Positions 1 to 60,383 of a stretch of DNA of 60,383 nucleotides are shown here, in pieces. Numbering within the stretch: the stretch's first letter is position 1; every line of letters starts with the position of its first letter. Position numbers and translations under genes: made by a program. This DNA is from Armatimonadota bacterium (GTDB lineage Bacteria > Armatimonadota > Fimbriimonadia > Fimbriimonadales > GBS-DC), in the NCBI GenBank assembly GCA_023511915.1, contig JAIMAN010000009.1, positions 1-60,383 of the forward strand. The letters are read 5' to 3'. Under the pieces are notes generated by a model. The model saw nothing but the letters and a program-made list of their open reading frames with translations, ran no database searches and was not told the origin of the DNA.

Positions 1-2
1 GT

Positions 3-491
3 GCTTGTTCGGCAGTAGCTACTGAGGATCCATGTTCGTGTCCAACGACGTGGCAAAAGAGAACGTTTCTTCCACAAACCCGTATCACTGGATTGCCGCA
101 GCTAGTCGACCAGCATCCGAACAGGGAATGTGAACCAAAAACTGTCCCGCAACACGGTTGGTTTGGAGTTATTACAATTCAAGTTGACGTATCTAATTGC
201 TCGAACCTTCCTTGGGATGAACCGTATATACCCCCGACTCCGAACCCTCGCCAAAGTCTTACGGTGATTGTTTTCCCGTCCAAAAGTGTGGGGGCGCGTA
301 AAATTCTAAAGTGTTATGTTGTACCCGTAGAAACAATATACAGACAGTGTTTCGTGTGCCCACCTACAGGGGGTGAGGAGTGTCGCACCAGAAGAGAAAC
401 TGACTTCGATGGAGTACAGCTTGAGGACCCTGCTCCAGACTGTCAGTGCCCTCCTGAGAAGGAACCGATCAATCCTCCAGAGTTCAGTTGA
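3..491 (+). CDS. Unrecognised cysteine-rich protein, 5' end cut by window edge
   Basis: The frame is open from the first bases of the window, so the gene begins to the left and at least 162 residues are visible. A TTG at 93 is the first possible start, but the upstream codons also look coding (they include cysteines) and no ribosome binding site precedes the TTG. Cysteines are plentiful, including a CFVCPP segment and a C-terminal DCQCPPEKEP tail; prolines are also abundant. I recognise no family. Base composition is clearly lower in G+C than the genes from 1.65 kb on. The next gene starts 12 bases downstream on the same strand, so the two may be co-transcribed. Confidence 0.6.
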   Translation, partial: ACSAVATEDPCSCPTTWQKRTFLPQTRITGLPQLVDQHPNRECEPKTVPQHGWFGVITIQVDVSNCSNLPWDEPYIPPTPNPRQSLTVIVFPSKSVGARKILKCYVVPVETIYRQCFVCPPTGGEECRTRRETDFDGVQLEDPAPDCQCPPEKEPINPPEFS

Positions 492-503
492 AGGGGATAC
501 AAT

Positions 504-1535
504 ATGTGGCGAAATTACATTCTTCTGGCTATACTGATTGGAGTGTTCTCGGAGGGAATCGCCGCCGACTCACCCTTGGTAGTTATTGGATTTCGCACCC
601 CTGAGGAGGCATACACCGCGAAGGCGGTGCTGGAACAGCGCGCGGATCCTACAGTGTTGAAACAATATGCCCATCAGGCTGGGTACGCTGTTGTGGAGCG
701 CGGACAGGTAATCTATCTCTTTCCACCGAGTGTGACTCGCTTGAACGGCTATCGGATAGCGCACAATGTTGTGAGTGAGCTTCTCGGCTTACTGGAGCCC
801 GACTCAGCCGTGAGCTACAACGAGTTGCCAGAGTCGGTACGCCAGCTACTTGAGGGTTGGGTGCAACAAGCTATTGACTCGTCGCCGTACACTCCGCACC
901 ACCACGATGAGCTACGGATTGGACTTCTTTACAAAGTAGAGATGCGCGTTCGCGTGAAAGACAGGGATTATCCCGTGCCTTCCATGCTCGTGCCCATTGA
1001 ACAAGGTCAGGATCGGGGTAAGCCTTCTCGTGGTTTAGAACCGCTACAAAACATTCCGCCTAATCTTAGCAATTCCAACAGTTGGTCTCTTTTATTTTCG
1101 GAAACGCTGTCGCAAGAGCAGCAAGCTGCGCATGCCCAGGCTTACTATCGCTGGGTTTCAAAGCTGAATGAGGAGGCAAAATCGGCGCTGAAACAATTGG
1201 AGAACCGCGCGTTAGAGCAGATTCTCGAAAAGTGGGCTATTGCGAAGAAACACCTCCAGTCATCCCTGAGTGTGCCCCTCGAATCGTTGCCCGCTTCTGT
1301 GCAGGAACACATTGTGGACACACTTACTCGCTTGGAGGGCGTCTCGTTGCAAACAAGCGATTTGGCGGGTGCGACAGTGCAGTTTGACCCAGAGCTATCG
1401 GGATATACCTTATCCGTACTTGTGCCTACAGGCGAGAGAAGAAAAGTTGGTACCTTTGAGCGATCTGTGAGAGCTGGCGTTGGCTGGTCGCTGAAGGTGA
1501 TGGCATCTGAGTGGGAACAGCGGTTGCGACAGTAG
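504..1535 (+). CDS. Putative secreted protein of unknown function
   Basis: 343 residues beginning with a signal peptide (MWRNYILLAILIGVFSEGIAA, cleavage likely after the AA near residue 21). The start ATG follows an AAGGGGA ribosome binding site at about 489-496. The mature part has no family I recognise; it looks helical, with segments around residues 25-60 (repeated A/E/L, reminiscent of 'TPEEAYTAKAVLEQ') and 210-250. It lies directly behind the cysteine-rich partial gene and shares its lower G+C content, so both may belong to one acquired or specialised secreted unit. Export is inferred; function is unknown. Confidence 0.6.
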   Translation: MWRNYILLAILIGVFSEGIAADSPLVVIGFRTPEEAYTAKAVLEQRADPTVLKQYAHQAGYAVVERGQVIYLFPPSVTRLNGYRIAHNVVSELLGLLEPDSAVSYNELPESVRQLLEGWVQQAIDSSPYTPHHHDELRIGLLYKVEMRVRVKDRDYPVPSMLVPIEQGQDRGKPSRGLEPLQNIPPNLSNSNSWSLLFSETLSQEQQAAHAQAYYRWVSKLNEEAKSALKQLENRALEQILEKWAIAKKHLQSSLSVPLESLPASVQEHIVDTLTRLEGVSLQTSDLAGATVQFDPELSGYTLSVLVPTGERRKVGTFERSVRAGVGWSLKVMASEWEQRLRQ

Positions 1536-1641
1536 AGTTCCTATGCTACTTCTTCACGACTGATAACGCTGTTTGCGCCAGAGTGGGCAGTGCCCGCGAG
1601 CGACGCGCTGAAACTCAGCCCTGAACGCTGAGGCGGGCAGG

Positions 1642-1647
1642 TATACT
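1642..1647 (+). promoter_or_regulatory. -10 box TATACT, leaderless-type promoter of permease gene
   Basis: TATACT lies 7 bases before the GTG start of the permease gene, so transcription would begin at or next to the start codon. One member of a recurrent leaderless pattern in this window. Confidence 0.55.
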
Positions 1648-1654
1648 CTTCGTT

Positions 1655-2884
1655 GTGGGGACGCTGGAATCGCTTTGGGTAGCAATAGATACACTGCGCA
1701 CGCATAAGTTGCGCTCGTTTCTGACGATGCTGGGCGTGATTTTCGGCGTGATGGCGGTGGTGGTGATGGTCGCGCTGATTGAAGGCGCACGCGCCAGCGT
1801 GGTGCAGGAGTTCGAGAAGCTCGGCTCGGATGTGATTCTCGTGACCTTTGACCCGTCGGAGCGCATCCGTCGCGAGGCGCGCGGGGGTACCGTGGAGGGG
1901 CTGACCGTCGCCGACTTGGAGGCGATCCGCCAGTTGCCTGAGCTGCGCGCGGTCGCCGCCGAACGCCAGCTGGGGCAGAAGGAGCTGATTTATCGGGGCG
2001 AGAAGGTGCAGGCGTCGCTGATTGGCGTGAGCGACGCCTACCTCACCGTGCGTGCGATGACCATCGCGCAAGGACGCTTCTTCGACCCGCAGGAACTCGC
2101 GCAAGGCGAGAAGCTGCTGGTGCTGGGGCACGACACGGCACGCAAACTGTTCGGCAAGGGTGACCCCATCGGGCAGTCGGTGCTGGTGGACGGCACGCAG
2201 GCGCAGGTGATTGGCGTGCTGGAGAAGCGCGGGCGCGGCTTCGGCGAGAGCCCCGACGAGGGGGTCTACATCCCGCTGAACGCCGCGCTGCGCCGCTGGG
2301 GCGGCGACGACGACCTGACGATAATCCTCGCGATGCCCCACACGCGCGAGCAGACCCCCGCCGCGATGGACGCCATCTGGGAGACGCTGATGCGCCTGCA
2401 CAACAACCAGCCCGACTTCCGCGTCGACACGCTGGAGAGCATCCTGTCGGCAATCACGCGCGTGATCACGCTGTTCGGGCTGCTGCTGGGCGGGATTGCA
2501 GGGCTGGCGCTGCTGGTGGGCGGCATCGGCATCATGAACATTATGCTGGTGTCCGTCACGGAGCGCACGCGGGAGATTGGGCTGCGCAAGGCGGTCGGCG
2601 CACAACGCTGGCACATCCTGACGCAGTTTCTCATCGAGTCGGCGACGCTGGCGACAATCGGCGGGCTGATTGGCATGGGGCTGGGCTGGGGGATTGGCGA
2701 GCTGATCGAGTGGGCGTCGAAGCAGTCGGACGCTTTTGGCGACAACGGGCTGACTTTCTACTTCCCGCTGTGGGCGGGGGTGGGCGCGTTCCTGTTTTCG
2801 GCGTCGGTGGGCGTGGTGTTCGGGCTTTATCCCGCGTGGCGGGCGGCGAACTTAGACCCCATCGTCGCACTGCGCTACGAGTAG
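1655..2884 (+). CDS. ABC transporter permease, MacB/FtsX type
   Basis: 409 residues with MacB/LolC-type permease architecture: a first transmembrane helix at about 20-42 (LRSFLTMLGVIFGVMAVVVM), a periplasmic MacB_PCD domain to about residue 265, then three helices of the FtsX domain (about 270-290, 325-345, 370-395), ending in the typical YPAWRAANLDPIVALRYE tail. Such permeases pair with a separate ATPase and work as mechanotransmission exporters of lipoproteins, peptides or drugs. No ATPase or membrane-fusion gene lies beside it here, so the partner must be elsewhere. The GTG start is supported by the family N-terminus and the -10 box 7 bases upstream. Confidence 0.88.
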   Translation: MGTLESLWVAIDTLRTHKLRSFLTMLGVIFGVMAVVVMVALIEGARASVVQEFEKLGSDVILVTFDPSERIRREARGGTVEGLTVADLEAIRQLPELRAVAAERQLGQKELIYRGEKVQASLIGVSDAYLTVRAMTIAQGRFFDPQELAQGEKLLVLGHDTARKLFGKGDPIGQSVLVDGTQAQVIGVLEKRGRGFGESPDEGVYIPLNAALRRWGGDDDLTIILAMPHTREQTPAAMDAIWETLMRLHNNQPDFRVDTLESILSAITRVITLFGLLLGGIAGLALLVGGIGIMNIMLVSVTERTREIGLRKAVGAQRWHILTQFLIESATLATIGGLIGMGLGWGIGELIEWASKQSDAFGDNGLTFYFPLWAGVGAFLFSASVGVVFGLYPAWRAANLDPIVALRYE

Positions 2885-2895
2885 CCCCCGTCAGG

Positions 2896-2901
2896 TACAC
2901 T
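2896..2901 (+). promoter_or_regulatory. -10 box TACACT, leaderless-type promoter of lysC
   Basis: TACACT ends 8 bases before the aspartate kinase ATG and no Shine-Dalgarno sequence is present, consistent with a leaderless transcript. Confidence 0.5.
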
Positions 2902-2909
2902 GATTCGCG

Positions 2910-4262
2910 ATGCGCATACGGGTACTCAAGTTCGGCGGGACGAGCGTGGACACGCCAGAGCATCGGCTGATGGCGGCGCGCAAGGTGATTCAGTGCATCG
3001 AGTCGGGCGCGAAGCCTGTGGTGGTGGTCTCGGCGATTGGCAGGCGCGGCGCGCCCTACGCAACCGACACGCTGGTAGACCTGCTGACCGAGATTGACCC
3101 AACCATCCCGCCCGCCCCGCGCGAGCGCGACCTGATGATGGCGTGCGGCGAGATTATCTCCACCGTCGTGATGGCGCAGACGCTGCGCACGCTGGGCTAC
3201 CCGACCGTCGCGCTGACGGGCAACCAAGCGGGCATCATCACCGACGACGAGTTCGGCAACGCGCGGATTCTGGAGATTAACCCCGAACCTGTGCTGCGCT
3301 GCTTGGAGCAGGGCTGGATCCCGATAGTGGCGGGCTTTCAGGGCGTGACGCGCCCCGATGCGATTTTCGCGCGCGGCTCGATTACGACGCTGGGGCGCGG
3401 GGGCAGCGACACGACCGCCGCCGCGCTGGGGGCTGCCCTGCGCGCCGAAGCGGTGGAAATCTACACCGATGTGAACGGCGTGAAGACCGCTGACCCCGAC
3501 TTCGTGCCCGATGCGTTCACCCTGCCCGAAGTGAGCTACGAGGAGGTCGCCGAGATTGCGCACCAAGGCGCGCGCGTGCTGCACCCCCGCGCCGCCGAAA
3601 TCGCGATGGACTACGACATCCCGCTGTGGGTCAAATGCACCTTCACCGACGAGTCAGGCACGCGCGTGGTGGCGCACGCGAACGGGCAACGGCGCATCAC
3701 GGGCGTCACGCACACAGGCAAACTCGCCTACCTGAACTTCCACATCCCGTACCCCGAACACAAGGCGTCGCTGGAGCTGGAGATTTACCGCCTGATGGCG
3801 CGGGTCGGGGTGAACCTTCAGGGTGTCGGCGTGGACGAGGAAGGGCTCGGCTTCGCCTTCCCGCGCGAGCATTGGCACACCGTGCGCACCACGCTGGACG
3901 GGCTGATTATCCCAATGGGCGAGCCGAGCGTGTTCTACCTGTTCCAGTTCGGCGAGCAACCCAGCCAGCTGTGCCAGATCCAGCAGGATATGCTGCGCAA
4001 GGCGGGGCTGGGCGAGCGCGTGCGCCTGATCCCGATTGCGATTGCCGAGGGCTGCACGATGGTCTCGCTGATTGCCGACGGCTACAGCCGCCAGCCTGGC
4101 ATCTTCGCCGAGCTGCACCAGACGCTGCTGGAGGCGGGCATCCCCATCTGGCAGACCGCCGACTCGGAGCTGTCGCTGTCGTGCATCATCCCCGAAAGCG
4201 AAGTGGAAAAGGCGGTGAGGCTCATCCATGACCGATTCGCGTTGGACGCCGTCGCCCGATGA
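2910..4262 (+). CDS. lysC: Aspartate kinase
   Basis: Phosphorylates L-aspartate with ATP, the first step towards lysine/diaminopimelate, threonine and methionine. The 450-residue protein starts with the kinase signature VLKFGGTSVDTPEH (KFGGTS, residues 6-12) and carries the amino-acid-kinase core including GRGGSDTTAAALGA (about 162-176) and YTDVNGVKTADP (about 188-200). The last ~150 residues form tandem ACT regulatory domains, where lysine or threonine usually binds for feedback inhibition. Length matches monofunctional bacterial enzymes. The atpZ-like gene begins 35 bases before its stop codon in another frame, so the two are probably translationally coupled. Confidence 0.93.
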   Translation: MRIRVLKFGGTSVDTPEHRLMAARKVIQCIESGAKPVVVVSAIGRRGAPYATDTLVDLLTEIDPTIPPAPRERDLMMACGEIISTVVMAQTLRTLGYPTVALTGNQAGIITDDEFGNARILEINPEPVLRCLEQGWIPIVAGFQGVTRPDAIFARGSITTLGRGGSDTTAAALGAALRAEAVEIYTDVNGVKTADPDFVPDAFTLPEVSYEEVAEIAHQGARVLHPRAAEIAMDYDIPLWVKCTFTDESGTRVVAHANGQRRITGVTHTGKLAYLNFHIPYPEHKASLELEIYRLMARVGVNLQGVGVDEEGLGFAFPREHWHTVRTTLDGLIIPMGEPSVFYLFQFGEQPSQLCQIQQDMLRKAGLGERVRLIPIAIAEGCTMVSLIADGYSRQPGIFAELHQTLLEAGIPIWQTADSELSLSCIIPESEVEKAVRLIHDRFALDAVAR

Positions 4263-4587
4263 GGGGGAGCCGCGCGCACCCGAACTGCCGCCGACCCCCA
4301 AGCTGCCCGAACCGCCACAGGTGCAGTTCGAGCGACCCAAGCTGCCTGGGTCGGAGCCGTCGCCGACTTTTCAGCGCAACACCCGCGCGATTAGCCTTGC
4401 GTTCTCCATCGGCTTCTCGCTGGCGGGACCTGTGATACTGGGCGCGCTAGCGGGCTACTGGCTCGACGGGCGGTTCGGCACTTCGCCGACTTGGACGATG
4501 ATTCTCACGATTCTGGGCATGGGCGCGGGGCTGGCGCAGATGATTCGCGTCGTGAGCAAGCTGAACCAGCTGGAGGACAAGCGGTGA
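4228..4587 (+). CDS. AtpZ-like protein of the F-type ATP synthase
   Basis: 119 residues: a proline-rich cytoplasmic N-terminus (1-45) followed by two membrane helices (about 55-80 and 88-108) with the family pattern GYWLDGRFGTSP between them. This matches the AtpZ/AtpI-type small subunit family often encoded just ahead of the F0 genes, implicated in Mg2+/Ca2+ handling or c-ring assembly. The start overlaps the end of the aspartate kinase gene by 35 bases, and the stop overlaps the GTG of the next gene (GTGA). No atpB, atpE or atpF follows in this window, so the pair is detached from the main synthase operon. Confidence 0.75.
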   Translation: MTDSRWTPSPDEGEPRAPELPPTPKLPEPPQVQFERPKLPGSEPSPTFQRNTRAISLAFSIGFSLAGPVILGALAGYWLDGRFGTSPTWTMILTILGMGAGLAQMIRVVSKLNQLEDKR

Positions 4588-4973
4588 GCGTAATGGACGA
4601 CCCCGTGCGGTTGGCGCGTGCGGTGGGCAAGGGGACGGCGGTGCTGGGTGGGCTGGTGGTCGGCGCGAGTGTGTTGGGGGGCGTGTGGCAGGTGGGCGTC
4701 GGCGTGCTGCTGGGCGTTCTCGCGCTGGGCTGGGCGGTCGGCTTTTTCGCGCTGGCGACGCGCCTGTTTCAGCCGCAGCGCAACCCGCTGTTCCCGCGCC
4801 TGCTGATGCTAAGCAACCCGCTGAAGTACCCGCTGCTGCTGGTGCTGGCGTACCTTGCCGTGCAAGGCGGCGCGTTGATGGCGCTGGGGTTTGTAGTGGG
4901 CATCGTGCTGCCACTGGCGGTCATCACGGGTCTGGCAGTGCGGGAGGCGGTGGTGCGGGTCCGAGGTTTGTAA
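4584..4973 (+). CDS. AtpI-like small membrane protein
   Basis: 129 residues from a GTG that overlaps the preceding TGA (GTGA); an ATG three codons on (4593) is the alternative start. Four hydrophobic segments are visible (about 15-35, 38-58, 80-102, 104-122), matching the ATP synthase I-chain layout. Its position directly behind the AtpZ-like gene supports a role as an accessory F0 assembly protein, although the sequence alone is weakly diagnostic. The downstream neighbour is convergent and the palindromic repeat at 4992-5083 separates them, so this gene closes its operon. Confidence 0.55.
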   Translation: MSVMDDPVRLARAVGKGTAVLGGLVVGASVLGGVWQVGVGVLLGVLALGWAVGFFALATRLFQPQRNPLFPRLLMLSNPLKYPLLLVLAYLAVQGGALMALGFVVGIVLPLAVITGLAVREAVVRVRGL

Positions 4974-4991
4974 AAGTACGAACGAACGAGA

Positions 4992-5083
4992 ACCCCCTCC
5001 TTAGAGGCTCCCCCTACTTCGCGAGGGGAACCGCGTCTGGGTTCGGTTCCCCCTGCGGGCAGGGGGAACCACAAGGAGGGGGT
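4992..5083. repeat. Composite palindromic repeat, CCCCCTCC family, copy 1
   Basis: Outer inverted repeats ACCCCCTCCTT (4992-5002) and AAGGAGGGGGT (5073-5083) enclose a shorter palindrome and a perfect 12-bp hairpin (GGTTCCCCCTGC at 5045-5056 with its complement at 5059-5070). A second member with the same hairpin and modules in another order lies at 47019-47086. It sits between convergent genes and could also terminate transcription. Confidence 0.8.
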
Positions 5084-5128
5084 GACCGATTGTGCTTGTT
5101 TTCGCGAACATTGGTTGTGCGATAGGGG

Positions 5129-6313
5129 TCACTTCCTGCGCCGACGCAGCGCGAGCAGGCTCACCAGCCCGCTGCCTAACGCCAGTATACTCGCAGGCTC
5201 AGGCACGACTTCGTAGATGTCGAGGCGGTCGAACGAGCCCAAAGTGTAGCCATCATTAACTCCCGTGCCTGTGAAGCCGTTCACAACGAAGATAAACATC
5301 CGCCCGTTCCACAAGCCCCAGTTGGCGTTCAGGAGGGTGTTGAAGAAGCCGACGGGGTTGTTGCCGTCATCGACCAGTTCAGAGCCGTTCAGTTCGTTGA
5401 CGCCCACAAATGTCCCGTTGCCGACATTGTAGATGAACACCTTGTTCTGACCGCTGACGCGCTGATTGTAGAGGACGAGGCTGGAGAAACCGCTGAAGAA
5501 GACCTCGTTCACGGGGATGTAGGCGACGAAGGCTTGCGCCAGTGCGCCCTCGGTCCAAGTAGCGATGTTCGTGGGGCTATTGAAGGCAGTCGCGCCTGAT
5601 GCGGCGGCTCGCGTCGCGACAGCGACCGCGCCTTGGGTGCGAATGTAGAGGTCGCCGTTGGGCGCGAAGGCGTAGTCGCGTGTGGAGGTCGCGCCGCCCA
5701 CAGGTCCTGCGTTGCCCGCGTTGGCGCCCGTGCTCAGGTCGAAACGGCGCACAATCGTCGAGCCGAACACACCTACGGCAAGCGTCTCTCCACTACTCGA
5801 GTATCCTGGGTCGATATCTATCGTGTCGTATCGGCTCACGTCCGCCCCCGACAGGGTAAGCGTGCCTCCCGCCCATCCCGTGACCAAGTTGCCGTTCAGG
5901 TCGTACTTGCGGATGCCTGTGTTGGCGGCTGTGCCGTCCCCCAGACCGTATCCCCAATACAGATGATTATCGTGATAAACCAGCCGCGTGTCACGCGAAG
6001 CACCTGCTGCGCTCACTGTGACCGACCACCCCGATGGTGCAAGCGCGCCGCTGTTGGCGCTAAGCAGCGTGTTGATATCACCCACCTGCACCAAGCGCAC
6101 GGTTTGCACGCCCGAGGTGTTATGCCAGCTGCTCACATACAGGTTGTTCCCGTCAAAGGCGACATCGCCGATGGCTTCCGCGCCCGCGAAGGTCGCGTTC
6201 AGGTTGAAAGTGCGTCGGTGAACAATCGTGTAGTTCGCGAAGACAAAAGTTTGCGCCAGGATTGCGCCGAGCGCAAGCACCGCACTTAGGCGCATCATCT
6301 CCATTCGTCTCAT
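5129..6313 (-). CDS. PEP-CTERM secreted protein
   Basis: 394 residues. The N-terminal signal peptide spans about residues 5-27 (SAVLALGAILAQTFVFA), preceded by MRRMEMMR. The C-terminus is a textbook PEP-CTERM sorting signal: VPEPASILALGSG, a hydrophobic helix, then LLALRRRRK. Such proteins are exported and processed by exosortase, often with extracellular polysaccharide. The body is rich in Asn, Gly and Ser with repeated beta-strand-like segments, suggesting a beta-propeller-like fold (inference). The start is fixed by AGGAGG 7 bases upstream of the ATG; a TATAAT lies further upstream at about 6374-6384. No exosortase gene is in view. Confidence 0.85.
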   Translation of the reverse strand: MRRMEMMRLSAVLALGAILAQTFVFANYTIVHRRTFNLNATFAGAEAIGDVAFDGNNLYVSSWHNTSGVQTVRLVQVGDINTLLSANSGALAPSGWSVTVSAAGASRDTRLVYHDNHLYWGYGLGDGTAANTGIRKYDLNGNLVTGWAGGTLTLSGADVSRYDTIDIDPGYSSSGETLAVGVFGSTIVRRFDLSTGANAGNAGPVGGATSTRDYAFAPNGDLYIRTQGAVAVATRAAASGATAFNSPTNIATWTEGALAQAFVAYIPVNEVFFSGFSSLVLYNQRVSGQNKVFIYNVGNGTFVGVNELNGSELVDDGNNPVGFFNTLLNANWGLWNGRMFIFVVNGFTGTGVNDGYTLGSFDRLDIYEVVPEPASILALGSGLVSLLALRRRRK

Positions 6314-6373
6314 AGGTAAGCCTCCTGTACCTCAGTGATTGAGGGCTACGCCCACAGCTTCGGGCGCGCCCAC

Positions 6374-6386
6374 CTATAATTATAGA
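6374..6386 (-). promoter_or_regulatory. Probable -10 region for the PEP-CTERM gene
   Basis: Read leftwards, the sequence CTATAATTATAGG contains a full TATAAT about 60 bases upstream of the gene start, leaving room for a normal leader with its AGGAGG site. The -35 is not obvious. The TATAATTATA core is itself palindromic, so a rightward use cannot be excluded. Confidence 0.4.
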
Positions 6387-6471
6387 CTCGGAACCCTGCT
6401 GAAAGCGGACAGGGACGCCCGTAAAAACGCCAGAGTTGCCCGATAAACGCAGGGTAATGAGGCTGCTTAGC

Positions 6472-7464
6472 TCACTGCCCTGCGGGGCGCAGCGCACGCG
6501 GCAACACGACCGCCTCCGCGGGCGGCTCGGTCGCTATTTGCAGGCGCGTGTCGGGCTGGGTGTATTCGTTGCGCACGAAGCCCCATGCCAGGATTGCGCC
6601 CCCCAGCGCAGGCGAATGCACCGCGCCCGTGATCCAGCCGACATCGGCGCGGTCAGGCGCATGCACCGCCGTCCCGCGCGGGGGCAACGCCTCGCCCTGT
6701 GCCTGCATCGGAACCCAAGTGCGGTTGGTGTGCCCGCGCGCGTGAATGCGCATCAGCACCTCCTGCCCGACATAGCAGCCCTTGCGGTAGCTGATGTGGC
6801 GTTGGATGAACGGCTCGCCCATCTCGGCGGCGAGGGTGCGCTCGCTCCAGTCCACGCCCACCTTCGGGATGCCCGCCTCGTAGCGCAGCACGGTCGCCAG
6901 CGCGTTGTCAATCGGCAGGCACGCCGTCGCCACCAGTGCGGTTTGCAACTCCTCCATCACGGCGTAGGGAACCAGCAGGTCTACCCCGCCGAAGCCTGTG
7001 CGGTCGTTGCGCACGAGGCGTAGCTCCGCCTTTTGCCACAGGCGCCCATGGTGCGCCAGCGGCTCGCGCGGCGGCGCGTCCAGCCCGACCTCTTCCAGCA
7101 CCTCGTCGGCTGCGCTCCCTTGGATGCTCAGCAGCCCCATCCCTTCCTGCAGGGGCATCAGCACCACATCGTCCAAGATGACCGCCTCGCTCAGCCGCGC
7201 GGTAATCTCGCCCCAAGTCTCGGCGGGCAACACCAGCAGGAAGCTGTCTTCCGCCTCCAGCACATAGCCGTCCGACAGCAGCTGCCCCGTCGGGGTGCAG
7301 AACGCGGTGTAGACGCCTTGTCCCTCGCGCAGGTCGCGCAGGTCGTTCGTGGTCTGCCCTTGCAGGAAGCGCAGGCGGTCTGCGCCGAGAACGCGCACCA
7401 GCCCCGCGTCGGTCAGGTTCAGCCAGCCTGCGTACTCGGCGACTTGCGCGTAGGTCGCGTTCAC
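6472..7464 (-). CDS. ygfZ: YgfZ/CAF17-type folate-binding protein
   Basis: 330 residues of the GcvT-like folate-binding family whose E. coli member YgfZ helps build or repair certain iron-sulfur enzymes. The diagnostic motif KGCYVGQEVLMR (about residues 236-247) with its invariant cysteine is present, and the early LQGQTTNDL segment (about 29-37) is typical. The frame stays open upstream but the true start is the GTG at 7464: AGGAGGAGACGCC precedes it, and it overlaps the TGA of the adenosyltransferase gene by four bases (GTGA), indicating translational coupling. A separate true GcvT is encoded at 24.3 kb, so this copy is not the glycine-cleavage enzyme. Confidence 0.88.
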   Translation of the reverse strand: MNATYAQVAEYAGWLNLTDAGLVRVLGADRLRFLQGQTTNDLRDLREGQGVYTAFCTPTGQLLSDGYVLEAEDSFLLVLPAETWGEITARLSEAVILDDVVLMPLQEGMGLLSIQGSAADEVLEEVGLDAPPREPLAHHGRLWQKAELRLVRNDRTGFGGVDLLVPYAVMEELQTALVATACLPIDNALATVLRYEAGIPKVGVDWSERTLAAEMGEPFIQRHISYRKGCYVGQEVLMRIHARGHTNRTWVPMQAQGEALPPRGTAVHAPDRADVGWITGAVHSPALGGAILAWGFVRNEYTQPDTRLQIATEPPAEAVVLPRALRPAGQ

Positions 7465-8048
7465 GGCGTCTCCTCCTGCGACGGGGCGCGTTTGCGTCGC
7501 CAGCCCGGCTCGCCCCACTTGACATCCTCGACGCCCGCGCGGTGATTGGCGACCCGCGCCATCACGAACAGCAGGTCGCTCAGGCGGTTGAGGTATCGGA
7601 TAATCGCGGCGTTGACCGTGCTGCTGTGGCTTAGGCGCACCACTTGCCGCTCGGCGCGACGGCACACGGTGCGCGCCAAGTGCAGGTACGCCGCGGCGTG
7701 CGTTCCTCCGGGCAAGATGAAGTGGCGCAGGGGGGGCAGCTCGTCCTCGAAGCGGTCAATCGCTTGTTCGAGGGCTGCGATGTGCGGCTCTTCGAGGCTT
7801 TGGAACTGCGCGGCGCGTTCAGGGGGCGAGGCTAACTCCGCGCCGATATCGAACAGCTCGTTCTGAATGCGCTCCAGCAGGGCGTCCAGTTCGGGTTGGT
7901 CGCGTAGGTAGCCGCGCGCCACGCCGATAGCGGCGTTCAGCTCGTCTACCGTGCCGTAGGCTTCCACGCGCGGGTCGTCTTTGGGCACGCGCTGCCCGCC
8001 GATAAGCCCCGTCTCGCCGGTGTCCCCCGTCCGCGTGTAGATGCGCAT
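7461..8048 (-). CDS. Cob(I)yrinic acid a,c-diamide adenosyltransferase, PduO type
   Basis: 195 residues. Transfers the 5'-deoxyadenosyl group of ATP to cob(I)alamin/corrinoid to make coenzyme B12 forms. The N-terminus MRIYTRTGDTGETGLIGG is the PduO-family ATP-binding signature and the C-terminal NRLSDLLFVMAR is likewise characteristic. The ATG at 8048 is chosen because family homology starts exactly there and a TATACT lies 7 bases upstream; the longer open frame runs back into a G/C-rich palindromic repeat. It forms a two-gene unit with the ygfZ-like gene, coupled by a GTGA overlap. Confidence 0.9.
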   Translation of the reverse strand: MRIYTRTGDTGETGLIGGQRVPKDDPRVEAYGTVDELNAAIGVARGYLRDQPELDALLERIQNELFDIGAELASPPERAAQFQSLEEPHIAALEQAIDRFEDELPPLRHFILPGGTHAAAYLHLARTVCRRAERQVVRLSHSSTVNAAIIRYLNRLSDLLFVMARVANHRAGVEDVKWGEPGWRRKRAPSQEETP

Positions 8049-8055
8049 GGCATAA

Positions 8056-8061
8056 AGTATA
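8056..8061 (-). promoter_or_regulatory. -10 box TATACT, leaderless-type promoter
   Basis: TATACT 7 bases upstream of the adenosyltransferase ATG, without a ribosome binding site; part of the recurrent leaderless pattern. Confidence 0.55.
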
Positions 8062-8092
8062 CCACCTGTGGAATCACGCGGGAAGGGAGTTG

Positions 8093-8140
8093 ACCCCACC
8101 CCACCCTTCCCCGCACGCGGGGCGGGTAGGAGTGGGGGAC
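8093..8140. repeat. C/G-rich palindromic repeat (CCTTCCCCGC...GCGGGG)
   Basis: CCCACCCTTCCCCGC followed by GCGGGGCGGGTAGGAGTGGGG forms an imperfect inverted repeat. It shares its C-run/G-run layout with the in-frame repeat inside the GGDEF gene at 11306-11410. It lies between the FlgM-like and adenosyltransferase genes. Confidence 0.6.
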
Positions 8141-8172
8141 TTGCCCCTGTCTGAACCCCCAATCGGCACGGC

Positions 8173-8451
8173 TTAGCGCGTCATCTTGTCGGCGATGGCG
8201 CGTCGCATAATTGCTGCAGCAATCGCCTTTGCGGGCGGTTTGTCGTGAAGGGACTGGCTCGCCTCGTGCACGCGCTCGTCACGGATGTCGGGCGTATTTG
8301 CCAGCATGCGGGCGATTTCACGCGCCAGCCGTTCGTCTTCTGCTTTGGGCGCGACGAACGGCGCGGGCACTGGCTCCAACGGCTGCACCACTGCCTGCTG
8401 TCCACGATACGCCTGCGCAACCTTCCGCAGTTCCTCAAGCGAGATTTGCAT
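8173..8451 (-). CDS. FlgM-like anti-sigma-28 factor (tentative)
   Basis: 92 residues, mostly helical. The C-terminal half, TPDIRDERVHEASQSL followed by AKAIAAAIMRRAIADKM, matches the FlgM pattern in which an ERV helix precedes a second helix with IA..I, the part that binds the flagellar sigma factor FliA. The N-terminus is a coil with prolines, as in FlgM. Two ATGs are adjacent (8454 and 8451); the second has the better spacing (6 bases) to AGGAGG. Directly upstream lies a class I c-di-GMP riboswitch, so expression should respond to that second messenger. No flagellar genes are in the window, so the family assignment is tentative. Confidence 0.55.
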   Translation of the reverse strand: MQISLEELRKVAQAYRGQQAVVQPLEPVPAPFVAPKAEDERLAREIARMLANTPDIRDERVHEASQSLHDKPPAKAIAAAIMRRAIADKMTR

Positions 8452-8465
8452 CATCTGCCTCCTGT

Positions 8466-8483
8466 CTTGCTGGTTTCAGCAAG
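8466..8483 (-). promoter_or_regulatory. Hairpin between riboswitch and ribosome binding site
   Basis: CTTGCTG-AAAC-CAGCAAG, a perfect 7-bp stem with a 4-base loop, lies between the c-di-GMP aptamer and the AGGAGG of the FlgM-like gene. It is well placed to act as the expression platform, probably controlling ribosome access because there is no U-tract after it. Confidence 0.55.
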
Positions 8484-8492
8484 CCAGAAGCA

Positions 8493-8570
8493 GGCAACCC
8501 AGCCATCTGCCGCGAGTGCGACAGACCCGTAGGCTTTGCGCCCCTGCATCGCTACAGGTTTGCCTTTTTC
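8493..8570 (-). ncRNA. Cyclic-di-GMP-I (GEMM-I) riboswitch
   Basis: Read on the minus strand, all hallmarks of the class I aptamer appear in order: AAAGGCAAACC; a P2 arm CUGUA-GCGA-UGCAG capped by a GNRA tetraloop; the conserved GGGCGCAAAGCCUACGGG core; a P3 arm including GCACUCGC; and the receptor side GGCAGAUGGCUGGGUUGCC, whose GGUUGCC closes P1 with GGCAAACC. The known GEMM-I consensus (GGCAAACC...CGCAAAGCCUCCGG...GGGGUUACC) is matched almost position by position. It sits directly in front of the FlgM-like gene, with a hairpin before its ribosome binding site, and downstream of uvrB on the same strand. Confidence 0.93.
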
Positions 8571-8626
8571 TGCTTCGGCTCACGCCAATACCGATTATCG
8601 GCGCGTTGCGTAGCATTCTTTAGCCC

Positions 8627-10606
8627 TCATACGACGCTGGTCTCCAGAATCCTGCGCAGTCGCTGGATTTCGTCGCGCAGCACGGCAGCGCGCTCGAACT
8701 CCAACGCCTTCGCCGCTTGGCGCATCTCCTGCTCCAAGCGGTCAATCACCAGTGGCAGGTCTTCGAACGCCACGCGGTCGGTGTCCACGATGTGGTACTC
8801 GGCGCGTTCTTCGGCGACCTTGTAGGCGCGCACGGTCTCGCGCACCTCTTTGCGCACCGTTTCGGGCGTGATGCCGTGCTTGAGATTATACTCCATCTGA
8901 ATCTGGCGGCGGCGGTTGGTCTCGTCGATGGCGCGTTGCATCGAGCCCGTGATGCGGTCAGCGTACAGGATGACCGTGCCGAACTTGTTGCGGGCGGCGC
9001 GCCCGATGGTCTGAATCAGCGCGGTCTCGGAACGCAAAAACCCCTCCTTGTCGGCGTCCAGAATCGCCACCAGCGATACTTCGGGCAAGTCCAGCCCCTC
9101 GCGCAGCAGGTTCACCCCGACCACCACATCGTAAGTGCCCAAGCGCAGGTCGCGCAGGATTTCCGCCCGCTCCAGCGACTGCACATCCGAATGCAGGTAC
9201 TGCACGCGGATGCCCAACTCCTGTAGGTAGTTCGTGAGGTCTTCTGCCATCTTCTTGGTGAGGGTAGTGACCAGCGCCCGCTCGTTGCGCTCGATGCGCT
9301 GGCGGATTTCGGCGATGAGGTCGTCCACCTGCCCTTGAGTGGGGCGCACGACAACTTCAGGATCCAGCAGCCCCGTCGGACGGATAATTTGCTCCACAAT
9401 CTGCTGGCTCACCTGCCGCTCGAACGGACCAGGCGTTGCCGAGACGAAGATTACCTGCCCCACGCGCTGCAGAAACTCCTCAAAGCGCAGCGGGCGGTTG
9501 TCCAGCGCGGAGGGCAGGCGGAAGCCGTACTCCACCAGCGTGCGCTTGCGCTGCAGGTCGCCGTTATACATCGCGCGGATTTGCGGGATCGTCTGGTGCG
9601 ACTCGTCGATGAACAGTAGGTAGTCTTCGGGGAAGTAGTCCAGCAGGGTGTAGGGCGGCTCGCCGGGTTTGCGCCCGTCGAAGTAGCGCGAGTAGTTCTC
9701 GATGCCGTTGCAGTAGCCCAGCTCGCGCATCATCTCCAAGTCCATCTCCACGCGCTGACGGATGCGCTGCGCCTCAATCAGCCGTCCCTGCGACTCGAAG
9801 TAGGCGACCTGCGCTTCCAGCTCCTCGCGAATCTGGGCGGTGATGGCGTCCATTCGATCCCACGGGGTCACATAGTGCGTGGCGGGGAAGAAGGTCGCCC
9901 GCTCCAGCTCGGCGATGGTCTCGCCTTTGAGGGGGTCGTACTCGGTGATGCGTTCCACCTCGTCGCCGAACAGCTCGATGCGCGTGATATACTCCTCGTC
10001 GGCGGGCTGCACATCGATCACATCGCCGCGAATGCGGAAAGCGCCGCGCCCCAGCACCATGTCGGAGCGCACATACTGCAGCTCGACAAGGCGCATCGCG
10101 AGCTCGCGTGGGTCGAGGCGGTCGCCGCGCTTGACCGTGACGATGCTGCGCAGGTACTCTTGGGGGGAGCCCAGCCCGTAGATGCTGGAGACGCTGGCGA
10201 CCACAATCACATCGCGCCGTTCCAGCACGGCTTGCGTCGCCGCATGGCGCAGGCGGTCAATCTCATCGTTGATGGAGGCGGTCTTCTCGATGTAGGTGTC
10301 CGACTGGGGCACATACGCTTCGGGCTGGTAGTAGTCGTAGTAGCTGATGAAGAAGTGGACGGCGTTGTCGGGGAAAAACGCGCGGAACTCCTGACACAGT
10401 TGCGCCGCGAGCGTCTTATTGTGCGCGATGACGAGCGCGGGGCGCTGCACGGCGGCAATCACCGACGCCATCGTGAAGGTCTTGCCCGTGCCCGTCGCCC
10501 CCAGAAGCGTCTGGAACTCGTACCCGCGCTGGAGACCCTCCACCAGCTTCGCGATGGCTTGGGGCTGGTCGCCGCGCGGCTCGAACGTCGTGCAGAGTCG
10601 GAACAT
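8627..10606 (-). CDS. uvrB: Excinuclease ABC subunit B
   Basis: DNA-damage-loading helicase of nucleotide excision repair, acting with UvrA and UvrC. 659 residues from the ATG at 10606. Visible are the N-terminal [11 protein letters not shown], Walker A GATGTGKT (about 33-40), the beta-hairpin region [12 protein letters not shown] (about 85-96), the DESH box, helicase motif [11 protein letters not shown], and a C-terminal UVR motif ([17 protein letters not shown]) that binds UvrC. The frame extends three codons to a TTG, but the TATAAT box 8 bases before the ATG makes 10606 the likely start. The c-di-GMP riboswitch follows on the same strand. Confidence 0.97.
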
Positions 10607-10614
10607 GCAACGCA

Positions 10615-10620
10615 ATTATA
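10615..10620 (-). promoter_or_regulatory. -10 box TATAAT, leaderless-type promoter of uvrB
   Basis: A perfect TATAAT ends 8 bases before the uvrB ATG, so the transcript would start at or within a base or two of the start codon. Confidence 0.6.
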
Positions 10621-10660
10621 CCCGTGTGGGGCGCGTGCTGCGATATGGCATAACCCTCAT

Positions 10661-12361
10661 GTGCGCACGGGGCGGTTTCGGCGTGGGCGGCTATGGGCGC
10701 GGGTTGCCGTGTGGCGGCTGCGCGAGGGTTGGGTGCGCCTGCCGATTGGCGTGCGCTTCCTATGGCTGCTACTGGGCGTGATGCTGGGGCTGATGACGCC
10801 GCTGCTTGGGGTAGGCTATCTGTTTGTGCAGCGGTCGCTTGAGGCGCAGCAGCAGTTGGTGCAGCGTCAACGCCTTGAGGCGGTTGTGAGCGCACTGGAG
10901 CGCGAGCTGGCTACGCTGCTGCGTCAAGTGCAGGATTACACTGTCTGGGACGACGCGCACACCGCCATAAGTCGGCGCGACGTGCAGTGGATCCGACGCA
11001 ACATCACCGAATGGCTCCCGCAGCAGTTCCACTACGATTTCGCGGTTGTGGTGGACGCGCAGGGCGCGTGGGCAGCGCACACGGCGGGCGACTGGGCGTG
11101 GCTACGGCAGACCGCGCCGTTTCAGCGAGCGATGCGCGGCGTCAGTAGCGCGGGACTGCATCGTCGGGGCGAGACGATTTACCTGCTCGCCGCTGCACCA
11201 TTCGCCGACGAGTCGTGGTCTCGCCCCACAGCAGGCGCGCTGGTGGTCGGCAGGACGCTGGATGCCCCGCTGCTACGGCGCATCAGCCAGTCGGCGGGGC
11301 ACACGGGTGGGGTGGGGGTGGAGCCAATTCTATCTGCCCCCCTCCCGACCTCCCCCGTCAACGGGGGAGGAACTCCCTCCCCGCCAGCGGGGAGGGTTGG
11401 GGTGGGGGCTACTAATCTCCTCCACGACAGCACGGGGCAACCGATTGCGTGGCTGACGGTTGAGCCGCCGCGGGCGGAGCAGGCGTGGCTGCTGAACGCG
11501 TTGTGCCTCGCCAAGCAGTACCTGTTTGTGTTTGGGGGCGCGCTCGCGCTGATTGCCAGCTTGACGATGGTGTTGCTGCTCCAGAGCCAACTGCGGCGAT
11601 TCAGTATGGCGATTCAGCGGCTGGCATCAGGCGACTGGCAGGCGCGCGTCGCCTACCCCGCCCGCGACGAGTTCGGCTGCCTCGCCCGCGCCTTCAACCA
11701 GATGGCGCAGCAACTCCAGCAGGCGTTCGAAGCGCAAGAGCAGCAACGGGAGGAACTGCTCGCCCAGAACGAGGAGCTGGAGCGCGTGCATGCGCAACTG
11801 CAGCAGGCGCACCAAGAGCTGGCGACGCTGAACGCCGAGCTGCTGGAGGCGAACCGCGCGCTGGCGCAAGCCGCCGTCACGGACGGGCTGACAGGGCTGA
11901 AAAACCACCGCGCGTTCCAAGAGTCGCTGCACAGCGCGGCGCAGATGGCGGAACGGCTCCAGCAGCCCCTGTCGCTGGTGATGTTCGACATCGACCACTT
12001 CAAGCAGTTCAACGATACCTATGGACACCCTGCGGGCGACGAGCTGTTGCGTCAGGTGGCGCAGGTGTTGCGCGAGTCGGCGCGTGCGTATGATGTCGCC
12101 GCGCGCTACGGGGGCGAGGAGTTCGCGCTGCTGCTGCCCAACACCACGCTGGAGCAGGCGGTGCAGGTCGCCGAGCGATTGCGCCAGCAGATTCGCGCGA
12201 TAGAGAACCCGCACGCGCCCGTCTCCGCCAGTTTCGGCGTGGCGACCTATCGGCGCGGGACGCCCCCCGCAACGCTGGTCTACGAAGCGGACGCCGCACT
12301 CTACCGCGCCAAACGCGGCGGACGCGATCGCGTGTGCGTCTACCAGCCCGAAGCGGCGTAG
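10661..12361 (+). CDS. Membrane diguanylate cyclase: CHASE4-HAMP-coiled coil-GGDEF
   Basis: 566 residues making c-di-GMP from two GTP. After a basic N-terminus, TM1 is at about 33-55, then an extracytoplasmic sensor resembling CHASE4 (DYTVWDDAH near residue 90), TM2 at about 287-307, HAMP to about 360, a Gln/Glu-rich coiled coil (about 360-405) and a C-terminal GGDEF domain. The active-site motif is GGEEF (about 484-488), with RAYD five residues ahead, an intact RxxD inhibitory site. The frame stays open into uvrB, but the GTG at 10661 matches the expected N-terminus. The sensor carries an in-frame palindromic repeat (11306-11410). Confidence 0.9.
   Translation: MRTGRFRRGRLWARVAVWRLREGWVRLPIGVRFLWLLLGVMLGLMTPLLGVGYLFVQRSLEAQQQLVQRQRLEAVVSALERELATLLRQVQDYTVWDDAHTAISRRDVQWIRRNITEWLPQQFHYDFAVVVDAQGAWAAHTAGDWAWLRQTAPFQRAMRGVSSAGLHRRGETIYLLAAAPFADESWSRPTAGALVVGRTLDAPLLRRISQSAGHTGGVGVEPILSAPLPTSPVNGGGTPSPPAGRVGVGATNLLHDSTGQPIAWLTVEPPRAEQAWLLNALCLAKQYLFVFGGALALIASLTMVLLLQSQLRRFSMAIQRLASGDWQARVAYPARDEFGCLARAFNQMAQQLQQAFEAQEQQREELLAQNEELERVHAQLQQAHQELATLNAELLEANRALAQAAVTDGLTGLKNHRAFQESLHSAAQMAERLQQPLSLVMFDIDHFKQFNDTYGHPAGDELLRQVAQVLRESARAYDVAARYGGEEFALLLPNTTLEQAVQVAERLRQQIRAIENPHAPVSASFGVATYRRGTPPATLVYEADAALYRAKRGGRDRVCVYQPEAA
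11306..11410. repeat. C/G-rich palindromic repeat inserted in frame in the GGDEF gene
   Basis: Two perfect 10-bp hairpins in tandem (CCTCCCCCGT at 11349 with its complement to 11370; CCCTCCCCGC at 11375 with its complement to 11396) flanked by GGTGGGG runs. The peptide it encodes (Pro/Gly/Val-rich) interrupts the sensor domain just before TM2 without breaking the reading frame. Confidence 0.8.
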
Positions 12362-12389
12362 GTGTACCCCGCCGTGACGAACTTGTAGC

Positions 12390-12414
12390 AGGAATCCCCG
12401 CTCGCGCGTCTAAA
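12390..12414 (+). promoter_or_regulatory. Two-part AGGAA-N15-CNAA motif, vanW copy
   Basis: AGGAA (within GCAGGAATCC) followed after 15 bases by CTAAATT, which overlaps a -10-like TAAATT 7 bases before the GTG of the VanW gene. A variant of the recurrent AGGAA-N15-CGAA motif. Confidence 0.5.
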
Positions 12415-12423
12415 TTCGACGCT

Positions 12424-13191
12424 GTGCGCGGGAGTGTGTATTGGCTGGGGCTTGTGGCAGTGTGCATCAGCGGGTGTCAGTCGCCGAGTGCGCCTGTGAA
12501 GGCGTCCGCTTCGGGGCAGTGGATACCGTTGGTGGAGTTTGCGACCTCGTTGGAGGGGCGCACGCCGGGGCAGCGGCACAACGCGACGCTGGCAGCCAAG
12601 CGCGTTCACGGCGCAACGCTTGCCCCCAGCGCTACTTGGTCGTTCAACCAGACGATTGGGCAGTGGGTGCGTTCGGAGGGCTATGTGCGTGCGCCTGTGA
12701 GCTACGGGGGCGTGCTGGTTCCCGCATGGGGCGGCGGGGTGTGCCAGACCTCCACCACGCTATATAACACCGCGCTGCTGGCAGGGCTGGAGGTGCTGGA
12801 GCGCCACCCGCACACGATTGCGCCCAGCTACATCGCGCCAGGGCGGGACGCCGCCGTCGCGCAGGGCATCGCCGACCTCAAGCTGCGCAACCCATACCCG
12901 TTTCCGTGCCGTATCGAGTGTTTTGTGCGCGGGGACAAACTCGTGTGTCGGATTCGCGCGGGCGCGTCGGCAGAGCAGGTCAAGCAGCACGCGCGCGCCT
13001 GCACGCTGGAGACGGAGGTGGTCAGCCGTGCGCCCGCGCCCGCTGTGGCAGGCTTCCGCAAGCAGCCCGGACGCGCGGGACTGCGCGTGCGCCTATGGCG
13101 CGTCTGCATTGCGAACGGAGAGACGCGCCGCGAACTATGCCACGAGACGCAATACGCGCCGTTGCCCCGCGGCGAAAAAGCATCCCCGTAG
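12424..13191 (+). CDS. VanW-family lipoprotein
   Basis: 255 residues. The N-terminus is a lipoprotein signal with the lipobox VCISGC (Cys at about residue 18), so it should be anchored outside the cytoplasmic membrane. The core from about residue 70 is a VanW/YoaR domain: TWSFNQTIGQW, then GGGVCQTSTTLYNTALLAGL with its conserved cysteine, and IAPSYIAPGRDAAVAQG. The family occurs in cell-envelope and vancomycin-resistance loci, but its biochemical role is not established. The frame extends upstream into the cyclase gene, but the GTG at 12424 gives the lipoprotein signal and lies 7 bases after a TAAATT box. Confidence 0.85.
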   Translation: MRGSVYWLGLVAVCISGCQSPSAPVKASASGQWIPLVEFATSLEGRTPGQRHNATLAAKRVHGATLAPSATWSFNQTIGQWVRSEGYVRAPVSYGGVLVPAWGGGVCQTSTTLYNTALLAGLEVLERHPHTIAPSYIAPGRDAAVAQGIADLKLRNPYPFPCRIECFVRGDKLVCRIRAGASAEQVKQHARACTLETEVVSRAPAPAVAGFRKQPGRAGLRVRLWRVCIANGETRRELCHETQYAPLPRGEKASP

Positions 13192-13210
13192 GGTATACTT
13201 GCAGCTTACA

Positions 13211-13216
13211 GGGAGG
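13211..13216 (+). promoter_or_regulatory. Ribosome binding site fixing a TTG start
   Basis: GGGAGG lies 5 bases before the TTG at 13222 and decides the start of the HD-GYP gene. A TATACT at about 13193-13198 gives the matching promoter, leaving a leader of about 20 bases. Confidence 0.6.
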
Positions 13217-13221
13217 TCGTT

Positions 13222-13815
13222 TTGACACGCGAGCAGTTGACACGGATGGAGAACGATGTGGCGCGCGCGCTGATTCGCGCCTTAGAGATGGCGCACCCAC
13301 ACCTTGAGGGGCACAGCGAGCGTGTCGCCTCCTACGCCGTCGCCATCGGCTGCGAGCTGGGCTTGAGCAAGGCGACCCTGCGCGGGCTGCGAATCGCCGC
13401 CGCCCTGCACGACATCGGCATGCTGGGACTGCCGAACGAGCTGCTTGTCGCCTCCCCCCTCACCCCTGACCAGTGGGCGCAGATTCAGCAGCACCCGCGC
13501 CTGAGCGTGCAACTGGTCAGCCGTATCCACCGCTTCCACGAAATCGCGCTTTGGATTGAGTGCCACCACGAGCGTTGGGACGGGTCGGGCTACCCGTATG
13601 GCTGGCAGGGCGAGCAGATTCCGCTGCCCGCGCGCGTGCTGGCGGTCGCCGAAGCGTTCGACGGCATGCGCACCGAGACTCCCTACCGCCCCGCGCTGTC
13701 GGAACAAGACGCCGTCGCGCACATTCAGCAGGGCGCAGGCGCGCTGTTCGACCCGCGCGTCGTCGCGGCGTTCCTCAAAGTGCAGCCGATTCTGCAGCCC
13801 GTCGGACGCGAATAG
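13222..13815 (+). CDS. Stand-alone HD-GYP domain protein
   Basis: 197 residues consisting almost only of an HD-GYP domain, the family that hydrolyses c-di-GMP. Metal ligands visible are H31, H63-D64 (ALHDIG), H115-H116 and the GYP motif at 123-125 in ERWDGSGYPYGWQG. The usual HDIGK motif reads HDIGM, so the lysine that normally contacts substrate phosphate is replaced by methionine; activity may be altered or lost. The protein lacks a receiver or sensor domain. It lies three genes from a GGDEF cyclase and about 5 kb from a c-di-GMP riboswitch, consistent with a local signalling module. Confidence 0.88.
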   Translation: MTREQLTRMENDVARALIRALEMAHPHLEGHSERVASYAVAIGCELGLSKATLRGLRIAAALHDIGMLGLPNELLVASPLTPDQWAQIQQHPRLSVQLVSRIHRFHEIALWIECHHERWDGSGYPYGWQGEQIPLPARVLAVAEAFDGMRTETPYRPALSEQDAVAHIQQGAGALFDPRVVAAFLKVQPILQPVGRE

Positions 13816-13948
13816 GAACCTTCTGGCGCGTTTTGGGGTATACTCATGCACGGAACCGTTCGCGCGGCGCTTGTGAAATCCCTTGCGAACGCCGAGAATC
13901 GTCTATAAAAACACGGAGCGTATCGAACGCTATCGTAGGAGGCGACTA

Positions 13949-15880
13949 TTGAGTAAGAACGCACGCACTTTTTTGACCATCGTGGGGTTTGTGCTGGTGC
14001 TGCTGCTCCTGATGCAATACCTGCGTCAACTGCAGCCGATGGGCGCACGGGAGCTGACTTACACCGCCCTCGTGAACGCCGTGGATCAGCGCACGATTGC
14101 CGAAGCGACGGTGCAAGGCAACCGCTTGGTGGGAACCCTACGCGACGGCACGCCATTCCACGCCGCGCTGCCGCCTGAAGGCTCCGCACGCGACTCGCTC
14201 TACAAGCGGATGACCGAAGCGGGCATCAACCTCAAGTTCACCGAAGACAGCCGCATGCCCGATTACCTCAGCCAGATGCTGGGGATGTTTCTGGTGATTC
14301 TGCTGATTGGCGGGCTGTTCTGGTTTCTGCTAATGCGCTCGGCGCAAGCGGGCAACAATCAGGCGTTCTCGTTCGGCAAGGCGCGCGCCCGACGCTACAA
14401 CGAGAACATCCCGCGCGTGACCTTCGACGATGTCGCGGGCGTGGAGGAGGCGAAGCAGGAACTCGCGGAGGTCGTCGACTACCTCAAAAACACGCAGAAG
14501 TACCAAAAACTCGGCGCGAAGATTCCCAAAGGCGTGCTGCTGTTGGGACCGCCGGGCTGCGGCAAGACGCTTTTGGCGCGTGCAGTGGCGGGCGAGGCGG
14601 GCGTGCCGTTCTTCCACATCAGCGGCTCCGACTTCGTGGAGATGTTCGTCGGGGTCGGCGCGGCGCGCGTGCGCGACCTGTTCGAGACCGCCAAAGCAAA
14701 CCGCCCCGCGCTCATCTTCATCGACGAGATCGACGCCGTAGGGCGCCAGCGCGGCACGGGACTCGGCGGTGGACACGACGAGCGCGAACAGACGCTCAAC
14801 CAACTGCTGGTGGAAATGGACGGGTTTGACCCGAATCTGGGCATTATCGTGATTGCCGCCACGAACCGCGCCGATATTCTGGATCCCGCGCTGCTGCGTC
14901 CTGGGCGCTTCGACCGCCATATCGTGGTTGACCCGCCCGATGTAGAGGGGCGCAAAAAGATTCTGGAGGTGCACACCAAAGGCAAGCCGCTCGCGCCCGA
15001 TGTGGACATCGACACGCTTGCCAAGCGCACGCCAGGCTTCACGGGCGCGGACTTGGCGAACCTCGTGAACGAAGCCGCGCTGATTGCCGCCCGACGCAAC
15101 AAAACGCGCATCACGATGGACGAGTTCGAGGAGGCGGTAGACCGCGTGATCGCCGGACCGCAACGGCGCAACCGTGTGGTCGATAAGCGCGAGCGCGAGG
15201 TCATCGCCTACCATGAGGTCGGGCACGCGATTGTCGGCGAGCTGCTGCCCGAAGCGGAGCCTGTGCATAAAATCTCCATCCTGCCGCGCGGGATGGCGCT
15301 GGGCTACACGATTCAGATGCCCGAACGCGACCGCTACCTCTACACGCGCCAGTCGCTGCTGGATCGCATCACGACCATGCTGGGCGGGCGCGTCGCCGAA
15401 GAGATTGTGTTCGGCGAGGTCGGCACAGGCGCGCACGATGACCTCAAACGCGCCACCGAAATCGCCCGCGCGATGGTCACCGAGTACGGCATGAGCGACA
15501 AGCTCGGACCCTTGACCTTCGGCAGACGGCACGGCAACCCGTTTTTGGGGCGCGACATCATGGAAGACCGCAACTACAGCGAGCAGGTCGCCTACGAAAT
15601 CGACCAAGAGGTGCGGCGCATCATCGAAGAGTGCTACCAGCGCGCCCGCGAAATCCTCACGCGCAACCGCGACAAGATGGATCGCGTGGTGCAGGCGCTG
15701 ATGGAGCGCGAGAACCTCAGTCGCGAGGAGTTTCTGGCGCTGATGCGCGACGATGAGGGCGACCAGCCCGCGCAGACGCTGGAGCCTGCGCCGCCGCCCG
15801 CCGCGACGACGCCCGAACCCGCCGACGCGAGCGACGCGCCCGCCAAACGCCTGCGCCCGCGCGCCGCGCCCAGCAGCTAA
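13949..15880 (+). CDS. ftsH: ATP-dependent zinc metalloprotease FtsH
   Basis: Membrane AAA+ protease degrading misassembled membrane proteins and short-lived regulators. 643 residues from the TTG at 13949, chosen because TAGGAGG lies 6 bases upstream; the open frame runs 22 codons further up. TM1 at about 10-28, an extracytoplasmic domain, TM2 at about 112-132, then the AAA module with GPPGCGKT (about 200-207) and IFIDEID, and the zinc site HEVGH (about 421-425). The tail is rich in Ala and Pro. A TATACT at about 13838 would give a leader of about 100 bases. Confidence 0.96.
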
Positions 15881-15884
15881 ACGA

Positions 15885-15923
15885 AAGCGCGCCCCAGGGG
15901 GAGGGACAACCTGGGGCGCGCTT
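15885..15923 (-). terminator. Strong hairpin, better terminator on the minus strand
   Basis: A perfect 14-bp stem (AAGCGCGCCCCAGG at 15885-15898 and its complement at 15910-15923) with an 11-base loop. On the plus strand, behind ftsH, it is followed by GGAGAGG, not a T-run. On the minus strand it ends in GCTTTCGTTT, the arrangement expected of an intrinsic terminator, although no annotated minus-strand gene precedes it. Confidence 0.65.
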
Positions 15924-15978
15924 GGAGAGGATGAGGCAAGACGATAGTCTGCTTCCCCGACGCGGGATGCGCACTCGT
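15885..15978 (-). ncRNA. Candidate sigma-54-driven small RNA (hypothetical)
   Basis: Bounded by a perfect sigma-54-type promoter (15989-16004) whose predicted start is near 15978 and by the hairpin at 15885-15923 followed by T-rich sequence, giving about 95 nucleotides. It includes a small hairpin (GCAGAC-UAUC-GUCUUGC), an unpaired pyrimidine-rich CCUCAUCCUCUCC and a CCCUCCCC loop, which could pair with GGAGG-type ribosome binding sites. No open frame of note. Inferred from signals only. Confidence 0.35.
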
Positions 15979-15988
15979 TATATCCTGT

Positions 15989-16004
15989 AGCAACTTTCGT
16001 GCCA
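15989..16004 (-). promoter_or_regulatory. Sigma-54-type promoter, copy 1
   Basis: Minus strand TGGCACGAAAGTTGCT matches the -24/-12 consensus TGGCACG-N4-TTGCW without mismatch; GG and GC are exactly 12 bases apart. It points towards the hairpin behind ftsH and has no annotated gene downstream. The same 16 bases recur at 17781-17796. Confidence 0.7.
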
Positions 16005-16005
16005 T

Positions 16006-16033
16006 TTGCCTCTGCGCCTGCGCATGCTATAAT
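16006..16033 (+). promoter_or_regulatory. Sigma-70-type promoter of the SPOR gene
   Basis: TTGCCT (16006-16011), 16-base spacer, perfect TATAAT (16028-16033). It abuts the leftward sigma-54 site, so the two transcription units are back to back. Confidence 0.6.
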
Positions 16034-16049
16034 ATTCGCGGAGGTCGTT

Positions 16050-16850
16050 ATGCCGCTCGATTTTCGCAGTCGCGACGAGGACGGGTTCTCGGTGAAGCGG
16101 TTCCTGAAGACGGTCGGCGCAAGGGTCGCCGTGTTCCTGATTTTCATGGCGGTCGGCTACTACGGGCTGGGACCGCGCATTATGGTTTCCGAGGATGGGC
16201 GCGTGCAGCTGCGCTTGACGCGCGCGCCTGAAGCCAGTGCGCCGCCCCAAGCGACCGCGCCTGAACCCAAACCGATGCCCAAAGTGGCGGTTCAGGAGAA
16301 GCTGCCGCCCGATGTGACGGCGGGCACAGGCGTAATCATCGGCTCGCGCGAGGTCGCCCCGTTCGATTACGAGCGCTATCAGCAGAAACGGCGCGAGCGC
16401 AAGCCTAAGCCTACTGCCCCTGTTGACGAGACGCCCGCCGACGCGCCGCCGCCCCTCGAGGACGAATACTTCGTGCCCGATGACCCTGTAGAATCGCCCG
16501 CGACGGAGCCGCCTGCCGAAACGCCTGACCCAGAGCCGCCCGCGCCGACGCCCACAGAGCCGACCCCGCCGATGGAGCCTGCCGCCCCCTCCCGCACCGA
16601 GACCGAACCGCAGGAGAACGCCCTGTACCGCGTGCAGGTGGGCGTCTACGAAAGCCGCGAGAACGCAAACCAGGTCGTGCAGAGCCTGCTTGCCAGCGGG
16701 TTCGAAGCGAGCATCGTGCCGTTCCAACGCGACGGCAAGACGCTCTACCGCGTGCAGACGCTGGCGACGCGCGACCGCGCCAAAGCCGAGGCGCTCAAGA
16801 ACCAGCTGACAAGCAAGGGCTTCCCCGCGGTCGTCGCGAGAGCGCAGTAG
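16050..16850 (+). CDS. SPOR-domain protein, single-pass membrane
   Basis: 266 residues: a short cytoplasmic start, one transmembrane helix at about 27-45 (VAVFLIFMAVGYYGLG), a long proline/glutamate-rich linker (about 65-195) and a C-terminal SPOR domain (about 198-266, starting ALYRVQVGVYESRENAN and ending with a second RVQTLATR repeat). SPOR domains bind denuded septal peptidoglycan, so the protein probably sits at the division site. The ATG at 16050 is set by GGAGGTCGTT upstream; the frame extends 17 codons further without support. Its stop is four bases from the end of the convergent sigma gene. Confidence 0.85.
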   Translation: MPLDFRSRDEDGFSVKRFLKTVGARVAVFLIFMAVGYYGLGPRIMVSEDGRVQLRLTRAPEASAPPQATAPEPKPMPKVAVQEKLPPDVTAGTGVIIGSREVAPFDYERYQQKRRERKPKPTAPVDETPADAPPPLEDEYFVPDDPVESPATEPPAETPDPEPPAPTPTEPTPPMEPAAPSRTETEPQENALYRVQVGVYESRENANQVVQSLLASGFEASIVPFQRDGKTLYRVQTLATRDRAKAEALKNQLTSKGFPAVVARAQ

Positions 16851-16854
16851 CGGC

Positions 16855-17742
16855 TCACTTCTCGGCGAAGTGTTCGCGTACCAGCGTGCGCAACTTCGTG
16901 AGCGCCTGCTTCTCCAACTGGCGGATGCGCTCGCGGGAGGGGCGCTTCGTCTGTCCTGGCGGAAAGTCGCTCACCTCCATCCCCAAGTGGTGGTAGAGCG
17001 CCCAGCGTTCGCCCGGCGTGAGGTAGCGATTCACGATTTCCAGAATCTCCGAGATCCAGACGCGCTCGATAGCGACCGCTTCGGGGTCTTCCTCTTCGGG
17101 GCTGGCGAGCAGCCCGCCGAGGGGGGTACTCTGGTCGTCGTGCGCCTTGTGTTCCAGCGAGTAGTTCCCGCGAGCATAGCGCGAGAGGCGCGCGACCTTG
17201 CTCACTGGCATCTGCAACTGCGCGGCAATCTGCTCGTCGGTCGGCTCCTTGCCCAACGCCGCCCGCAACTCGTTGCGCGTGCGCTCGATTTTGCGCAGCG
17301 AATCGACGGCGTGGTTCGGCAGGCGGATCATGTTGGTCTGCGCATCGGCGGCGCGCCCCACGCTCTGGCGAATCCAGTGGACGGCGTAGGTGCTGAACCG
17401 CAGCCCGCGATTCACATCGAAGTTGCGTATCGCCTTGATGAGACCAATCGCGCCCTCCTGCACAAGGTCTTCAAGGGGCAAGCCTGGGCGCACATAGCGC
17501 CGCGCGACGCTAATGACCAAGCGCAGGTTCGACTCAATCAGACGGTTCTGGGCGTCCTCGTCGCCTTGCTGCGCCCGCTGGAGCAGCTCCAACTCCTCGT
17601 CGGGAAGCAGTAGCGGACGGCGCAGAATCTCGCCGAACATCGCGTCGATCGCGGTGCCGCTCAGCCCCTGTTCCTGCTCCAACTCCAGCGTGTCTCCGTT
17701 CCAGAACTCCGACTCCGAATAATAATCCACAGAATAGTGCAT
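16855..17742 (-). CDS. RNA polymerase sigma factor, sigma-70 family (RpoD/SigA-like, group 2 type)
   Basis: 295 residues with regions 1.2 to 4. Region 2 (about 63-130) has RRYVRPGLPLEDLVQEGAIG and DVNRGLRFSTYAVHWIRQS, the -10-recognising helix; region 3 follows (about 145-190); region 4 (about 235-290) contains TPGERWALYHHLG and RERIRQLEKQALTKLR, the -35-binding helix-turn-helix. Region 1.1 is absent and the protein is short, which suits an alternative group 2 factor better than the housekeeping one, though a minimal primary sigma cannot be excluded. A sigma-54-type promoter lies just upstream with a predicted 27-base leader. Confidence 0.88.
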   Translation of the reverse strand: MHYSVDYYSESEFWNGDTLELEQEQGLSGTAIDAMFGEILRRPLLLPDEELELLQRAQQGDEDAQNRLIESNLRLVISVARRYVRPGLPLEDLVQEGAIGLIKAIRNFDVNRGLRFSTYAVHWIRQSVGRAADAQTNMIRLPNHAVDSLRKIERTRNELRAALGKEPTDEQIAAQLQMPVSKVARLSRYARGNYSLEHKAHDDQSTPLGGLLASPEEEDPEAVAIERVWISEILEIVNRYLTPGERWALYHHLGMEVSDFPPGQTKRPSRERIRQLEKQALTKLRTLVREHFAEK

Positions 17743-17776
17743 CGCTCTAAAACCCCCGCTGCGTGCTGCATGGGGT

Positions 17777-18085
17777 TTACAGCAACTTTCGTGCCAAATG
17801 GGATGACTTGCTCCCGCGCCTTGGCTCTGAGCCGTCCCACACCGCGCCGAAGTCCAAGCTCACGGTGAACAGCCCGTTCTGCACGGGCACATTCGTTAGG
17901 GTCTGTGTCGCGCCGACTTGACTGCCGCCCGAGACAGCCGTCCACAGGCTGAACTGAAAGTCGTGGCTCGCGTTGACGGGGTTCCCGCTCTGGCGCAGGT
18001 AGCCCTGATAGGTAAACGCGGTACCCTGCGTCCAGACGGACGCATTAAGACCGAAGAAGCCCAGTAATGCGCCAATCGTTCGCAT
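17777..18085 (-). pseudogene. Truncated secreted protein with FTYQGYL N-terminus
   Basis: 102 residues. A signal peptide (MRTIGALLGFFGLNASVW) is followed by FTYQGYLRQSGNPVN, DFQFSLWTAVSGGSQVG and LTNVPVQNGLFTVSLDFG. This is the N-terminal module of larger secreted, often tail-fibre-like or beta-rich proteins, where it normally continues after FGAVWDG into several hundred more residues. Here the last 18 residues are unrelated and run through the sigma-54 promoter, so the gene appears cut off by a deletion. It keeps AGGTGAG before its ATG and a TACAAT box upstream, so a short product may still be made. Confidence 0.6.
17781..17796 (-). promoter_or_regulatory. Sigma-54-type promoter, copy 2, driving the sigma-factor gene
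   Basis: Minus strand TTTGGCACGAAAGTTGCTG is a perfect -24/-12 element. The predicted start is near 17770, 27 bases before the ATG of the sigma gene. It overlaps the last codons of the truncated secreted-protein frame. Confidence 0.75.
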
Positions 18086-18216
18086 GTTCTCACCTGTGCG
18101 ATTGTAGCATAGGGGGTCTTACGAGAGTCTTAAAAAGTCGGCGATGTCGCGGGTCTTTGTTGGAATCTGGGTGAATTACTGGGCTGATTCGGGGTTTTCG
18201 ATGCTTTAGTGGGGAC

Positions 18217-18245
18217 ATCGGGGGCGCGGTCGCCGCGCCCCCGAT
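18217..18245 (-). terminator. Hairpin behind the ceramidase gene
   Basis: A perfect 13-bp stem ATCGGGGGCGCGG / CCGCGCCCCCGAT with a 3-base loop, six bases after the end of the minus-strand ceramidase gene. No T-run follows, so it may act as a Rho-independent-like pause site or mRNA 3' end stabiliser. The 18086-18216 interval holds nothing else I recognise. Confidence 0.55.
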
Positions 18246-18250
18246 TATGC

Positions 18251-19840
18251 TCACTCAAACACAAACAGCAGGTACTGCGCAATGCCGATGTCGCCTTCAA
18301 TCTGCAGTTCGCCTGTGTTGTAGGCGTCCAGGGGGTCGCGCTTGCCTGTAATAATCGCGACGAAGACCTGCGCAGGCGCTTTGATTGTCACGGCTGCCTC
18401 GGAGGGACTGCCCTCGCGGCTGAGGGTCGCCTTGCCGTCCGCGATGCGCAGATAAAACTCGCCCGCGCCCTCCAGCACCAAGCGGTAGGTCGCCTTGAAG
18501 TTGCCCGCGCGGTCAGGGCGAAACCGCTGCAGGTACTTCTCCAGCTCCTGCTCTACAGGCGACTTCTCGGCGGGCGCAGCGGCGACGGGAGTCATCGTGC
18601 GCGGGGTCAACCGCGCCATCATCTGACGCGCCGCCTGCACCATCTCGTGCCCAATCTCCGAACCGACCGACATGCTGCGCTCGTAGCTATAGATGTCCAG
18701 ATAGTAGTCTGGCGGGGCGAGGATGTAGCCCAGCTCGTCGTTTGCCAGCCCAAACAGGAACACGGGGTCGCCGAACATCGCAAACCGCCGTTTTAGAAAG
18801 ATGCCAATATTGGGCTGCACCTCGCCAGGCATCGTGAACATCACAGCGTCGCCCAAGCGAATAAGGTGCGACTCGGTGGTTACCTTGCCGTCCGCTAACG
18901 AGGGACCCGTGGGGATAACACCTGCCGCCAGCGCGCGTTTGAAGTTCTCGTTTTCCAGCGGCACAGTGTAGGTCATCTCAATATGTTGCAGCGTGACGGA
19001 GTCGGTGAATGCCGCTTTAGCGATGGCTTCCAGTGCGCGGTTGGCGATGGTCGTGCCGAATCGCTCGGCGCGCGCCCAGTCGCGTCCTTTGGGGGCGTTC
19101 GGGTCGCCAGGCGCAGGTGAAATCATCCCGCCCAGCGCGCCGTTCGCGAAAATCGCCACTCCGCCCACCGCGCGCTCCACCGTCTGGTAGTACCAGTGGC
19201 AGAAGTCGCTGGTCAGCTGGTCGTTGTTCAGCACCTCGGGATGGCAGGCGAAGTTGGTCAGCGTGGCGATGACCTTGCCGTCCGCCTTGCTGCGGAACTG
19301 CATCACCGCCGCTTCGGTGTCCAGAATCTGCTCGATGCGGTAGTTTTTGGCGACGCCTTCGATAGTGGTCTTCGCAAAGCCCACAAGCGCGGGTTGGAGT
19401 TTACTCGCTGCCTCGTCGACGGTCTTCGCAACGGTCTCGATGACGAAGTTCATATACTCGTTGTCGCGTCCCGACTGTGTGGGGGTCGGTCCCCACAGCC
19501 CGATGGTGTCGGGCGCGGAATGCACATGCGTACATAGCACCATCACGCGGTTGGGGGGCACGGATTTGACTTGCTGGCGGATGCGTTGCACATCATCGCG
19601 CAGCAGCCCCAGCAGGTCGCACACGACGATGGCGATTCGCTCGTTGCCCACCTGCACCACAAGGGCGCGCGCCCAAATATCGTCGTGGACGCCGCCGGTG
19701 TTCGGGCGGTTCGATGCGTAGCCCGCCAGGAACACCTGCTTGGTAGGGGTAATCTTGTTGGCAGCTGCGCCCGCTTGCAGCCCTTGCGCCCAACTTGCAA
19801 GCAGCAGAACCAGACTCAGCGTCGTTGCTAATAGCCGCAT
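18251..19840 (-). CDS. Secreted neutral ceramidase-like protein with C-terminal SCP2 domain
   Basis: 529 residues. Signal peptide at 1-22 (LLATTLSLVLLLASWAQG). Residues about 25-410 resemble the neutral/alkaline ceramidase-like family found in many Planctomycetes and Armatimonadota: LAGYASNRP, WARALVVQVG, CDLLGL, THVHSAPDTIGLWG (the HxH zinc-site region), CHPEVL and NGALGGMISP. From about 425 to the end is an SCP2 sterol-carrier-type domain (LRIADGKATLSREGSP, then GELQIEGDIGIAQYL). Together these suggest a secreted lipid amidase that binds its lipid. The start is the second ATG, 9 bases from AGGAGG. A two-part promoter motif lies at 19870-19893. Confidence 0.75.
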   Translation of the reverse strand: MRLLATTLSLVLLLASWAQGLQAGAAANKITPTKQVFLAGYASNRPNTGGVHDDIWARALVVQVGNERIAIVVCDLLGLLRDDVQRIRQQVKSVPPNRVMVLCTHVHSAPDTIGLWGPTPTQSGRDNEYMNFVIETVAKTVDEAASKLQPALVGFAKTTIEGVAKNYRIEQILDTEAAVMQFRSKADGKVIATLTNFACHPEVLNNDQLTSDFCHWYYQTVERAVGGVAIFANGALGGMISPAPGDPNAPKGRDWARAERFGTTIANRALEAIAKAAFTDSVTLQHIEMTYTVPLENENFKRALAAGVIPTGPSLADGKVTTESHLIRLGDAVMFTMPGEVQPNIGIFLKRRFAMFGDPVFLFGLANDELGYILAPPDYYLDIYSYERSMSVGSEIGHEMVQAARQMMARLTPRTMTPVAAAPAEKSPVEQELEKYLQRFRPDRAGNFKATYRLVLEGAGEFYLRIADGKATLSREGSPSEAAVTIKAPAQVFVAIITGKRDPLDAYNTGELQIEGDIGIAQYLLFVFE

Positions 19841-19869
19841 AGACATTCACCTCCTGTGCCGATAGGTTG

Positions 19870-19893
19870 TTCGGTACAGGAGGTGTGATTCCT
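19870..19893 (-). promoter_or_regulatory. Two-part AGGAA-N15-CGAA motif, ceramidase copy
   Basis: GCAGGAATCA then, after exactly 15 bases from AGGAA, CGAAC; 29 bases before the start codon and before its AGGAGG. Lies in the gap behind the anti-sigma gene. Confidence 0.6.
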
Positions 19894-19908
19894 GCTATCG
19901 CCTTGGCG

Positions 19909-20811
19909 TTATCGGCTCACGACGCGCCAGAAGTCGCCGTGCCGCTTGACGGTGTAGTTCGAGCCGATGAGGAGCTTCTGCAGCGCGTCTTCGAGCGTGG
20001 CGTCCTGCACATCCAGCACGACCAGCGGCTCCGCGCCGTTGGGCGCCCACTCGATAGGCGTCTGGTACGCGCTGGCGAGTTGGCGCAGCGCGTCGCCGAG
20101 TTTCGCTTGCAGGCGCAGGCTCGCCAGCTTCGCCGGCGGGTAGCCCGCAGGCACATACAGCACGCGCGACTGCCCCTCCAGCGTCCAACGCAGGGTCAGC
20201 ACGCGCTCGCCCGAAGTGTGCAGCAGCGTCTGCAGCGGGATTTCGACGGTCTTGCCAGGCAGCAGCCGTCCGCTCCAGACCACGATTGGCTCGGTCTTGG
20301 CGTCGCCTTCGGGCGCGTAGCGCAGTTCGGCGGTCGCCTCGCGGTTCATGCGCGCCTCCAGCACGGGCACACGCACGCCGTCGGCGGTGGCGCGGTACTC
20401 CAGAAACACGCCTGCCTGCACGGGCTGCGGCGTCTGTACGGGTGGGTTCGGCTTTGCGCCGAAGCCGAATGCGGCTTGCACGCCGTCCGATTGCGCTGCG
20501 AAAAAGCCCATGATGAACAGTCCCGCTGCCACTGCCGCCGCGCCTGCCCAGCGCCAGAGGGCGATGCGCCCCTGCGCCTCACGCGCGCGCGTGTTCGCCC
20601 GCACATGGGTCATAATCCGCGCGTGCAAATCGGCAGGCGGCGCAACTTCGGGCATCGTGCGCAGCCCGCGCCAAATCGCTTGCACAAACTGCAACTCGCG
20701 CTGGCACGCCGCGCACCCGCGCAGGTGCGCCTCGACGCGCTCGCGCATCGCTTCGCTCAAAGACCCCTCGCAATAGTCGTTCAGCAGGCTCTTCACCTGT
20801 TCACAGCGCAT
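19909..20811 (-). CDS. Membrane anti-sigma factor: zinc finger, TM helix, STN-like C-terminus
   Basis: 300 residues. The N-terminus holds an anti-sigma zinc-finger domain: C3 region plus HLRGCAAC (HxxxCxxC, about 29-36), which clamps ECF sigma factors. One transmembrane helix at about 86-106. The periplasmic part ends in about 75 residues (LGDALRQLASAYQTPIEWAP, then VLDVQDATLEDALQKLL) resembling the STN domain found at the N-terminus of secretins and TonB receptors, an unusual sensor for this family. The start lies inside the last codons of the ECF sigma gene (11-base overlap) with AGGAGG upstream, so the pair is translationally coupled. Confidence 0.85.
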   Translation of the reverse strand: MRCEQVKSLLNDYCEGSLSEAMRERVEAHLRGCAACQRELQFVQAIWRGLRTMPEVAPPADLHARIMTHVRANTRAREAQGRIALWRWAGAAAVAAGLFIMGFFAAQSDGVQAAFGFGAKPNPPVQTPQPVQAGVFLEYRATADGVRVPVLEARMNREATAELRYAPEGDAKTEPIVVWSGRLLPGKTVEIPLQTLLHTSGERVLTLRWTLEGQSRVLYVPAGYPPAKLASLRLQAKLGDALRQLASAYQTPIEWAPNGAEPLVVLDVQDATLEDALQKLLIGSNYTVKRHGDFWRVVSR

Positions 20812-21445
20812 CGCTCGCCTCCTGTGGCACTCCAGTCGTAGGACTCTCCTCCACGCCAAAAAGTTCCCGATACGGCTCCAGCAGTTGGCGCAGGGCGTTG
20901 CGGGCGCGATTGAGACGCGACTTAATCGTGCCCAGCGGCAGCCCCAGAATCTGCGCAATCTCCTCGTAGGGACGCTCTTCGATGTGGAACAGCACGACCA
21001 TCACGCGCTGGTATTCGGGCAGCTGCTGGATGGCTTCCATCAGCACGCGCTTCTGCTCCTGTTGCAGGGCGTGCCCCATAATGTCCACGCTCTCGTCTTC
21101 AATCGGCAGCTCGTAGGGTTCGTCGTCATCGTCGGTGGGCATCTCCAGCGGTAGGTGCTGGTGGCGCGCCTCACGCTTGCGAAAATCGAAAAACACATTG
21201 CTCACCACGCGATACAGCCAAGTCGAAAGTTGCGCGTCGCCGCGAAAGCGTTTCAGCGAGTTATACATCCGCAGGAACGCTTCGGCGGCGACATCGGCGG
21301 CGTCGTCGGGGTTGTTCGTCAGGCGGTAGGCAAGTTGGTACACTTTCTGCTCGTAGCGGCGCACCAGCAGGTCGAACGCGAACTCGTCGCCTTCCTTGAA
21401 ACGTTCGATCAGCACCTCGTCGCTGCTATAGTCGTAGATGCTCAT
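20801..21445 (-). CDS. ECF RNA polymerase sigma factor (sigma-E-like)
   Basis: 214 residues. Region 2 (about 12-80) contains FDLLVRRYEQKVYQLAYRLT, DAADVAAEAFLRMY and STWLYRVVSNVFFD; region 4 (about 140-195) contains LPEYQRVMVVLFHIEE, PYEEIAQILGLPLGTIKSR and RARNALR. An acidic linker joins them. Overlap with the zinc-finger anti-sigma gene shows a classic sigma/anti-sigma pair. The frame is open well upstream through the DUF4446 gene in another frame, but homology starts at the ATG at 21445. The AGGAA-N15-CGAA promoter-like motif found before several genes here is a candidate target (inference). Confidence 0.9.
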   Translation of the reverse strand: MSIYDYSSDEVLIERFKEGDEFAFDLLVRRYEQKVYQLAYRLTNNPDDAADVAAEAFLRMYNSLKRFRGDAQLSTWLYRVVSNVFFDFRKREARHQHLPLEMPTDDDDEPYELPIEDESVDIMGHALQQEQKRVLMEAIQQLPEYQRVMVVLFHIEERPYEEIAQILGLPLGTIKSRLNRARNALRQLLEPYRELFGVEESPTTGVPQEASDAL

Positions 21446-21468
21446 GCCCTCCGCCTGTTGCGCCCGCG

Positions 21469-21969
21469 CTACTTGGATAGACTCGCCTCGCGCAGCGCGT
21501 GTTGCTCCTCGTCGGACAGCCCGATGCTGGAGGCGCGGTTCTGAATCGGCTTGGCGTAGACGCGCATCTCGTGGCGGCTGTGGATGCCGCTGATTACAAC
21601 GCCGTCGCCATGCTCGTTCAGCACTGCCAGCGCGAAGCTCTGCTGCCCGCCGATGTCGGGGAAGGCGTCGTAGCGCACCAGCCCGACCCGCTGTAGGCAG
21701 CGATTCGTTTGACTCTGCAACTGTTCCAGATGGTTCCCGTGCGCTTTGAGGGTCTCTTCCATCAGCGACACGCGGCGCAAGGTCTCGTACAGGGTATGCT
21801 CCAGCGAGCCGCCCTCCGAGTGTTGCATCAGTTGCTTCCAGCGGCGCATGAACGCGCCCCAGCGCAGTGCCTGCACCAGGTTCCATACCGCCAGCGCCGC
21901 CACAGCGACCAGTAGCCCGACGGTCGTCTGCGGTTGCTGCGCCCACTCCACGATTGCTTGCCAACTCAT
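21469..21969 (-). CDS. DUF4446 family protein
   Basis: 166 residues: one N-terminal membrane helix (about 17-35), a coiled segment (about 60-90) and a conserved C-terminal block with QRVGLVRYDAFPDIGGQQSF, LAVLNEHGDGVVISGIHSR and RVYAKPI, the DUF4446 signature. Function is unknown; in Firmicutes it often lies near chromosome-segregation genes, and here scpA starts 45 bases away on the opposite strand. It is first in a minus-strand unit with the ECF sigma and anti-sigma genes. A TACAAT box lies about 12 bases before the ATG. Confidence 0.85.
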   Translation of the reverse strand: MSWQAIVEWAQQPQTTVGLLVAVAALAVWNLVQALRWGAFMRRWKQLMQHSEGGSLEHTLYETLRRVSLMEETLKAHGNHLEQLQSQTNRCLQRVGLVRYDAFPDIGGQQSFALAVLNEHGDGVVISGIHSRHEMRVYAKPIQNRASSIGLSDEEQHALREASLSK

Positions 21970-21999
21970 ACGATGTCGGCAATTGTACCTGTCCGAAGG

Positions 22000-22005
22000 T
22001 ATACT
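22000..22005 (+). promoter_or_regulatory. -10 box TATACT, leaderless-type promoter of scpA
   Basis: TATACT 9 bases before the scpA ATG with no ribosome binding site. Confidence 0.5.
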
Positions 22006-22014
22006 TGCACTTCG

Positions 22015-22758
22015 ATGCGTCGGTTCCACATCGGCTCGCCCGAATGGTCGCCCCCGCGCGTGCCGTTGCAGCTGCCGTTGGGCTTCGGCTCGCTGGGCTG
22101 GCTGGCGCACCTGATTCGCAAGCACAAGCTCGACCTGACGGAGGTAGACCTTGCGCCTGTCGCGCAGGCGTGCTACGACTACTGGCGCGAAGTGGGCGAC
22201 ATGGACGAGGCGGGCGACGCGCTGGCGACGCTGGCGTACCTAACGGAGCGCAAAGCGCAGCGGCTGCTCGCGCCCGACCCCGAACCCGAACCTGACGACG
22301 CAGCGGACGAATGGCTTGCACCGACGCGCCTGCCCGACGCCTACCTGCGCGCGGCGGAGCAGCTGCGCCAGCGCGAGGGCGCGCGGATGCAGCTCTTCTT
22401 TCGCGGCGGCGCGGTAGACCCCCGCGACTACGAACTGCCCCCCGAATTCGGCGCGGAGCTGCCCGACCAGCTCTGGCTCGCCTTCAAACGCCTGCTGGAG
22501 CAGCGCATGCCCCTGCCCGACGCGATTCCGCACCGCCGCTACTTCTCGCTGCACGCGCGGATGATCGAGATTCGCGAGCGGCTGCAGGGCGCGGCGCAGC
22601 CCCTGCCGTTCGACGCGCTTGCCGAAGACGCGCTCGATGTGCTGGACTTGCTGGTCTCGTTTCTGGCGATGCTGGAGCTGTGGCGTCTGGGGCATATCGC
22701 GGTGCGTTTGGATGAGGACGGGTGCGTGTGGCTGAGTGCGGAAGTGAGTGGCGGGTGA
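22015..22758 (+). CDS. scpA: Segregation and condensation protein A
   Basis: Kleisin subunit that bridges the SMC dimer in the bacterial condensin complex with ScpB. 247 residues. The N-terminal SMC-neck-binding helices are recognisable (FGSLGWLAHLIRKHKLDLTEVDLAPVAQA, written here in part: LIRKHKLDLTEVDLAPV), followed by LATLAYLTERKAQRLL and a C-terminal winged-helix with VLDLLVSFLAMLELWRLG. Length is normal. No scpB or smc is present in the window, unlike the common scpA-scpB arrangement. The downstream 150 bases before the protease gene hold nothing I recognise. Confidence 0.88.
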   Translation: MRRFHIGSPEWSPPRVPLQLPLGFGSLGWLAHLIRKHKLDLTEVDLAPVAQACYDYWREVGDMDEAGDALATLAYLTERKAQRLLAPDPEPEPDDAADEWLAPTRLPDAYLRAAEQLRQREGARMQLFFRGGAVDPRDYELPPEFGAELPDQLWLAFKRLLEQRMPLPDAIPHRRYFSLHARMIEIRERLQGAAQPLPFDALAEDALDVLDLLVSFLAMLELWRLGHIAVRLDEDGCVWLSAEVSGG

Positions 22759-22916
22759 GGCAAAAGCCACTCCGCGCCCAATTCTGGCAAACCTGCGTGC
22801 GGCTCAGCGGCGTGAATGTGGTAAAACGCTGTTGGCTATAGGGGGTGCGAGGTGAATCGGATGATGTGATTCTCAGACCACTTTATGACATAACCCTTTC
22901 GAGTGGGAGGAACGAT

Positions 22917-23540
22917 ATGAGGATTCGGGCAATAGCAGTGCTGATGGTGGCGTCCCTTTGGGCGCAACTGGGGGCACAGTCGGACTGGACAACTGTTGCT
23001 CAGCGCACGAAAAGCAGCGTTGTTAAGATTATCGCGCGTACTTCAGATGGCGAGGCGACAGGCACAGGGTTCGCGGTATCCGCCGACGGCAAGATTGCCA
23101 CGAACTACCATGTGATTGAAGGCGCATCCAGGATTTTCGTCAAGCTGCCTAACGGCAGAACGGTAGGTGTGCAGCGCGTTATCGCTTCCGACAAGCGCGT
23201 GGACTTGGCGATTCTGCAAGTACGAGGCGTCTCGTTGCGCCCCCTGCCGCTGGGCGATAGCAGCGCGGTCAAAGTCGGTCAGGAAGTGTGTGTGATGGGG
23301 TCGCCGCTGGGCTTGGAGCAGTCCTTCAGCACAGGTGTCGTTAGCGCAAAGCGCGTTCTGGGCGGCTTCGAGTGGGTTCAATTCACCGCGCCGATTTCGC
23401 CAGGCAATAGCGGCTCGCCCGTGATGACCCGCTCGGGCAGGGTTATCGGTGTAGCGACCTTCGGGTATGAGAAAGGACAAAATCTCAACTTTGCCGCATC
23501 CGTCAAGTACCTGAATGCTACTGAACCGACAGCCGATTAG
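22917..23540 (+). CDS. Trypsin-like serine protease (S1C, HtrA-like core), truncated
   Basis: 207 residues with a signal peptide (AIAVLMVASLWAQLGAQ, about 4-21). The catalytic triad is visible: His in ATNYHVIEG (about 63), Asp in RVDLAILQV (about 96) and Ser in SPGNSGSPVM (about 169). It lacks the PDZ domains of HtrA. GGGAGG 6 bases upstream sets the ATG. The frame ends soon after the protease fold (ASVKYLNA), but a one-base shift continues with a Pro/Gln/Ser linker and a beta-helix region. The gene was therefore probably a longer protease/beta-helix protein that has lost its tail; the protease part may still work. Confidence 0.75.
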   Translation: MRIRAIAVLMVASLWAQLGAQSDWTTVAQRTKSSVVKIIARTSDGEATGTGFAVSADGKIATNYHVIEGASRIFVKLPNGRTVGVQRVIASDKRVDLAILQVRGVSLRPLPLGDSSAVKVGQEVCVMGSPLGLEQSFSTGVVSAKRVLGGFEWVQFTAPISPGNSGSPVMTRSGRVIGVATFGYEKGQNLNFAASVKYLNATEPTAD

Positions 23541-24085
23541 ACCAGAGCGTCCCTCTGCACAACCGCCTCAAGCATCGTCTGCGCCTCAAGAGCCGCCTTC
23601 CAGCCTGCTGGTCACAAATGCAGAGGAGCTGGTGCAAGCAATTAAAGAAATCAAGGAGGTGGTGAGATTACATTAGAGCCTGGTGAATACCGACTACGCA
23701 AGCCTCTCGTGATTCAGAAGTCGCTCACCATTTCAGGCGCTGGATCTGAGGAAACCATGATAGTCTTCGAGGGCGGGGCTATTTTCACTGAAGGGCGCGG
23801 CAAGTGCGGCGGAATCAAATTTTCTCGCGAAGGCATGCTTTCTATTCGTGATGTGAGTGTGCGATACGGCGGAGCCGAATCGGGGTGCGCTGTGATAGAG
23901 GCAGATAGTGGAGATCTGCGACGGGAATTGGGCTTTTCGGCAGTGTGCAGGGTGAGGTTGAGGGAAACCGATGTGTCAATAACAGCGACTGCGGAATCTA
24001 TGTCCATGAGCGCAGTGTGAAAGCCGTGCTGCGAAACAATACGGTGTATGGCAATCTGCGAGACATCTACGACCCGCGTCGGTAG
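23515..24085 (+). pseudogene. Frameshifted right-handed beta-helix tail of the serine protease gene
   Basis: Three reading frames carry one continuous protein remnant. 23515-23676 encodes a linker (NRQPIRPERPSAQPPQ) and LVTNAEELVQAIKEIKE. One frame on, from about 23664, EITLEPGEYRLRKPLVIQ and SLTISGAGSEETMIVFEG form the start of a pectate-lyase-like/NosD-type beta-helix. From about 23910 a further frame gives VNNSDCGIYVHERSVKAVLR and NNTVYGNLRDIYDPRR, ending at 24085. Single-base losses at about 23517, 23660 and 23915 explain the shifts. This interval has no intact gene. Confidence 0.75.
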
Positions 24086-24124
24086 CGGTGGAGTCGCGGG
24101 ACACGGGCGTGCGCCTGTAGCGTA

Positions 24125-24147
24125 GGGGCAGACCGCCGTGTCTGCCC
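24125..24147. repeat. GGGCAGAC...GTCTGCCC palindrome in a 200-base gene-free stretch
   Basis: GGGCAGAC-6-GTCTGCCC within a gap of about 200 bases (24086-24291) that otherwise shows further short inverted repeats (CCGCGCGGGGG) but no gene. It looks like a dispersed repeat and may also end transcription from the decaying upstream gene. Confidence 0.5.
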
Positions 24148-24257
24148 TGCCTGTCTCTTCGTGCCACCCCTACCCGAACAACTCCCGCGCGGGGGATACG
24201 CCCTACCGCACCGCTGCTCCTCGGACAAGGGCGTAAGGATACTGCCAAGGGGTGGGT

Positions 24258-24281
24258 AGGAACTCTGCCTCGCCTCGCGAA
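24258..24281 (+). promoter_or_regulatory. Two-part AGGAA-N15-CGAA motif, gcvT copy
   Basis: GTAGGAACTC then CGAATC after 15 bases, the CGAA box ending 10 bases before the gcvT ATG. No other promoter or ribosome binding site is obvious. Confidence 0.6.
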
Positions 24282-24291
24282 TCACTGTCTT

Positions 24292-25368
24292 ATGCAACGC
24301 ACAGCACTCTACGCGGCGCACCTGCAGGCAGGCGGGCGCATGGTACCCTTCGCGGGCTGGGAGATGCCCGTGCAGTACGCGGGCATCCTGCAGGAGGTGC
24401 AAGCCGTGCGCCAACGCTGGAGCGTGTTCGATGTGAGCCACATGGCGCGCGCCTACTTCCGCGGCGCGGACGCCCGCGCGTTCCTGAGCCGCCTTGTGCC
24501 CTCCGACCTCGGCAAGGTCGCGCCGATGACGGGGCAATACACGGTGTTGACCAACGAGCGCGGCGGCGTCGTGGACGACATCATCCTCTACGAACGCGCG
24601 CCCGACGAGTACCTGATGGTGTTCAACGCCGCGAACCGCCAGAAAGACTTGGACTGGTTCCACCGCTGGCGGGGCGAGTGGGGCATGGGGGTGCAGATTG
24701 ACGACCAGACGGAGCAGACGGTGATGCTGGCGGTGCAGGGACCCGAGGCGACAGCGCGGCTGAGTGCGCTGCTGGACGCGCCTCTGGGCGAGACGCCGCG
24801 CTTCGGGGCGACCTTCATAGAGTGGCAGGGTGTGCGCCTGTTTGCTGCACGCACAGGCTACACAGGCGAGGACGGCTTCGAGCTGATTGCCCCTGCGGAG
24901 GCGGGCGTGCGCCTGTGGGACGCGCTGCTGGCGGCAGGGGCGACCCCGTGCGGGCTGGGCGCACGCGATGTGCTGCGCACCGAGGCGGGACTGCACCTGT
25001 ACGGGCACGAACTGACCGACGACACGAACCCTATCGAGGCGGGGCTGGGCTGGCTGGTGAGCGACCGCACCGACTACATCGGCGCGGCGGCGATTGCGCA
25101 GGCGAAGCAGCACGGCGTCGCCCGCAAACTGATGGGCGTCCGCCTCACCGAGCGTGGCGTGCCCCGCGAGGGCTACCCCGTATGCATCGACGGCGCGCCC
25201 GTCAGCACGCTGACCAGTGGCGTCTACTCGCCCACGCTGGAGCAAGGCATCGGCATGGCGTACCTGCCCACCGAGTACGCGAAAGCGGGCACGCCCTGCG
25301 CCGTCGAGATTCGCGGCAAAGCCATCCCCGCCGTCGTCAGCACACGCCGATTCCTGAAGGGGGGATGA
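24292..25368 (+). CDS. gcvT: Aminomethyltransferase (glycine cleavage T protein)
   Basis: Takes the aminomethyl group from lipoylated GcvH to tetrahydrofolate, releasing ammonia and methylene-THF. 358 residues with the family's [16 protein letters not shown] (about 20-35), SVFDVSHMA (about 44-52), catalytic-region Asp in VDDIILYE (about 100), YTGEDGFEL (about 190-198) and a C-terminal beta-barrel. Length is normal. The other glycine cleavage genes are not in the window. The esterase gene starts three bases after its stop, so the two share a transcript. Confidence 0.93.
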
Positions 25369-25371
25369 CTT

Positions 25372-26973
25372 GTGCAGGCGTTCGACCGCACGCACGACAC
25401 GCCCTACCCGCCGCGTGAGGCGCGGGTCGCCAGCCGCGCCCGCTGGGACGCCTTCGCGCGACGCCTGCGCGAGCATCTGCGCCTGTCGCTGGGGCTGACG
25501 CCGAGCCTGCCCGAACCGCCCCTGCGCGCCCTGCGGATGGAAGCGCATCGCGGCGACGGCTACCGCATCGAACGCTTCGCGCTGGAGACGCTGCCGGGCT
25601 TCTACCTGACGGGGAGCCTGTTTGTGCCCGACGCGCCCGCCGACACACGCGCCCCCGCCATGCTGCAACCGCACGGGCACTTCGAGCGAGGCAGGCTGAA
25701 CGAGGCAGATGTGCTACGCGCCGTCGCGCTGGCGCAGGCAGGCGTCTATGTGCTGTCCTACGATATGGTCGGCTACAACGACCAGTTCCAACTCCCGCAC
25801 TGGGGCGCGGAGCCGTTGGAGTGGCGGCGCTGGGGCTTCAGCCGCGCGGGACTGCAGACTTGGAACAGCCTGTGCGCGTTCGAGTGGCTGCGCCAGCAAC
25901 GGGCGATTGACCCGCAGCGCATCGGCTGCAGCGGGATTTCGGGCGGCGGCACGCAGACCTTCCTGCTGAGCGCGTTGGAGCCGCGCCTGAGTTGCGCCGC
26001 GCCCGTGAAGATGGTCTCCAGCGTCATGCAGGGCGGGTGCATCTGCGAGAACGCGCCGCTGCTACGCCTGTTCGCGGGCAACCCTGAGATTGCGGGGCTG
26101 ACCGCGCCGCGCCCGATGCTGCTGATCTCCGACGCAGGCGATTGGACGCGCGACATCCCCGAAGTGGTCGCGCCCTACCTGAAGCGCGTCTACGGGCTGT
26201 TCCACGCCGAGGAGCAGTTCGCGCACGCGCACTACAGCGAGGGGCATCAGTGGGGCGCGGAGCCGCGCCGCGCCTACTACGAGTGGGTTGCCCGTGTGTG
26301 GCGGCTGCCGCGCACGCCCCAAGACCCCGACCTGCACTGGGAGAGCCTTGTGCCCGCGCTGCGCGTGTGGGGCGACGCGCTGCCCAAGCCGAGCGACGCG
26401 CCGACTGGCGACGCTGTGCTGCGCCTGTACCAGCGGCTGGCGGGCGAGGCGGTGGCTCGCTGGCGACGCACGCGCCGCTTCGAGGCGGAGGCGCGCGCCG
26501 CGCTGCAAAGCATGCTGGGGCTGGAGCGCGTCGAGGACGCCCGCGACGACCCGCTGCCCGACTCATGGCAAGGTATGCTGCCCAGCCGACGCTACGCCCG
26601 CCTGGTGGTCGCGCTGGGTGAGGCGAGCGTGCGCCGCTGGCAACGGGACGGCTACGCCATCGTGCGCATGCCCGAACTGCCGCACCCCGCGCCCAAGACC
26701 GACTACGCCTACACCGCGACCTACAACCTGACGCCCGACACGGCGCGGGCGCGCGCGCTGCTGGGCGTCCTCCTGCGTCTCAAGCCGCGTGCGACGCGCC
26801 TTGCCGTCGCCGCGCAGGGCGCGTGGGCGACCCTCAGCGGGATTGCCTGCGCCCTCGCCCAAGTCCCGCTGGACGCGCCCAGCCTCGCCGAACCTGACCC
26901 GTTAGACCTGCCCTGCTACGACCGCCTCGGCGGCGCGGCGACCTTGCAACGCCTGACTCCTGCACCCGAATAG
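25372..26973 (+). CDS. Alpha/beta hydrolase, acetylxylan-esterase-like
   Basis: 533 residues. The alpha/beta-hydrolase core spans about 50-320: GSLFVPDAPADTRAPAML, SYDMVGYND (oxyanion side), nucleophile elbow GCSGISGGGTQT (Ser about 187), acid in ISDAGDW (about 248) and His in EGHQWG (about 287). This corresponds to the large abhydrolase/acetyl-xylan-esterase-type family. The remaining ~200 residues form a second, less conserved domain rich in Arg and Ala. There is no signal peptide, so it should act in the cytoplasm. The GTG start is preceded by GGGGG and lies three bases after gcvT. Confidence 0.75.
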   Translation: MQAFDRTHDTPYPPREARVASRARWDAFARRLREHLRLSLGLTPSLPEPPLRALRMEAHRGDGYRIERFALETLPGFYLTGSLFVPDAPADTRAPAMLQPHGHFERGRLNEADVLRAVALAQAGVYVLSYDMVGYNDQFQLPHWGAEPLEWRRWGFSRAGLQTWNSLCAFEWLRQQRAIDPQRIGCSGISGGGTQTFLLSALEPRLSCAAPVKMVSSVMQGGCICENAPLLRLFAGNPEIAGLTAPRPMLLISDAGDWTRDIPEVVAPYLKRVYGLFHAEEQFAHAHYSEGHQWGAEPRRAYYEWVARVWRLPRTPQDPDLHWESLVPALRVWGDALPKPSDAPTGDAVLRLYQRLAGEAVARWRRTRRFEAEARAALQSMLGLERVEDARDDPLPDSWQGMLPSRRYARLVVALGEASVRRWQRDGYAIVRMPELPHPAPKTDYAYTATYNLTPDTARARALLGVLLRLKPRATRLAVAAQGAWATLSGIACALAQVPLDAPSLAEPDPLDLPCYDRLGGAATLQRLTPAPE

Positions 26974-27009
26974 CCGTCGGCGGGGTACAATTGCCTTTGA
27001 GGTGCGCCT

Positions 27010-27348
27010 GTGCGACTGAGCGAATTCAAGCAACGAGTGGAAGCCGAGTTCGGACCGAACCTGCAGAATGCCACGCCCGCCAATGTGCGCGAGTTTCTCG
27101 ACAAACTCCAGCAGGAGGCGTGGGAGAATCAACGCCGCCACAGCGAACGCTACGAGATGCCTGTCGAAAACGCCCGCACTTACGAAGAGGTCATGAAGGA
27201 GTTTTTTATGGATGTGCTGGATTTGCCCGCCGAGCGCGCCGTGATGCTGCTGTGGACGCTTGCGCTTGACCTTACCTTCGCCGCGATTGAACACCAATAC
27301 TCGGAGGTGCTGGATCCGCTGTTTCGCGGCATGGACGACCCCGAATAG
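27010..27348 (+). CDS. Small helical protein of unknown function
   Basis: 112 residues, acidic and almost entirely helical, starting at a GTG with GAGGTG about 8 bases upstream and a TACAAT box at about 26987. No motif I recognise. Phe/Glu-rich stretches (YEEVMKEFFMDVLDLP) and a hydrophobic C-terminal helix (VMLLWTLALDLTFAAI) suggest a soluble helical bundle with a buried core. Its neighbour downstream is another small unknown protein. Confidence 0.55.
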   Translation: MRLSEFKQRVEAEFGPNLQNATPANVREFLDKLQQEAWENQRRHSERYEMPVENARTYEEVMKEFFMDVLDLPAERAVMLLWTLALDLTFAAIEHQYSEVLDPLFRGMDDPE

Positions 27349-27432
27349 CCGAATCCCGTATTCCGTCCAGTGCAGAGCCTCCCCGAATCGGGCAGAATCT
27401 CCCATAGCAACACCATTTGGGGAGGCTGCGCT

Positions 27433-27651
27433 ATGTCTTTCAAGGACGCACAGCAGTATGTCGGGATGGAGTGCGTGATCGCTTGGCGCGATCGGCGCGG
27501 GGATGTGCAAGAGCGGAACCTGTTCGTGTCGGATGTGACCTTTGTGCCGCTGTACGGCATCTGCCTGATTACCGACTACATGGAGATACGCCTGGATCGC
27601 GTGGTCAGTATCCGCGCGGTGGGCGAGGCAGCGGAGCCTGCTGCCGCTTAG
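27433..27651 (+). CDS. Small protein of unknown function
   Basis: 72 residues beginning MSFKDAQQYVGMECVIAW with GGGGAGG 8 bases upstream, which fixes the start although the frame is open earlier. The sequence looks like a compact beta-barrel (alternating hydrophobic strands, IAWRDRRGDVQ, VPLYGICLITDYMEIRLD), of a size similar to Sm-like or SH3-like folds, but this is only an impression. It precedes a weak GCGCGGCG/CGCCGCG hairpin at about 27677-27707 between convergent genes. Confidence 0.55.
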   Translation: MSFKDAQQYVGMECVIAWRDRRGDVQERNLFVSDVTFVPLYGICLITDYMEIRLDRVVSIRAVGEAAEPAAA

Positions 27652-27708
27652 GACGCCCCCAACGGGGAAGGAAGGGTGGCGCGGCGTGGGGCAATTCCCT
27701 GCGCCGCG

Positions 27709-28584
27709 TTAGACGCCCAATACGCCCTGCGCGTACAACTCGCGCACAATCACATCCTGCGGCGCGCGGTCGTTGCGTACCTGGATGTAGATGCCCCCAA
27801 TCCGTCGGCAGGCGGTCTGAATCGCCTCAATATGCGCCTTCAGCCTGCGCTGGTACTCTTGCAGCACGCCGCCCGTCGCCGTGATGTCGATCGCGTCGCC
27901 CGTCTCGGCGTCGATGAGTTTCAGATCGCCCTCCAGGTCGGGGTCTAACTCCACTTCCGAGAGAATATGCAGCAGCACGACCTCGTGTCGTCGGCTGCCC
28001 AGCGCGCGTAGCGCGTCGGGGAACGCCTCGTCCAGCCCGTCGGTCAACAGCAGCACCAGCCCGCTGGGCAGGTTCGCGTGCGCGAAGCGTTGCAGGGCGG
28101 CGACGAGATGCCTGCCTTCGGGTTGGCGCGTGCGCAGCCATTCCAGCAGGCGCGTGTAGGCGATCCTGCCGCGCAGCGGGCGCGTCTCGGCAGGCTGGTG
28201 GTGCAGCGCGGTCGGGTACACCGCGTCGCCTGCAATCAGCCCGATGTAGCCCAAGCACGCCGCCAGCGAACGCGCCGCGTCGAACTTCGTCGGCTCGCCA
28301 AACGCCATCGACGCCGAGCAGTCCACCAGCAGATGCAGGGGCAACTCCTGCTCGTCCTGATAGGTGCGCAGGTAGGCGCGATCCAACCGCGCGAGGATGT
28401 TCCAGTCCAAGTGGCGCAGGTCGTCGCCGGGAGTGTAGTGGCGGTAGTCGGCGAACTCGATGGAGATGCCCTTGCGCGGCGACAGTCGCTCGCCCCGTAT
28501 CGCCGCCGCGTGCGTCTTCTTGGGCTGGAACCGATACCGTTCCAACCGCCCCAGCACTTCGACCGAGACCCCGTCCCACGCCAT
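27709..28584 (-). CDS. DUF58 domain protein
   Basis: 291 residues. Contains the DUF58 hallmark GERLSPRKGISIEFADYRHYTPGDDLRHLDWNILAR (conserved YxPGDDxRxxDW core at about 46-57) and then a von Willebrand A-like fold with a metal-site-like DCSASMAFG (about 88-96). Family members usually accompany a MoxR AAA ATPase and transglutaminase-type proteins; none is adjacent here. The ATG at 28584 has a TAGAAT box 6 bases upstream and no ribosome binding site, so the mRNA may be leaderless. Role unknown beyond probable chaperone-like or assembly function with MoxR. Confidence 0.88.
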   Translation of the reverse strand: MAWDGVSVEVLGRLERYRFQPKKTHAAAIRGERLSPRKGISIEFADYRHYTPGDDLRHLDWNILARLDRAYLRTYQDEQELPLHLLVDCSASMAFGEPTKFDAARSLAACLGYIGLIAGDAVYPTALHHQPAETRPLRGRIAYTRLLEWLRTRQPEGRHLVAALQRFAHANLPSGLVLLLTDGLDEAFPDALRALGSRRHEVVLLHILSEVELDPDLEGDLKLIDAETGDAIDITATGGVLQEYQRRLKAHIEAIQTACRRIGGIYIQVRNDRAPQDVIVRELYAQGVLGV

Positions 28585-28590
28585 GTTCTG

Positions 28591-28596
28591 ATTCTA
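28591..28596 (-). promoter_or_regulatory. -10 box TAGAAT, leaderless-type promoter
   Basis: TAGAAT 6 bases before the DUF58 ATG. The divergent TPR gene's own box lies 50 bases away. Confidence 0.45.
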
Positions 28597-28647
28597 CCCT
28601 GTGGGCTTCGCGTGCTGATGCGAACCAATTCCCCTGCGCCCGCCTGC

Positions 28648-28653
28648 CATAAT
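28648..28653 (+). promoter_or_regulatory. -10 box CATAAT, leaderless-type promoter
   Basis: CATAAT 6 bases before the ATG of the TPR lipoprotein gene; no ribosome binding site. Confidence 0.45.
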
Positions 28654-28659
28654 TAAGGC

Positions 28660-29430
28660 ATGCGATTCGTTGCGTGGTTGCTTGTGATTGGACTGGCGTT
28701 GGCGGGCTGCGGGCGCACGCAGCAGCAGGCGCAGCCCCAGAAGAGCCTGCTGGAGCAGGGCGTGCAGAAACTGGAGACGCGCGACTATGAGGGCGCGGCG
28801 ACGCTGTTCCAGCAGTATGTAGACCAGTCGCCCAGCCTCACCGTTGCCCTGCAAGAGGTGTACCGCGCCTACATGACGCGCCCCGAACGCCCCGCGGAGC
28901 AGGCGTATGCCTTTCTGGTGCAGTACGAGCCGCGCGCGGGCGAAATCCCCGTGCAGATAGACCGCGCGGGCTACTACCAAGTGCTGGGCACGCTCGCGTT
29001 CCTTGCGGGCAAACGCGACGAGTACGCCCGATGGTTCGAGAAAGCGCTGCAGTTAGACCCGCAGAACCACTTGGCGATGAACGACTACGCCTACGCGCTG
29101 GCGGAGGACGGGCGCGAGTTGGAGAAGGCGTTGCGCCTCGTGCGGCGGGCGATTGCGATCAAATCCAATGTCGGCGCGTACCACGACACGCACGGCTGGG
29201 TCCTCTACAAACTGGGGCGGTACGACGAGGCGTTGCGCGAGTTGCGCTTGGCGGTGCAGACCGCGCCCGACACGCCCGATTTGCGCTACCACCTCGCCGC
29301 CGTGTACGCGAAACTGGGGCGCAAGGACGACGCGCTCGTCGAGCTGGAGAAGGCACTCGCGCTCAAGCCTGGACACGAGCCGTCGCTGCAACTGCGCAAG
29401 GAGTTGCTGGGGGAGAAGGAGAAGCGGTAG
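28660..29430 (+). CDS. TPR-repeat lipoprotein
   Basis: 256 residues. The signal ends in the lipobox LALAGC (Cys at about residue 17), so the protein should be lipid-anchored outside the cytoplasmic membrane. Tetratricopeptide repeats follow: one around 35-68, and a clear run at about 120-250 with ALQLDPQNHLAMNDYAYALA, VGAYHDTHGWVLYKLGRYDE and YHLAAVYAKLGRKDDALVEL. Such proteins act as scaffolds in envelope machines such as pilus or secretion systems; no specific partner is evident. The dispersed repeat at 29442 follows its stop. Confidence 0.85.
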   Translation: MRFVAWLLVIGLALAGCGRTQQQAQPQKSLLEQGVQKLETRDYEGAATLFQQYVDQSPSLTVALQEVYRAYMTRPERPAEQAYAFLVQYEPRAGEIPVQIDRAGYYQVLGTLAFLAGKRDEYARWFEKALQLDPQNHLAMNDYAYALAEDGRELEKALRLVRRAIAIKSNVGAYHDTHGWVLYKLGRYDEALRELRLAVQTAPDTPDLRYHLAAVYAKLGRKDDALVELEKALALKPGHEPSLQLRKELLGEKEKR

Positions 29431-29441
29431 TTATCGCATAC

Positions 29442-29500
29442 TTTGGAGTGCGGAAGCGTTAGCTTCCGCAAACGCTGAAGCTGCGCTTCAGCACTCCAAA
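29442..29500. repeat. TTTGGAGTGC palindromic repeat, copy 1
   Basis: Outer inverted repeats TTTGGAGTGC and GCACTCCAAA enclose two inner hairpins (GGAAGC...GCTTCC and GCTGAAGC...GCTTCAGC), a cloverleaf-like 59-base unit. The same family occurs in frame inside the GT39 gene at 57202-57337. Here it lies between convergent genes. Confidence 0.8.
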
Positions 29501-29534
29501 AGGCTGGGTGAGCACACGATGCGGGCGAGGGCAC

Positions 29535-31064
29535 TCACACCCGCAACCCGCGACTGAGTTCGTCGGCGGTGTAGGCGGGGCGACCGCTGCACGCCAAGCG
29601 CGCCCCCGCCTGCCCGTGCAGGTAGACGCCTACTTGCGCAGCAGTTAGAGGCTCCAGCCCCTGCGCCAGCAGCCCCGCAATCGCGCCCGTCAGCACATCG
29701 CCCGACCCGCCCGTGCCCAGACTCGGCTCGGCGAACGGCGCGACCCACAGCCCCTCCTCGCCCGCAATCACCGTGTACGCGCCCTTCAGCACGCACACCG
29801 CGCGATACCGCTCGCGCAGCAACTCCGCGCTGCTGTAGCGGTCGTGCTGCACTTGGTGCGTCTCAATCTGCAGCAGGCGCGCCGCCTCGCCGGGGTGGGG
29901 CGTCAGCACCGTGTGCGTCGGCAGTGGGGTGTCCTTGCCCAGCCGCGCCAGCCAGTTCAGCCCGTCCGCGTCGATGACCAGCGGTCTATCGAGCGCGCGC
30001 CACGCCTCCAGCAGCTCCAGCATCGCCTTGCCGACGGTCTCGTGCCCGCCCAAGCCCGGTCCGAGCGCAAGTACGCCGAACCGCCCCAGCCGTTCGGCAA
30101 GCCACTGCACGCCCTGCGGGGTGAGCGCGCCCGTGTCGTCGTCGGGCAGCGGCAGCGTCATCACTTCGGGGTAAAAGCCCGCGACCTGCGGCTGGATACG
30201 CGCGGGCGTCGCGACCGTCGCCAGTCCCGCGCCCACCCGCAACGCCGAAATCGCCGTCAGCGCAGGCGCGCCCACCATCCCGACGCTCCCGCCCACCACC
30301 AGCACATGCCCGCGATACCCCTTGTGCGCGTCCAGCGGCAGGCAGGGCAGCCGCGCGAGCGTCTCCTGCTCGGTCAACAGCCGCGCCACACATGGCGTCG
30401 TCTCCAGTCGGCGCGGGGGAATGCCAATCGGCGCGATTGCCCACCGCCCGACGCAGTGCGCCCCGTCGTTTTGGAAAAAGCCCGCCTTCGGCAGCGCCAT
30501 CGTCACCGTGTAGGTCGCCCAAATCGCCGTGCCCAGCGCGACGCCCGTGTCGGCGTCCAGCCCCGACGGAATGTCCACCGCCACCACAGGGCGTCCTGCC
30601 CGATTCACGGCGTCGATCGTCGCACGCAGGGGCGGGCTGAGTTCGCCGCGTGCGCCGATGCCCAGCAGCGCGTCCACCAGCAGGTCTTCGTCGCGGAACA
30701 GCGCGGGGTCGGGCGCGTCGGGCAGCGGCAGCGCGGGGATGCCATACGCCTGCAGGATGCGCCACTGCGTCGCCGCGTCGCCGCGAAACTCGTCGGGGCT
30801 GTGCGCCAGCCACAGATGCACCTGCGCGCCCGCCTCATGCAAGTACCGCGCGACGACCATCCCGTCCCCGCCGTTATTGCCCTTGCCCGTCAGCACCGCC
30901 ACGCGCTTGCCCGCTATCGGCGCGAACCACTCCGCGATGCGCTGGAACACGCCGTAGCCCGCCCGCTCCATCAGCACCAGCGACGGGATGCTGTCCTCTT
31001 CGATGGCGGCGCGGTCTAACGCCCGCATCTGCTCCGTGTCGACGATCGGGATCCCGCGCATCAT
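29535..31064 (-). CDS. nnr: Bifunctional NAD(P)H-hydrate repair enzyme (epimerase/dehydratase)
   Basis: Repairs hydrated NADH/NADPH: the N-terminal YjeF_N domain epimerises NAD(P)HX and the C-terminal ribokinase-like domain dehydrates it using ATP or ADP. 509 residues. N-terminal motif GKGNNGGDGMVVARYLHEAG (about 55-74); C-terminal GPGLGGHETVG, ADGLNWLARL, HPGEAARLL and the nucleotide-site GTGGSGDVLTGAIAGLLA (about 445-462). The start is the ATG overlapping the stop of the pterin dehydratase gene (ATGA), giving a coupled two-gene metabolite-repair unit. The frame is open further upstream but without homology. Confidence 0.93.
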   Translation of the reverse strand: MMRGIPIVDTEQMRALDRAAIEEDSIPSLVLMERAGYGVFQRIAEWFAPIAGKRVAVLTGKGNNGGDGMVVARYLHEAGAQVHLWLAHSPDEFRGDAATQWRILQAYGIPALPLPDAPDPALFRDEDLLVDALLGIGARGELSPPLRATIDAVNRAGRPVVAVDIPSGLDADTGVALGTAIWATYTVTMALPKAGFFQNDGAHCVGRWAIAPIGIPPRRLETTPCVARLLTEQETLARLPCLPLDAHKGYRGHVLVVGGSVGMVGAPALTAISALRVGAGLATVATPARIQPQVAGFYPEVMTLPLPDDDTGALTPQGVQWLAERLGRFGVLALGPGLGGHETVGKAMLELLEAWRALDRPLVIDADGLNWLARLGKDTPLPTHTVLTPHPGEAARLLQIETHQVQHDRYSSAELLRERYRAVCVLKGAYTVIAGEEGLWVAPFAEPSLGTGGSGDVLTGAIAGLLAQGLEPLTAAQVGVYLHGQAGARLACSGRPAYTADELSRGLRV

Positions 31065-31339
31065 ACGAGTTGGTCGATCTGCTGTGCCAGTGCGAAGTCC
31101 TTCTCGGTCAGCCCGCCTGCCGAGTGGGTGCTTAGGCGTAGCGTCACCTGCTTGTAGCGGATGTCGATGTCGGGGTGGTGGTCGGCGCGTTCCGCCAGCA
31201 GCGCGACCTGCACCACAAACCCCATCGCCTCGCGAAAGTTGCGGAAGGTGAAGGTGCGCGTGATTTCGATGCCCTCGCGCGTCCACTGCGGCGCCCGTGC
31301 CAGATACCCTGCCAACTCCGCTTCGGGAATGCGTTCCAT
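31061..31339 (-). CDS. Pterin-4a-carbinolamine dehydratase-like protein
   Basis: 92 residues matching the PCD/DCoH fold: TFTFRNFREAMGFVVQVALL (helix with conserved Phe), then AERADHHPDIDIRYKQVTLRL, containing the active-site HHP motif (about 54-56), and a C-terminal TEKDFALAQQID. It dehydrates or recycles 4a-hydroxypterins; in bacteria lacking aromatic amino acid hydroxylases it also serves in folate or molybdopterin metabolism. Start at the ATG at 31339 by homology; a two-part promoter motif lies just upstream. Coupled to nnr. Confidence 0.9.
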   Translation of the reverse strand: MERIPEAELAGYLARAPQWTREGIEITRTFTFRNFREAMGFVVQVALLAERADHHPDIDIRYKQVTLRLSTHSAGGLTEKDFALAQQIDQLV

Positions 31340-31353
31340 AGCGACATGGGAGA

Positions 31354-31378
31354 TTCGGCGGGGGACGGGGGAGTTCCT
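31354..31378 (-). promoter_or_regulatory. Two-part AGGAA-N16-CGAA motif, pterin dehydratase copy
   Basis: GCAGGAACTC then CGAATC; the gap is 16 bases instead of the usual 15. The CGAA box lies 14 bases before the ATG. Confidence 0.5.
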
Positions 31379-31424
31379 GCAGCGAGAGTAGCACTCAATA
31401 GAACGCATGGCAGAGTCGTTATCT

Positions 31425-31503
31425 GCTTCTTGCAAGCGAGAGGCTTGCCACCCAGCAACTGCAGCGCTGGGAGTGTGGGCGTCCCGCCCGCAACAAGAGT
31501 CTT
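31425..31503. repeat. Cluster of short palindromes
   Basis: CTTGCAAGCGAGAGGCTTG, CCCAGCAACTGCAGCGCTGGG and GGGCGTCCCGCCC follow one another. They look like a dispersed repeat at the left border of the A/T-rich restriction-modification island. The rest of the 31340-31580 gap holds the island's promoter. Confidence 0.45.
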
Positions 31504-31549
31504 GTGAACTCGTGTTCTGTGTCTATGTTGTGGTGATTGGCATTTAGGT

Positions 31550-31571
31550 ATAATCCAGATGTGCAAGGAGG
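31550..31571 (+). promoter_or_regulatory. Promoter and ribosome binding site of the restriction-modification genes
   Basis: GGTATAATCC gives a -10 box at about 31550-31555 and AAGGAGG at 31565-31571 precedes the first ATG. This conventional leader differs from the leaderless style of the surrounding genes. Confidence 0.5.
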
Positions 31572-31580
31572 CAACGAACG

Positions 31581-31979
31581 ATGCAGGCATTAGTTCATGC
31601 GATTGCAACGGTTCAAGTGCGTATTCAGACACATGGTCCGCTGTACGCCAACAATGAGTATCAAACCCGCTATGGATTGATTGACCCGATACTTCGCGCG
31701 CTGGAATGGGATACAGTAAACCCTGACGATGTGCAAGTTGAATATCCTGTCGTAATCAATAACCAGAACAAAGCCGCTGATTACGTCTTACTGTGTCAAG
31801 GCAAGCCGCTTGTGGTCATCGAGGCGAAATCACTATCAACAAATCTTGCAGTTGCACGAGCTCAAGGATTTGTGTATTGCAGCAGTATCCGTGCACCTTA
31901 CCTGGTATGCACCGACGGCGATCACTGGGAGTTCTATGAAACACAGAGCAAGCAGCTTTTAATGCAATCAAAGATTTAG
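31581..31979 (+). CDS. HsdR-N-like nuclease domain protein, probably truncated
   Basis: 132 residues resembling the N-terminal nuclease domain of type I restriction subunits and related stand-alone proteins. NEYQTRYGLIDPILRALEWD is typical, and the PD-(D/E)XK core shows as AADYVLLCQGKPLVVIEAKS (Asp about 69, EAK about 81-83). Related proteins usually continue for another 50 or more residues, whereas this one stops in QLLMQSKI just before the next gene, so a truncation is likely. Low G+C like its two neighbours. It could be an accessory nuclease of the adjacent system or a remnant of another. Confidence 0.65.
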   Translation: MQALVHAIATVQVRIQTHGPLYANNEYQTRYGLIDPILRALEWDTVNPDDVQVEYPVVINNQNKAADYVLLCQGKPLVVIEAKSLSTNLAVARAQGFVYCSSIRAPYLVCTDGDHWEFYETQSKQLLMQSKI

Positions 31980-31986
31980 TCGCTAA

Positions 31987-32835
31987 ATGTTCTTGATGAA
32001 TGTGTATATCGTCCTTGCTTGGTATGTCTCGGCGAAAAAGCAGAACAGCACTCGGATAACTGACCAGAAGCTCGAGGGAGGGCATGTCAGGTCTAAAATC
32101 GAGGAAATTTTGCAGTATAAGATGGATGCTCATCACTGGAATCGGCAACACTTCGTCAACGAATTCATCCCCATCTACAGGAAGGCTATCGAGAGCTACG
32201 ATAAGATTGCACAGAGTCAGGGGGTTTCACTGCATAGCAGCAAGGTTCATGAAGATTTTATTCGGCATGTACGCTCTGAGACGCGGAAAGACACTTTAGA
32301 CCTTGAACGGTTCAAAGAGTTTTCGTTGATTCAATCGCAACGCTCTGCAATTACTGAAACCTCTACAGAACACAGGCTTGAACTGCGGGGCAGCTTTCCC
32401 AAGCCGCTATTCGAGATTGAGAACTACCTTGGAGGCAAGTACTACCTGACTGCAGATGAGGTGGAGTTTATCAACGAAGACGAAGTGATTATTAGGGAAA
32501 GCAAGAACACCACGCGAGGGGTTCTGCCTTCGACGAACGACATAAGAGACGGATTGTTCAAACTGCTCCTATACTCCCAGCTAAGCGAACTCTATTACGA
32601 GAATCGCCGTTTGCGCTTCGCCGCACAGATGCGCCTAACGGGCAAATTCTCTGGCGAACTATCTTTGCCTACACAAGAATCGCAATTGCACGACTTCCTT
32701 AGCCAGTTTCGTAGCAGCCGACAACGGAAATCTATCGAGCGCAAACTCACTTGGCTGAATCGTGAATTGGAACTGCTTGGGATACAGGCGATTTTGAGAG
32801 GAAACACCACATCCGTGGGAGGTGGCTCGCGATGA
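31987..32835 (+). CDS. Putative type II restriction endonuclease
   Basis: 282 residues, not related to a family I can name, but placed directly ahead of a DNA adenine methylase with a 4-base overlap, the usual type II arrangement. A nuclease-like core is visible: EVEFINEDEVIIRESKNTT, where ESK (about 169-171) fits the (D/E)XK end of a PD-(D/E)XK site after a beta-hairpin. The first ~45 residues look non-conserved and the true start may be the ATG at 32123 (MDAHHWNRQHFVNEFIP). Distinctly A/T-rich relative to flanking genes, suggesting recent transfer. Confidence 0.65.
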   Translation: MFLMNVYIVLAWYVSAKKQNSTRITDQKLEGGHVRSKIEEILQYKMDAHHWNRQHFVNEFIPIYRKAIESYDKIAQSQGVSLHSSKVHEDFIRHVRSETRKDTLDLERFKEFSLIQSQRSAITETSTEHRLELRGSFPKPLFEIENYLGGKYYLTADEVEFINEDEVIIRESKNTTRGVLPSTNDIRDGLFKLLLYSQLSELYYENRRLRFAAQMRLTGKFSGELSLPTQESQLHDFLSQFRSSRQRKSIERKLTWLNRELELLGIQAILRGNTTSVGGGSR

Positions 32836-33743
32836 TAAAGAGTCCCCTTCGCTTTCCTGGTGGCAAGTCGCGTGCGGTGGCGCAAATACTACCGCTTGTA
32901 CCTGATTACGACGAGTATCGCGAGCCGATGGTAGGGGGCGGTTCGCTTTTCCTTACGCTCAAGCAAAAATTCCCCCACCGACGCTACTGGATTAATGACA
33001 TCAACTACGAGTTATACTGTTTTTGGAAAGTTGCACAGGAATGTGCGGACGCCCTTGCAGATGCCGTGCATAGAGTGCGCCAGAACACGACTGATGGGCG
33101 CACGCTATTCTATCGCCTGTTGGAGCAGTACGGGCAGGGAAGCGAGTTCGAGCGCGCGGTGCGGTTCTTCGTGTTGAACCGTATCACCTTCTCAGGCACG
33201 GTCGATTCGGGAGGCTACTCAGAGCAAGCGTTCCACGAGCGATTTACGCACTCAGCCGTCGAGCGCATACGACCACTCGGTAATCTTTTGCGCGGCGTGA
33301 AGATTACCTGCGAGGACTACGCACCCGTCGTTCAGCAGGCGGGGGAGAATGTGTTTATCTATCTTGACCCTCCTTACTATTCGGTTGCAGAGTCTCGGCT
33401 ATACGGTAGGCGCGGCGAGTTGCACCTTAGCTTCGACCACGAGCGTCTGCGAGAGATACTCGGTCAGATCCCCCACAAATGGTTGCTCACTTACGATGAA
33501 TGCGACTACATCCACGAGCGGTACGCCGACTACACGCAGCTGCGTTGGACGCTTCAGTACGGAATGAACAACTACAAGCAGACGCACGCGCGCCCTGGCA
33601 AAGAGCTGTTTATTGCCAACTACGATATTGAGGGTACGATGGCTCGTCAGCTCACACTGGTTCTCGAGCGAGGTGGAGCCGTCTATGATATACTGTCGTG
33701 TCGCAATCCTGGAAGTACCGACCTGTGGAAGGATGAGGCATAG
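32832..33743 (+). CDS. DNA adenine N6-methyltransferase, Dam/D12 class
   Basis: 303 residues with the alpha-group order: N-terminal SAM-binding SPLRFPGGKSRAV (PGGK, about 8-11), YREPMVGGGSLF (motif I-like), DINYELY, the catalytic DPPYY (about 177-181) and NYDI near the end. It methylates adenine at an unknown site and protects against the upstream endonuclease. AAAGAGTCCCC-type codon use is mixed and G+C is intermediate. The ATG overlaps the preceding TGA (ATGA). Last gene of the island; the next gene is convergent and G/C-rich again. Confidence 0.88.
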   Translation: MIKSPLRFPGGKSRAVAQILPLVPDYDEYREPMVGGGSLFLTLKQKFPHRRYWINDINYELYCFWKVAQECADALADAVHRVRQNTTDGRTLFYRLLEQYGQGSEFERAVRFFVLNRITFSGTVDSGGYSEQAFHERFTHSAVERIRPLGNLLRGVKITCEDYAPVVQQAGENVFIYLDPPYYSVAESRLYGRRGELHLSFDHERLREILGQIPHKWLLTYDECDYIHERYADYTQLRWTLQYGMNNYKQTHARPGKELFIANYDIEGTMARQLTLVLERGGAVYDILSCRNPGSTDLWKDEA

Positions 33744-33749
33744 CTTTAG

Positions 33750-34283
33750 CTAATTGGTTCGCGTGGGCGTCTCGGTTGGTGGGGATGCCCACGCGACCGC
33801 CGCGTGCCAGAGCGCCGCACCCGTCAGCCCGACGCCCGCTATCGCCTGCAGCCAGTTGTTCTGCGCGTAATGCACATAGGTGAAGTTCGCGAAATACAGC
33901 CCCAGCGCGACCATCAGCAGCGCGACCGCCCACTCAGGCGCAGGGCGACGCCCCATCCCCAGCGCGCTGACGACGCACATCCAACCCAGTATGAACCACA
34001 GCACGCGCTCCACCACGCCTAACCCGCCCAGCGGCAACTCCAGCCAAGTGGCGACCGACTTGACGATGAAATACAACCCCAGCCCGTAGGCGAACAGGAT
34101 CAGCAGCCGATGGCGTACCGCGGGCAAAAAGAAGCCCAGCCCCGCCAGGAGCGCGAGCAGCAGCGCGTGCCGACGCACAATCGGCACATCCTGGATCAGG
34201 AACGCCGCCGTCAGCCCCGCCGCCGCCGTCAAAAACGGCAGCCAACGCAACCGCCACGCCTCGCTCCGAAACCACTGCGCCAT
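33750..34283 (-). CDS. Multi-pass membrane protein of unknown function
   Basis: 177 residues with five or six hydrophobic segments (about 13-30, 37-52, 57-75, 85-105, 112-130, 145-165) and very short loops. No motif I recognise. Its ATG shares one base with the argH stop (TGATG), so translation is coupled to argH, but a functional link is not implied. It ends six bases from the convergent methylase gene, marking the right border of the A/T-rich island. Confidence 0.65.
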   Translation of the reverse strand: MAQWFRSEAWRLRWLPFLTAAAGLTAAFLIQDVPIVRRHALLLALLAGLGFFLPAVRHRLLILFAYGLGLYFIVKSVATWLELPLGGLGVVERVLWFILGWMCVVSALGMGRRPAPEWAVALLMVALGLYFANFTYVHYAQNNWLQAIAGVGLTGAALWHAAVAWASPPTETPTRTN

Positions 34284-35707
34284 CAGTTCGGGTTCAACAG
34301 CTCGTTCAGCTGGTGTTCGATAACGCCCAGCCACTGCTTGGCTTGCTCGATCTGCTGCTGGACGGCTTCGGGGGCGGTTCCCCCCTGAATCGTGCGGGCG
34401 CGAATAGCGTGCATCGGGTCAATCGCCTCCAGTGCGTCTGCCTCGAAACGCGGGTGATGGCGCTGCAGCATCTCCAGCGTCAGGTCTTCCAGCGTAATGC
34501 CCTGCTGCAGGCACTCGCGCACGATGCCGCCGACAATCCCGTGCGCCTCGCGGAACGGCACGCCCTTGCGCACCAGATAGTCTGCCAGCTCCGTCGCCGT
34601 AGAGAAGTCGCCCTGCAGCGCGGCGCGCATCCGCTCGGCGTCCCAGCGCGCCTTTTCCAGCATCTGGCGCATCAGGATCACCGACGGGATGACCGTGTCC
34701 AGCGTTGCGAACAACAGTGGCTTGTCGTCCTGCAGGTCACGGTTGTAGGTCAGCGGCAGCCCCTTGAGCAGCGCGAGCATCCCCGTCAGGTTGCCAATCG
34801 CCAGTGCGCTGCGCCCGCGAATCAGCTCGGCGATGTCGGGGTTCTTCTTTTGCGGCATGATGCTGCTGCCTGTGGTGTGTTCGTCGGAGAGTTCGACATA
34901 GCCGTATTCGGGCGCGCTCCAGAGGATGAGTTCCTGCGCGAGGCGGCTCAGATGCACCATCAGCAGGGCGCACACGAAGAGGTACTCGGCGACGAAATCG
35001 CGGTCGGCGACGGCGTCCATGCTGTTGGGCGCGGGCATGGCGAAGCCGAGTTCGGCAGCGAGCAGCTCGCGGTCAATCGGGAAACTCGTGCCCGACAGCG
35101 CGCCCGCGCCGAGCGGACAGAGATTCATGCGGTCGCCCGCGTGCGCCAAGCGCGACAGGTCGCGAATGAACGCCCAGCAGTGCGCCATCAGGTGCTGCGC
35201 CAGCGTCACGGGCTGCGCGTGCTGCTGGTGGGTCAGCCCTGGCATGGGCGTCTCCAAGTGCTGCTGGGCGAGTTCCATCAGCTGCTCGCACAGACGCAGC
35301 AGGGCGCGTGCGAGGTCGCCTGTGCGCTCACGCACCCACATGCGCGTCTCGGTCGCCACGAGGTCGTTGCGGCTGCGCCCCGTGTGCAACTTGCCCGCCA
35401 GCGCGCCGATTTTCTCGTACAGGCGCGCCTCAATCGCCGTGTGGATGTCCTCATACGCGCCAGAGGGATGCCACACTTCCGCCTCGATTTCGTCGTGGAT
35501 TTCCAGCAGGGCGTCAATAATGCGGTTCGCCTCGTGCGCGCTGAGCATGCCCGTGATGCCCATCATGCGGGCGTGCGCGGCGCAGGCGTGCAACTCCTGC
35601 TTCCAGAGCCGCTGGTCATGTTGCAGCGAAAACGAATATGCCTCCGCTTCGGGCGAGAGTTTGCCTTCGAATCGCCCGCCCCACATTTTTCGGTCGCGAC
35701 CTTGCAT
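34283..35707 (-). CDS. argH: Argininosuccinate lyase
   Basis: Splits argininosuccinate to arginine and fumarate, the last step of arginine synthesis. 474 residues. Key family motifs are all present: KMWGGRFEGKLSPEAEAYSF at the start (in part: WGGRF), TGRSRNDLVATETRMW (about 109-124), the catalytic-loop signature TTGSSIMPQKKNPD (about 282-295) and the C-terminal region. Length matches the family. The ATG at 35707 is 8 bases from a TATAAT box with no ribosome binding site, so the mRNA is probably leaderless. No other arginine genes are nearby. Confidence 0.96.
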   Translation of the reverse strand: MQGRDRKMWGGRFEGKLSPEAEAYSFSLQHDQRLWKQELHACAAHARMMGITGMLSAHEANRIIDALLEIHDEIEAEVWHPSGAYEDIHTAIEARLYEKIGALAGKLHTGRSRNDLVATETRMWVRERTGDLARALLRLCEQLMELAQQHLETPMPGLTHQQHAQPVTLAQHLMAHCWAFIRDLSRLAHAGDRMNLCPLGAGALSGTSFPIDRELLAAELGFAMPAPNSMDAVADRDFVAEYLFVCALLMVHLSRLAQELILWSAPEYGYVELSDEHTTGSSIMPQKKNPDIAELIRGRSALAIGNLTGMLALLKGLPLTYNRDLQDDKPLLFATLDTVIPSVILMRQMLEKARWDAERMRAALQGDFSTATELADYLVRKGVPFREAHGIVGGIVRECLQQGITLEDLTLEMLQRHHPRFEADALEAIDPMHAIRARTIQGGTAPEAVQQQIEQAKQWLGVIEHQLNELLNPN

Positions 35708-35715
35708 CGCGCGGG

Positions 35716-35721
35716 ATTATA
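35716..35721 (-). promoter_or_regulatory. -10 box TATAAT, leaderless-type promoter of argH
   Basis: A perfect TATAAT 8 bases before the argH ATG, lying within the last codons region of the upstream mutY gene's 3' end. Confidence 0.6.
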
Positions 35722-36991
35722 CCTGCTGGAGGCTCATCTGTCCGCCGTGCTGCGTAAGCGCGTGCGCCAGTCGGCGTTGCGGGGCGGAGAGCGGGTAGTC
35801 CGTCAGCGCGTCGGGGGCGACCCACGCGGCGGCGTCATACGCGCCCGTCGGCTGCGCCTCGCCCGCGCGCCACGCGCACAGGTAGCCATAGAGCCGAATG
35901 CGCGCGGTCGTCACGGCGTGCTGGAGGCTCGCGAGGGTCTGCACGGGCTGAACCTGCACGCCGAGTTGGGCGGCAGCGCGCTCGGCGACGGTTTCGAGGC
36001 TCTCGCGCCCGTCGCGTGTGGCGCGCGGGAACTCCCACAGCCCGCCCCACAGCCCGTCGGGCGCACGGCGCGCCAGCAAGTAGCGTCCCTCGCGCAGGAC
36101 TATCGCGGAGACATCCACCCGCGCCTGCGTCGCCACACGGCGCGACAGCTCAGGCACAGCGGTCGGCTGACCCCGTTGATACGCGGCGCACAGGTGGCTC
36201 ACAGGGCACGCCCCACAGCGCGGCTGCTTCGGCAGGCAGACCGTAGACCCCAGCTCCATCACCGCCTGATTGAACGCGCCGGGCTGCTGCGGGTCAACCA
36301 GCTCTTCGGCGAGTTGCCAGAGCCGTTTCTGCGCGGCGTGCGCTTTGAGGTCGCCCTTGAGCCACAGCAGACGCGCCAGCACGCGCGTCACATTCCCGTC
36401 CACCACGGGGGTCGGCTGCCCGAACGCGATGCTGGCAATCGCGCCCGCGGTGTATGCGCCGATGCCTGGCAGCTCGCGCAGGCGGTCGGCGGTGGCGGGG
36501 AGTTGCCCGCCGTTTTGGGCAATCTGCTGCGCCGCGCGATGCAGACTGCGCGCCCGCGCGTAGTAGCCCAGCCCCTCCCAGTAGCGCAGCACCTCCTCCA
36601 GCGGCGCGTCCGCCAACGCCTGCACCGTCGGGAACCGCTCCAGAAATCGCTCATAGTACGGCACAACGGTCGCCGTCTGCGTCTGCTGCAGCATCACCTC
36701 CGCGACCCACACGCGGTACGGGTCGGGGTTGTTGCGCCACGGAGTCGGGCGCTGGTGCGCGGCGAACCATGCCAGCAGCGCTCGACGCAACTCGCGTACC
36801 CACACCTCATCCAGCGAGGGCTGCGAGATGGTCTGCCCTTCGCCGATGGGCAGCGCGTGGTCGATGTAGGCGTACAGGCGGTGGCTTTCGGGCACGAACA
36901 AGTGGCGGGGCGTCTGGCGCATCGCCTCCGCACGCGCCTGCTCCAGCAGCGGCTCCATCTGGGCGGTGTAATCCGTCCCGTCAGCGGGCAT
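35717..36991 (-). CDS. mutY: A/G-specific adenine glycosylase with a PCMT-derived N-terminal extension
   Basis: 424 residues. From about 63 to the end it is MutY, which removes adenine opposite 8-oxoguanine: catalytic Glu98 in [12 protein letters not shown], Hh[15 protein letters not shown], Asp198 in VVDGN, the 4Fe-4S ligands Cys252, 259, 262 and 268, and a C-terminal NUDIX-like proofreading domain ([15 protein letters not shown]). Residues about 12-59 are instead the N-terminus of protein-L-isoaspartate O-methyltransferase ([18 protein letters not shown], then [14 protein letters not shown]), ending before its SAM-binding domain. A GTG at 36805 could start MutY alone, but the promoter motif at 37002-37025 favours the fused form. 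Confidence 0.9.
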
Positions 36992-37001
36992 ACCCAGCGG
37001 G

Positions 37002-37025
37002 TTCGACGGCGCGGGCGCGAGTCCT
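37002..37025 (-). promoter_or_regulatory. Two-part AGGAC-N15-CGAA motif, mutY copy
   Basis: GCAGGACTCG then CGAACC after 15 bases; the CGAA box lies 10 bases before the ATG of the fused mutY gene. One mismatch (AGGAC) from the usual AGGAA. Confidence 0.5.
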
Positions 37026-37035
37026 GCAGGGCATT

Positions 37036-37087
37036 GACTCGCGTCCGCCGGGAATGGACTCGCGTCTCCGGGGAGTTATCTCGCGTC
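37036..37087. repeat. Three direct repeats of GACTCGCGTC at 21-base spacing
   Basis: Copies begin at 37036, 37057 and 37078 (the last reads ATCTCGCGTC). The exact 21-base period equals two DNA turns, and the array lies just upstream of the promoter motif of the mutY gene. Confidence 0.6.
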
Positions 37088-37100
37088 CGCGCGCAATTAC

Positions 37101-40100
37101 TTATGGCAACGGCAACTTCGGGCGCGGCTCGAAGTCGGGCAGCTTCGGCGGGTTTGCCTCCATCAACTTGAGAATCTCCGCAATCGCCCGATCCAGCTGC
37201 GGGTCGCGCCCCGCCATGTAGTCCTGCGGCGCGTAGTCCACCTCGATGTCGGGATCCGTGCCGTAGTTTTCCACGCGCCAGCCGACATCGTAGAACCAGA
37301 AGGCATACTCGGGCTGCGTGGTCAGCCCCTGATCGACAAACACCGACTTTGGCGAGATGCCAATCACGCCGCCCCAAGTGCGCTTGCCGATTAGCGAACC
37401 CTGCTTCATCAGCTTGAAGGCGTGGCTGAACATGTCGCCGTCGGAGCCCGCGCGCTCGTCGGTAATCGCGACCAGCGGTCCCATCGGCGAGTCGTAGGGG
37501 TAGGGCATCGGCTTGCCCCAGCGCGGCACATCGTAGCCGATGCGCTTGCGCCCCAGCTTCTCCAGCAGCAGCGCGGACACATACCCGCCGCCGTTCGCCC
37601 GCACATCCACAATCAGCCCTTGACGCACCAGCTCAGGCAGAAATGCGCGGTGGAACTCCGAGAAGCCGGGGCTGCCCATATCGGGGATGTGGATGTAGCC
37701 GACCTGCCCGTTGGTCTTCTCGTGAACATAGGCGCGGTTGCGGTTTACCCAGTCGCGATAGCGCAGTTTCGATTCGTCGCTCAGCGTTTTGGTGGTCACG
37801 GTGCGCGTCTGTCCGTCGGGGCTGCGCAGGGTCAGTTGCACGACCGCGCCCGCTTGGTGCAGCAGCGCCTCGCTGGGGGTGAACTCGCGCGTGAGGCGTC
37901 GCCCGTTGATCGCCAGCAGCGCCTCGCCGACTTTCGCGTTCACGCCAGGCTCGTTCAGGGGCGAGTCGGCGTCGTCCAGCCACGGGTCGCCCGTGAGGAT
38001 GCGCGTGATGCGGTAGCCCTGCGTCGCCTCGTCCCACTCGAACTCCGCGCCCAGCAGCCCGACCGAGTATTGCGGGGGCTGGCGGTAGTCGCCGCCGAAC
38101 TCGTAGCAGTGCGAAGTGCCCAGCTCGCCCTGCATCTCCCACATCAGGTCGGAGAACTCGCCGCGCGTGGCGACGCGCTCCAGCAGCGGGTAGTAGCGGT
38201 CGTACACGCGCTGCCAGTCGACGCCCGACATGTCCGCGCTCCAGAAAAACTCGCGTTGCAGTCGCCACGCCTCGCGGTACATCTGCTGCCACTCGCGGGT
38301 GGGCACGACCGCGCAGCGCACGCGGCTGAGGTCAATCCAGCCGCTCTCGCGCGACGGGGGCGCGCTCTCGTGCTTCTCGTCGGGCTTTTGACCTGCGGGC
38401 AGCACGCGCAGCCGCTTGCCCGACCGATACGCCAGCGTCTTGCCGTCCAGCGACAGCGTGAAGTCGTTCACCTTGCTTGCCAGCGTCTCGGTCTTGGCGT
38501 TGATGAAGTCGTACATCAGCAGCGCGCCTTTGCCCTCGCCGTCCTCGCCCAGCCAGTCTTTGCCGAGCGTGCCTTCGACGGGGAACTGCGTCGCCAGCAC
38601 GCGCCGCTTGCTCAGCCCCGCGACCTGCCCGTAGATGCCTGCAGGCAACGGCACGGTAATCACACGCAGCTGGATGTCGTCGAAGTCGATGACGGTGGTC
38701 TTTTTCTCGCCCGATTCCTGCTTGCCCTCCTCCTTCGGTTTCTCCTCAAACGGGCGGGGCTGGGGTAGCAGCGGGTTCGGGATGTCTTTGCGCAGCACGA
38801 CCGCCATCACACGCATGCCCATCGGGAACGCCAGCTCGTACTGCAGGTTGTCGGGCACGGGGTCGTAGTCGCGATAGGACAGGAAGTACAGCATCTCGCC
38901 GTCGGGGTCCCACGCGGGCGACACATCGCGGAACTCTGGGTGCGTGATGGGGTGGATTGCGCCCGTTTCTGCGTCGTAAATCTTGATGATGTGTGTGCGC
39001 TCGTTGGGGGCGAAGCTGTACGCCAGCCAGCGTCCGCACGGCGACCACGCGAAGCCTGCAATCCAAGCGCTATCGCTGCGCTCAATCAGTTTCAGCGCGC
39101 CCGTCACAACATCGAACAGGGACAGCTCGAAGCGGTGATTGCTGAGGGCAACGCGGTCGGCGGTGGGGCAGACCGCCATCTGGTAGGGGTGCCCGATGTC
39201 CAGCGTTTCGTAGCGCGTGACGCCGTCGGGGGTGTGCAGTTCCAGTCGGGGTTCGCCGCTGGCGTCGGAGACGGTGATTATGCGTTCGCCGTCGGGCAGG
39301 AACTGGCTCAGGCGGTAGCGCACGCCCTGCGGCTCGCCGTGCTGAATCACCGCGCCTTCCCAGTTGCCCATCACAAACGGCTTGCCCCGCACGGTCAGCA
39401 GCAGCGAGTGCCCCTGCGGGTGCAGCCCGTACTCCTGCAGGTACTTGTCGGTCTCGACGAACTTGCGTTGCGCTTGTGTGCGCGGGCTGCGCAGTTCTAC
39501 GGGAATCATCTGATCCTCGCCTGTCGCCAAGTCCAGCACATACAGGTCTGCGCCCGCGTGGTAGACGATGCGCTTGCCGTCCGTGCTGGGGTAGCGCACA
39601 TAGTATTCGGTGTGGTGGGTGTGCTTGCGCAGGTCGCTTCCGTCGGGCAGGCAGGAGTAGATGTTGGCGATGCCCTCGTGGTCGGAGACGAAGTAGATGC
39701 GCTCGCCAATCCACATCGGCGCGGTCAGGTTGCCGTCGGTGGGCTTGAAGCGGGTGAAGTTGCCGTCGCCCGTGCGGTCGATCCAGAACACGCCCGCTGT
39801 GCCGCCACGATAGCGTTTCCACCACGCGGGGTCGCCCGTGTGTCTCCCCAAGATGACCGCGCCGTTGGCTCCAAAACTGATGTGCTGCGCCAGTCCGTAG
39901 GGGTACCGTTGGGGCAGTCCGCCGTCCAGCGGCGCGCGCCACAGCCAGATTTCGCGTGGCGGGCACGCAGCGGTGCTGGCGTAGATGACCGACTTGCCGT
40001 CGGGCGTCCAGCCGACCACCTGCACGCGCGTTGCCGCTTGGTAGGTCAGTCGGCGTGGCTCGCCGCCGTCGGCGGGCATCACATACACTTCGGGCTGCCC

Positions 40101-40394
40101 CTCATCGCGGGCGACGAAGGCAATCCACTGCCCGTCAGGCGAGAAGCGCGGGGTGATGACATTGCTGAGGCTGGTGGTCAGGCGGCGCGCGTAGCCCCCG
40201 CCCACCGAAACCGTCCACAGGTCGTCTTCGCAGGTGAACGCCACCGTATCGCCGTGAATCGTCGGAAAGCGGTAGTAGCCCTTACGCATCGTCGGTCTCT
40301 CCGAGTGCGTGGGATTCGGCGCACCAGCGTCGATTCCTGCTGGGGCGGTTGCCAGCGTCAGCGCGCCCAGCAGACACAGGCTCAGTTTTCGCAA
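37101..40394 (-). CDS. Tricorn-type protease (S41 core with beta-propellers)
   Basis: 1097 residues in the longest form. Tricorn homologues cut short peptides downstream of larger proteases. Order: beta-propeller repeats (about 40-650; FSPDGQWIAFVARD, WSPCGRWLAYSF), then PDZ and S41 peptidase modules with His in GTSHCYEFGG (about 762), FSEFHRAFLPEL and the nucleophile Ser in RAGSDGDMFSHAF (about 985). The TTG at 40394 gives a signal-peptide-like start (LCLLGALTLATAPAG). The ATG at 40289 (MRKGYYRFPTIHGD) has GGAGAG 8 bases upstream and a two-part promoter motif ahead, so a cytoplasmic form may also be made. Confidence 0.88.
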   Translation of the reverse strand: MRKLSLCLLGALTLATAPAGIDAGAPNPTHSERPTMRKGYYRFPTIHGDTVAFTCEDDLWTVSVGGGYARRLTTSLSNVITPRFSPDGQWIAFVARDEGQPEVYVMPADGGEPRRLTYQAATRVQVVGWTPDGKSVIYASTAACPPREIWLWRAPLDGGLPQRYPYGLAQHISFGANGAVILGRHTGDPAWWKRYRGGTAGVFWIDRTGDGNFTRFKPTDGNLTAPMWIGERIYFVSDHEGIANIYSCLPDGSDLRKHTHHTEYYVRYPSTDGKRIVYHAGADLYVLDLATGEDQMIPVELRSPRTQAQRKFVETDKYLQEYGLHPQGHSLLLTVRGKPFVMGNWEGAVIQHGEPQGVRYRLSQFLPDGERIITVSDASGEPRLELHTPDGVTRYETLDIGHPYQMAVCPTADRVALSNHRFELSLFDVVTGALKLIERSDSAWIAGFAWSPCGRWLAYSFAPNERTHIIKIYDAETGAIHPITHPEFRDVSPAWDPDGEMLYFLSYRDYDPVPDNLQYELAFPMGMRVMAVVLRKDIPNPLLPQPRPFEEKPKEEGKQESGEKKTTVIDFDDIQLRVITVPLPAGIYGQVAGLSKRRVLATQFPVEGTLGKDWLGEDGEGKGALLMYDFINAKTETLASKVNDFTLSLDGKTLAYRSGKRLRVLPAGQKPDEKHESAPPSRESGWIDLSRVRCAVVPTREWQQMYREAWRLQREFFWSADMSGVDWQRVYDRYYPLLERVATRGEFSDLMWEMQGELGTSHCYEFGGDYRQPPQYSVGLLGAEFEWDEATQGYRITRILTGDPWLDDADSPLNEPGVNAKVGEALLAINGRRLTREFTPSEALLHQAGAVVQLTLRSPDGQTRTVTTKTLSDESKLRYRDWVNRNRAYVHEKTNGQVGYIHIPDMGSPGFSEFHRAFLPELVRQGLIVDVRANGGGYVSALLLEKLGRKRIGYDVPRWGKPMPYPYDSPMGPLVAITDERAGSDGDMFSHAFKLMKQGSLIGKRTWGGVIGISPKSVFVDQGLTTQPEYAFWFYDVGWRVENYGTDPDIEVDYAPQDYMAGRDPQLDRAIAEILKLMEANPPKLPDFEPRPKLPLP
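40315..40338 (-). promoter_or_regulatory. Two-part AGGAA-N15-CGAA motif inside the Tricorn signal-peptide region
   Basis: GCAGGAATCG then CGAATC after 15 bases, 25 bases before the internal ATG at 40289 and its GGAGAG site. Confidence 0.5.
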
Positions 40395-40403
40395 TTGGTA
40401 TCA

Positions 40404-40871
40404 CTACTCCTCGCTCAGGGGGCGCAGGTAGGCGATGGGTTGCCCATACTGCACGGGCTGCCCCGATTCGACCGCCCAGCCCTCCAAGATGGCGGGCAGC
40501 GGCGCGGTCACCTCGTTGGCGATGCCCAGCACCTCGACGGTCGCCAGCGTCTGCCCGCGCTCGACGGACGCGCCCACCGCAATCGGCGCGAGCGTGCAGT
40601 AGCCGACGCATTCGGAGCGCACTTCCAGCAGCGCAGGCGGCTGCCACAGGCTCTCTGGCTCGGCGTCGGGCGTAGGTTCGGGCGTTGCGTAGCCGCTCAC
40701 GAACAGGGGGGGCATCGCCTCATCAGGCGTCGGTGGCGCGCCCGCGCCCTGCGCCCGTGTCAGGGCAATCTGCCACGCGCCGTCGCTGAGTTCTAAGCGC
40801 GTCGCGCCGTGATGCGCCATAAGTTGCGCCAGTTGCTCCACTTGCACCAACGCTTCGTTCACCATTTCCAT
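40404..40871 (-). CDS. Biotin-carboxyl-carrier-like protein lacking the biotinylated lysine
   Basis: 155 residues laid out like AccB: an N-terminal helical region (VEQLAQLMAHHGATRLEL), a Pro/Ala/Glu linker, and a C-terminal biotinyl-lipoyl barrel (about 83-155). Where real carriers have EAMKMMNEI, this reads EVLGIANEV, so the attachment lysine is glycine (residue 116) and both flanking methionines are lost. It cannot carry biotin or lipoate. In plants, similar lysine-less BADC proteins join acetyl-CoA carboxylase and hold it back; that role here is only a hypothesis. The start overlaps the upstream gene by 13 bases. Confidence 0.8.
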   Translation of the reverse strand: MEMVNEALVQVEQLAQLMAHHGATRLELSDGAWQIALTRAQGAGAPPTPDEAMPPLFVSGYATPEPTPDAEPESLWQPPALLEVRSECVGYCTLAPIAVGASVERGQTLATVEVLGIANEVTAPLPAILEGWAVESGQPVQYGQPIAYLRPLSEE

Positions 40872-41965
40872 TTGAACACCACCGTCTCTACTGTGCGTAG
40901 CGCGTAGCTCAGCACGACAATCACCAGCGCGATATACAGCACCAGCGCGGCAGCCTCGCTGGTCTGCGCGGCGGCTTTCAGCACGCCCTCGCGCGCCTCG
41001 CTGGGCATCAGCGTGAACCGCGCCAGCAGCGAGTCGAGCACGCCCAGCAGGTTCAGCACCTGCGCCTGCAACGGCTCGCGGAAGAAGTAGGCGACCCCAA
41101 TCACCGTGCCGACGGTCAGCGGCGCAAACAGCTGGTACTTTTGCCGCTGATGCTCGTTGTAGATCACGCACTCGTTGCAGCGTTGCTTCAGTTCCCACTT
41201 GCTGAGCGTCGTGTTGTGGGGGATGTATTTGGCGTTCTTTTCGGGGTCGTCGCTGACGCGCACATCCTTGAGCGCGAGCGCGATGTTTTTCTCCTCGCAC
41301 ATGCAGCCGACGCCCTCGCGCCAGCAGGTGCGCCGCGCGTGATAAATCGGACATCGCTCGCGCACATAGTCGCGACAGTAGGGCAGTTGCCAGCATTTGC
41401 CCAGAAACCGCTGGGGAACTTGCTGCTTGCTGACCTCCGCGCCGAGTTTGAGCGTCTGATCCATCCCCGCGCCGTAGCGCAGCCGCTTAATCGCGTGCGA
41501 CAGGCTCACAAACACGGTCAGCACCAGCCCTGGCGGGAACAGCACCCACGCGGCGTTGCGGATGCGCGTAAGCGCGAAGTCGCCCAGCGTGTTCGGGTTC
41601 GGCAGCGTGCTGACCTGCCCAATCAGCAGCGGCAGCCCCCAATAAAACAGCGCGGCGGCAATCAGCAGCGCGACCCCGACCAGCGGCTCTTCCAAGTAGT
41701 TCCACGCCAGCCCAATCACGATAAAGCCCGCGCCCAGCAGCAGCGCGTTGCCCGCCAGACCCAAGTTATCGCGAATGCGCGCCTGGTCTTGCGGCGTGAA
41801 ACTCTGCCCGTCAAGATTAGCGAACAGCAAGGCGTACAGCAGGTACACCAACCCCAGCACGAACAGGATCGCGCCCGCACTCATTAGCCACTGCGTGACG
41901 GTCGTGATCCAGCGCAGCATGAGTTGGCGCTGATACTCCTGCTGTATCGACGGTCGTTTGGACAT
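40859..41965 (-). CDS. Membrane protein with an eight-cysteine cytoplasmic or external cluster
   Basis: 368 residues, no family I can name. Four N-terminal membrane helices (about 25-48, 68-88, 95-116, 138-158), then a hydrophilic cysteine domain: Cys191, 197, 205, 214, 221 and 223 (CWQLPYCRDYVRERCPIY, then CWREGVGCMC) plus Cys263 and 266 (RCNEC), spacing suited to zinc or an iron-sulfur cluster. Two further helices follow (about 282-300 and 340-362). It is first in a unit with the lysine-less BCCP-like gene and Tricorn. The ATG has GGGGAG upstream. Confidence 0.7.
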   Translation of the reverse strand: MSKRPSIQQEYQRQLMLRWITTVTQWLMSAGAILFVLGLVYLLYALLFANLDGQSFTPQDQARIRDNLGLAGNALLLGAGFIVIGLAWNYLEEPLVGVALLIAAALFYWGLPLLIGQVSTLPNPNTLGDFALTRIRNAAWVLFPPGLVLTVFVSLSHAIKRLRYGAGMDQTLKLGAEVSKQQVPQRFLGKCWQLPYCRDYVRERCPIYHARRTCWREGVGCMCEEKNIALALKDVRVSDDPEKNAKYIPHNTTLSKWELKQRCNECVIYNEHQRQKYQLFAPLTVGTVIGVAYFFREPLQAQVLNLLGVLDSLLARFTLMPSEAREGVLKAAAQTSEAAALVLYIALVIVVLSYALRTVETVVFKWKW

Positions 41966-41998
41966 AGATACTCCCCGCTTCTGAGTCTACCCGACGGT

Positions 41999-43441
41999 TC
42001 AGGGCTTCGAAAGTGTCGCTGTTCGGGCGGGCGCGCGGTCAAAGAACGCGAAGGCGTCGTGCATTGCCTCGCGCACAATCATCAGGTGGTCGCAGCCGTC
42101 GTACTTTTTGTAGTCCAGCGTCTTGAGGTTCAGCCCCTGCAGGCGGCGGTAGGCGTTCTCGATGTTGGTCTTGAGCATACTAATCTCCTGCTCGCCGACG
42201 GTCATCAGAATCGGCAGGTCGGGGGGCACTTGGGTCGGTTGCCCTGCGCCTGCGAAGATAGCGACGGCGCGGAATCGGTCGGGGAACTGCGCGATTGCGG
42301 CGAAGCTGTGCGCCCCGCCCATCGAGTGCCCCATCAGGTAGACGCGCGCGGGGTCAATCGGCAGTAGCTTCTGCGCGGCTTCGAGCGCGCCGCCGATGTG
42401 CGCCAGTCCCATCTCGGCGCGCGGGGCAATCACCGCCCAGCCGCGTTTTTCCGCCTCCTTCAGCACGATGCCCAGCCCATAGCCCTCGAAGAACAGATGC
42501 TCGTTGCCGCCCGCGCCGTGCAGCGCGACCACCAGCGGGATTGGGCGGTTCGGTTGGAACTGCTTGGGCACATATAGGCGGAAGGCGACCTTGCGCTCGC
42601 GATACAGCGTCGCCATCCAGTAGTCGCCAGGCGCGGCGCGCCAGCCCGATGCGCCTGTCTCCCAGCCTGCCACGAGTTGCTCCGCCAGTTGCAGCAGGCG
42701 CAGCAGCGGATAAAAAGTTTCGGGGCGGTCGCCTTTGAGCGCGTTGTGCAGCACCTCCCGCGCGTTCAGCACGGTCATCCGCTCAACAGGCTCGGCGTCG
42801 TCGTGCGATTCGGCGGCGCGTTCGAGTGCCTCCAGCCGCGCTTGCAGTTGCGCGATGACGCTGAAGGTCTGTCGCCACTGGCGCAGCGTCTGCCCGCCCT
42901 GACGGAGTTCGAAGTGCGCTTCGTAGTCGCCTTCGGGCGCGCGGGTCAGCAGGGTCATCGCGCTGCCTGGTTCGGGCGCGTCCAGTGTGCCATCGCCAAT
43001 CGTGCGCGTCTCGCCGCGGGGCATAATGCGCCAGCGCAGTTGCAGGGGCGTTTCGGGCTTCTCGGCGGCGTAGTACGCAAACAGTTGCCCGCGCAGCACG
43101 ATCTCGCCGCGCTCAAGGGCATCCTTATCCACCGCATGGGGCATGTGCACGCCGAGCGCGCCTGCGTACAGCATTTCGGGCGTCGGCGGAGCGTCAGAAC
43201 GCAGCGCGGCGCACGCCTGCGTCAGATTGCGTGCGAGCGCGTCGAACCTGCCGGAAAAGAAGGCGGTCAGCCCCTCCGAGAGGGGGCGCGTCGCGCGCAG
43301 GCGCGCCTCTGCCGACTCGCGATGCGCCTCCCAGCACGCTTCGGTCTCGATCAGGCGCACTGCCAAGTCCGCCCGCGAAATCGGCGACTGGCTCCACGCC
43401 GCCGCCCAGCACAGTAGCCCCACGACCAACGCGACTCGCAT
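41999..43441 (-). CDS. Secreted alpha/beta-hydrolase esterase
   Basis: 480 residues with a signal peptide (MRVALVVGLLCWAAAWS). The first ~280 residues are an unassigned beta/helical region; the esterase core spans about 290-480: FRLYVPKQFQPNRPIPLVVA, LHGAGGNEHLFFEGYG, nucleophile elbow LMGHSMGGAHSF (Ser about 387), ILMTVGEQEI (acid side) and His in YDGCDHLMIV. It resembles the PHB-depolymerase/feruloyl-esterase-like secreted family, so it may deacetylate or deferuloylate polysaccharides. It follows the Gfo/Idh/MocA gene on the same strand and has its own two-part promoter motif upstream. Confidence 0.75.
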   Translation of the reverse strand: MRVALVVGLLCWAAAWSQSPISRADLAVRLIETEACWEAHRESAEARLRATRPLSEGLTAFFSGRFDALARNLTQACAALRSDAPPTPEMLYAGALGVHMPHAVDKDALERGEIVLRGQLFAYYAAEKPETPLQLRWRIMPRGETRTIGDGTLDAPEPGSAMTLLTRAPEGDYEAHFELRQGGQTLRQWRQTFSVIAQLQARLEALERAAESHDDAEPVERMTVLNAREVLHNALKGDRPETFYPLLRLLQLAEQLVAGWETGASGWRAAPGDYWMATLYRERKVAFRLYVPKQFQPNRPIPLVVALHGAGGNEHLFFEGYGLGIVLKEAEKRGWAVIAPRAEMGLAHIGGALEAAQKLLPIDPARVYLMGHSMGGAHSFAAIAQFPDRFRAVAIFAGAGQPTQVPPDLPILMTVGEQEISMLKTNIENAYRRLQGLNLKTLDYKKYDGCDHLMIVREAMHDAFAFFDRAPARTATLSKP

Positions 43442-43453
43442 AGCGCGATTCGG

Positions 43454-43477
43454 TTCGCTGGAGATTGCGCGGTTCCT
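43454..43477 (-). promoter_or_regulatory. Two-part AGGAA-N15-CGAA motif, esterase copy
   Basis: GCAGGAACCG then CGAACC after 15 bases, 12 bases before the ATG at 43441. Confidence 0.55.
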
Positions 43478-43485
43478 GCAGGGCA

Positions 43486-44805
43486 TCAGACCCGCTTGGG
43501 AATCTCGAAGCCTTTGGGCTGGTTCTGGCGGCGCAGTAGGGCGTTCGCCTCGCGGTCGCCGACGAACTGCTTGCGCTCAGGGTCAAACCGCAGCGCGCGT
43601 CCCAGCCGATACGCGATGTTCGCCAGATGCACCAACTGCGCCGAGATGACGCCCTCTTCCACATCGCAGTGCAGGTCGCTGGCGCGGCGGGAGCGCATCG
43701 CCTGAATGAAGTTGCGGTAATGGTTCGGCTCGCCTGTGCCGCCGAGTTCAGGGCGTTGCGGGTTCTCGCGTTCAGGCAGCGTCTCCTGCGGGCTGCGGCG
43801 CGGTTGGTAGCCGTCGCCCGACGACATGTAGCCCAGCGCGCCGTACACCAAGTTGCCGATTTTCGCGCCCTGCTCGTCGTTGGTGAACAGCCCGCGCACT
43901 TCAAAGACGAGCAGCGCGCCGTCCTCGTACTCGAAGGTGGCGACCTGCGTGTTGGGCGTCTCGCCTTGATCGTCGTAGCCGTAGCGCCCGCCGACCGAAT
44001 GCACCTTGACAGGGTAGCGCTTGTTCAAAAACCAGCGCGCCACATCCACCTGATGCACGCCCTGATTGCCGATGTCGCCGTTGCCGTAGTTCCAGAACCA
44101 GTGCCAGTTGTAATGCACATAGTTCGGGTTGAACGGGCGACGGGTCGCGGGTCCCTGCCACAGTTCCCAGTGTAGCCACGGGGGCGGGTCGGTGTCTTTT
44201 TGCACGCCGATAGGTCCGCGCGGCTTGTAGCACAGCCCGCGCGCCATGTAGACTTTGCCGATTTCGCCTGCCCATGCCCGTTGTACCGCAAGGCGCGTCA
44301 CGGGGTCGGAGCGCATCTGGTGCCCCACCTGCACGATGCGGTTATACTTGCGCGCCGCCTGAACCATCGCCTCGCCCTCTTCGAAACTCCAGCAGGCAGG
44401 CTTTTCGACATAGACATCCTTGCCCGCTTGGCACGCCCAGATGGTCAGCAGCGCGTGCCAGTGGTTCGGCGTGGCGGTGGAGACGGCGTCAACCTCCTTG
44501 TCTTCCAGCAGTTGGCGCAGGTCGGTGTAGAGTTTGGGACGCGCGCCCGTGCGCTGCTCGACCATCGCACCTGTTTGTTGCAGCACGCGCTCGTCCACAT
44601 CGCACAGGGCGACGATGCGCACGCCTTCGATCTCCGAGAAGTTGCGCAGGTGCGTCTTGCCCTGCCCGTTCAGCCCGACGATTGCCACGCCAATCGTGTC
44701 GTTGGGGCTGTGGCTCCACGCGCGCAGCACGGTCAGCCCCGCCGCTGCGCCCAGCACCGCCCGCCCCGACCGCTCCAAAAACGCGCGTCGTGTAATGGGT
44801 TCCAT
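43486..44805 (-). CDS. Gfo/Idh/MocA-family oxidoreductase with Tat signal
   Basis: 439 residues. The N-terminus TRRAFLERSGRAVLGAAAG is a twin-arginine signal, so the enzyme would be exported folded with its cofactor. The Rossmann part has GVAIVGLNGQGKTHLRNF and the family motif VYVEKPACWSFEEG (EKP, about 130-132); the C-terminal domain has QGVHQVDVARWFLN. Members oxidise or reduce sugars and sugar acids with NAD(P). The ATG at 44805 follows AGGAGATCAGCG. It is divergent from the LacI gene, so both probably share one regulated region. Confidence 0.9.
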   Translation of the reverse strand: MEPITRRAFLERSGRAVLGAAAGLTVLRAWSHSPNDTIGVAIVGLNGQGKTHLRNFSEIEGVRIVALCDVDERVLQQTGAMVEQRTGARPKLYTDLRQLLEDKEVDAVSTATPNHWHALLTIWACQAGKDVYVEKPACWSFEEGEAMVQAARKYNRIVQVGHQMRSDPVTRLAVQRAWAGEIGKVYMARGLCYKPRGPIGVQKDTDPPPWLHWELWQGPATRRPFNPNYVHYNWHWFWNYGNGDIGNQGVHQVDVARWFLNKRYPVKVHSVGGRYGYDDQGETPNTQVATFEYEDGALLVFEVRGLFTNDEQGAKIGNLVYGALGYMSSGDGYQPRRSPQETLPERENPQRPELGGTGEPNHYRNFIQAMRSRRASDLHCDVEEGVISAQLVHLANIAYRLGRALRFDPERKQFVGDREANALLRRQNQPKGFEIPKRV

Positions 44806-44829
44806 CGCTGATCTCCTGCGGGTGCAAGA

Positions 44830-44853
44830 TTCGGTGCAGGGGGAGGGATTCCT
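44830..44853 (-). promoter_or_regulatory. Two-part AGGAA-N15-CGAA motif, oxidoreductase copy
   Basis: GCAGGAATCC then CGAATC after 15 bases, 24 bases before the ATG and its AGGAG site. It lies beside the LacI operator region. Confidence 0.6.
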
Positions 44854-44864
44854 GCTTTCACCCC

Positions 44865-44894
44865 TTGACACCCGCGCGAATTGTGTGCTATAAT
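44865..44894 (+). promoter_or_regulatory. Consensus sigma-70 promoter of the lacI operon
   Basis: TTGACA (44865-44870), 18-base spacer, TATAAT (44889-44894): both hexamers are perfect. The expected start is near 44901, immediately before the first operator. Confidence 0.75.
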
Positions 44895-44903
44895 AGACTC
44901 GCG

Positions 44904-44917
44904 TGGAAACGCTTCCA
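44904..44917. promoter_or_regulatory. LacI-family operator O1
   Basis: TGGAAACGCTTCCA, a near-perfect LacI/GalR/CcpA-type palindrome with central CG, overlapping the predicted transcription start of the lacI operon. Confidence 0.7.
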
Positions 44918-44959
44918 TAACCAACGGAGGCAATCTGAACTTAGGCAGGGACGCTTTTT

Positions 44960-44972
44960 AGAAGCGTTTCCA
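44960..44972. promoter_or_regulatory. LacI-family operator O2
   Basis: AGAAGCGTTTCCA, the same operator in the other orientation, 56 bases from O1 (just over five DNA turns), which would allow looping or stronger autorepression. GGAG of the lacI gene follows at 44984. Confidence 0.6.
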
Positions 44973-44995
44973 TAGCAGGCAATGGAGTCATCACG

Positions 44996-46081
44996 ATGCG
45001 AGGCAAACCGACGCTACGCGATGTGGCAGCGCGGGCAGGCTGCTCGATAACAACCGTCTCGAACATCCTGCAAGGGCGCAGCCACCTGTATCGCGAGGAT
45101 ATGGTGGAACAGGTGCTGCGCGCGGGCCACGAGTTGGGCTACCGTCCGAACTCAGTCGCGCGGAGTCTGGCGCGGCGACGCACTGCGACCATCGGCGTGG
45201 TGTTAGACCCCCAACACGCGCGCCTGACGCACAACCTGTATGCGCACGATGTGCTGGACGGCATCTTGGCGTTTCTGGAGCCGCGCGACTACGACATCCG
45301 CCTAATTACCCCTCGCACGAACGACCCCGCCGCCGTGTGGCGACGCATCGACAACGGTTCCATCGATGGCGCGGTGCTGATTGCGCCTGTGATGGGGTCG
45401 CCGCTGCTGGAGTGGCGCTGCTACTCGCGCTTGCCTGTCGTCGCTGTGGGCAGCACACTGCCCGATGAGTACGGCGTCTCCTGCATCGACATCGACAACG
45501 AGACAGCGATGGCAACGCTAACCGAGTGGGTCATTCAGCAGGGGCATCGTGCGATTGGGTTCATCAAGGGACACCCGCTGCACTGGAGCGCGCACCAGCG
45601 CGAGCGCGCCTTCCGTCGCACGATGGCGCTCTACAATCTCCCCGTTCGCGAAGAGTGGATGCTGCAGGGCGACTACAGCCCCGAATCGGGCGTGCGCGCA
45701 GCCGAGCAACTGCTGCGCCAATCTGAGTTGCCGACGGTCGTGCTGGCAGCGAACGATGACATGGCGATGGGCTTTCTGCAGCACTGCCGCACGCTCGAAA
45801 TTGCCGTGCCCGACCGCATCTCCGTCGCGGGCTTCGACGACTCCGTGTGGGTGCAGCGCATGGGCATCCCCCTCACGACCATCCACCATGACCGCTACCA
45901 AGTCGGCTACCTCGCCGCGCAGCGCCTGCTGCACCAGATCGAAACGGGCGACGCGCACCCGCAACGCACCCTCATCAACGGCGTACTGGTCGTGCGCCAG
46001 AGCGTGGCGATGGGCTACGCCCTCGCATCGGCAACGACTCCGCAACCGACATACTCAACCGAAGGAGGTTCAAGATCATGA
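44996..46081 (+). CDS. LacI-family transcriptional regulator
   Basis: 361 residues. The helix-turn-helix at the start reads PTLRDVAARAGCSITTVSNILQGR, here quoted in part as TLRDVAARAGCSITTVSNI, followed by the hinge helix YRPNSVARSLARRRT. The rest is a periplasmic-binding-protein-like sugar domain (TIGVVLDPQHARLTHN; VAGFDDSVWVQRMGIPLTTI). Two operators of the expected type lie in its own leader, indicating autoregulation. It heads a unit with secreted carbohydrate-related genes and is divergent from an oxidoreductase, so it probably controls use of a glucan or similar polymer. Its stop overlaps the next ATG (ATGA). Confidence 0.93.
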   Translation: MRGKPTLRDVAARAGCSITTVSNILQGRSHLYREDMVEQVLRAGHELGYRPNSVARSLARRRTATIGVVLDPQHARLTHNLYAHDVLDGILAFLEPRDYDIRLITPRTNDPAAVWRRIDNGSIDGAVLIAPVMGSPLLEWRCYSRLPVVAVGSTLPDEYGVSCIDIDNETAMATLTEWVIQQGHRAIGFIKGHPLHWSAHQRERAFRRTMALYNLPVREEWMLQGDYSPESGVRAAEQLLRQSELPTVVLAANDDMAMGFLQHCRTLEIAVPDRISVAGFDDSVWVQRMGIPLTTIHHDRYQVGYLAAQRLLHQIETGDAHPQRTLINGVLVVRQSVAMGYALASATTPQPTYSTEGGSRS

Positions 46082-47007
46082 AGCGAACACTCGTTTCCCT
46101 ACTCGCAGCGATTACGCTGCTTGGCACAGCGTATGTGCAGACACGCGATGAGTTCAACGGCGGATTCAGCCTGCAGTGGAGTTGGAAACTCCCCGACAAC
46201 GACCCGTTCTGCACCCTGTTCGATAACGCCGTCTCCTTTGGCGGCAGCTCGATGACGATTCAAACGCGCGACGGCGGGATGTTCCAGCAGTTCAACGGAC
46301 ACAAAAATGTGCCTACCCTGCGCGTGAGCGGCAACATCCCCGAAGAGTGGTACATCGAGACCGTCTTCCGCACCGACTGGAGCACCGTGCCCGTCGTGTT
46401 TTACACGCAGGCGGGCATTGTCATCACGACGGGCGCGAAGAACTACTTCCAAGTGCTGATTACCCGCGATGCGACGTGGCAGACCGAGACCGTGAACGGC
46501 TCCACCAACTCGGAGCAAGACGACAACTTCGCGTGGGGCGAGCGCGTGACGAATACCTGGTCGCCCGACGCCGACTGGATGGGCTTGCGCATCGAGCGTG
46601 TGGGCGGCGAAGATCCCCATATCGTCCTTAAGTTCCGCCATTCGGGCACGGACGGCTGGATCGAGTACGACGGCTTCAACGGCGGACGCTACTACCCCGA
46701 CAGCCCCTTCTACCAGCACATCATGAACATGCTGTCGCAGGGTGCGCGGATTGGCGTCTACACCGACAACGCCTGCGGGTGCGGGCTGGCACAGCCGTTC
46801 GAGTTCGACTACTTCGAGACGAACCTGCCCCTGCTGCCGACGGGCGATGTGGACGCTAACGGCATCGTGGACGACGCTGACCTGCTGGCGGTGCTGTTTG
46901 CGTTTGGCGCGACAGGCGACTGCTTGGACGAGGATGTGAACCTGGATGGCACCGTCGATGATGCCGACCTGCTGGCAGTGCTGTTCAACTTCGGCGCTGG
47001 AGGCTAA
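46078..47007 (+). CDS. Secreted protein with two dockerin-like C-terminal repeats
   Basis: 309 residues. Signal peptide at 1-20 (TLVSLLAAITLLGTAYVQ). The body (about 22-255) looks like a concanavalin-type beta-sandwich (RDEFNGGFSLQWSWKLPDND at the start), resembling carbohydrate-binding or DUF1349-like modules. The tail has two calcium-loop repeats, GDVDANGIVDDADLLAVLF and EDVNLDGTVDDADLLAVLFN, the dockerin type I layout. GGAGG precedes the ATG, which overlaps the lacI stop by four bases. Probably an extracellular polymer-binding or -degrading protein regulated by the LacI protein. Confidence 0.75.
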   Translation: MKRTLVSLLAAITLLGTAYVQTRDEFNGGFSLQWSWKLPDNDPFCTLFDNAVSFGGSSMTIQTRDGGMFQQFNGHKNVPTLRVSGNIPEEWYIETVFRTDWSTVPVVFYTQAGIVITTGAKNYFQVLITRDATWQTETVNGSTNSEQDDNFAWGERVTNTWSPDADWMGLRIERVGGEDPHIVLKFRHSGTDGWIEYDGFNGGRYYPDSPFYQHIMNMLSQGARIGVYTDNACGCGLAQPFEFDYFETNLPLLPTGDVDANGIVDDADLLAVLFAFGATGDCLDEDVNLDGTVDDADLLAVLFNFGAGG

Positions 47008-47018
47008 TACCGACTTTC

Positions 47019-47086
47019 ACCCCCTCCGTAAGGTTCCCCCTGCCCGCAGGGGGAACCGAAGGGGGTTCCCCTCGCGAAGCGGGGGG
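47019..47086. repeat. Composite palindromic repeat, CCCCCTCC family, copy 2
   Basis: ACCCCCTCC, then the perfect 12-bp hairpin GGTTCCCCCTGC/GCAGGGGGAACC (47032-47057), then TTCCCCTCGCGAAGCGGGG. The same modules occur at 4992-5083. Here it separates two genes of the same strand. Confidence 0.8.
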
Positions 47087-47106
47087 CAACACTGAGGAGG
47101 TCAACC

Positions 47107-47931
47107 ATGAGACGCAACGGCTTTACGCTGATTGAGTTATTGGTCGTGATCGCGATTATCGCGATTTTGGCGGCGATTTTGTTCCCTGTGTTTGCGCAGG
47201 CGCGTGAAAAAGCGCGCCAGACCCAGTGCGCCTCTAACGCGCGACAGGTCGGGCTGGCGACGAATATGTACCTTCAGGACTACGACGAGACCTTCCCGAT
47301 TGGCTACCTGAACGCCTTCAACACGCTGGGGCGCGAGATCATTTGGCACTTCCTGATTTCGCCGTACATGGGCGAGGGCAAGTTTGAGACCTACGCCGAC
47401 GGCGCGACTCCGCAGCGCCCCGCCCCGCAGGTGCGCAGCTGCCCATCGGCAACCTACCGCAACGCGCTGGCGTACAGCATGAGCGAGCGCATCGGCGGTA
47501 ACGGCACGGTACTTAGCGCGAACAATGTGCGCTGGCAGTGTTCTAACAACTTGAACCCCTGTTTGCCTGCCTCGCTGGCGATGCTGACGCACCCCGCCGA
47601 GACCATCGTGTACGGCGACGGCACGCAGAACCAAGCGTGGGCGGGCAACTGCGGCGCACTGTATTGGTGGACGCCTGGGCTCATCAACGGCTGGGGTGGG
47701 CAACCCGCGCGCACTGACGCCGAGTGGGATCGCATCGACCGCGATTTCAACGGGCTGGGCGCGAACCTGAACGCCGCGTTCCAAGTGCGCTACCGCCACG
47801 GCGGCAAGGTCGCTGTGCTGGTCTGGGCGGACGGGCATGTGAAAGCCATGCGCCGTGGGGCGGTCAAAATCCCGTGGCACTGGCAACTCGGCGGCGACAA
47901 CCCCGACGAGAACAACCCGAACATTCGGTGA
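47107..47931 (+). CDS. Type II/IV pseudopilin-like protein (DUF1559 type)
   Basis: 274 residues starting with a prepilin leader: MRRNG then [18 protein letters not shown], cleaved before Phe and methylated by a prepilin peptidase. [19 protein letters not shown] continues the helix in the form typical of Armatimonadota and Planctomycetes. The globular part ends with [20 protein letters not shown], the H-X-DG motif of DUF1559 proteins with ten residues between His and DG. AGGAGG lies 6 bases before the ATG. These minor pilins accompany type II secretion; their place between dockerin and GH16-like genes suggests a link to secretion or surface display of the hydrolases. Confidence 0.9.
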
Positions 47932-47935
47932 GGCG

Positions 47936-48607
47936 ATGCAATACACACGCAGCATCCAGTTTTCGGGCTACACTTGGCGCGTCAAACGCCACACGACGCC
48001 CGTCGGTCCGGGACCGAACTACTTCTCGGACGCCGACTGCAATGTGTGGGTGGACGCGCGCGGGCGACTGCACCTGAAAATCACGCGCACGGGCAGCCGC
48101 TGGGAGTGCGCCGAGGTCATCTGCACCCGTTCGCTGGGCTATGGAACCTACCGCTTCTACCTCGACAGCGAGGTGCATGCGCTTGACCCGAAGGTCGTGC
48201 TGGGGCTGTTCACTTGGAGCGACACGCGCGACTTCGGCTACCGCGAAATCGACATCGAGTTCGCGCGGTTCCAAGGCGCGACGGGACCCAACGGCTACTA
48301 CACCATCCGCCCGCACGATCAGGGCTACCCGCAGCACACTTTTATGTGGCCTGCGGGCGTGCGCCAATCGGTACACTGGTTCCGCTGGGAGCCCGGACGG
48401 CTCTATTTTCGCAGTGTGCGGGGGCATCGCCCGCAGCCGTCCAGCGCGAGCGCCATCGTCGCCGAGTGGACTTACACGGGCAGTTTCGTGCCCCCACCCG
48501 GCGACGAGAACCCGCGCATGAACCTGTGGCTGTTCAACGGTGAGCCGCCTACCAACGGACGCGAGGTGGAGGTCATCATCAGCCGCTTCGAGTTCCAGCC
48601 CTTGTAG
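47936..48607 (+). CDS. GH16-like glycan hydrolase, no signal peptide
   Basis: 223 residues folding as a concanavalin-type beta-sandwich. The GH16 active-site signature EIDIE appears in DFGYREIDIEFARFQG (about 100-115), with the two glutamates as nucleophile and acid/base. HTFMWPAGVRQSVHWFRWEP is also typical of this clan. It is short for GH16 and begins directly with the sandwich: there is no export signal, unlike its neighbours. The ATG at 47936 follows GAGGCG and lies four bases after the pilin gene's stop. Possible substrates are beta-1,3/1,4-glucans; specificity cannot be read. Confidence 0.75.
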   Translation: MQYTRSIQFSGYTWRVKRHTTPVGPGPNYFSDADCNVWVDARGRLHLKITRTGSRWECAEVICTRSLGYGTYRFYLDSEVHALDPKVVLGLFTWSDTRDFGYREIDIEFARFQGATGPNGYYTIRPHDQGYPQHTFMWPAGVRQSVHWFRWEPGRLYFRSVRGHRPQPSSASAIVAEWTYTGSFVPPPGDENPRMNLWLFNGEPPTNGREVEVIISRFEFQPL

Positions 48608-48614
48608 GTGCGCT

Positions 48615-49520
48615 ATGAGAGGCGTTGTTGGCTTACTGTTGGCGTGGACTGTGGCTGTGCTGAGTGCCCAGCCGCTGATGGACGACTTCTTCGGCGGGTT
48701 CGACTCCCAGCACGGCTGGAGTTGGGGCGTGCCCAGAAACGCGCCTGCGAACACGCACGACCCCGCGCGGGTGGGCTTCACCGCCGAGCATCTGCAAATC
48801 ACGGCGCAGGCAGGGACGCTGTATCAGGGCGTCAACAGCATCCGCAACCTGCCGAGTGTGTCCGTGCCTGCGCTGCGCGGGGTGTGGGTGCTCGAGACGC
48901 GCGTGCGCCTGACGCGGGGCGGCGCGTCGGGCGGCTACATTCAGGCGGGGCTGGTCGCCTTCCGCGACGCCGACAACTACTTCAACCTGCACTTGGTGTA
49001 CCTGCCTGACCAGAACTACGCGCTGTCGGTCAGCGGCGGGCACGAGCAGGCAGGCGTCTATGGCTGGGCAGGACTGAGCGGCGCGGTGTGGAGCCCCAGC
49101 GCAGGCGACACCGTGCGCCTGATGGTGCGCTACGAGCCCGACACGGGGCGCGTGCGCGTCTTCTACGACCGCGAGGATGGCATGCACTGGCGCGAGTTCA
49201 CAGGGTCGCCGCGCCCGCTGAGCGACTTCCCCGCGTTGCAGGCGGTGGCGCAATCGGGTGGGCAAATCGGGCTGTATGTGGACTTGGGCGGCGGCGGAGG
49301 CAGCCCCGCGCCCGTCGCAACCTTCGACTACCTGCACATCCTTAGCGACTACCACCCCGCCGATGTGAACTGCGACGGCATCGTGGACGACGCCGACCTA
49401 CTGCAGGTGCTGTTCGCCTTCGGCGTGCAGCGATGCAACCACCCCGCCGACATCAACGGCGACGGGACGGTAGACGACGCCGACCTGCTGCAGGTGCTGT
49501 TCAGTTTCGGCGCACGCTAA
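48615..49520 (+). CDS. Secreted DUF1349-like protein with two dockerin-like repeats
   Basis: 301 residues. Signal peptide at about 1-18 (MRGVVGLLLAWTVAVLSA). A beta-sandwich resembling the DUF1349/laminin-G-like group occupies about 22-245 (LETRVRLTRGGASGGYIQAG; LVAFRDADNYFNLHLVY; VRVFYDREDG). The tail repeats ADVNCDGIVDDADLLQVLF and ADINGDGTVDDADLLQVLF, as in the first dockerin protein of the locus. It is the last gene of the LacI-headed unit before guaB. Probably binds the same external polymer or anchors to a common surface partner. Confidence 0.75.
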   Translation: MRGVVGLLLAWTVAVLSAQPLMDDFFGGFDSQHGWSWGVPRNAPANTHDPARVGFTAEHLQITAQAGTLYQGVNSIRNLPSVSVPALRGVWVLETRVRLTRGGASGGYIQAGLVAFRDADNYFNLHLVYLPDQNYALSVSGGHEQAGVYGWAGLSGAVWSPSAGDTVRLMVRYEPDTGRVRVFYDREDGMHWREFTGSPRPLSDFPALQAVAQSGGQIGLYVDLGGGGGSPAPVATFDYLHILSDYHPADVNCDGIVDDADLLQVLFAFGVQRCNHPADINGDGTVDDADLLQVLFSFGAR

Positions 49521-49534
49521 TCAGGTACAATTGA

Positions 49535-52368
<2,834 letters not shown>

Positions 52369-52373
52369 AAAAG

Positions 52374-52450
52374 TGGTGACCCCAGGGGGATTCGAACCCC
52401 CGTCCTCCTGGCTGAAAACCAGGCGTCCTAGACCGCTAGACCATGGGGCC
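52374..52450 (-). tRNA. trnE: tRNA-Glu (anticodon TTC), CCA encoded
   Basis: A full cloverleaf can be drawn: acceptor GGCCCCA pairing with TGGGGTC, D-arm GTCTAGCGGTCTAGGAC, anticodon arm CCTGG-TTTTCAG-CCAGG with TTC at positions 34-36, T-arm GGGGGTTCGAATCCCCC and a genomic CCA end. A TATACT box about 15 bases upstream on the minus strand (about 52461-52466) is the probable promoter. It lies between convergent genes. Confidence 0.95.
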
Positions 52451-52505
52451 AGCCGTCGTTAGTATACCCCACGGTGCAGGGGCAATTGCAAGCCTTTACG
52501 CCTGG

Positions 52506-53573
52506 TTAGTCGCCCTGCTGCTGCGCGAGCTGCTGGGCGAAGTTTTCGAGGCTGCCTGCCGAGACCGCAAGCGGGTAAAGGGCGTTCAGGGTCGCTACAT
52601 CGCGAATCGCGCGCAGTTGTGCTTCCACCTCCGCAGGCACTGCGCCGTAGAGTGTGCGCAGTAGCGTGAGAATCCCTTCCTGCAAGCCTTCCTGCAAGCC
52701 CTGCGCGCGTCCCTCTTGCAAGCCCTTCTCGTGCCCTTCTTGCAAGCCCTTCTCGTGCCCTTCTTGCAAGCCCTTCTCGTGCCCTTCTTGCAAGCCCTTT
52801 TGGACGCCTTGCTCCCAGCCCTCGCGCAGCGCTTTGCGCTCCAGTACCGACAGGTACGGCGTGTTCTGCTCGCGCTTCACCTCTTCCAGAAACTGCTCGT
52901 AGCGCTCCTCCAACACTTCTGGCAGTACCATAACCCACTCCAGTAATCGAATAAGTTGCTCGACCTGTTCCTCAGTATACCCTCGATCCAGCGCGAGGCG
53001 CACAAGCTCTATCCGCGAGGCGAGCATGAACTCTGCTGTGTCTGCCCGCATCGCGCGTCGGAACGCTGCCAAGATAAGCGCGCAGGGATTCGGGTCATTC
53101 AAGAGCTGCTCCTCGTCCATGTCCAGCAGCTTCACGGTGTAGAAGTTGAACTCCACGCGGCAGCCGCCCAGCGACTGCGTGAACGCGCTGGGACGCCAGT
53201 TCGGGTCGTTGTCCGCCAAAATCGCAATACTCACGATGGGACGACGGTAGAGAATCCACAGTGTCGCGTAGTAGGTGAACATCCGCGCCTCAAAATCGGG
53301 GTCGGGATGGGACTGCGCCTCGATGTGAATCAGAATCCAATACTCGCTGCCGTCGCGCAGGTAAACTTGCACCAGTTTGTCTACCGTCTGACGCCCTGTG
53401 CGGCTGCGCGGCGCGATTTTGCGCAGTTCCGAATCCAGAAACTGGTAGCCGCGTTGCCAGTCAATCAGCGCGTAGAGTTCGGGATGAATCAGCTGAATCA
53501 GCTGCGGGAAGAAGAGCGTAATGAGCGTCTTCCACGGATTGTCTTGGTCGCGTCGGCGTCTATGGTTGCGCAT
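52506..53573 (-). CDS. Rpn/YhgA-like PD-(D/E)XK family nuclease with repetitive tail
   Basis: 355 residues. The N-terminal ~200 residues match the Rpn/putative-transposase group: LITLFFPQLIQLIHPELYAL, then DGSEYWILIHIEAQSHPDPDF, carrying the acidic residue and ExQ variant of the PD-(D/E)XK site. The C-terminus is a Gln/Glu/Gly repeat, EGHEKGLQ three times perfectly (encoded by 24-bp DNA repeats) plus diverged copies, then a short helical end. Rpn proteins promote RecA-independent recombination and some repeat-tailed versions make short forms acting as antitoxins. AGGAGG lies 6 bases before the ATG. Confidence 0.85.
   Translation of the reverse strand: MRNHRRRRDQDNPWKTLITLFFPQLIQLIHPELYALIDWQRGYQFLDSELRKIAPRSRTGRQTVDKLVQVYLRDGSEYWILIHIEAQSHPDPDFEARMFTYYATLWILYRRPIVSIAILADNDPNWRPSAFTQSLGGCRVEFNFYTVKLLDMDEEQLLNDPNPCALILAAFRRAMRADTAEFMLASRIELVRLALDRGYTEEQVEQLIRLLEWVMVLPEVLEERYEQFLEEVKREQNTPYLSVLERKALREGWEQGVQKGLQEGHEKGLQEGHEKGLQEGHEKGLQEGRAQGLQEGLQEGILTLLRTLYGAVPAEVEAQLRAIRDVATLNALYPLAVSAGSLENFAQQLAQQQGD
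52717..52788. repeat. 24-bp tandem repeat, three exact copies
   Basis: Unit TGCAAGCCCTTCTCGTGCCCTTCT repeated at 52717, 52741 and 52765, with diverged half-copies on both sides; it encodes the EGHEKGLQ octapeptide of the Rpn-like protein. Copy number could change by slippage without shifting frame. Confidence 0.85.
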
Positions 53574-53583
53574 CGCATTCCTC

Positions 53584-54699
53584 CTATGGCGTTAGGCGTA
53601 GGTTATCGGCGAGGTACCAGCCGCCCATCAGCGCGAGGAACAGCAGGTTGCCCCCGAACAGCGCGGTGTAGAGCCAGTCGTGCGGGTAGAGCAGGGCGAA
53701 GCCGAGCGTGAGCGCGCCGCCCACGCCGAAGGCGCGCGTCACCGAGCGGCTCAGCCCGCCCTGCGTGAGCGCAAGTAGCGTGTAGAGCAGCACCGCCAGC
53801 GGGAAGCAGAGCGCGCTCAGACCGACCAGCGCGCCGCCCGCCGAGATCTGCCCCCCGCGCCGACGCCACGGGAACGCATCGCCAATCGGCGCGACCCAGC
53901 GGCTGACCGCCATCAGAAAGCCCGTCAGAAAGCCCGCCAGCCCCAGATACGCCACGAGGTTCAGGCTCCAGCCGAGTATCAGCGGCGCGCCTGGCGCCGT
54001 GTACGCCAGCGTCAGCAGGAACAGCACCGCGCCCCAGCCCAGCGACTGCGCCGCGTAGAGTTTCCATTCGGGGGGCAACTTCAGCGCGGGCAGGTGGCGT
54101 AGCACAGGCGACGGCGGCGACGCAGCACGCGCCTGCGTGTGCGCCAGCGTCGCGTCCAACTTGCGCTGCAGGTCGGCGTTGTTCGGGTCTAACTGAATCG
54201 CGTAAGTGTAAGCGTTCAGCGCGGCGTCGTAGTGCCCCTGCGTGCGGTACACATCGCCGATAATCTCGTGCCCTTTCGCAAGGCGCGGGGCAAGGCGCGT
54301 CGCCTGCTTCGCCCAGTAAAGCGCGTCCTGCAGGCGACCCTGAATGAAGGCGCGCTCCGCCTGCAGAATCGCGCGGCGCGCTTCGTCGGGCAGCGTGCGG
54401 GACTTCGGCTGGCTCGCCTGTGGGGGCGGGCTGGAACGCTGCGGGGGCGTACGCGGCTGGCTGTAGCGCGCGCTGGGCGGCTCGCCCACCTGCAGGCGCA
54501 ACAGCGCGTCGTAGTGCCGACGACGCTCAGGGTCAGACAGCACCTGATACGCCTCCTGAATGCGCAGGAACCGCTCTTTCGCCTGCGGCGACGGGTTCAC
54601 ATCGGGGTGATACTGGCGCACCAACTCGCGATAGCGACGCCGTATCGCCTCCTGCGTCGCGTGCATCGATAGCCCCAGCACCTCGTAGTGGTTCTGCAT
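53584..54699 (-). CDS. DnaJ-TPR membrane protein
   Basis: 371 residues. A J domain at about 1-65 (NHYEVLGLSMHATQEAIRR; the HPD at about 32-34 needed to stimulate DnaK is intact), a variable Pro/Ser linker, TPR-like helices at about 105-175 (AKGHEIIGDVYRTQGHYDAA; NAYTYAIQLDPNNADL) and five or six membrane helices to the end. No zinc-finger or C-terminal client domain of true DnaJ. It probably recruits Hsp70 to the membrane. It follows the gspF gene, whose stop is five bases after its ATG region, so the two genes overlap slightly. Confidence 0.8.
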   Translation of the reverse strand: MQNHYEVLGLSMHATQEAIRRRYRELVRQYHPDVNPSPQAKERFLRIQEAYQVLSDPERRRHYDALLRLQVGEPPSARYSQPRTPPQRSSPPPQASQPKSRTLPDEARRAILQAERAFIQGRLQDALYWAKQATRLAPRLAKGHEIIGDVYRTQGHYDAALNAYTYAIQLDPNNADLQRKLDATLAHTQARAASPPSPVLRHLPALKLPPEWKLYAAQSLGWGAVLFLLTLAYTAPGAPLILGWSLNLVAYLGLAGFLTGFLMAVSRWVAPIGDAFPWRRRGGQISAGGALVGLSALCFPLAVLLYTLLALTQGGLSRSVTRAFGVGGALTLGFALLYPHDWLYTALFGGNLLFLALMGGWYLADNLRLTP

Positions 54700-54703
54700 A
54701 TGC

Positions 54704-55912
54704 CTACGGTTCACCCGCCGCGCCGAAAATCGAACTGAAGTAGCCCGAATAAAACTGGATCAAAATAATCGCCACATAAATCGCCACGCCGATGTAGACC
54801 GCCACGCCCAAAATGTACCCCGCTTGGTGCGAACGCAGTTTGCCCTCCTCTTCGTAATACTCGGCGACCTTGTCCATCATGAAGCCGAGTTCGCCCGTGT
54901 TCTCGCCAGTGGCGACCATGTCCATCACCATCGGCGGGAAGACGCCCGTGCTGGCGAAGGTCTGCGCGATGCCTTGTCCCGCTTCGAGTTTCGAGCCTGC
55001 GGGTTCGATACGGCTGCGCAGGTATTCGTTGCCTGTGGCTTGCGCGGCGTAGCGGATGGCTTGCGAGAGGGGCAGCCCTGCGCCGTAAAGCGCGCTCAGC
55101 GCGCGGGCAAACCGCGCCAGCGCGAGTTGGCGCACCGTGAAGCCAATCCACGGCAGGCTCACCGTGAACAGCCCCCAACTCCAGCGGAAGCCCTGCGATT
55201 GCATCGCCAGCCGAAACACCGCCCAGATAGCGAAAATCGCCAGCAGAATCTTCGCGAAGGTCAGCCCGATGCCCGTCAGCACTTGCCCCACAGGCGCGCC
55301 CCCCTGCGCCCCCACCAGCGTAATCAGCGCGGGGATCAGTTGCGGAATCACAATCGCGAAAAACAGCACGAGTTTGGGGTAGAAGGTCACGCGGCTGATT
55401 AGGCGGCGCAGTTCCAGTTCGTTTTCGAGGTAGTCGGAGATTTTGCGCAGGATGGTCTCCAGCGCGCCGCTGGTCTCGCCCACCCGAATCATGGCGCGGA
55501 TAATCGGCGAGAAGACGGCGGGGTGCTTGTCGAAGGCGTCGGCGAGCCGCTCGCCTGCGAGGATGCTGTTGCGGATGTCGCCCAGCACGCGGCGCAGGCG
55601 GGCGTTGCCCCCGCGCTGGTTGCCCAGCGTCTCCAGCGCTTGGTACATCGGCACGCCTGCGGATAGCATCGTGGCGAACTGGCGGAAAAACACCGCCAGC
55701 GTCTTGAGGGGCACGCCGCCGAACAGGGGCTGCCACACGCTCTGCTGCGCGGCGCGGATGGGCGTGGTCGGCTCTGGCTCGGCGTACAACTCCAGCAGCC
55801 AGTAGCCTTGCTTGCGCACGGCGTCGCTCGCCTCCAAGCGCGAGTTCGCCTGCACTGTGCCGCGCACCTCGCGCCCTTCGGGGGTTTGCGCTACATAGCG
55901 AAAGGTGGGCAT
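54704..55912 (-). CDS. Type II secretion/type IV pilus inner-membrane protein GspF/PilC
   Basis: 402 residues. Inner-membrane platform protein that couples the assembly ATPase to pseudopilin insertion. Start MPTFRYVAQTPEGREVRGTV, two T2SSF domains (about 70-190 and 275-395) with the repeated signature LAVFFRQFATMLSAGVPMYQAL and FARALSALYGAGLPLSQAI, and membrane helices at about 172-195, 220-240 and 375-395. Family motif GENTGELGFMMDKVAEYYEEE is present in part. A TATAAT 7 bases before the ATG suggests a leaderless mRNA. No ATPase gene accompanies it here; the pseudopilin at 47.1 kb may be a client. Confidence 0.93.
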   Translation of the reverse strand: MPTFRYVAQTPEGREVRGTVQANSRLEASDAVRKQGYWLLELYAEPEPTTPIRAAQQSVWQPLFGGVPLKTLAVFFRQFATMLSAGVPMYQALETLGNQRGGNARLRRVLGDIRNSILAGERLADAFDKHPAVFSPIIRAMIRVGETSGALETILRKISDYLENELELRRLISRVTFYPKLVLFFAIVIPQLIPALITLVGAQGGAPVGQVLTGIGLTFAKILLAIFAIWAVFRLAMQSQGFRWSWGLFTVSLPWIGFTVRQLALARFARALSALYGAGLPLSQAIRYAAQATGNEYLRSRIEPAGSKLEAGQGIAQTFASTGVFPPMVMDMVATGENTGELGFMMDKVAEYYEEEGKLRSHQAGYILGVAVYIGVAIYVAIILIQFYSGYFSSIFGAAGEP

Positions 55913-55919
55913 CGCGCCA

Positions 55920-55925
55920 ATTATA
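55920..55925 (-). promoter_or_regulatory. -10 box TATAAT, leaderless-type promoter
   Basis: TATAAT 7 bases before the ATG of the GspF/PilC gene; no ribosome binding site. Confidence 0.55.
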
Positions 55926-55942
55926 CACGACGGCGGACGCGC

Positions 55943-56629
55943 CTACAGCCGTCGTCGCAGCGCCCACAGGTCAGCCAGTGCGCGCCCGTACCGCTCCAGC
56001 CCGTAGCGGGAACGCCCATAGGCGCGCGGGCGATGCGCCACGACCACCTCCGCCACGCGAAAGCCCAGCCGATGCGCCATCAGCGCGAGGTAGCGGTGGA
56101 AGTCGCGCTCCAAGTAGGGCAGCAGCGCGTCGGCGACCGCGCGGCGCATGCCCTTGAAGCCGCAGTTCGCATCGTGCAGGGGCAGTCCCCAACCCCAGCG
56201 CAAGGCGGTGTTGAACACGCGCGACGCCAGCACCTTCAGGGGCGGGTCGCGCCGCCGCCTGCGCCAGCCGACCACCATGTCGGCGTCTATGCGCAACCGC
56301 TGCAGCATCGCAGGGATTGCCGCAGGGTCTTCCTGCAGGTCGGCGTCGATGGTGAACAGGTACTGCCCGCGCGCGGCGCGGAAGCCCGTCGCATACGCCT
56401 GCGTCTTGCCCAGCTGCTGCGGATGGCGCAGCCCGCGCACACGCCGATCCGCCTTCATCGCGTCCTGAATGACCCCCCAGCTGCCGTCGTCGCTGCCGTC
56501 GTCGATCAGCAGAATCTCCCACGGTTCGCCCGTGCGCTCCAGTGCGGCGGCGCACACCTCCAGCAGGCGCGGCAGGTTCGGCGCTTCGTTGTGCAACGGC
56601 GCAATCAGGCTCAGCGTGGGGGCATCCAT
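55943..56629 (-). CDS. Family 2 glycosyltransferase, dolichyl-/polyprenyl-phosphate-sugar synthase-like
   Basis: 228 residues, GT-A fold. LSLIAPLHNEAPNLPRLLE (about 5-23) is the nucleotide-binding start, LLIDDGSDDGSW carries the first DD motif (about 42-52) and FTIDADLQEDPAAIP the catalytic DxD region (about 92-106). It resembles enzymes that load a sugar onto a polyprenyl phosphate carrier, the donor for GT39-type transferases. It has no membrane tail. It overlaps the upstream GT39-like gene by 19 bases, so the pair works together. Start at 56629 by homology. Confidence 0.88.
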   Translation of the reverse strand: MDAPTLSLIAPLHNEAPNLPRLLEVCAAALERTGEPWEILLIDDGSDDGSWGVIQDAMKADRRVRGLRHPQQLGKTQAYATGFRAARGQYLFTIDADLQEDPAAIPAMLQRLRIDADMVVGWRRRRRDPPLKVLASRVFNTALRWGWGLPLHDANCGFKGMRRAVADALLPYLERDFHRYLALMAHRLGFRVAEVVVAHRPRAYGRSRYGLERYGRALADLWALRRRL

Positions 56630-58335
56630 CGGTAGGCGCGGCGAATCTCCAGCGGCTCGTCCCGCTGCAGGGTGAAGCGGAACGGCGCGTTCGTGCGAAT
56701 CAGCGCGTAGTAGGCGGCTCCGCGAAAGTCCATCGTGCGCAGCGGCGTCAGCGGGTAGCAGGGCGTCTCGTCCAGTAGCACCAAGTGCTTGTGCAGGTCG
56801 GGGGGCATCTTGCCCTTGTAGACGCGCTCGGGGATGATAATGATGTCGCCGCGCTGCAGACCCGCGCCGTTGGGTAACAGTTTGCGGAAGCCGTGCTGCT
56901 CGGCGTAGAACATCCAGCCCCACGACCCCGCGTACCAGACGCGCTCGCCCGCGAATAGTTCGGCATACACCGCCGCGCCCCGCTTGTAGCGCACCGCGTA
57001 GTCATAGTCCGCCGCGATGACCGCCAGACACAGCACGCCCTGCGCCACCAGCAACGGCGCGTTCCTGCCCGCCCACGGCGTGAGTATCAGAATCAGCGGC
57101 GGCAGCGCGTACAGCAGATGACGCATCGCCTGAAACGGCGCGCCCCATACCGCCGCCGCCAACGCAATCAGCAGCCAGAGGCGGAGGAAGAGGTAAAGGG
57201 TTTTGGAGTGCTGAAGCGAAGCTTCCGCCTGACGCTGAAGCTCCGCTTCAGCACTCCAAAGGGAAGGTGCGGCGTGTGGAGGCGAAGCTTCCGCCTGACG
57301 CTGAAGCTCCGCTTCAGCACTCCAAAGGGAAGGTGCGCCTTCTGCGGGGCTGGGGGTGAGGGCATTCCTCGACGACCACCCCACCCCCGCCGCCAACCCC
57401 AACACGCTCACACCTGCGACCAGCCACAGCAGCGACTGCAGGTACATCGGCTGACCCGCGAACTGCAGGCGATACCACCCCACCACACCTGCAACCGCCA
57501 ACGCCAGCAGCGCGACCTTCCACCGCCAGCCGTCCCCCAGCGCGGCTTTGAACCGCTGCCCGACGCCCAGCCATAACAGCGTGCTTGCGCCCAGCCCGAC
57601 GATGCCGGGCAACAACTTCGCTCCTGGCGGCGCGCTGCCCCGACGCTCCTGCCACAGATACAGCAGATGCACCGCGCCGTCCGCCCACAGGTTCAACGCC
57701 GACCAGCCCGCAATCGGCACAAGCGCAAGCGTCAGCCAGCCCAACGCGCCATACGCCCGCCGTAGCACAGTATACAGCGCGACCAGTGGCAGCCCAATCA
57801 GCGCGGTGTATTTCGCCAGCCCCGCCAGCCCGACCAGCAGCGCGCCCACCAACAGCCACTTTGCCTGCCGACGCTCCAGACCCTCCACCCAGCACGCCAG
57901 CCCGCCCACCAACAACGCCAGCGCAGGCACATCGCGCATCAGGTTCATCCCCGGCAGCACGGCAGGCGACAGCATCAGCCAGCCGACCGCCCACCACGCC
58001 CACTCCGCCCCCAGCCAGCGCGTCGCCAACCGATGCATGCCCCACATCAGCAACGCCACAAACGGCGCAAACGACAGGTGCAACACCCACTCGCGATAGC
58101 CCGCCAGCGCAATCCACGGCGCCAGCCAATAACTCACCAGCGGCGGGTTCGTCGTCACCTTCGCCAGCGGCTGCGGCGCCTCCAGCCAGAAAAACTCGCC
58201 CGCAAACGGACGCAACGGGTCGCGCAAAATATTCGCCGCCACATGCAGCACGACCGTATCGTCGATATGCACGGGCTTGATTAGCGCGAACAGCCCAATC
58301 CCCGTCGCCACAAGCGCCAGCAGGAAGCGGTGCAT
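56611..58335 (-). CDS. GT39/PMT-type membrane glycosyltransferase
   Basis: 574 residues with about 11 membrane helices. The N-terminal loop HIDDTVVLHVAANIL carries the paired acidic residues of GT-C enzymes, and the PMT_2-like region follows (NPPLVSYWLAPWIALAG; RDVPALALLVGGLACW). It moves a sugar from a polyprenyl-phosphate donor to protein or lipid outside the membrane. In the loop near residues 340-385, two copies of a palindromic repeat are inserted in frame, encoding SLWSAEAELQRQAEAS twice. The ATG shares one base with the upstream stop (TGATG). The C-terminal ~170 residues are soluble. Confidence 0.85.
   Translation of the reverse strand: MHRFLLALVATGIGLFALIKPVHIDDTVVLHVAANILRDPLRPFAGEFFWLEAPQPLAKVTTNPPLVSYWLAPWIALAGYREWVLHLSFAPFVALLMWGMHRLATRWLGAEWAWWAVGWLMLSPAVLPGMNLMRDVPALALLVGGLACWVEGLERRQAKWLLVGALLVGLAGLAKYTALIGLPLVALYTVLRRAYGALGWLTLALVPIAGWSALNLWADGAVHLLYLWQERRGSAPPGAKLLPGIVGLGASTLLWLGVGQRFKAALGDGWRWKVALLALAVAGVVGWYRLQFAGQPMYLQSLLWLVAGVSVLGLAAGVGWSSRNALTPSPAEGAPSLWSAEAELQRQAEASPPHAAPSLWSAEAELQRQAEASLQHSKTLYLFLRLWLLIALAAAVWGAPFQAMRHLLYALPPLILILTPWAGRNAPLLVAQGVLCLAVIAADYDYAVRYKRGAAVYAELFAGERVWYAGSWGWMFYAEQHGFRKLLPNGAGLQRGDIIIIPERVYKGKMPPDLHKHLVLLDETPCYPLTPLRTMDFRGAAYYALIRTNAPFRFTLQRDEPLEIRRAYRWMPPR
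57202..57337. repeat. TTTGGAGTGC palindromic repeat, tandem pair in frame in the GT39 gene
   Basis: Two 56-bp copies (57216-57271 and 57282-57337) at a 66-base period, which is 22 codons, preserve the frame. Each holds GCGAAGCTTCCGCC and GCTGAAGC...GCTTCAGC hairpins and the GCACTCCAAA end. Family member at 29442-29500. Confidence 0.9.
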
Positions 58336-59714
58336 CACCAGCCGTACCGTTCGGGTCCCCAGTCGCGGTAGACCAACTCCTGCTTCAGCAGCACGAGTTT
58401 GCGGCTGGGGATGTCTTCGTAGACCACGATGCCTGCGCCGACGCACGAGTACGCGCCGATTTTGACGCCGGGCATGGTGATGACATTGACGCCTGTGCGC
58501 GAGAAGTCGCCGAAGTAGGTTCCGTTCGCGCCGAAGTCGGGTCGCTCGCGTCGCCCGCGGATGGCGTGCATCGTGTCGCCGTCGTCGAAGCGCAGCGTGC
58601 CGCACACCGTCGCCGCGCCGATGTCCACCCGCTGCCCCACCACGCCCATAATCTCGCAGTAATGGAACAGGAAGCTGCCGTCCAGCATCACGCCGTCCAT
58701 CTCCGCGCCGTGCCCGACGATACAGCCGTTGCCGACCACCGTCGCGCCCAACAGGTGGCAGTAGTCGCGCAGGTGGCTGCGTGCGCCAATCGCCGTCGTG
58801 CCCATCAGCATCGCGCCGTTCGTCAGGTGCGACTCGCGCCCGATGAAGCAGTTGCCACGGATCACCACGCGCTTGCCAATCACCGCGCCGTCTTCTACCA
58901 CGACCTTGCCGTAGATTTCGGCGGAGTCGTCAATCTGGGCGGTCTTGCTGATGCGGTCGCTCTCCAGTCGGCTCGCCTCGTACTCCAGCCAGCGGGCGTT
59001 CGCCTCCCACAGGTGCCACGGCTTGTCCATATCCACCAGAAAGCCCGCAGGCTCCACGAAGGGGATGTCCTGTCCCTGTTCCAGCAGCGTCTGCAGGGTT
59101 TGGGCGAGTTCGGCTTCCAGCGGGGGCATGCCGCCGACGGGCACGCTGGTCATCAGCCCCGGATGGGCGTTCAGCGCGTCGCGAATGTGGGGCTGGAACG
59201 CATACAGCCCGCCGAGTCGGTAGTTCGTGTCCGCGCTGTGCCCTTCGATGCGCCGCAGGCGTCCCTGATGCGCCACCGCGCCAATCCAGTCGCGCGGGTC
59301 GTGTTCGGGCAAGTAGGGCTGCGCCACGACCGCCGCCAGCGCGCCCGACCCCTGAAACGCCTCCACCAAGCGGCGCACCGTTTCAGGCGGGGTGACGATG
59401 TCGCCGTAAGCCACAAGGAACGGCTCGTCGCCAATTAGCGGCAGCGCGCTCAGCACCCCATACGCCGTGCCCGTCGGCGGGTTCTGGCGAATGAACGCGA
59501 CGGGCAACTCGAAGTCGTGCAGCGCGGCGCGCACCGACGCCTCATGCACGCCGACCACCACAATCAGCCGCTCGACGCCCGCCTGTCGCAGCGACTCTGC
59601 CAGTCGGCGCACATTCGGGCGGTTCATGATGGGCGTCGCCGCCTTGTGGCGCACCTCGTTGTAGGGCCAAAAGCGCGCCCCATGCCCTGCGCACAAGATA
59701 ACGGCGGTTTTCAT
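58335..59714 (-). CDS. Sugar-1-phosphate nucleotidyltransferase with left-handed beta-helix
   Basis: 459 residues. The N-terminal nucleotidyltransferase reads MKTAVILCAGHGARFWPYNE (Lys-rich start VRHKAATPIMNRP), with VAYGDIVTPPETV as the metal-binding region (about 102-114). The C-terminal third is a hexapeptide-repeat helix (IYGKVVVEDGAVIGKRVVIR; GNCFIGRESHLTNGAML). This is the GlmU/RmlA-like layout, making an NDP-sugar. Whether the second half acetylates is unclear; it lacks obvious acetyl-CoA motifs I could name. First gene of the three-gene glycosyltransferase unit, with a two-part promoter motif upstream. Confidence 0.85.
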   Translation of the reverse strand: MKTAVILCAGHGARFWPYNEVRHKAATPIMNRPNVRRLAESLRQAGVERLIVVVGVHEASVRAALHDFELPVAFIRQNPPTGTAYGVLSALPLIGDEPFLVAYGDIVTPPETVRRLVEAFQGSGALAAVVAQPYLPEHDPRDWIGAVAHQGRLRRIEGHSADTNYRLGGLYAFQPHIRDALNAHPGLMTSVPVGGMPPLEAELAQTLQTLLEQGQDIPFVEPAGFLVDMDKPWHLWEANARWLEYEASRLESDRISKTAQIDDSAEIYGKVVVEDGAVIGKRVVIRGNCFIGRESHLTNGAMLMGTTAIGARSHLRDYCHLLGATVVGNGCIVGHGAEMDGVMLDGSFLFHYCEIMGVVGQRVDIGAATVCGTLRFDDGDTMHAIRGRRERPDFGANGTYFGDFSRTGVNVITMPGVKIGAYSCVGAGIVVYEDIPSRKLVLLKQELVYRDWGPERYGW

Positions 59715-59725
59715 CGGGGATGAAG

Positions 59726-59749
59726 TTCGCGGGGATGGGGGAGATTCCT
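59726..59749 (-). promoter_or_regulatory. Two-part AGGAA-N15-CGAA motif, nucleotidyltransferase copy
   Basis: ACAGGAATCT then CGAACT after 15 bases, 11 bases before the ATG at 59714; no ribosome binding site, so probably leaderless. Confidence 0.6.
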
Positions 59750-59758
59750 GTTATGAGA

Positions 59759-60383
59759 CTACATCCGCCATTCCTTCGGGAATAGAATACGCCCCAGCAG
59801 GCGCAGGTTCCATCTTTCGTGATGCTGGGTGCGTTGAAGTTCGTTCTCGGCTTGCTCGCGCAGGAGGCGAGCGTTCTCGGCGTCGCCCAGCTTGGAATAG
59901 CAATACGCCATCAGGAGCCGATCCTGCGTGCTGACGAGATGTTTTATCCGAAGCGACCGCAGTTCGTTCAGGGCATCGCGATACCGCTTTTCGGCGATGG
60001 CGCGCGCAGCGCGGATACGCCGTTGATAGTCGGGGTTCTTCGGGTCAAGCTGAGGCTTGAAAAAGGTGAGGGCTTTCCTCACTTCGGCTGAGGAAATCGC
60101 AGTTGCAGGCGACGCCGAACTGAGGGTCAACTCATGCTCCAGTTGCCAGGCGCGTTCTTTAAGGCTCCAGTCGGCGCGCCACTGCCTTGCCGTATCAGTC
60201 GCAGCGCGCGTCTCGCCTAATAACAATTGACACAACGCCATCGCAGGGCGCGCGTCATCGCGCCAAGGCTCGGTAAAACGTGGCTTGCCCAGCCCCTGCC
60301 ATGCACGGACTGCTTTACGGTACTCGCCCTTGAGTGCAAGCGTGTAGCCCCGATAGAACGCCGCCAAATCGGGGAATTCCGAC
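59759..60383 (-). CDS. TPR-like protein, 5' end cut by window edge
   Basis: At least 207 residues; the frame is open to the right edge (the TTG at 60367 is not a convincing start and the codons before it read through). Helical pairs with TPR-like spacing are visible: FYRGYTLALKGEYRKAVRAW, ALCQLLLGETRAATDTARQW, YRDALNELRSL and LLMAYCYSKLGDAENARLL. It ends RILFPKEWRM. Probably a scaffold or envelope-associated TPR protein; its partner cannot be told. Only a 44-base gap separates it from the nucleotidyltransferase gene's start. Confidence 0.65.
   Translation of the reverse strand, partial: SEFPDLAAFYRGYTLALKGEYRKAVRAWQGLGKPRFTEPWRDDARPAMALCQLLLGETRAATDTARQWRADWSLKERAWQLEHELTLSSASPATAISSAEVRKALTFFKPQLDPKNPDYQRRIRAARAIAEKRYRDALNELRSLRIKHLVSTQDRLLMAYCYSKLGDAENARLLREQAENELQRTQHHERWNLRLLGRILFPKEWRM

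Follow-up and report, generated by a model that had tools for sequence, protein, structure and literature searches.

In plants, the biotin attachment domain-containing proteins BADC1-3 bind BC and BCCP and have been reported both as an inhibitor and as an assembly 'glue' (PMC11926652, PMC7712654). The 'glue' function concerns the BC-BCCP pair (PMC11926652), while the inhibition is favored in the dark and passes through BC, in an enzyme that CTI proteins dock at the membrane (PMC7712654); whether BADC inhibits or assembles the plant enzyme is disputed. According to PMC11926652, only the plant enzyme has BADC. A literature search that left most subscription papers outside its scope yielded no description of a lysine-less BCCP from bacteria. 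Small 'glue' subunits of some bacterial acyl-CoA carboxylases, cited in PMC11926652, are non-catalytic and proposed to act in holoenzyme assembly. The protein considered here, designated AccB', resembles them, by their description, as a putative non-catalytic assembly subunit and differs in being a BCCP paralogue of an acetyl-CoA carboxylase with separate subunits. AccB' is encoded in the window, i.e., the whole stretch of 60,383 nucleotides analyzed, which belongs to a Fimbriimonadales MAG (Armatimonadota). Judging from sequence, it is reasonably probable that AccB' belongs, as a non-catalytic subunit, to the heteromeric acetyl-CoA carboxylase, the enzyme with which fatty acid synthesis begins; it would bind AccC, AccB, or both and adjust how the enzyme assembles or how active it is, perhaps at the membrane.

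Like plant BADC, AccB' is derived from BCCP, lacks the biotinylated lysine and accompanies a true BCCP, alongside BC and CT, in a heteromeric carboxylase system; unlike BADC, it is bacterial, has a short thumb and is encoded in the same operon as accC and the gene of a membrane protein that is polytopic, has eight cysteines and is also unlike plant CTI. With the bacterial AccB/BCCP (TIGR00531, E. coli 4HR7), it shares the N-terminal AccB domain, the linker, the biotinyl barrel and a position before accC, but glycine replaces the biotin lysine and the thumb is short, the VG motif and the loop being mostly 24-27 residues apart, compared with 32 in all measurable normal AccB.

The accB' gene occupies positions 40404-40871 on the minus strand, with an ATG at 40871 and a stop ending at 40404, and encodes 155 amino acids comprising the N-terminal AccB domain (residues ~1-40), a Pro/Glu-rich linker (~43-80) and the biotinyl barrel (~81-150). 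As the preliminary description had stated, the EAMK-type loop is replaced: the ORF and the family alignment place EVLGIANE at residues 113-120 (40512-40535, minus strand), with Gly116 at the lysine position. The Pfam model Biotin_lipoyl matches with 26.3 bits, its cut-off being 22.1, and the best NCBIfam match is the BCCP model TIGR00531 (E 5.6e-9, residues 10-148), against whose curated cut-off of 115.2 bits AccB' scores 36.6 and the true AccB of the same genome, also below it, 86.7. When the AccB' family profile (A1) was compared with all PDB chains, the top match was the complete E. coli BCCP in 4HR7, a BC-BCCP complex, aligned end-to-end (E 2.5e-24; profile positions 3-135) with the N-terminal AccB domain kept. 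The retention of the barrel, likewise claimed beforehand, is upheld by structure prediction, since the AF2 model does show a barrel that is fairly confident over residues 91-150 (pLDDT ~71-84), the linker being outside the model, and Foldseek matches this model to BCCP barrels with a target TM of 0.73-0.82, including E. coli 1bdo and 4hr7 and Arabidopsis BCCP1 9a87. Within the linker, which otherwise evolves fast, the motifs PPLF-S-Y and WQPPA (40635-40712, minus strand) show no variation within the genus and resemble short binding motifs.

Not a single lysine is found in the 155 residues of the window's AccB', which leaves no attachment site for biotin or lipoate. While the barrel has the same fold as that of carriers and would suit a protein in which some other residue bears biotin or lipoate, this complete absence of lysine, which extends to 8 of 13 relatives examined in the family, leads us to reject an alternative modified lysine and makes a carrier modified in another manner highly improbable. 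Without its lysine AccB' cannot be a working carrier, and a separate one is present. The genuine accB, which the preliminary description proposed to look for, lies in the same assembly (G000:C19) and has the loop IEAMKVFNE and a full thumb, by which the idea that AccB' is the only AccB of the genome is dismissed. The assembly also contains an acetyl-CoA-carboxylase-type accC on C63, arranged as pstB-accC-nusB, a second biotin carboxylase, different in type, on C24, and accD on C54.

Profile searches over 291 Armatimonadota genomes, followed by reading of the loci, indicate that two AccBs coexist well beyond this genome. In the genomes read, also outside Fimbriimonadales, a short-thumb AccB' is encoded in the operon and a thumbed AccB elsewhere, and the two are separated with 99* support in one tree. 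The lysine is kept in all 46 normal AccB read. It is missing from all 97 AccB' read in Fimbriimonadales (96 with Gly, one with Thr), a sample that covers part of the genomes of the order and leaves out weaker matches, among them some of genera g11 and g27. Outside the order, AccB' retains lysine in 33 cases (a first count plus 13 further cases from additional loci) and has G, R, T, S, or D in 17, which implies that the lysine was lost repeatedly; many of the lysine-bearing forms may be ordinary carriers. The AccC tree requires no fewer than five changes between lysine and other residues, or 7-9 losses by hand count if lysine was never regained. Such changes separate even close relatives, e.g., the sister genera g95 and g96, with the loops EVMKVPN and EAMRVPN, or three members of genus g131, with K (G237), S (G238), and T (G239) at this position. 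In the tree without plant sequences, the nearest relatives of the lysine-less proteins are lysine-bearing AccB' of the same phylum; for this reason an origin independent of plant BADC is favored and appears most likely. As far as can be judged, AccB' would work like BADC, probably as a counterpart and not as a member of its family.

AccB' is under purifying selection. Among 11 members of the genus, dN/dS over the whole protein amounts to 0.16; the barrel has the lowest value (0.097), followed by the N-terminal domain (~0.17; 0.168) and the linker (0.31). These values are approximate because dS is ~1. The VLGI-NEV of the loop is invariant in all 11. The loss of the catalytic lysine and of the thumb is what would be seen in a functionless, degenerating copy of accB, yet all 97 AccB' read in the order are intact, the altered loop is invariant in the genus, and the same lysine was lost several times with the remainder of the protein retained. 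Conservation and dN/dS together refute the pseudogene reading, which has next to no probability left. The preliminary description is supported in part: a BADC-like role, in the sense of a non-biotinylated BCCP paralogue that acts on the heteromeric carboxylase, has good support from the descent of the protein, the ancestral accB'-accC operon, a separate lysine-bearing accB, and purifying selection, whereas inhibition of the enzyme and binding to AccC are putative.

In bacteria, efp-accB-accC is the usual arrangement. In the Fimbriimonadales loci, it is the lysine-less copy that occupies this place, the lysine-bearing accB being found elsewhere, often beside a homoserine dehydrogenase gene. The ancestral order reads efp, the gene of the 8-Cys membrane protein, accB', a prepilin-like gene, accC, nusB, and folD, and this operon, with a homologous lysine-less gene and short overlaps at the junctions, is found in other Fimbriimonadales families. 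In 15 of the 21 in-order loci, accB' lies directly upstream of the prepilin-like gene, accC, and nusB/folD, and it adjoins accC in nearly all of the out-of-order loci read; AccC motifs are present in family f19. Orthologues of the window's AccB' occur throughout the genus and family, and a contig scan of genomes gave matches to close relatives only. The operon has been split in two ways: in family f3, efp and the membrane gene are apart from accB', the prepilin-like gene, and accC, whereas in the window's genus the membrane gene and accB' stay together and accC is elsewhere (C63). Since G015, of the same family as the window's genome, retains every gene of the operon from efp through nusB, the operon is ancestral to the window's arrangement.

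The prepilin-like gene that separates accB' from accC in the majority of Armatimonadota loci (L052:8373-8732, L051:7668-8027, L103:4109-4570, and others) encodes a protein of ~120 amino acids with a conserved C-terminal stretch, CPxGxEPYxY...TGxVxCxHPGHExY. A pilin-like gene within accBC is odd; in the window's genus it is not adjacent to accB'. There, the gene downstream of accB' (37101-40394, minus strand) encodes a Tricorn-like protease with PD40 repeats, Tricorn_C1, PDZ_Tricorn, and Peptidase_S41 domains. Tricorn, correctly named beforehand as a neighbor, is one only in the window's genus; in other families accB' is followed by the prepilin-like gene and then accC; Tricorn is outside the conserved gene set and is rejected as a partner of AccB'.

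The other neighbor named beforehand, a cysteine-rich membrane protein, has a genuine link to AccB' that is conserved throughout Armatimonadota. Its gene (40859-41965, minus strand) encodes a polytopic protein of 368 amino acids with about five hydrophobic segments, and its 3' end lies 13 nt inside accB', an overlap conserved in the window and seven relatives that makes translational coupling of the two genes likely. The eight cysteines (191, 197, 205, 214, 221, 223, 263, and 266) are invariant in 24 of 24 relatives and form two CW motifs, a CP, a C-x-C, and a terminal RC-x2-C. No Pfam or NCBIfam model matches the protein and its AF2 model is poor (mean pLDDT 46); for a possible 'two-CW' resemblance, the literature search found no paper. 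In the Fimbriimonadales loci read, the gene lies beside efp or accB', with the exception of G016. The protein is found in 20 of the 23 genomes searched, also where the gene is unlinked, and is missing from precisely the three without AccB'. This co-occurrence, together with the pairing that accB' and the membrane gene kept in the window's genus after both had parted from accC, would fit an AccB' that has left the carboxylase and serves the membrane protein as a barrel-sandwich adaptor or as a soluble domain in trans. However, in family f3 it is with accC that accB' remained, the membrane gene staying with efp, and AccB' retains its N-terminal AccB domain, so that such a departure from the carboxylase seems unlikely.

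For AccB' as a carboxylase subunit, the following mechanism can be envisaged. AccB' derives from a duplicate of AccB located in the ancestral operon (efp, membrane gene, accB', prepilin-like gene, accC). Its N-terminal domain would mix with that of the real AccB, and its barrel would dock on AccC but present no biotin. AccB' would then either help to hold the AccC-AccB subcomplex together or occupy carrier sites and lower turnover. In the weakest step, the co-translated 8-Cys membrane protein might anchor the complex at the membrane or supply a redox or metal signal. It counts against a carboxylase subunit that accB' is unlinked from accC in the window's genus and that the short thumb removes a feature by which plant BCCP contacts BADC. 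The former also counts against a protein mainly regulating accBC expression. In E. coli, the N-terminal region of AccB autoregulates accBC, and if the first place in the operon is held by a copy without biotin, such control could be independent of biotin status; the location of accB' upstream of accC and the retained N-terminal domain would agree with this. Nevertheless, it is the barrel and not the N-terminal domain that is the most constrained part of AccB' (0.097 vs 0.168), and a mainly regulatory function is considered improbable.

A broader proposal, possible though put forward tentatively, is that a whole bacterial phylum operates its heteromeric acetyl-CoA carboxylase with two different BCCPs. 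One of them would have given up biotin several times and turned into a structural or inhibitory subunit of the BADC kind, coupled to the 8-Cys membrane protein with which it is co-translated; if so, fatty acid synthesis might be brought to the membrane, or under redox or metal control, by the latter. With regard to the debate on BADC, a bacterial counterpart beside accC, with close relatives bearing K, R, or G and a single genus bearing K, S, and T, would provide a natural series for studying the function of biotin-less BCCPs. A further suggestion is that acetyl-CoA carboxylase has more than once come to be built or controlled by means of a non-catalytic BCCP, and a lead is gained on an unnamed family of membrane proteins that is conserved phylum-wide.

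The three genomes without AccB' (G017, G054, and G055) lack the operon-type AccC as well as the membrane protein, and their AccC-like matches group with the second biotin carboxylase. As G054 and G055 are additionally devoid of AccB and AccD, the whole system was lost together in these two, and the co-loss of AccB' and AccC rests on this one clear event. G017 keeps AccB and AccD, and its absences may correspond to an assembly gap. G054 and G055 (L259, L260, L268, L269) represent a reduced Fimbriimonadales genus of 1.5 Mb, about 97% complete, with no recognisable AccB, AccB', operon-type AccC, or AccD, in which malonyl-CoA is perhaps made by a PCC-type carboxylase.
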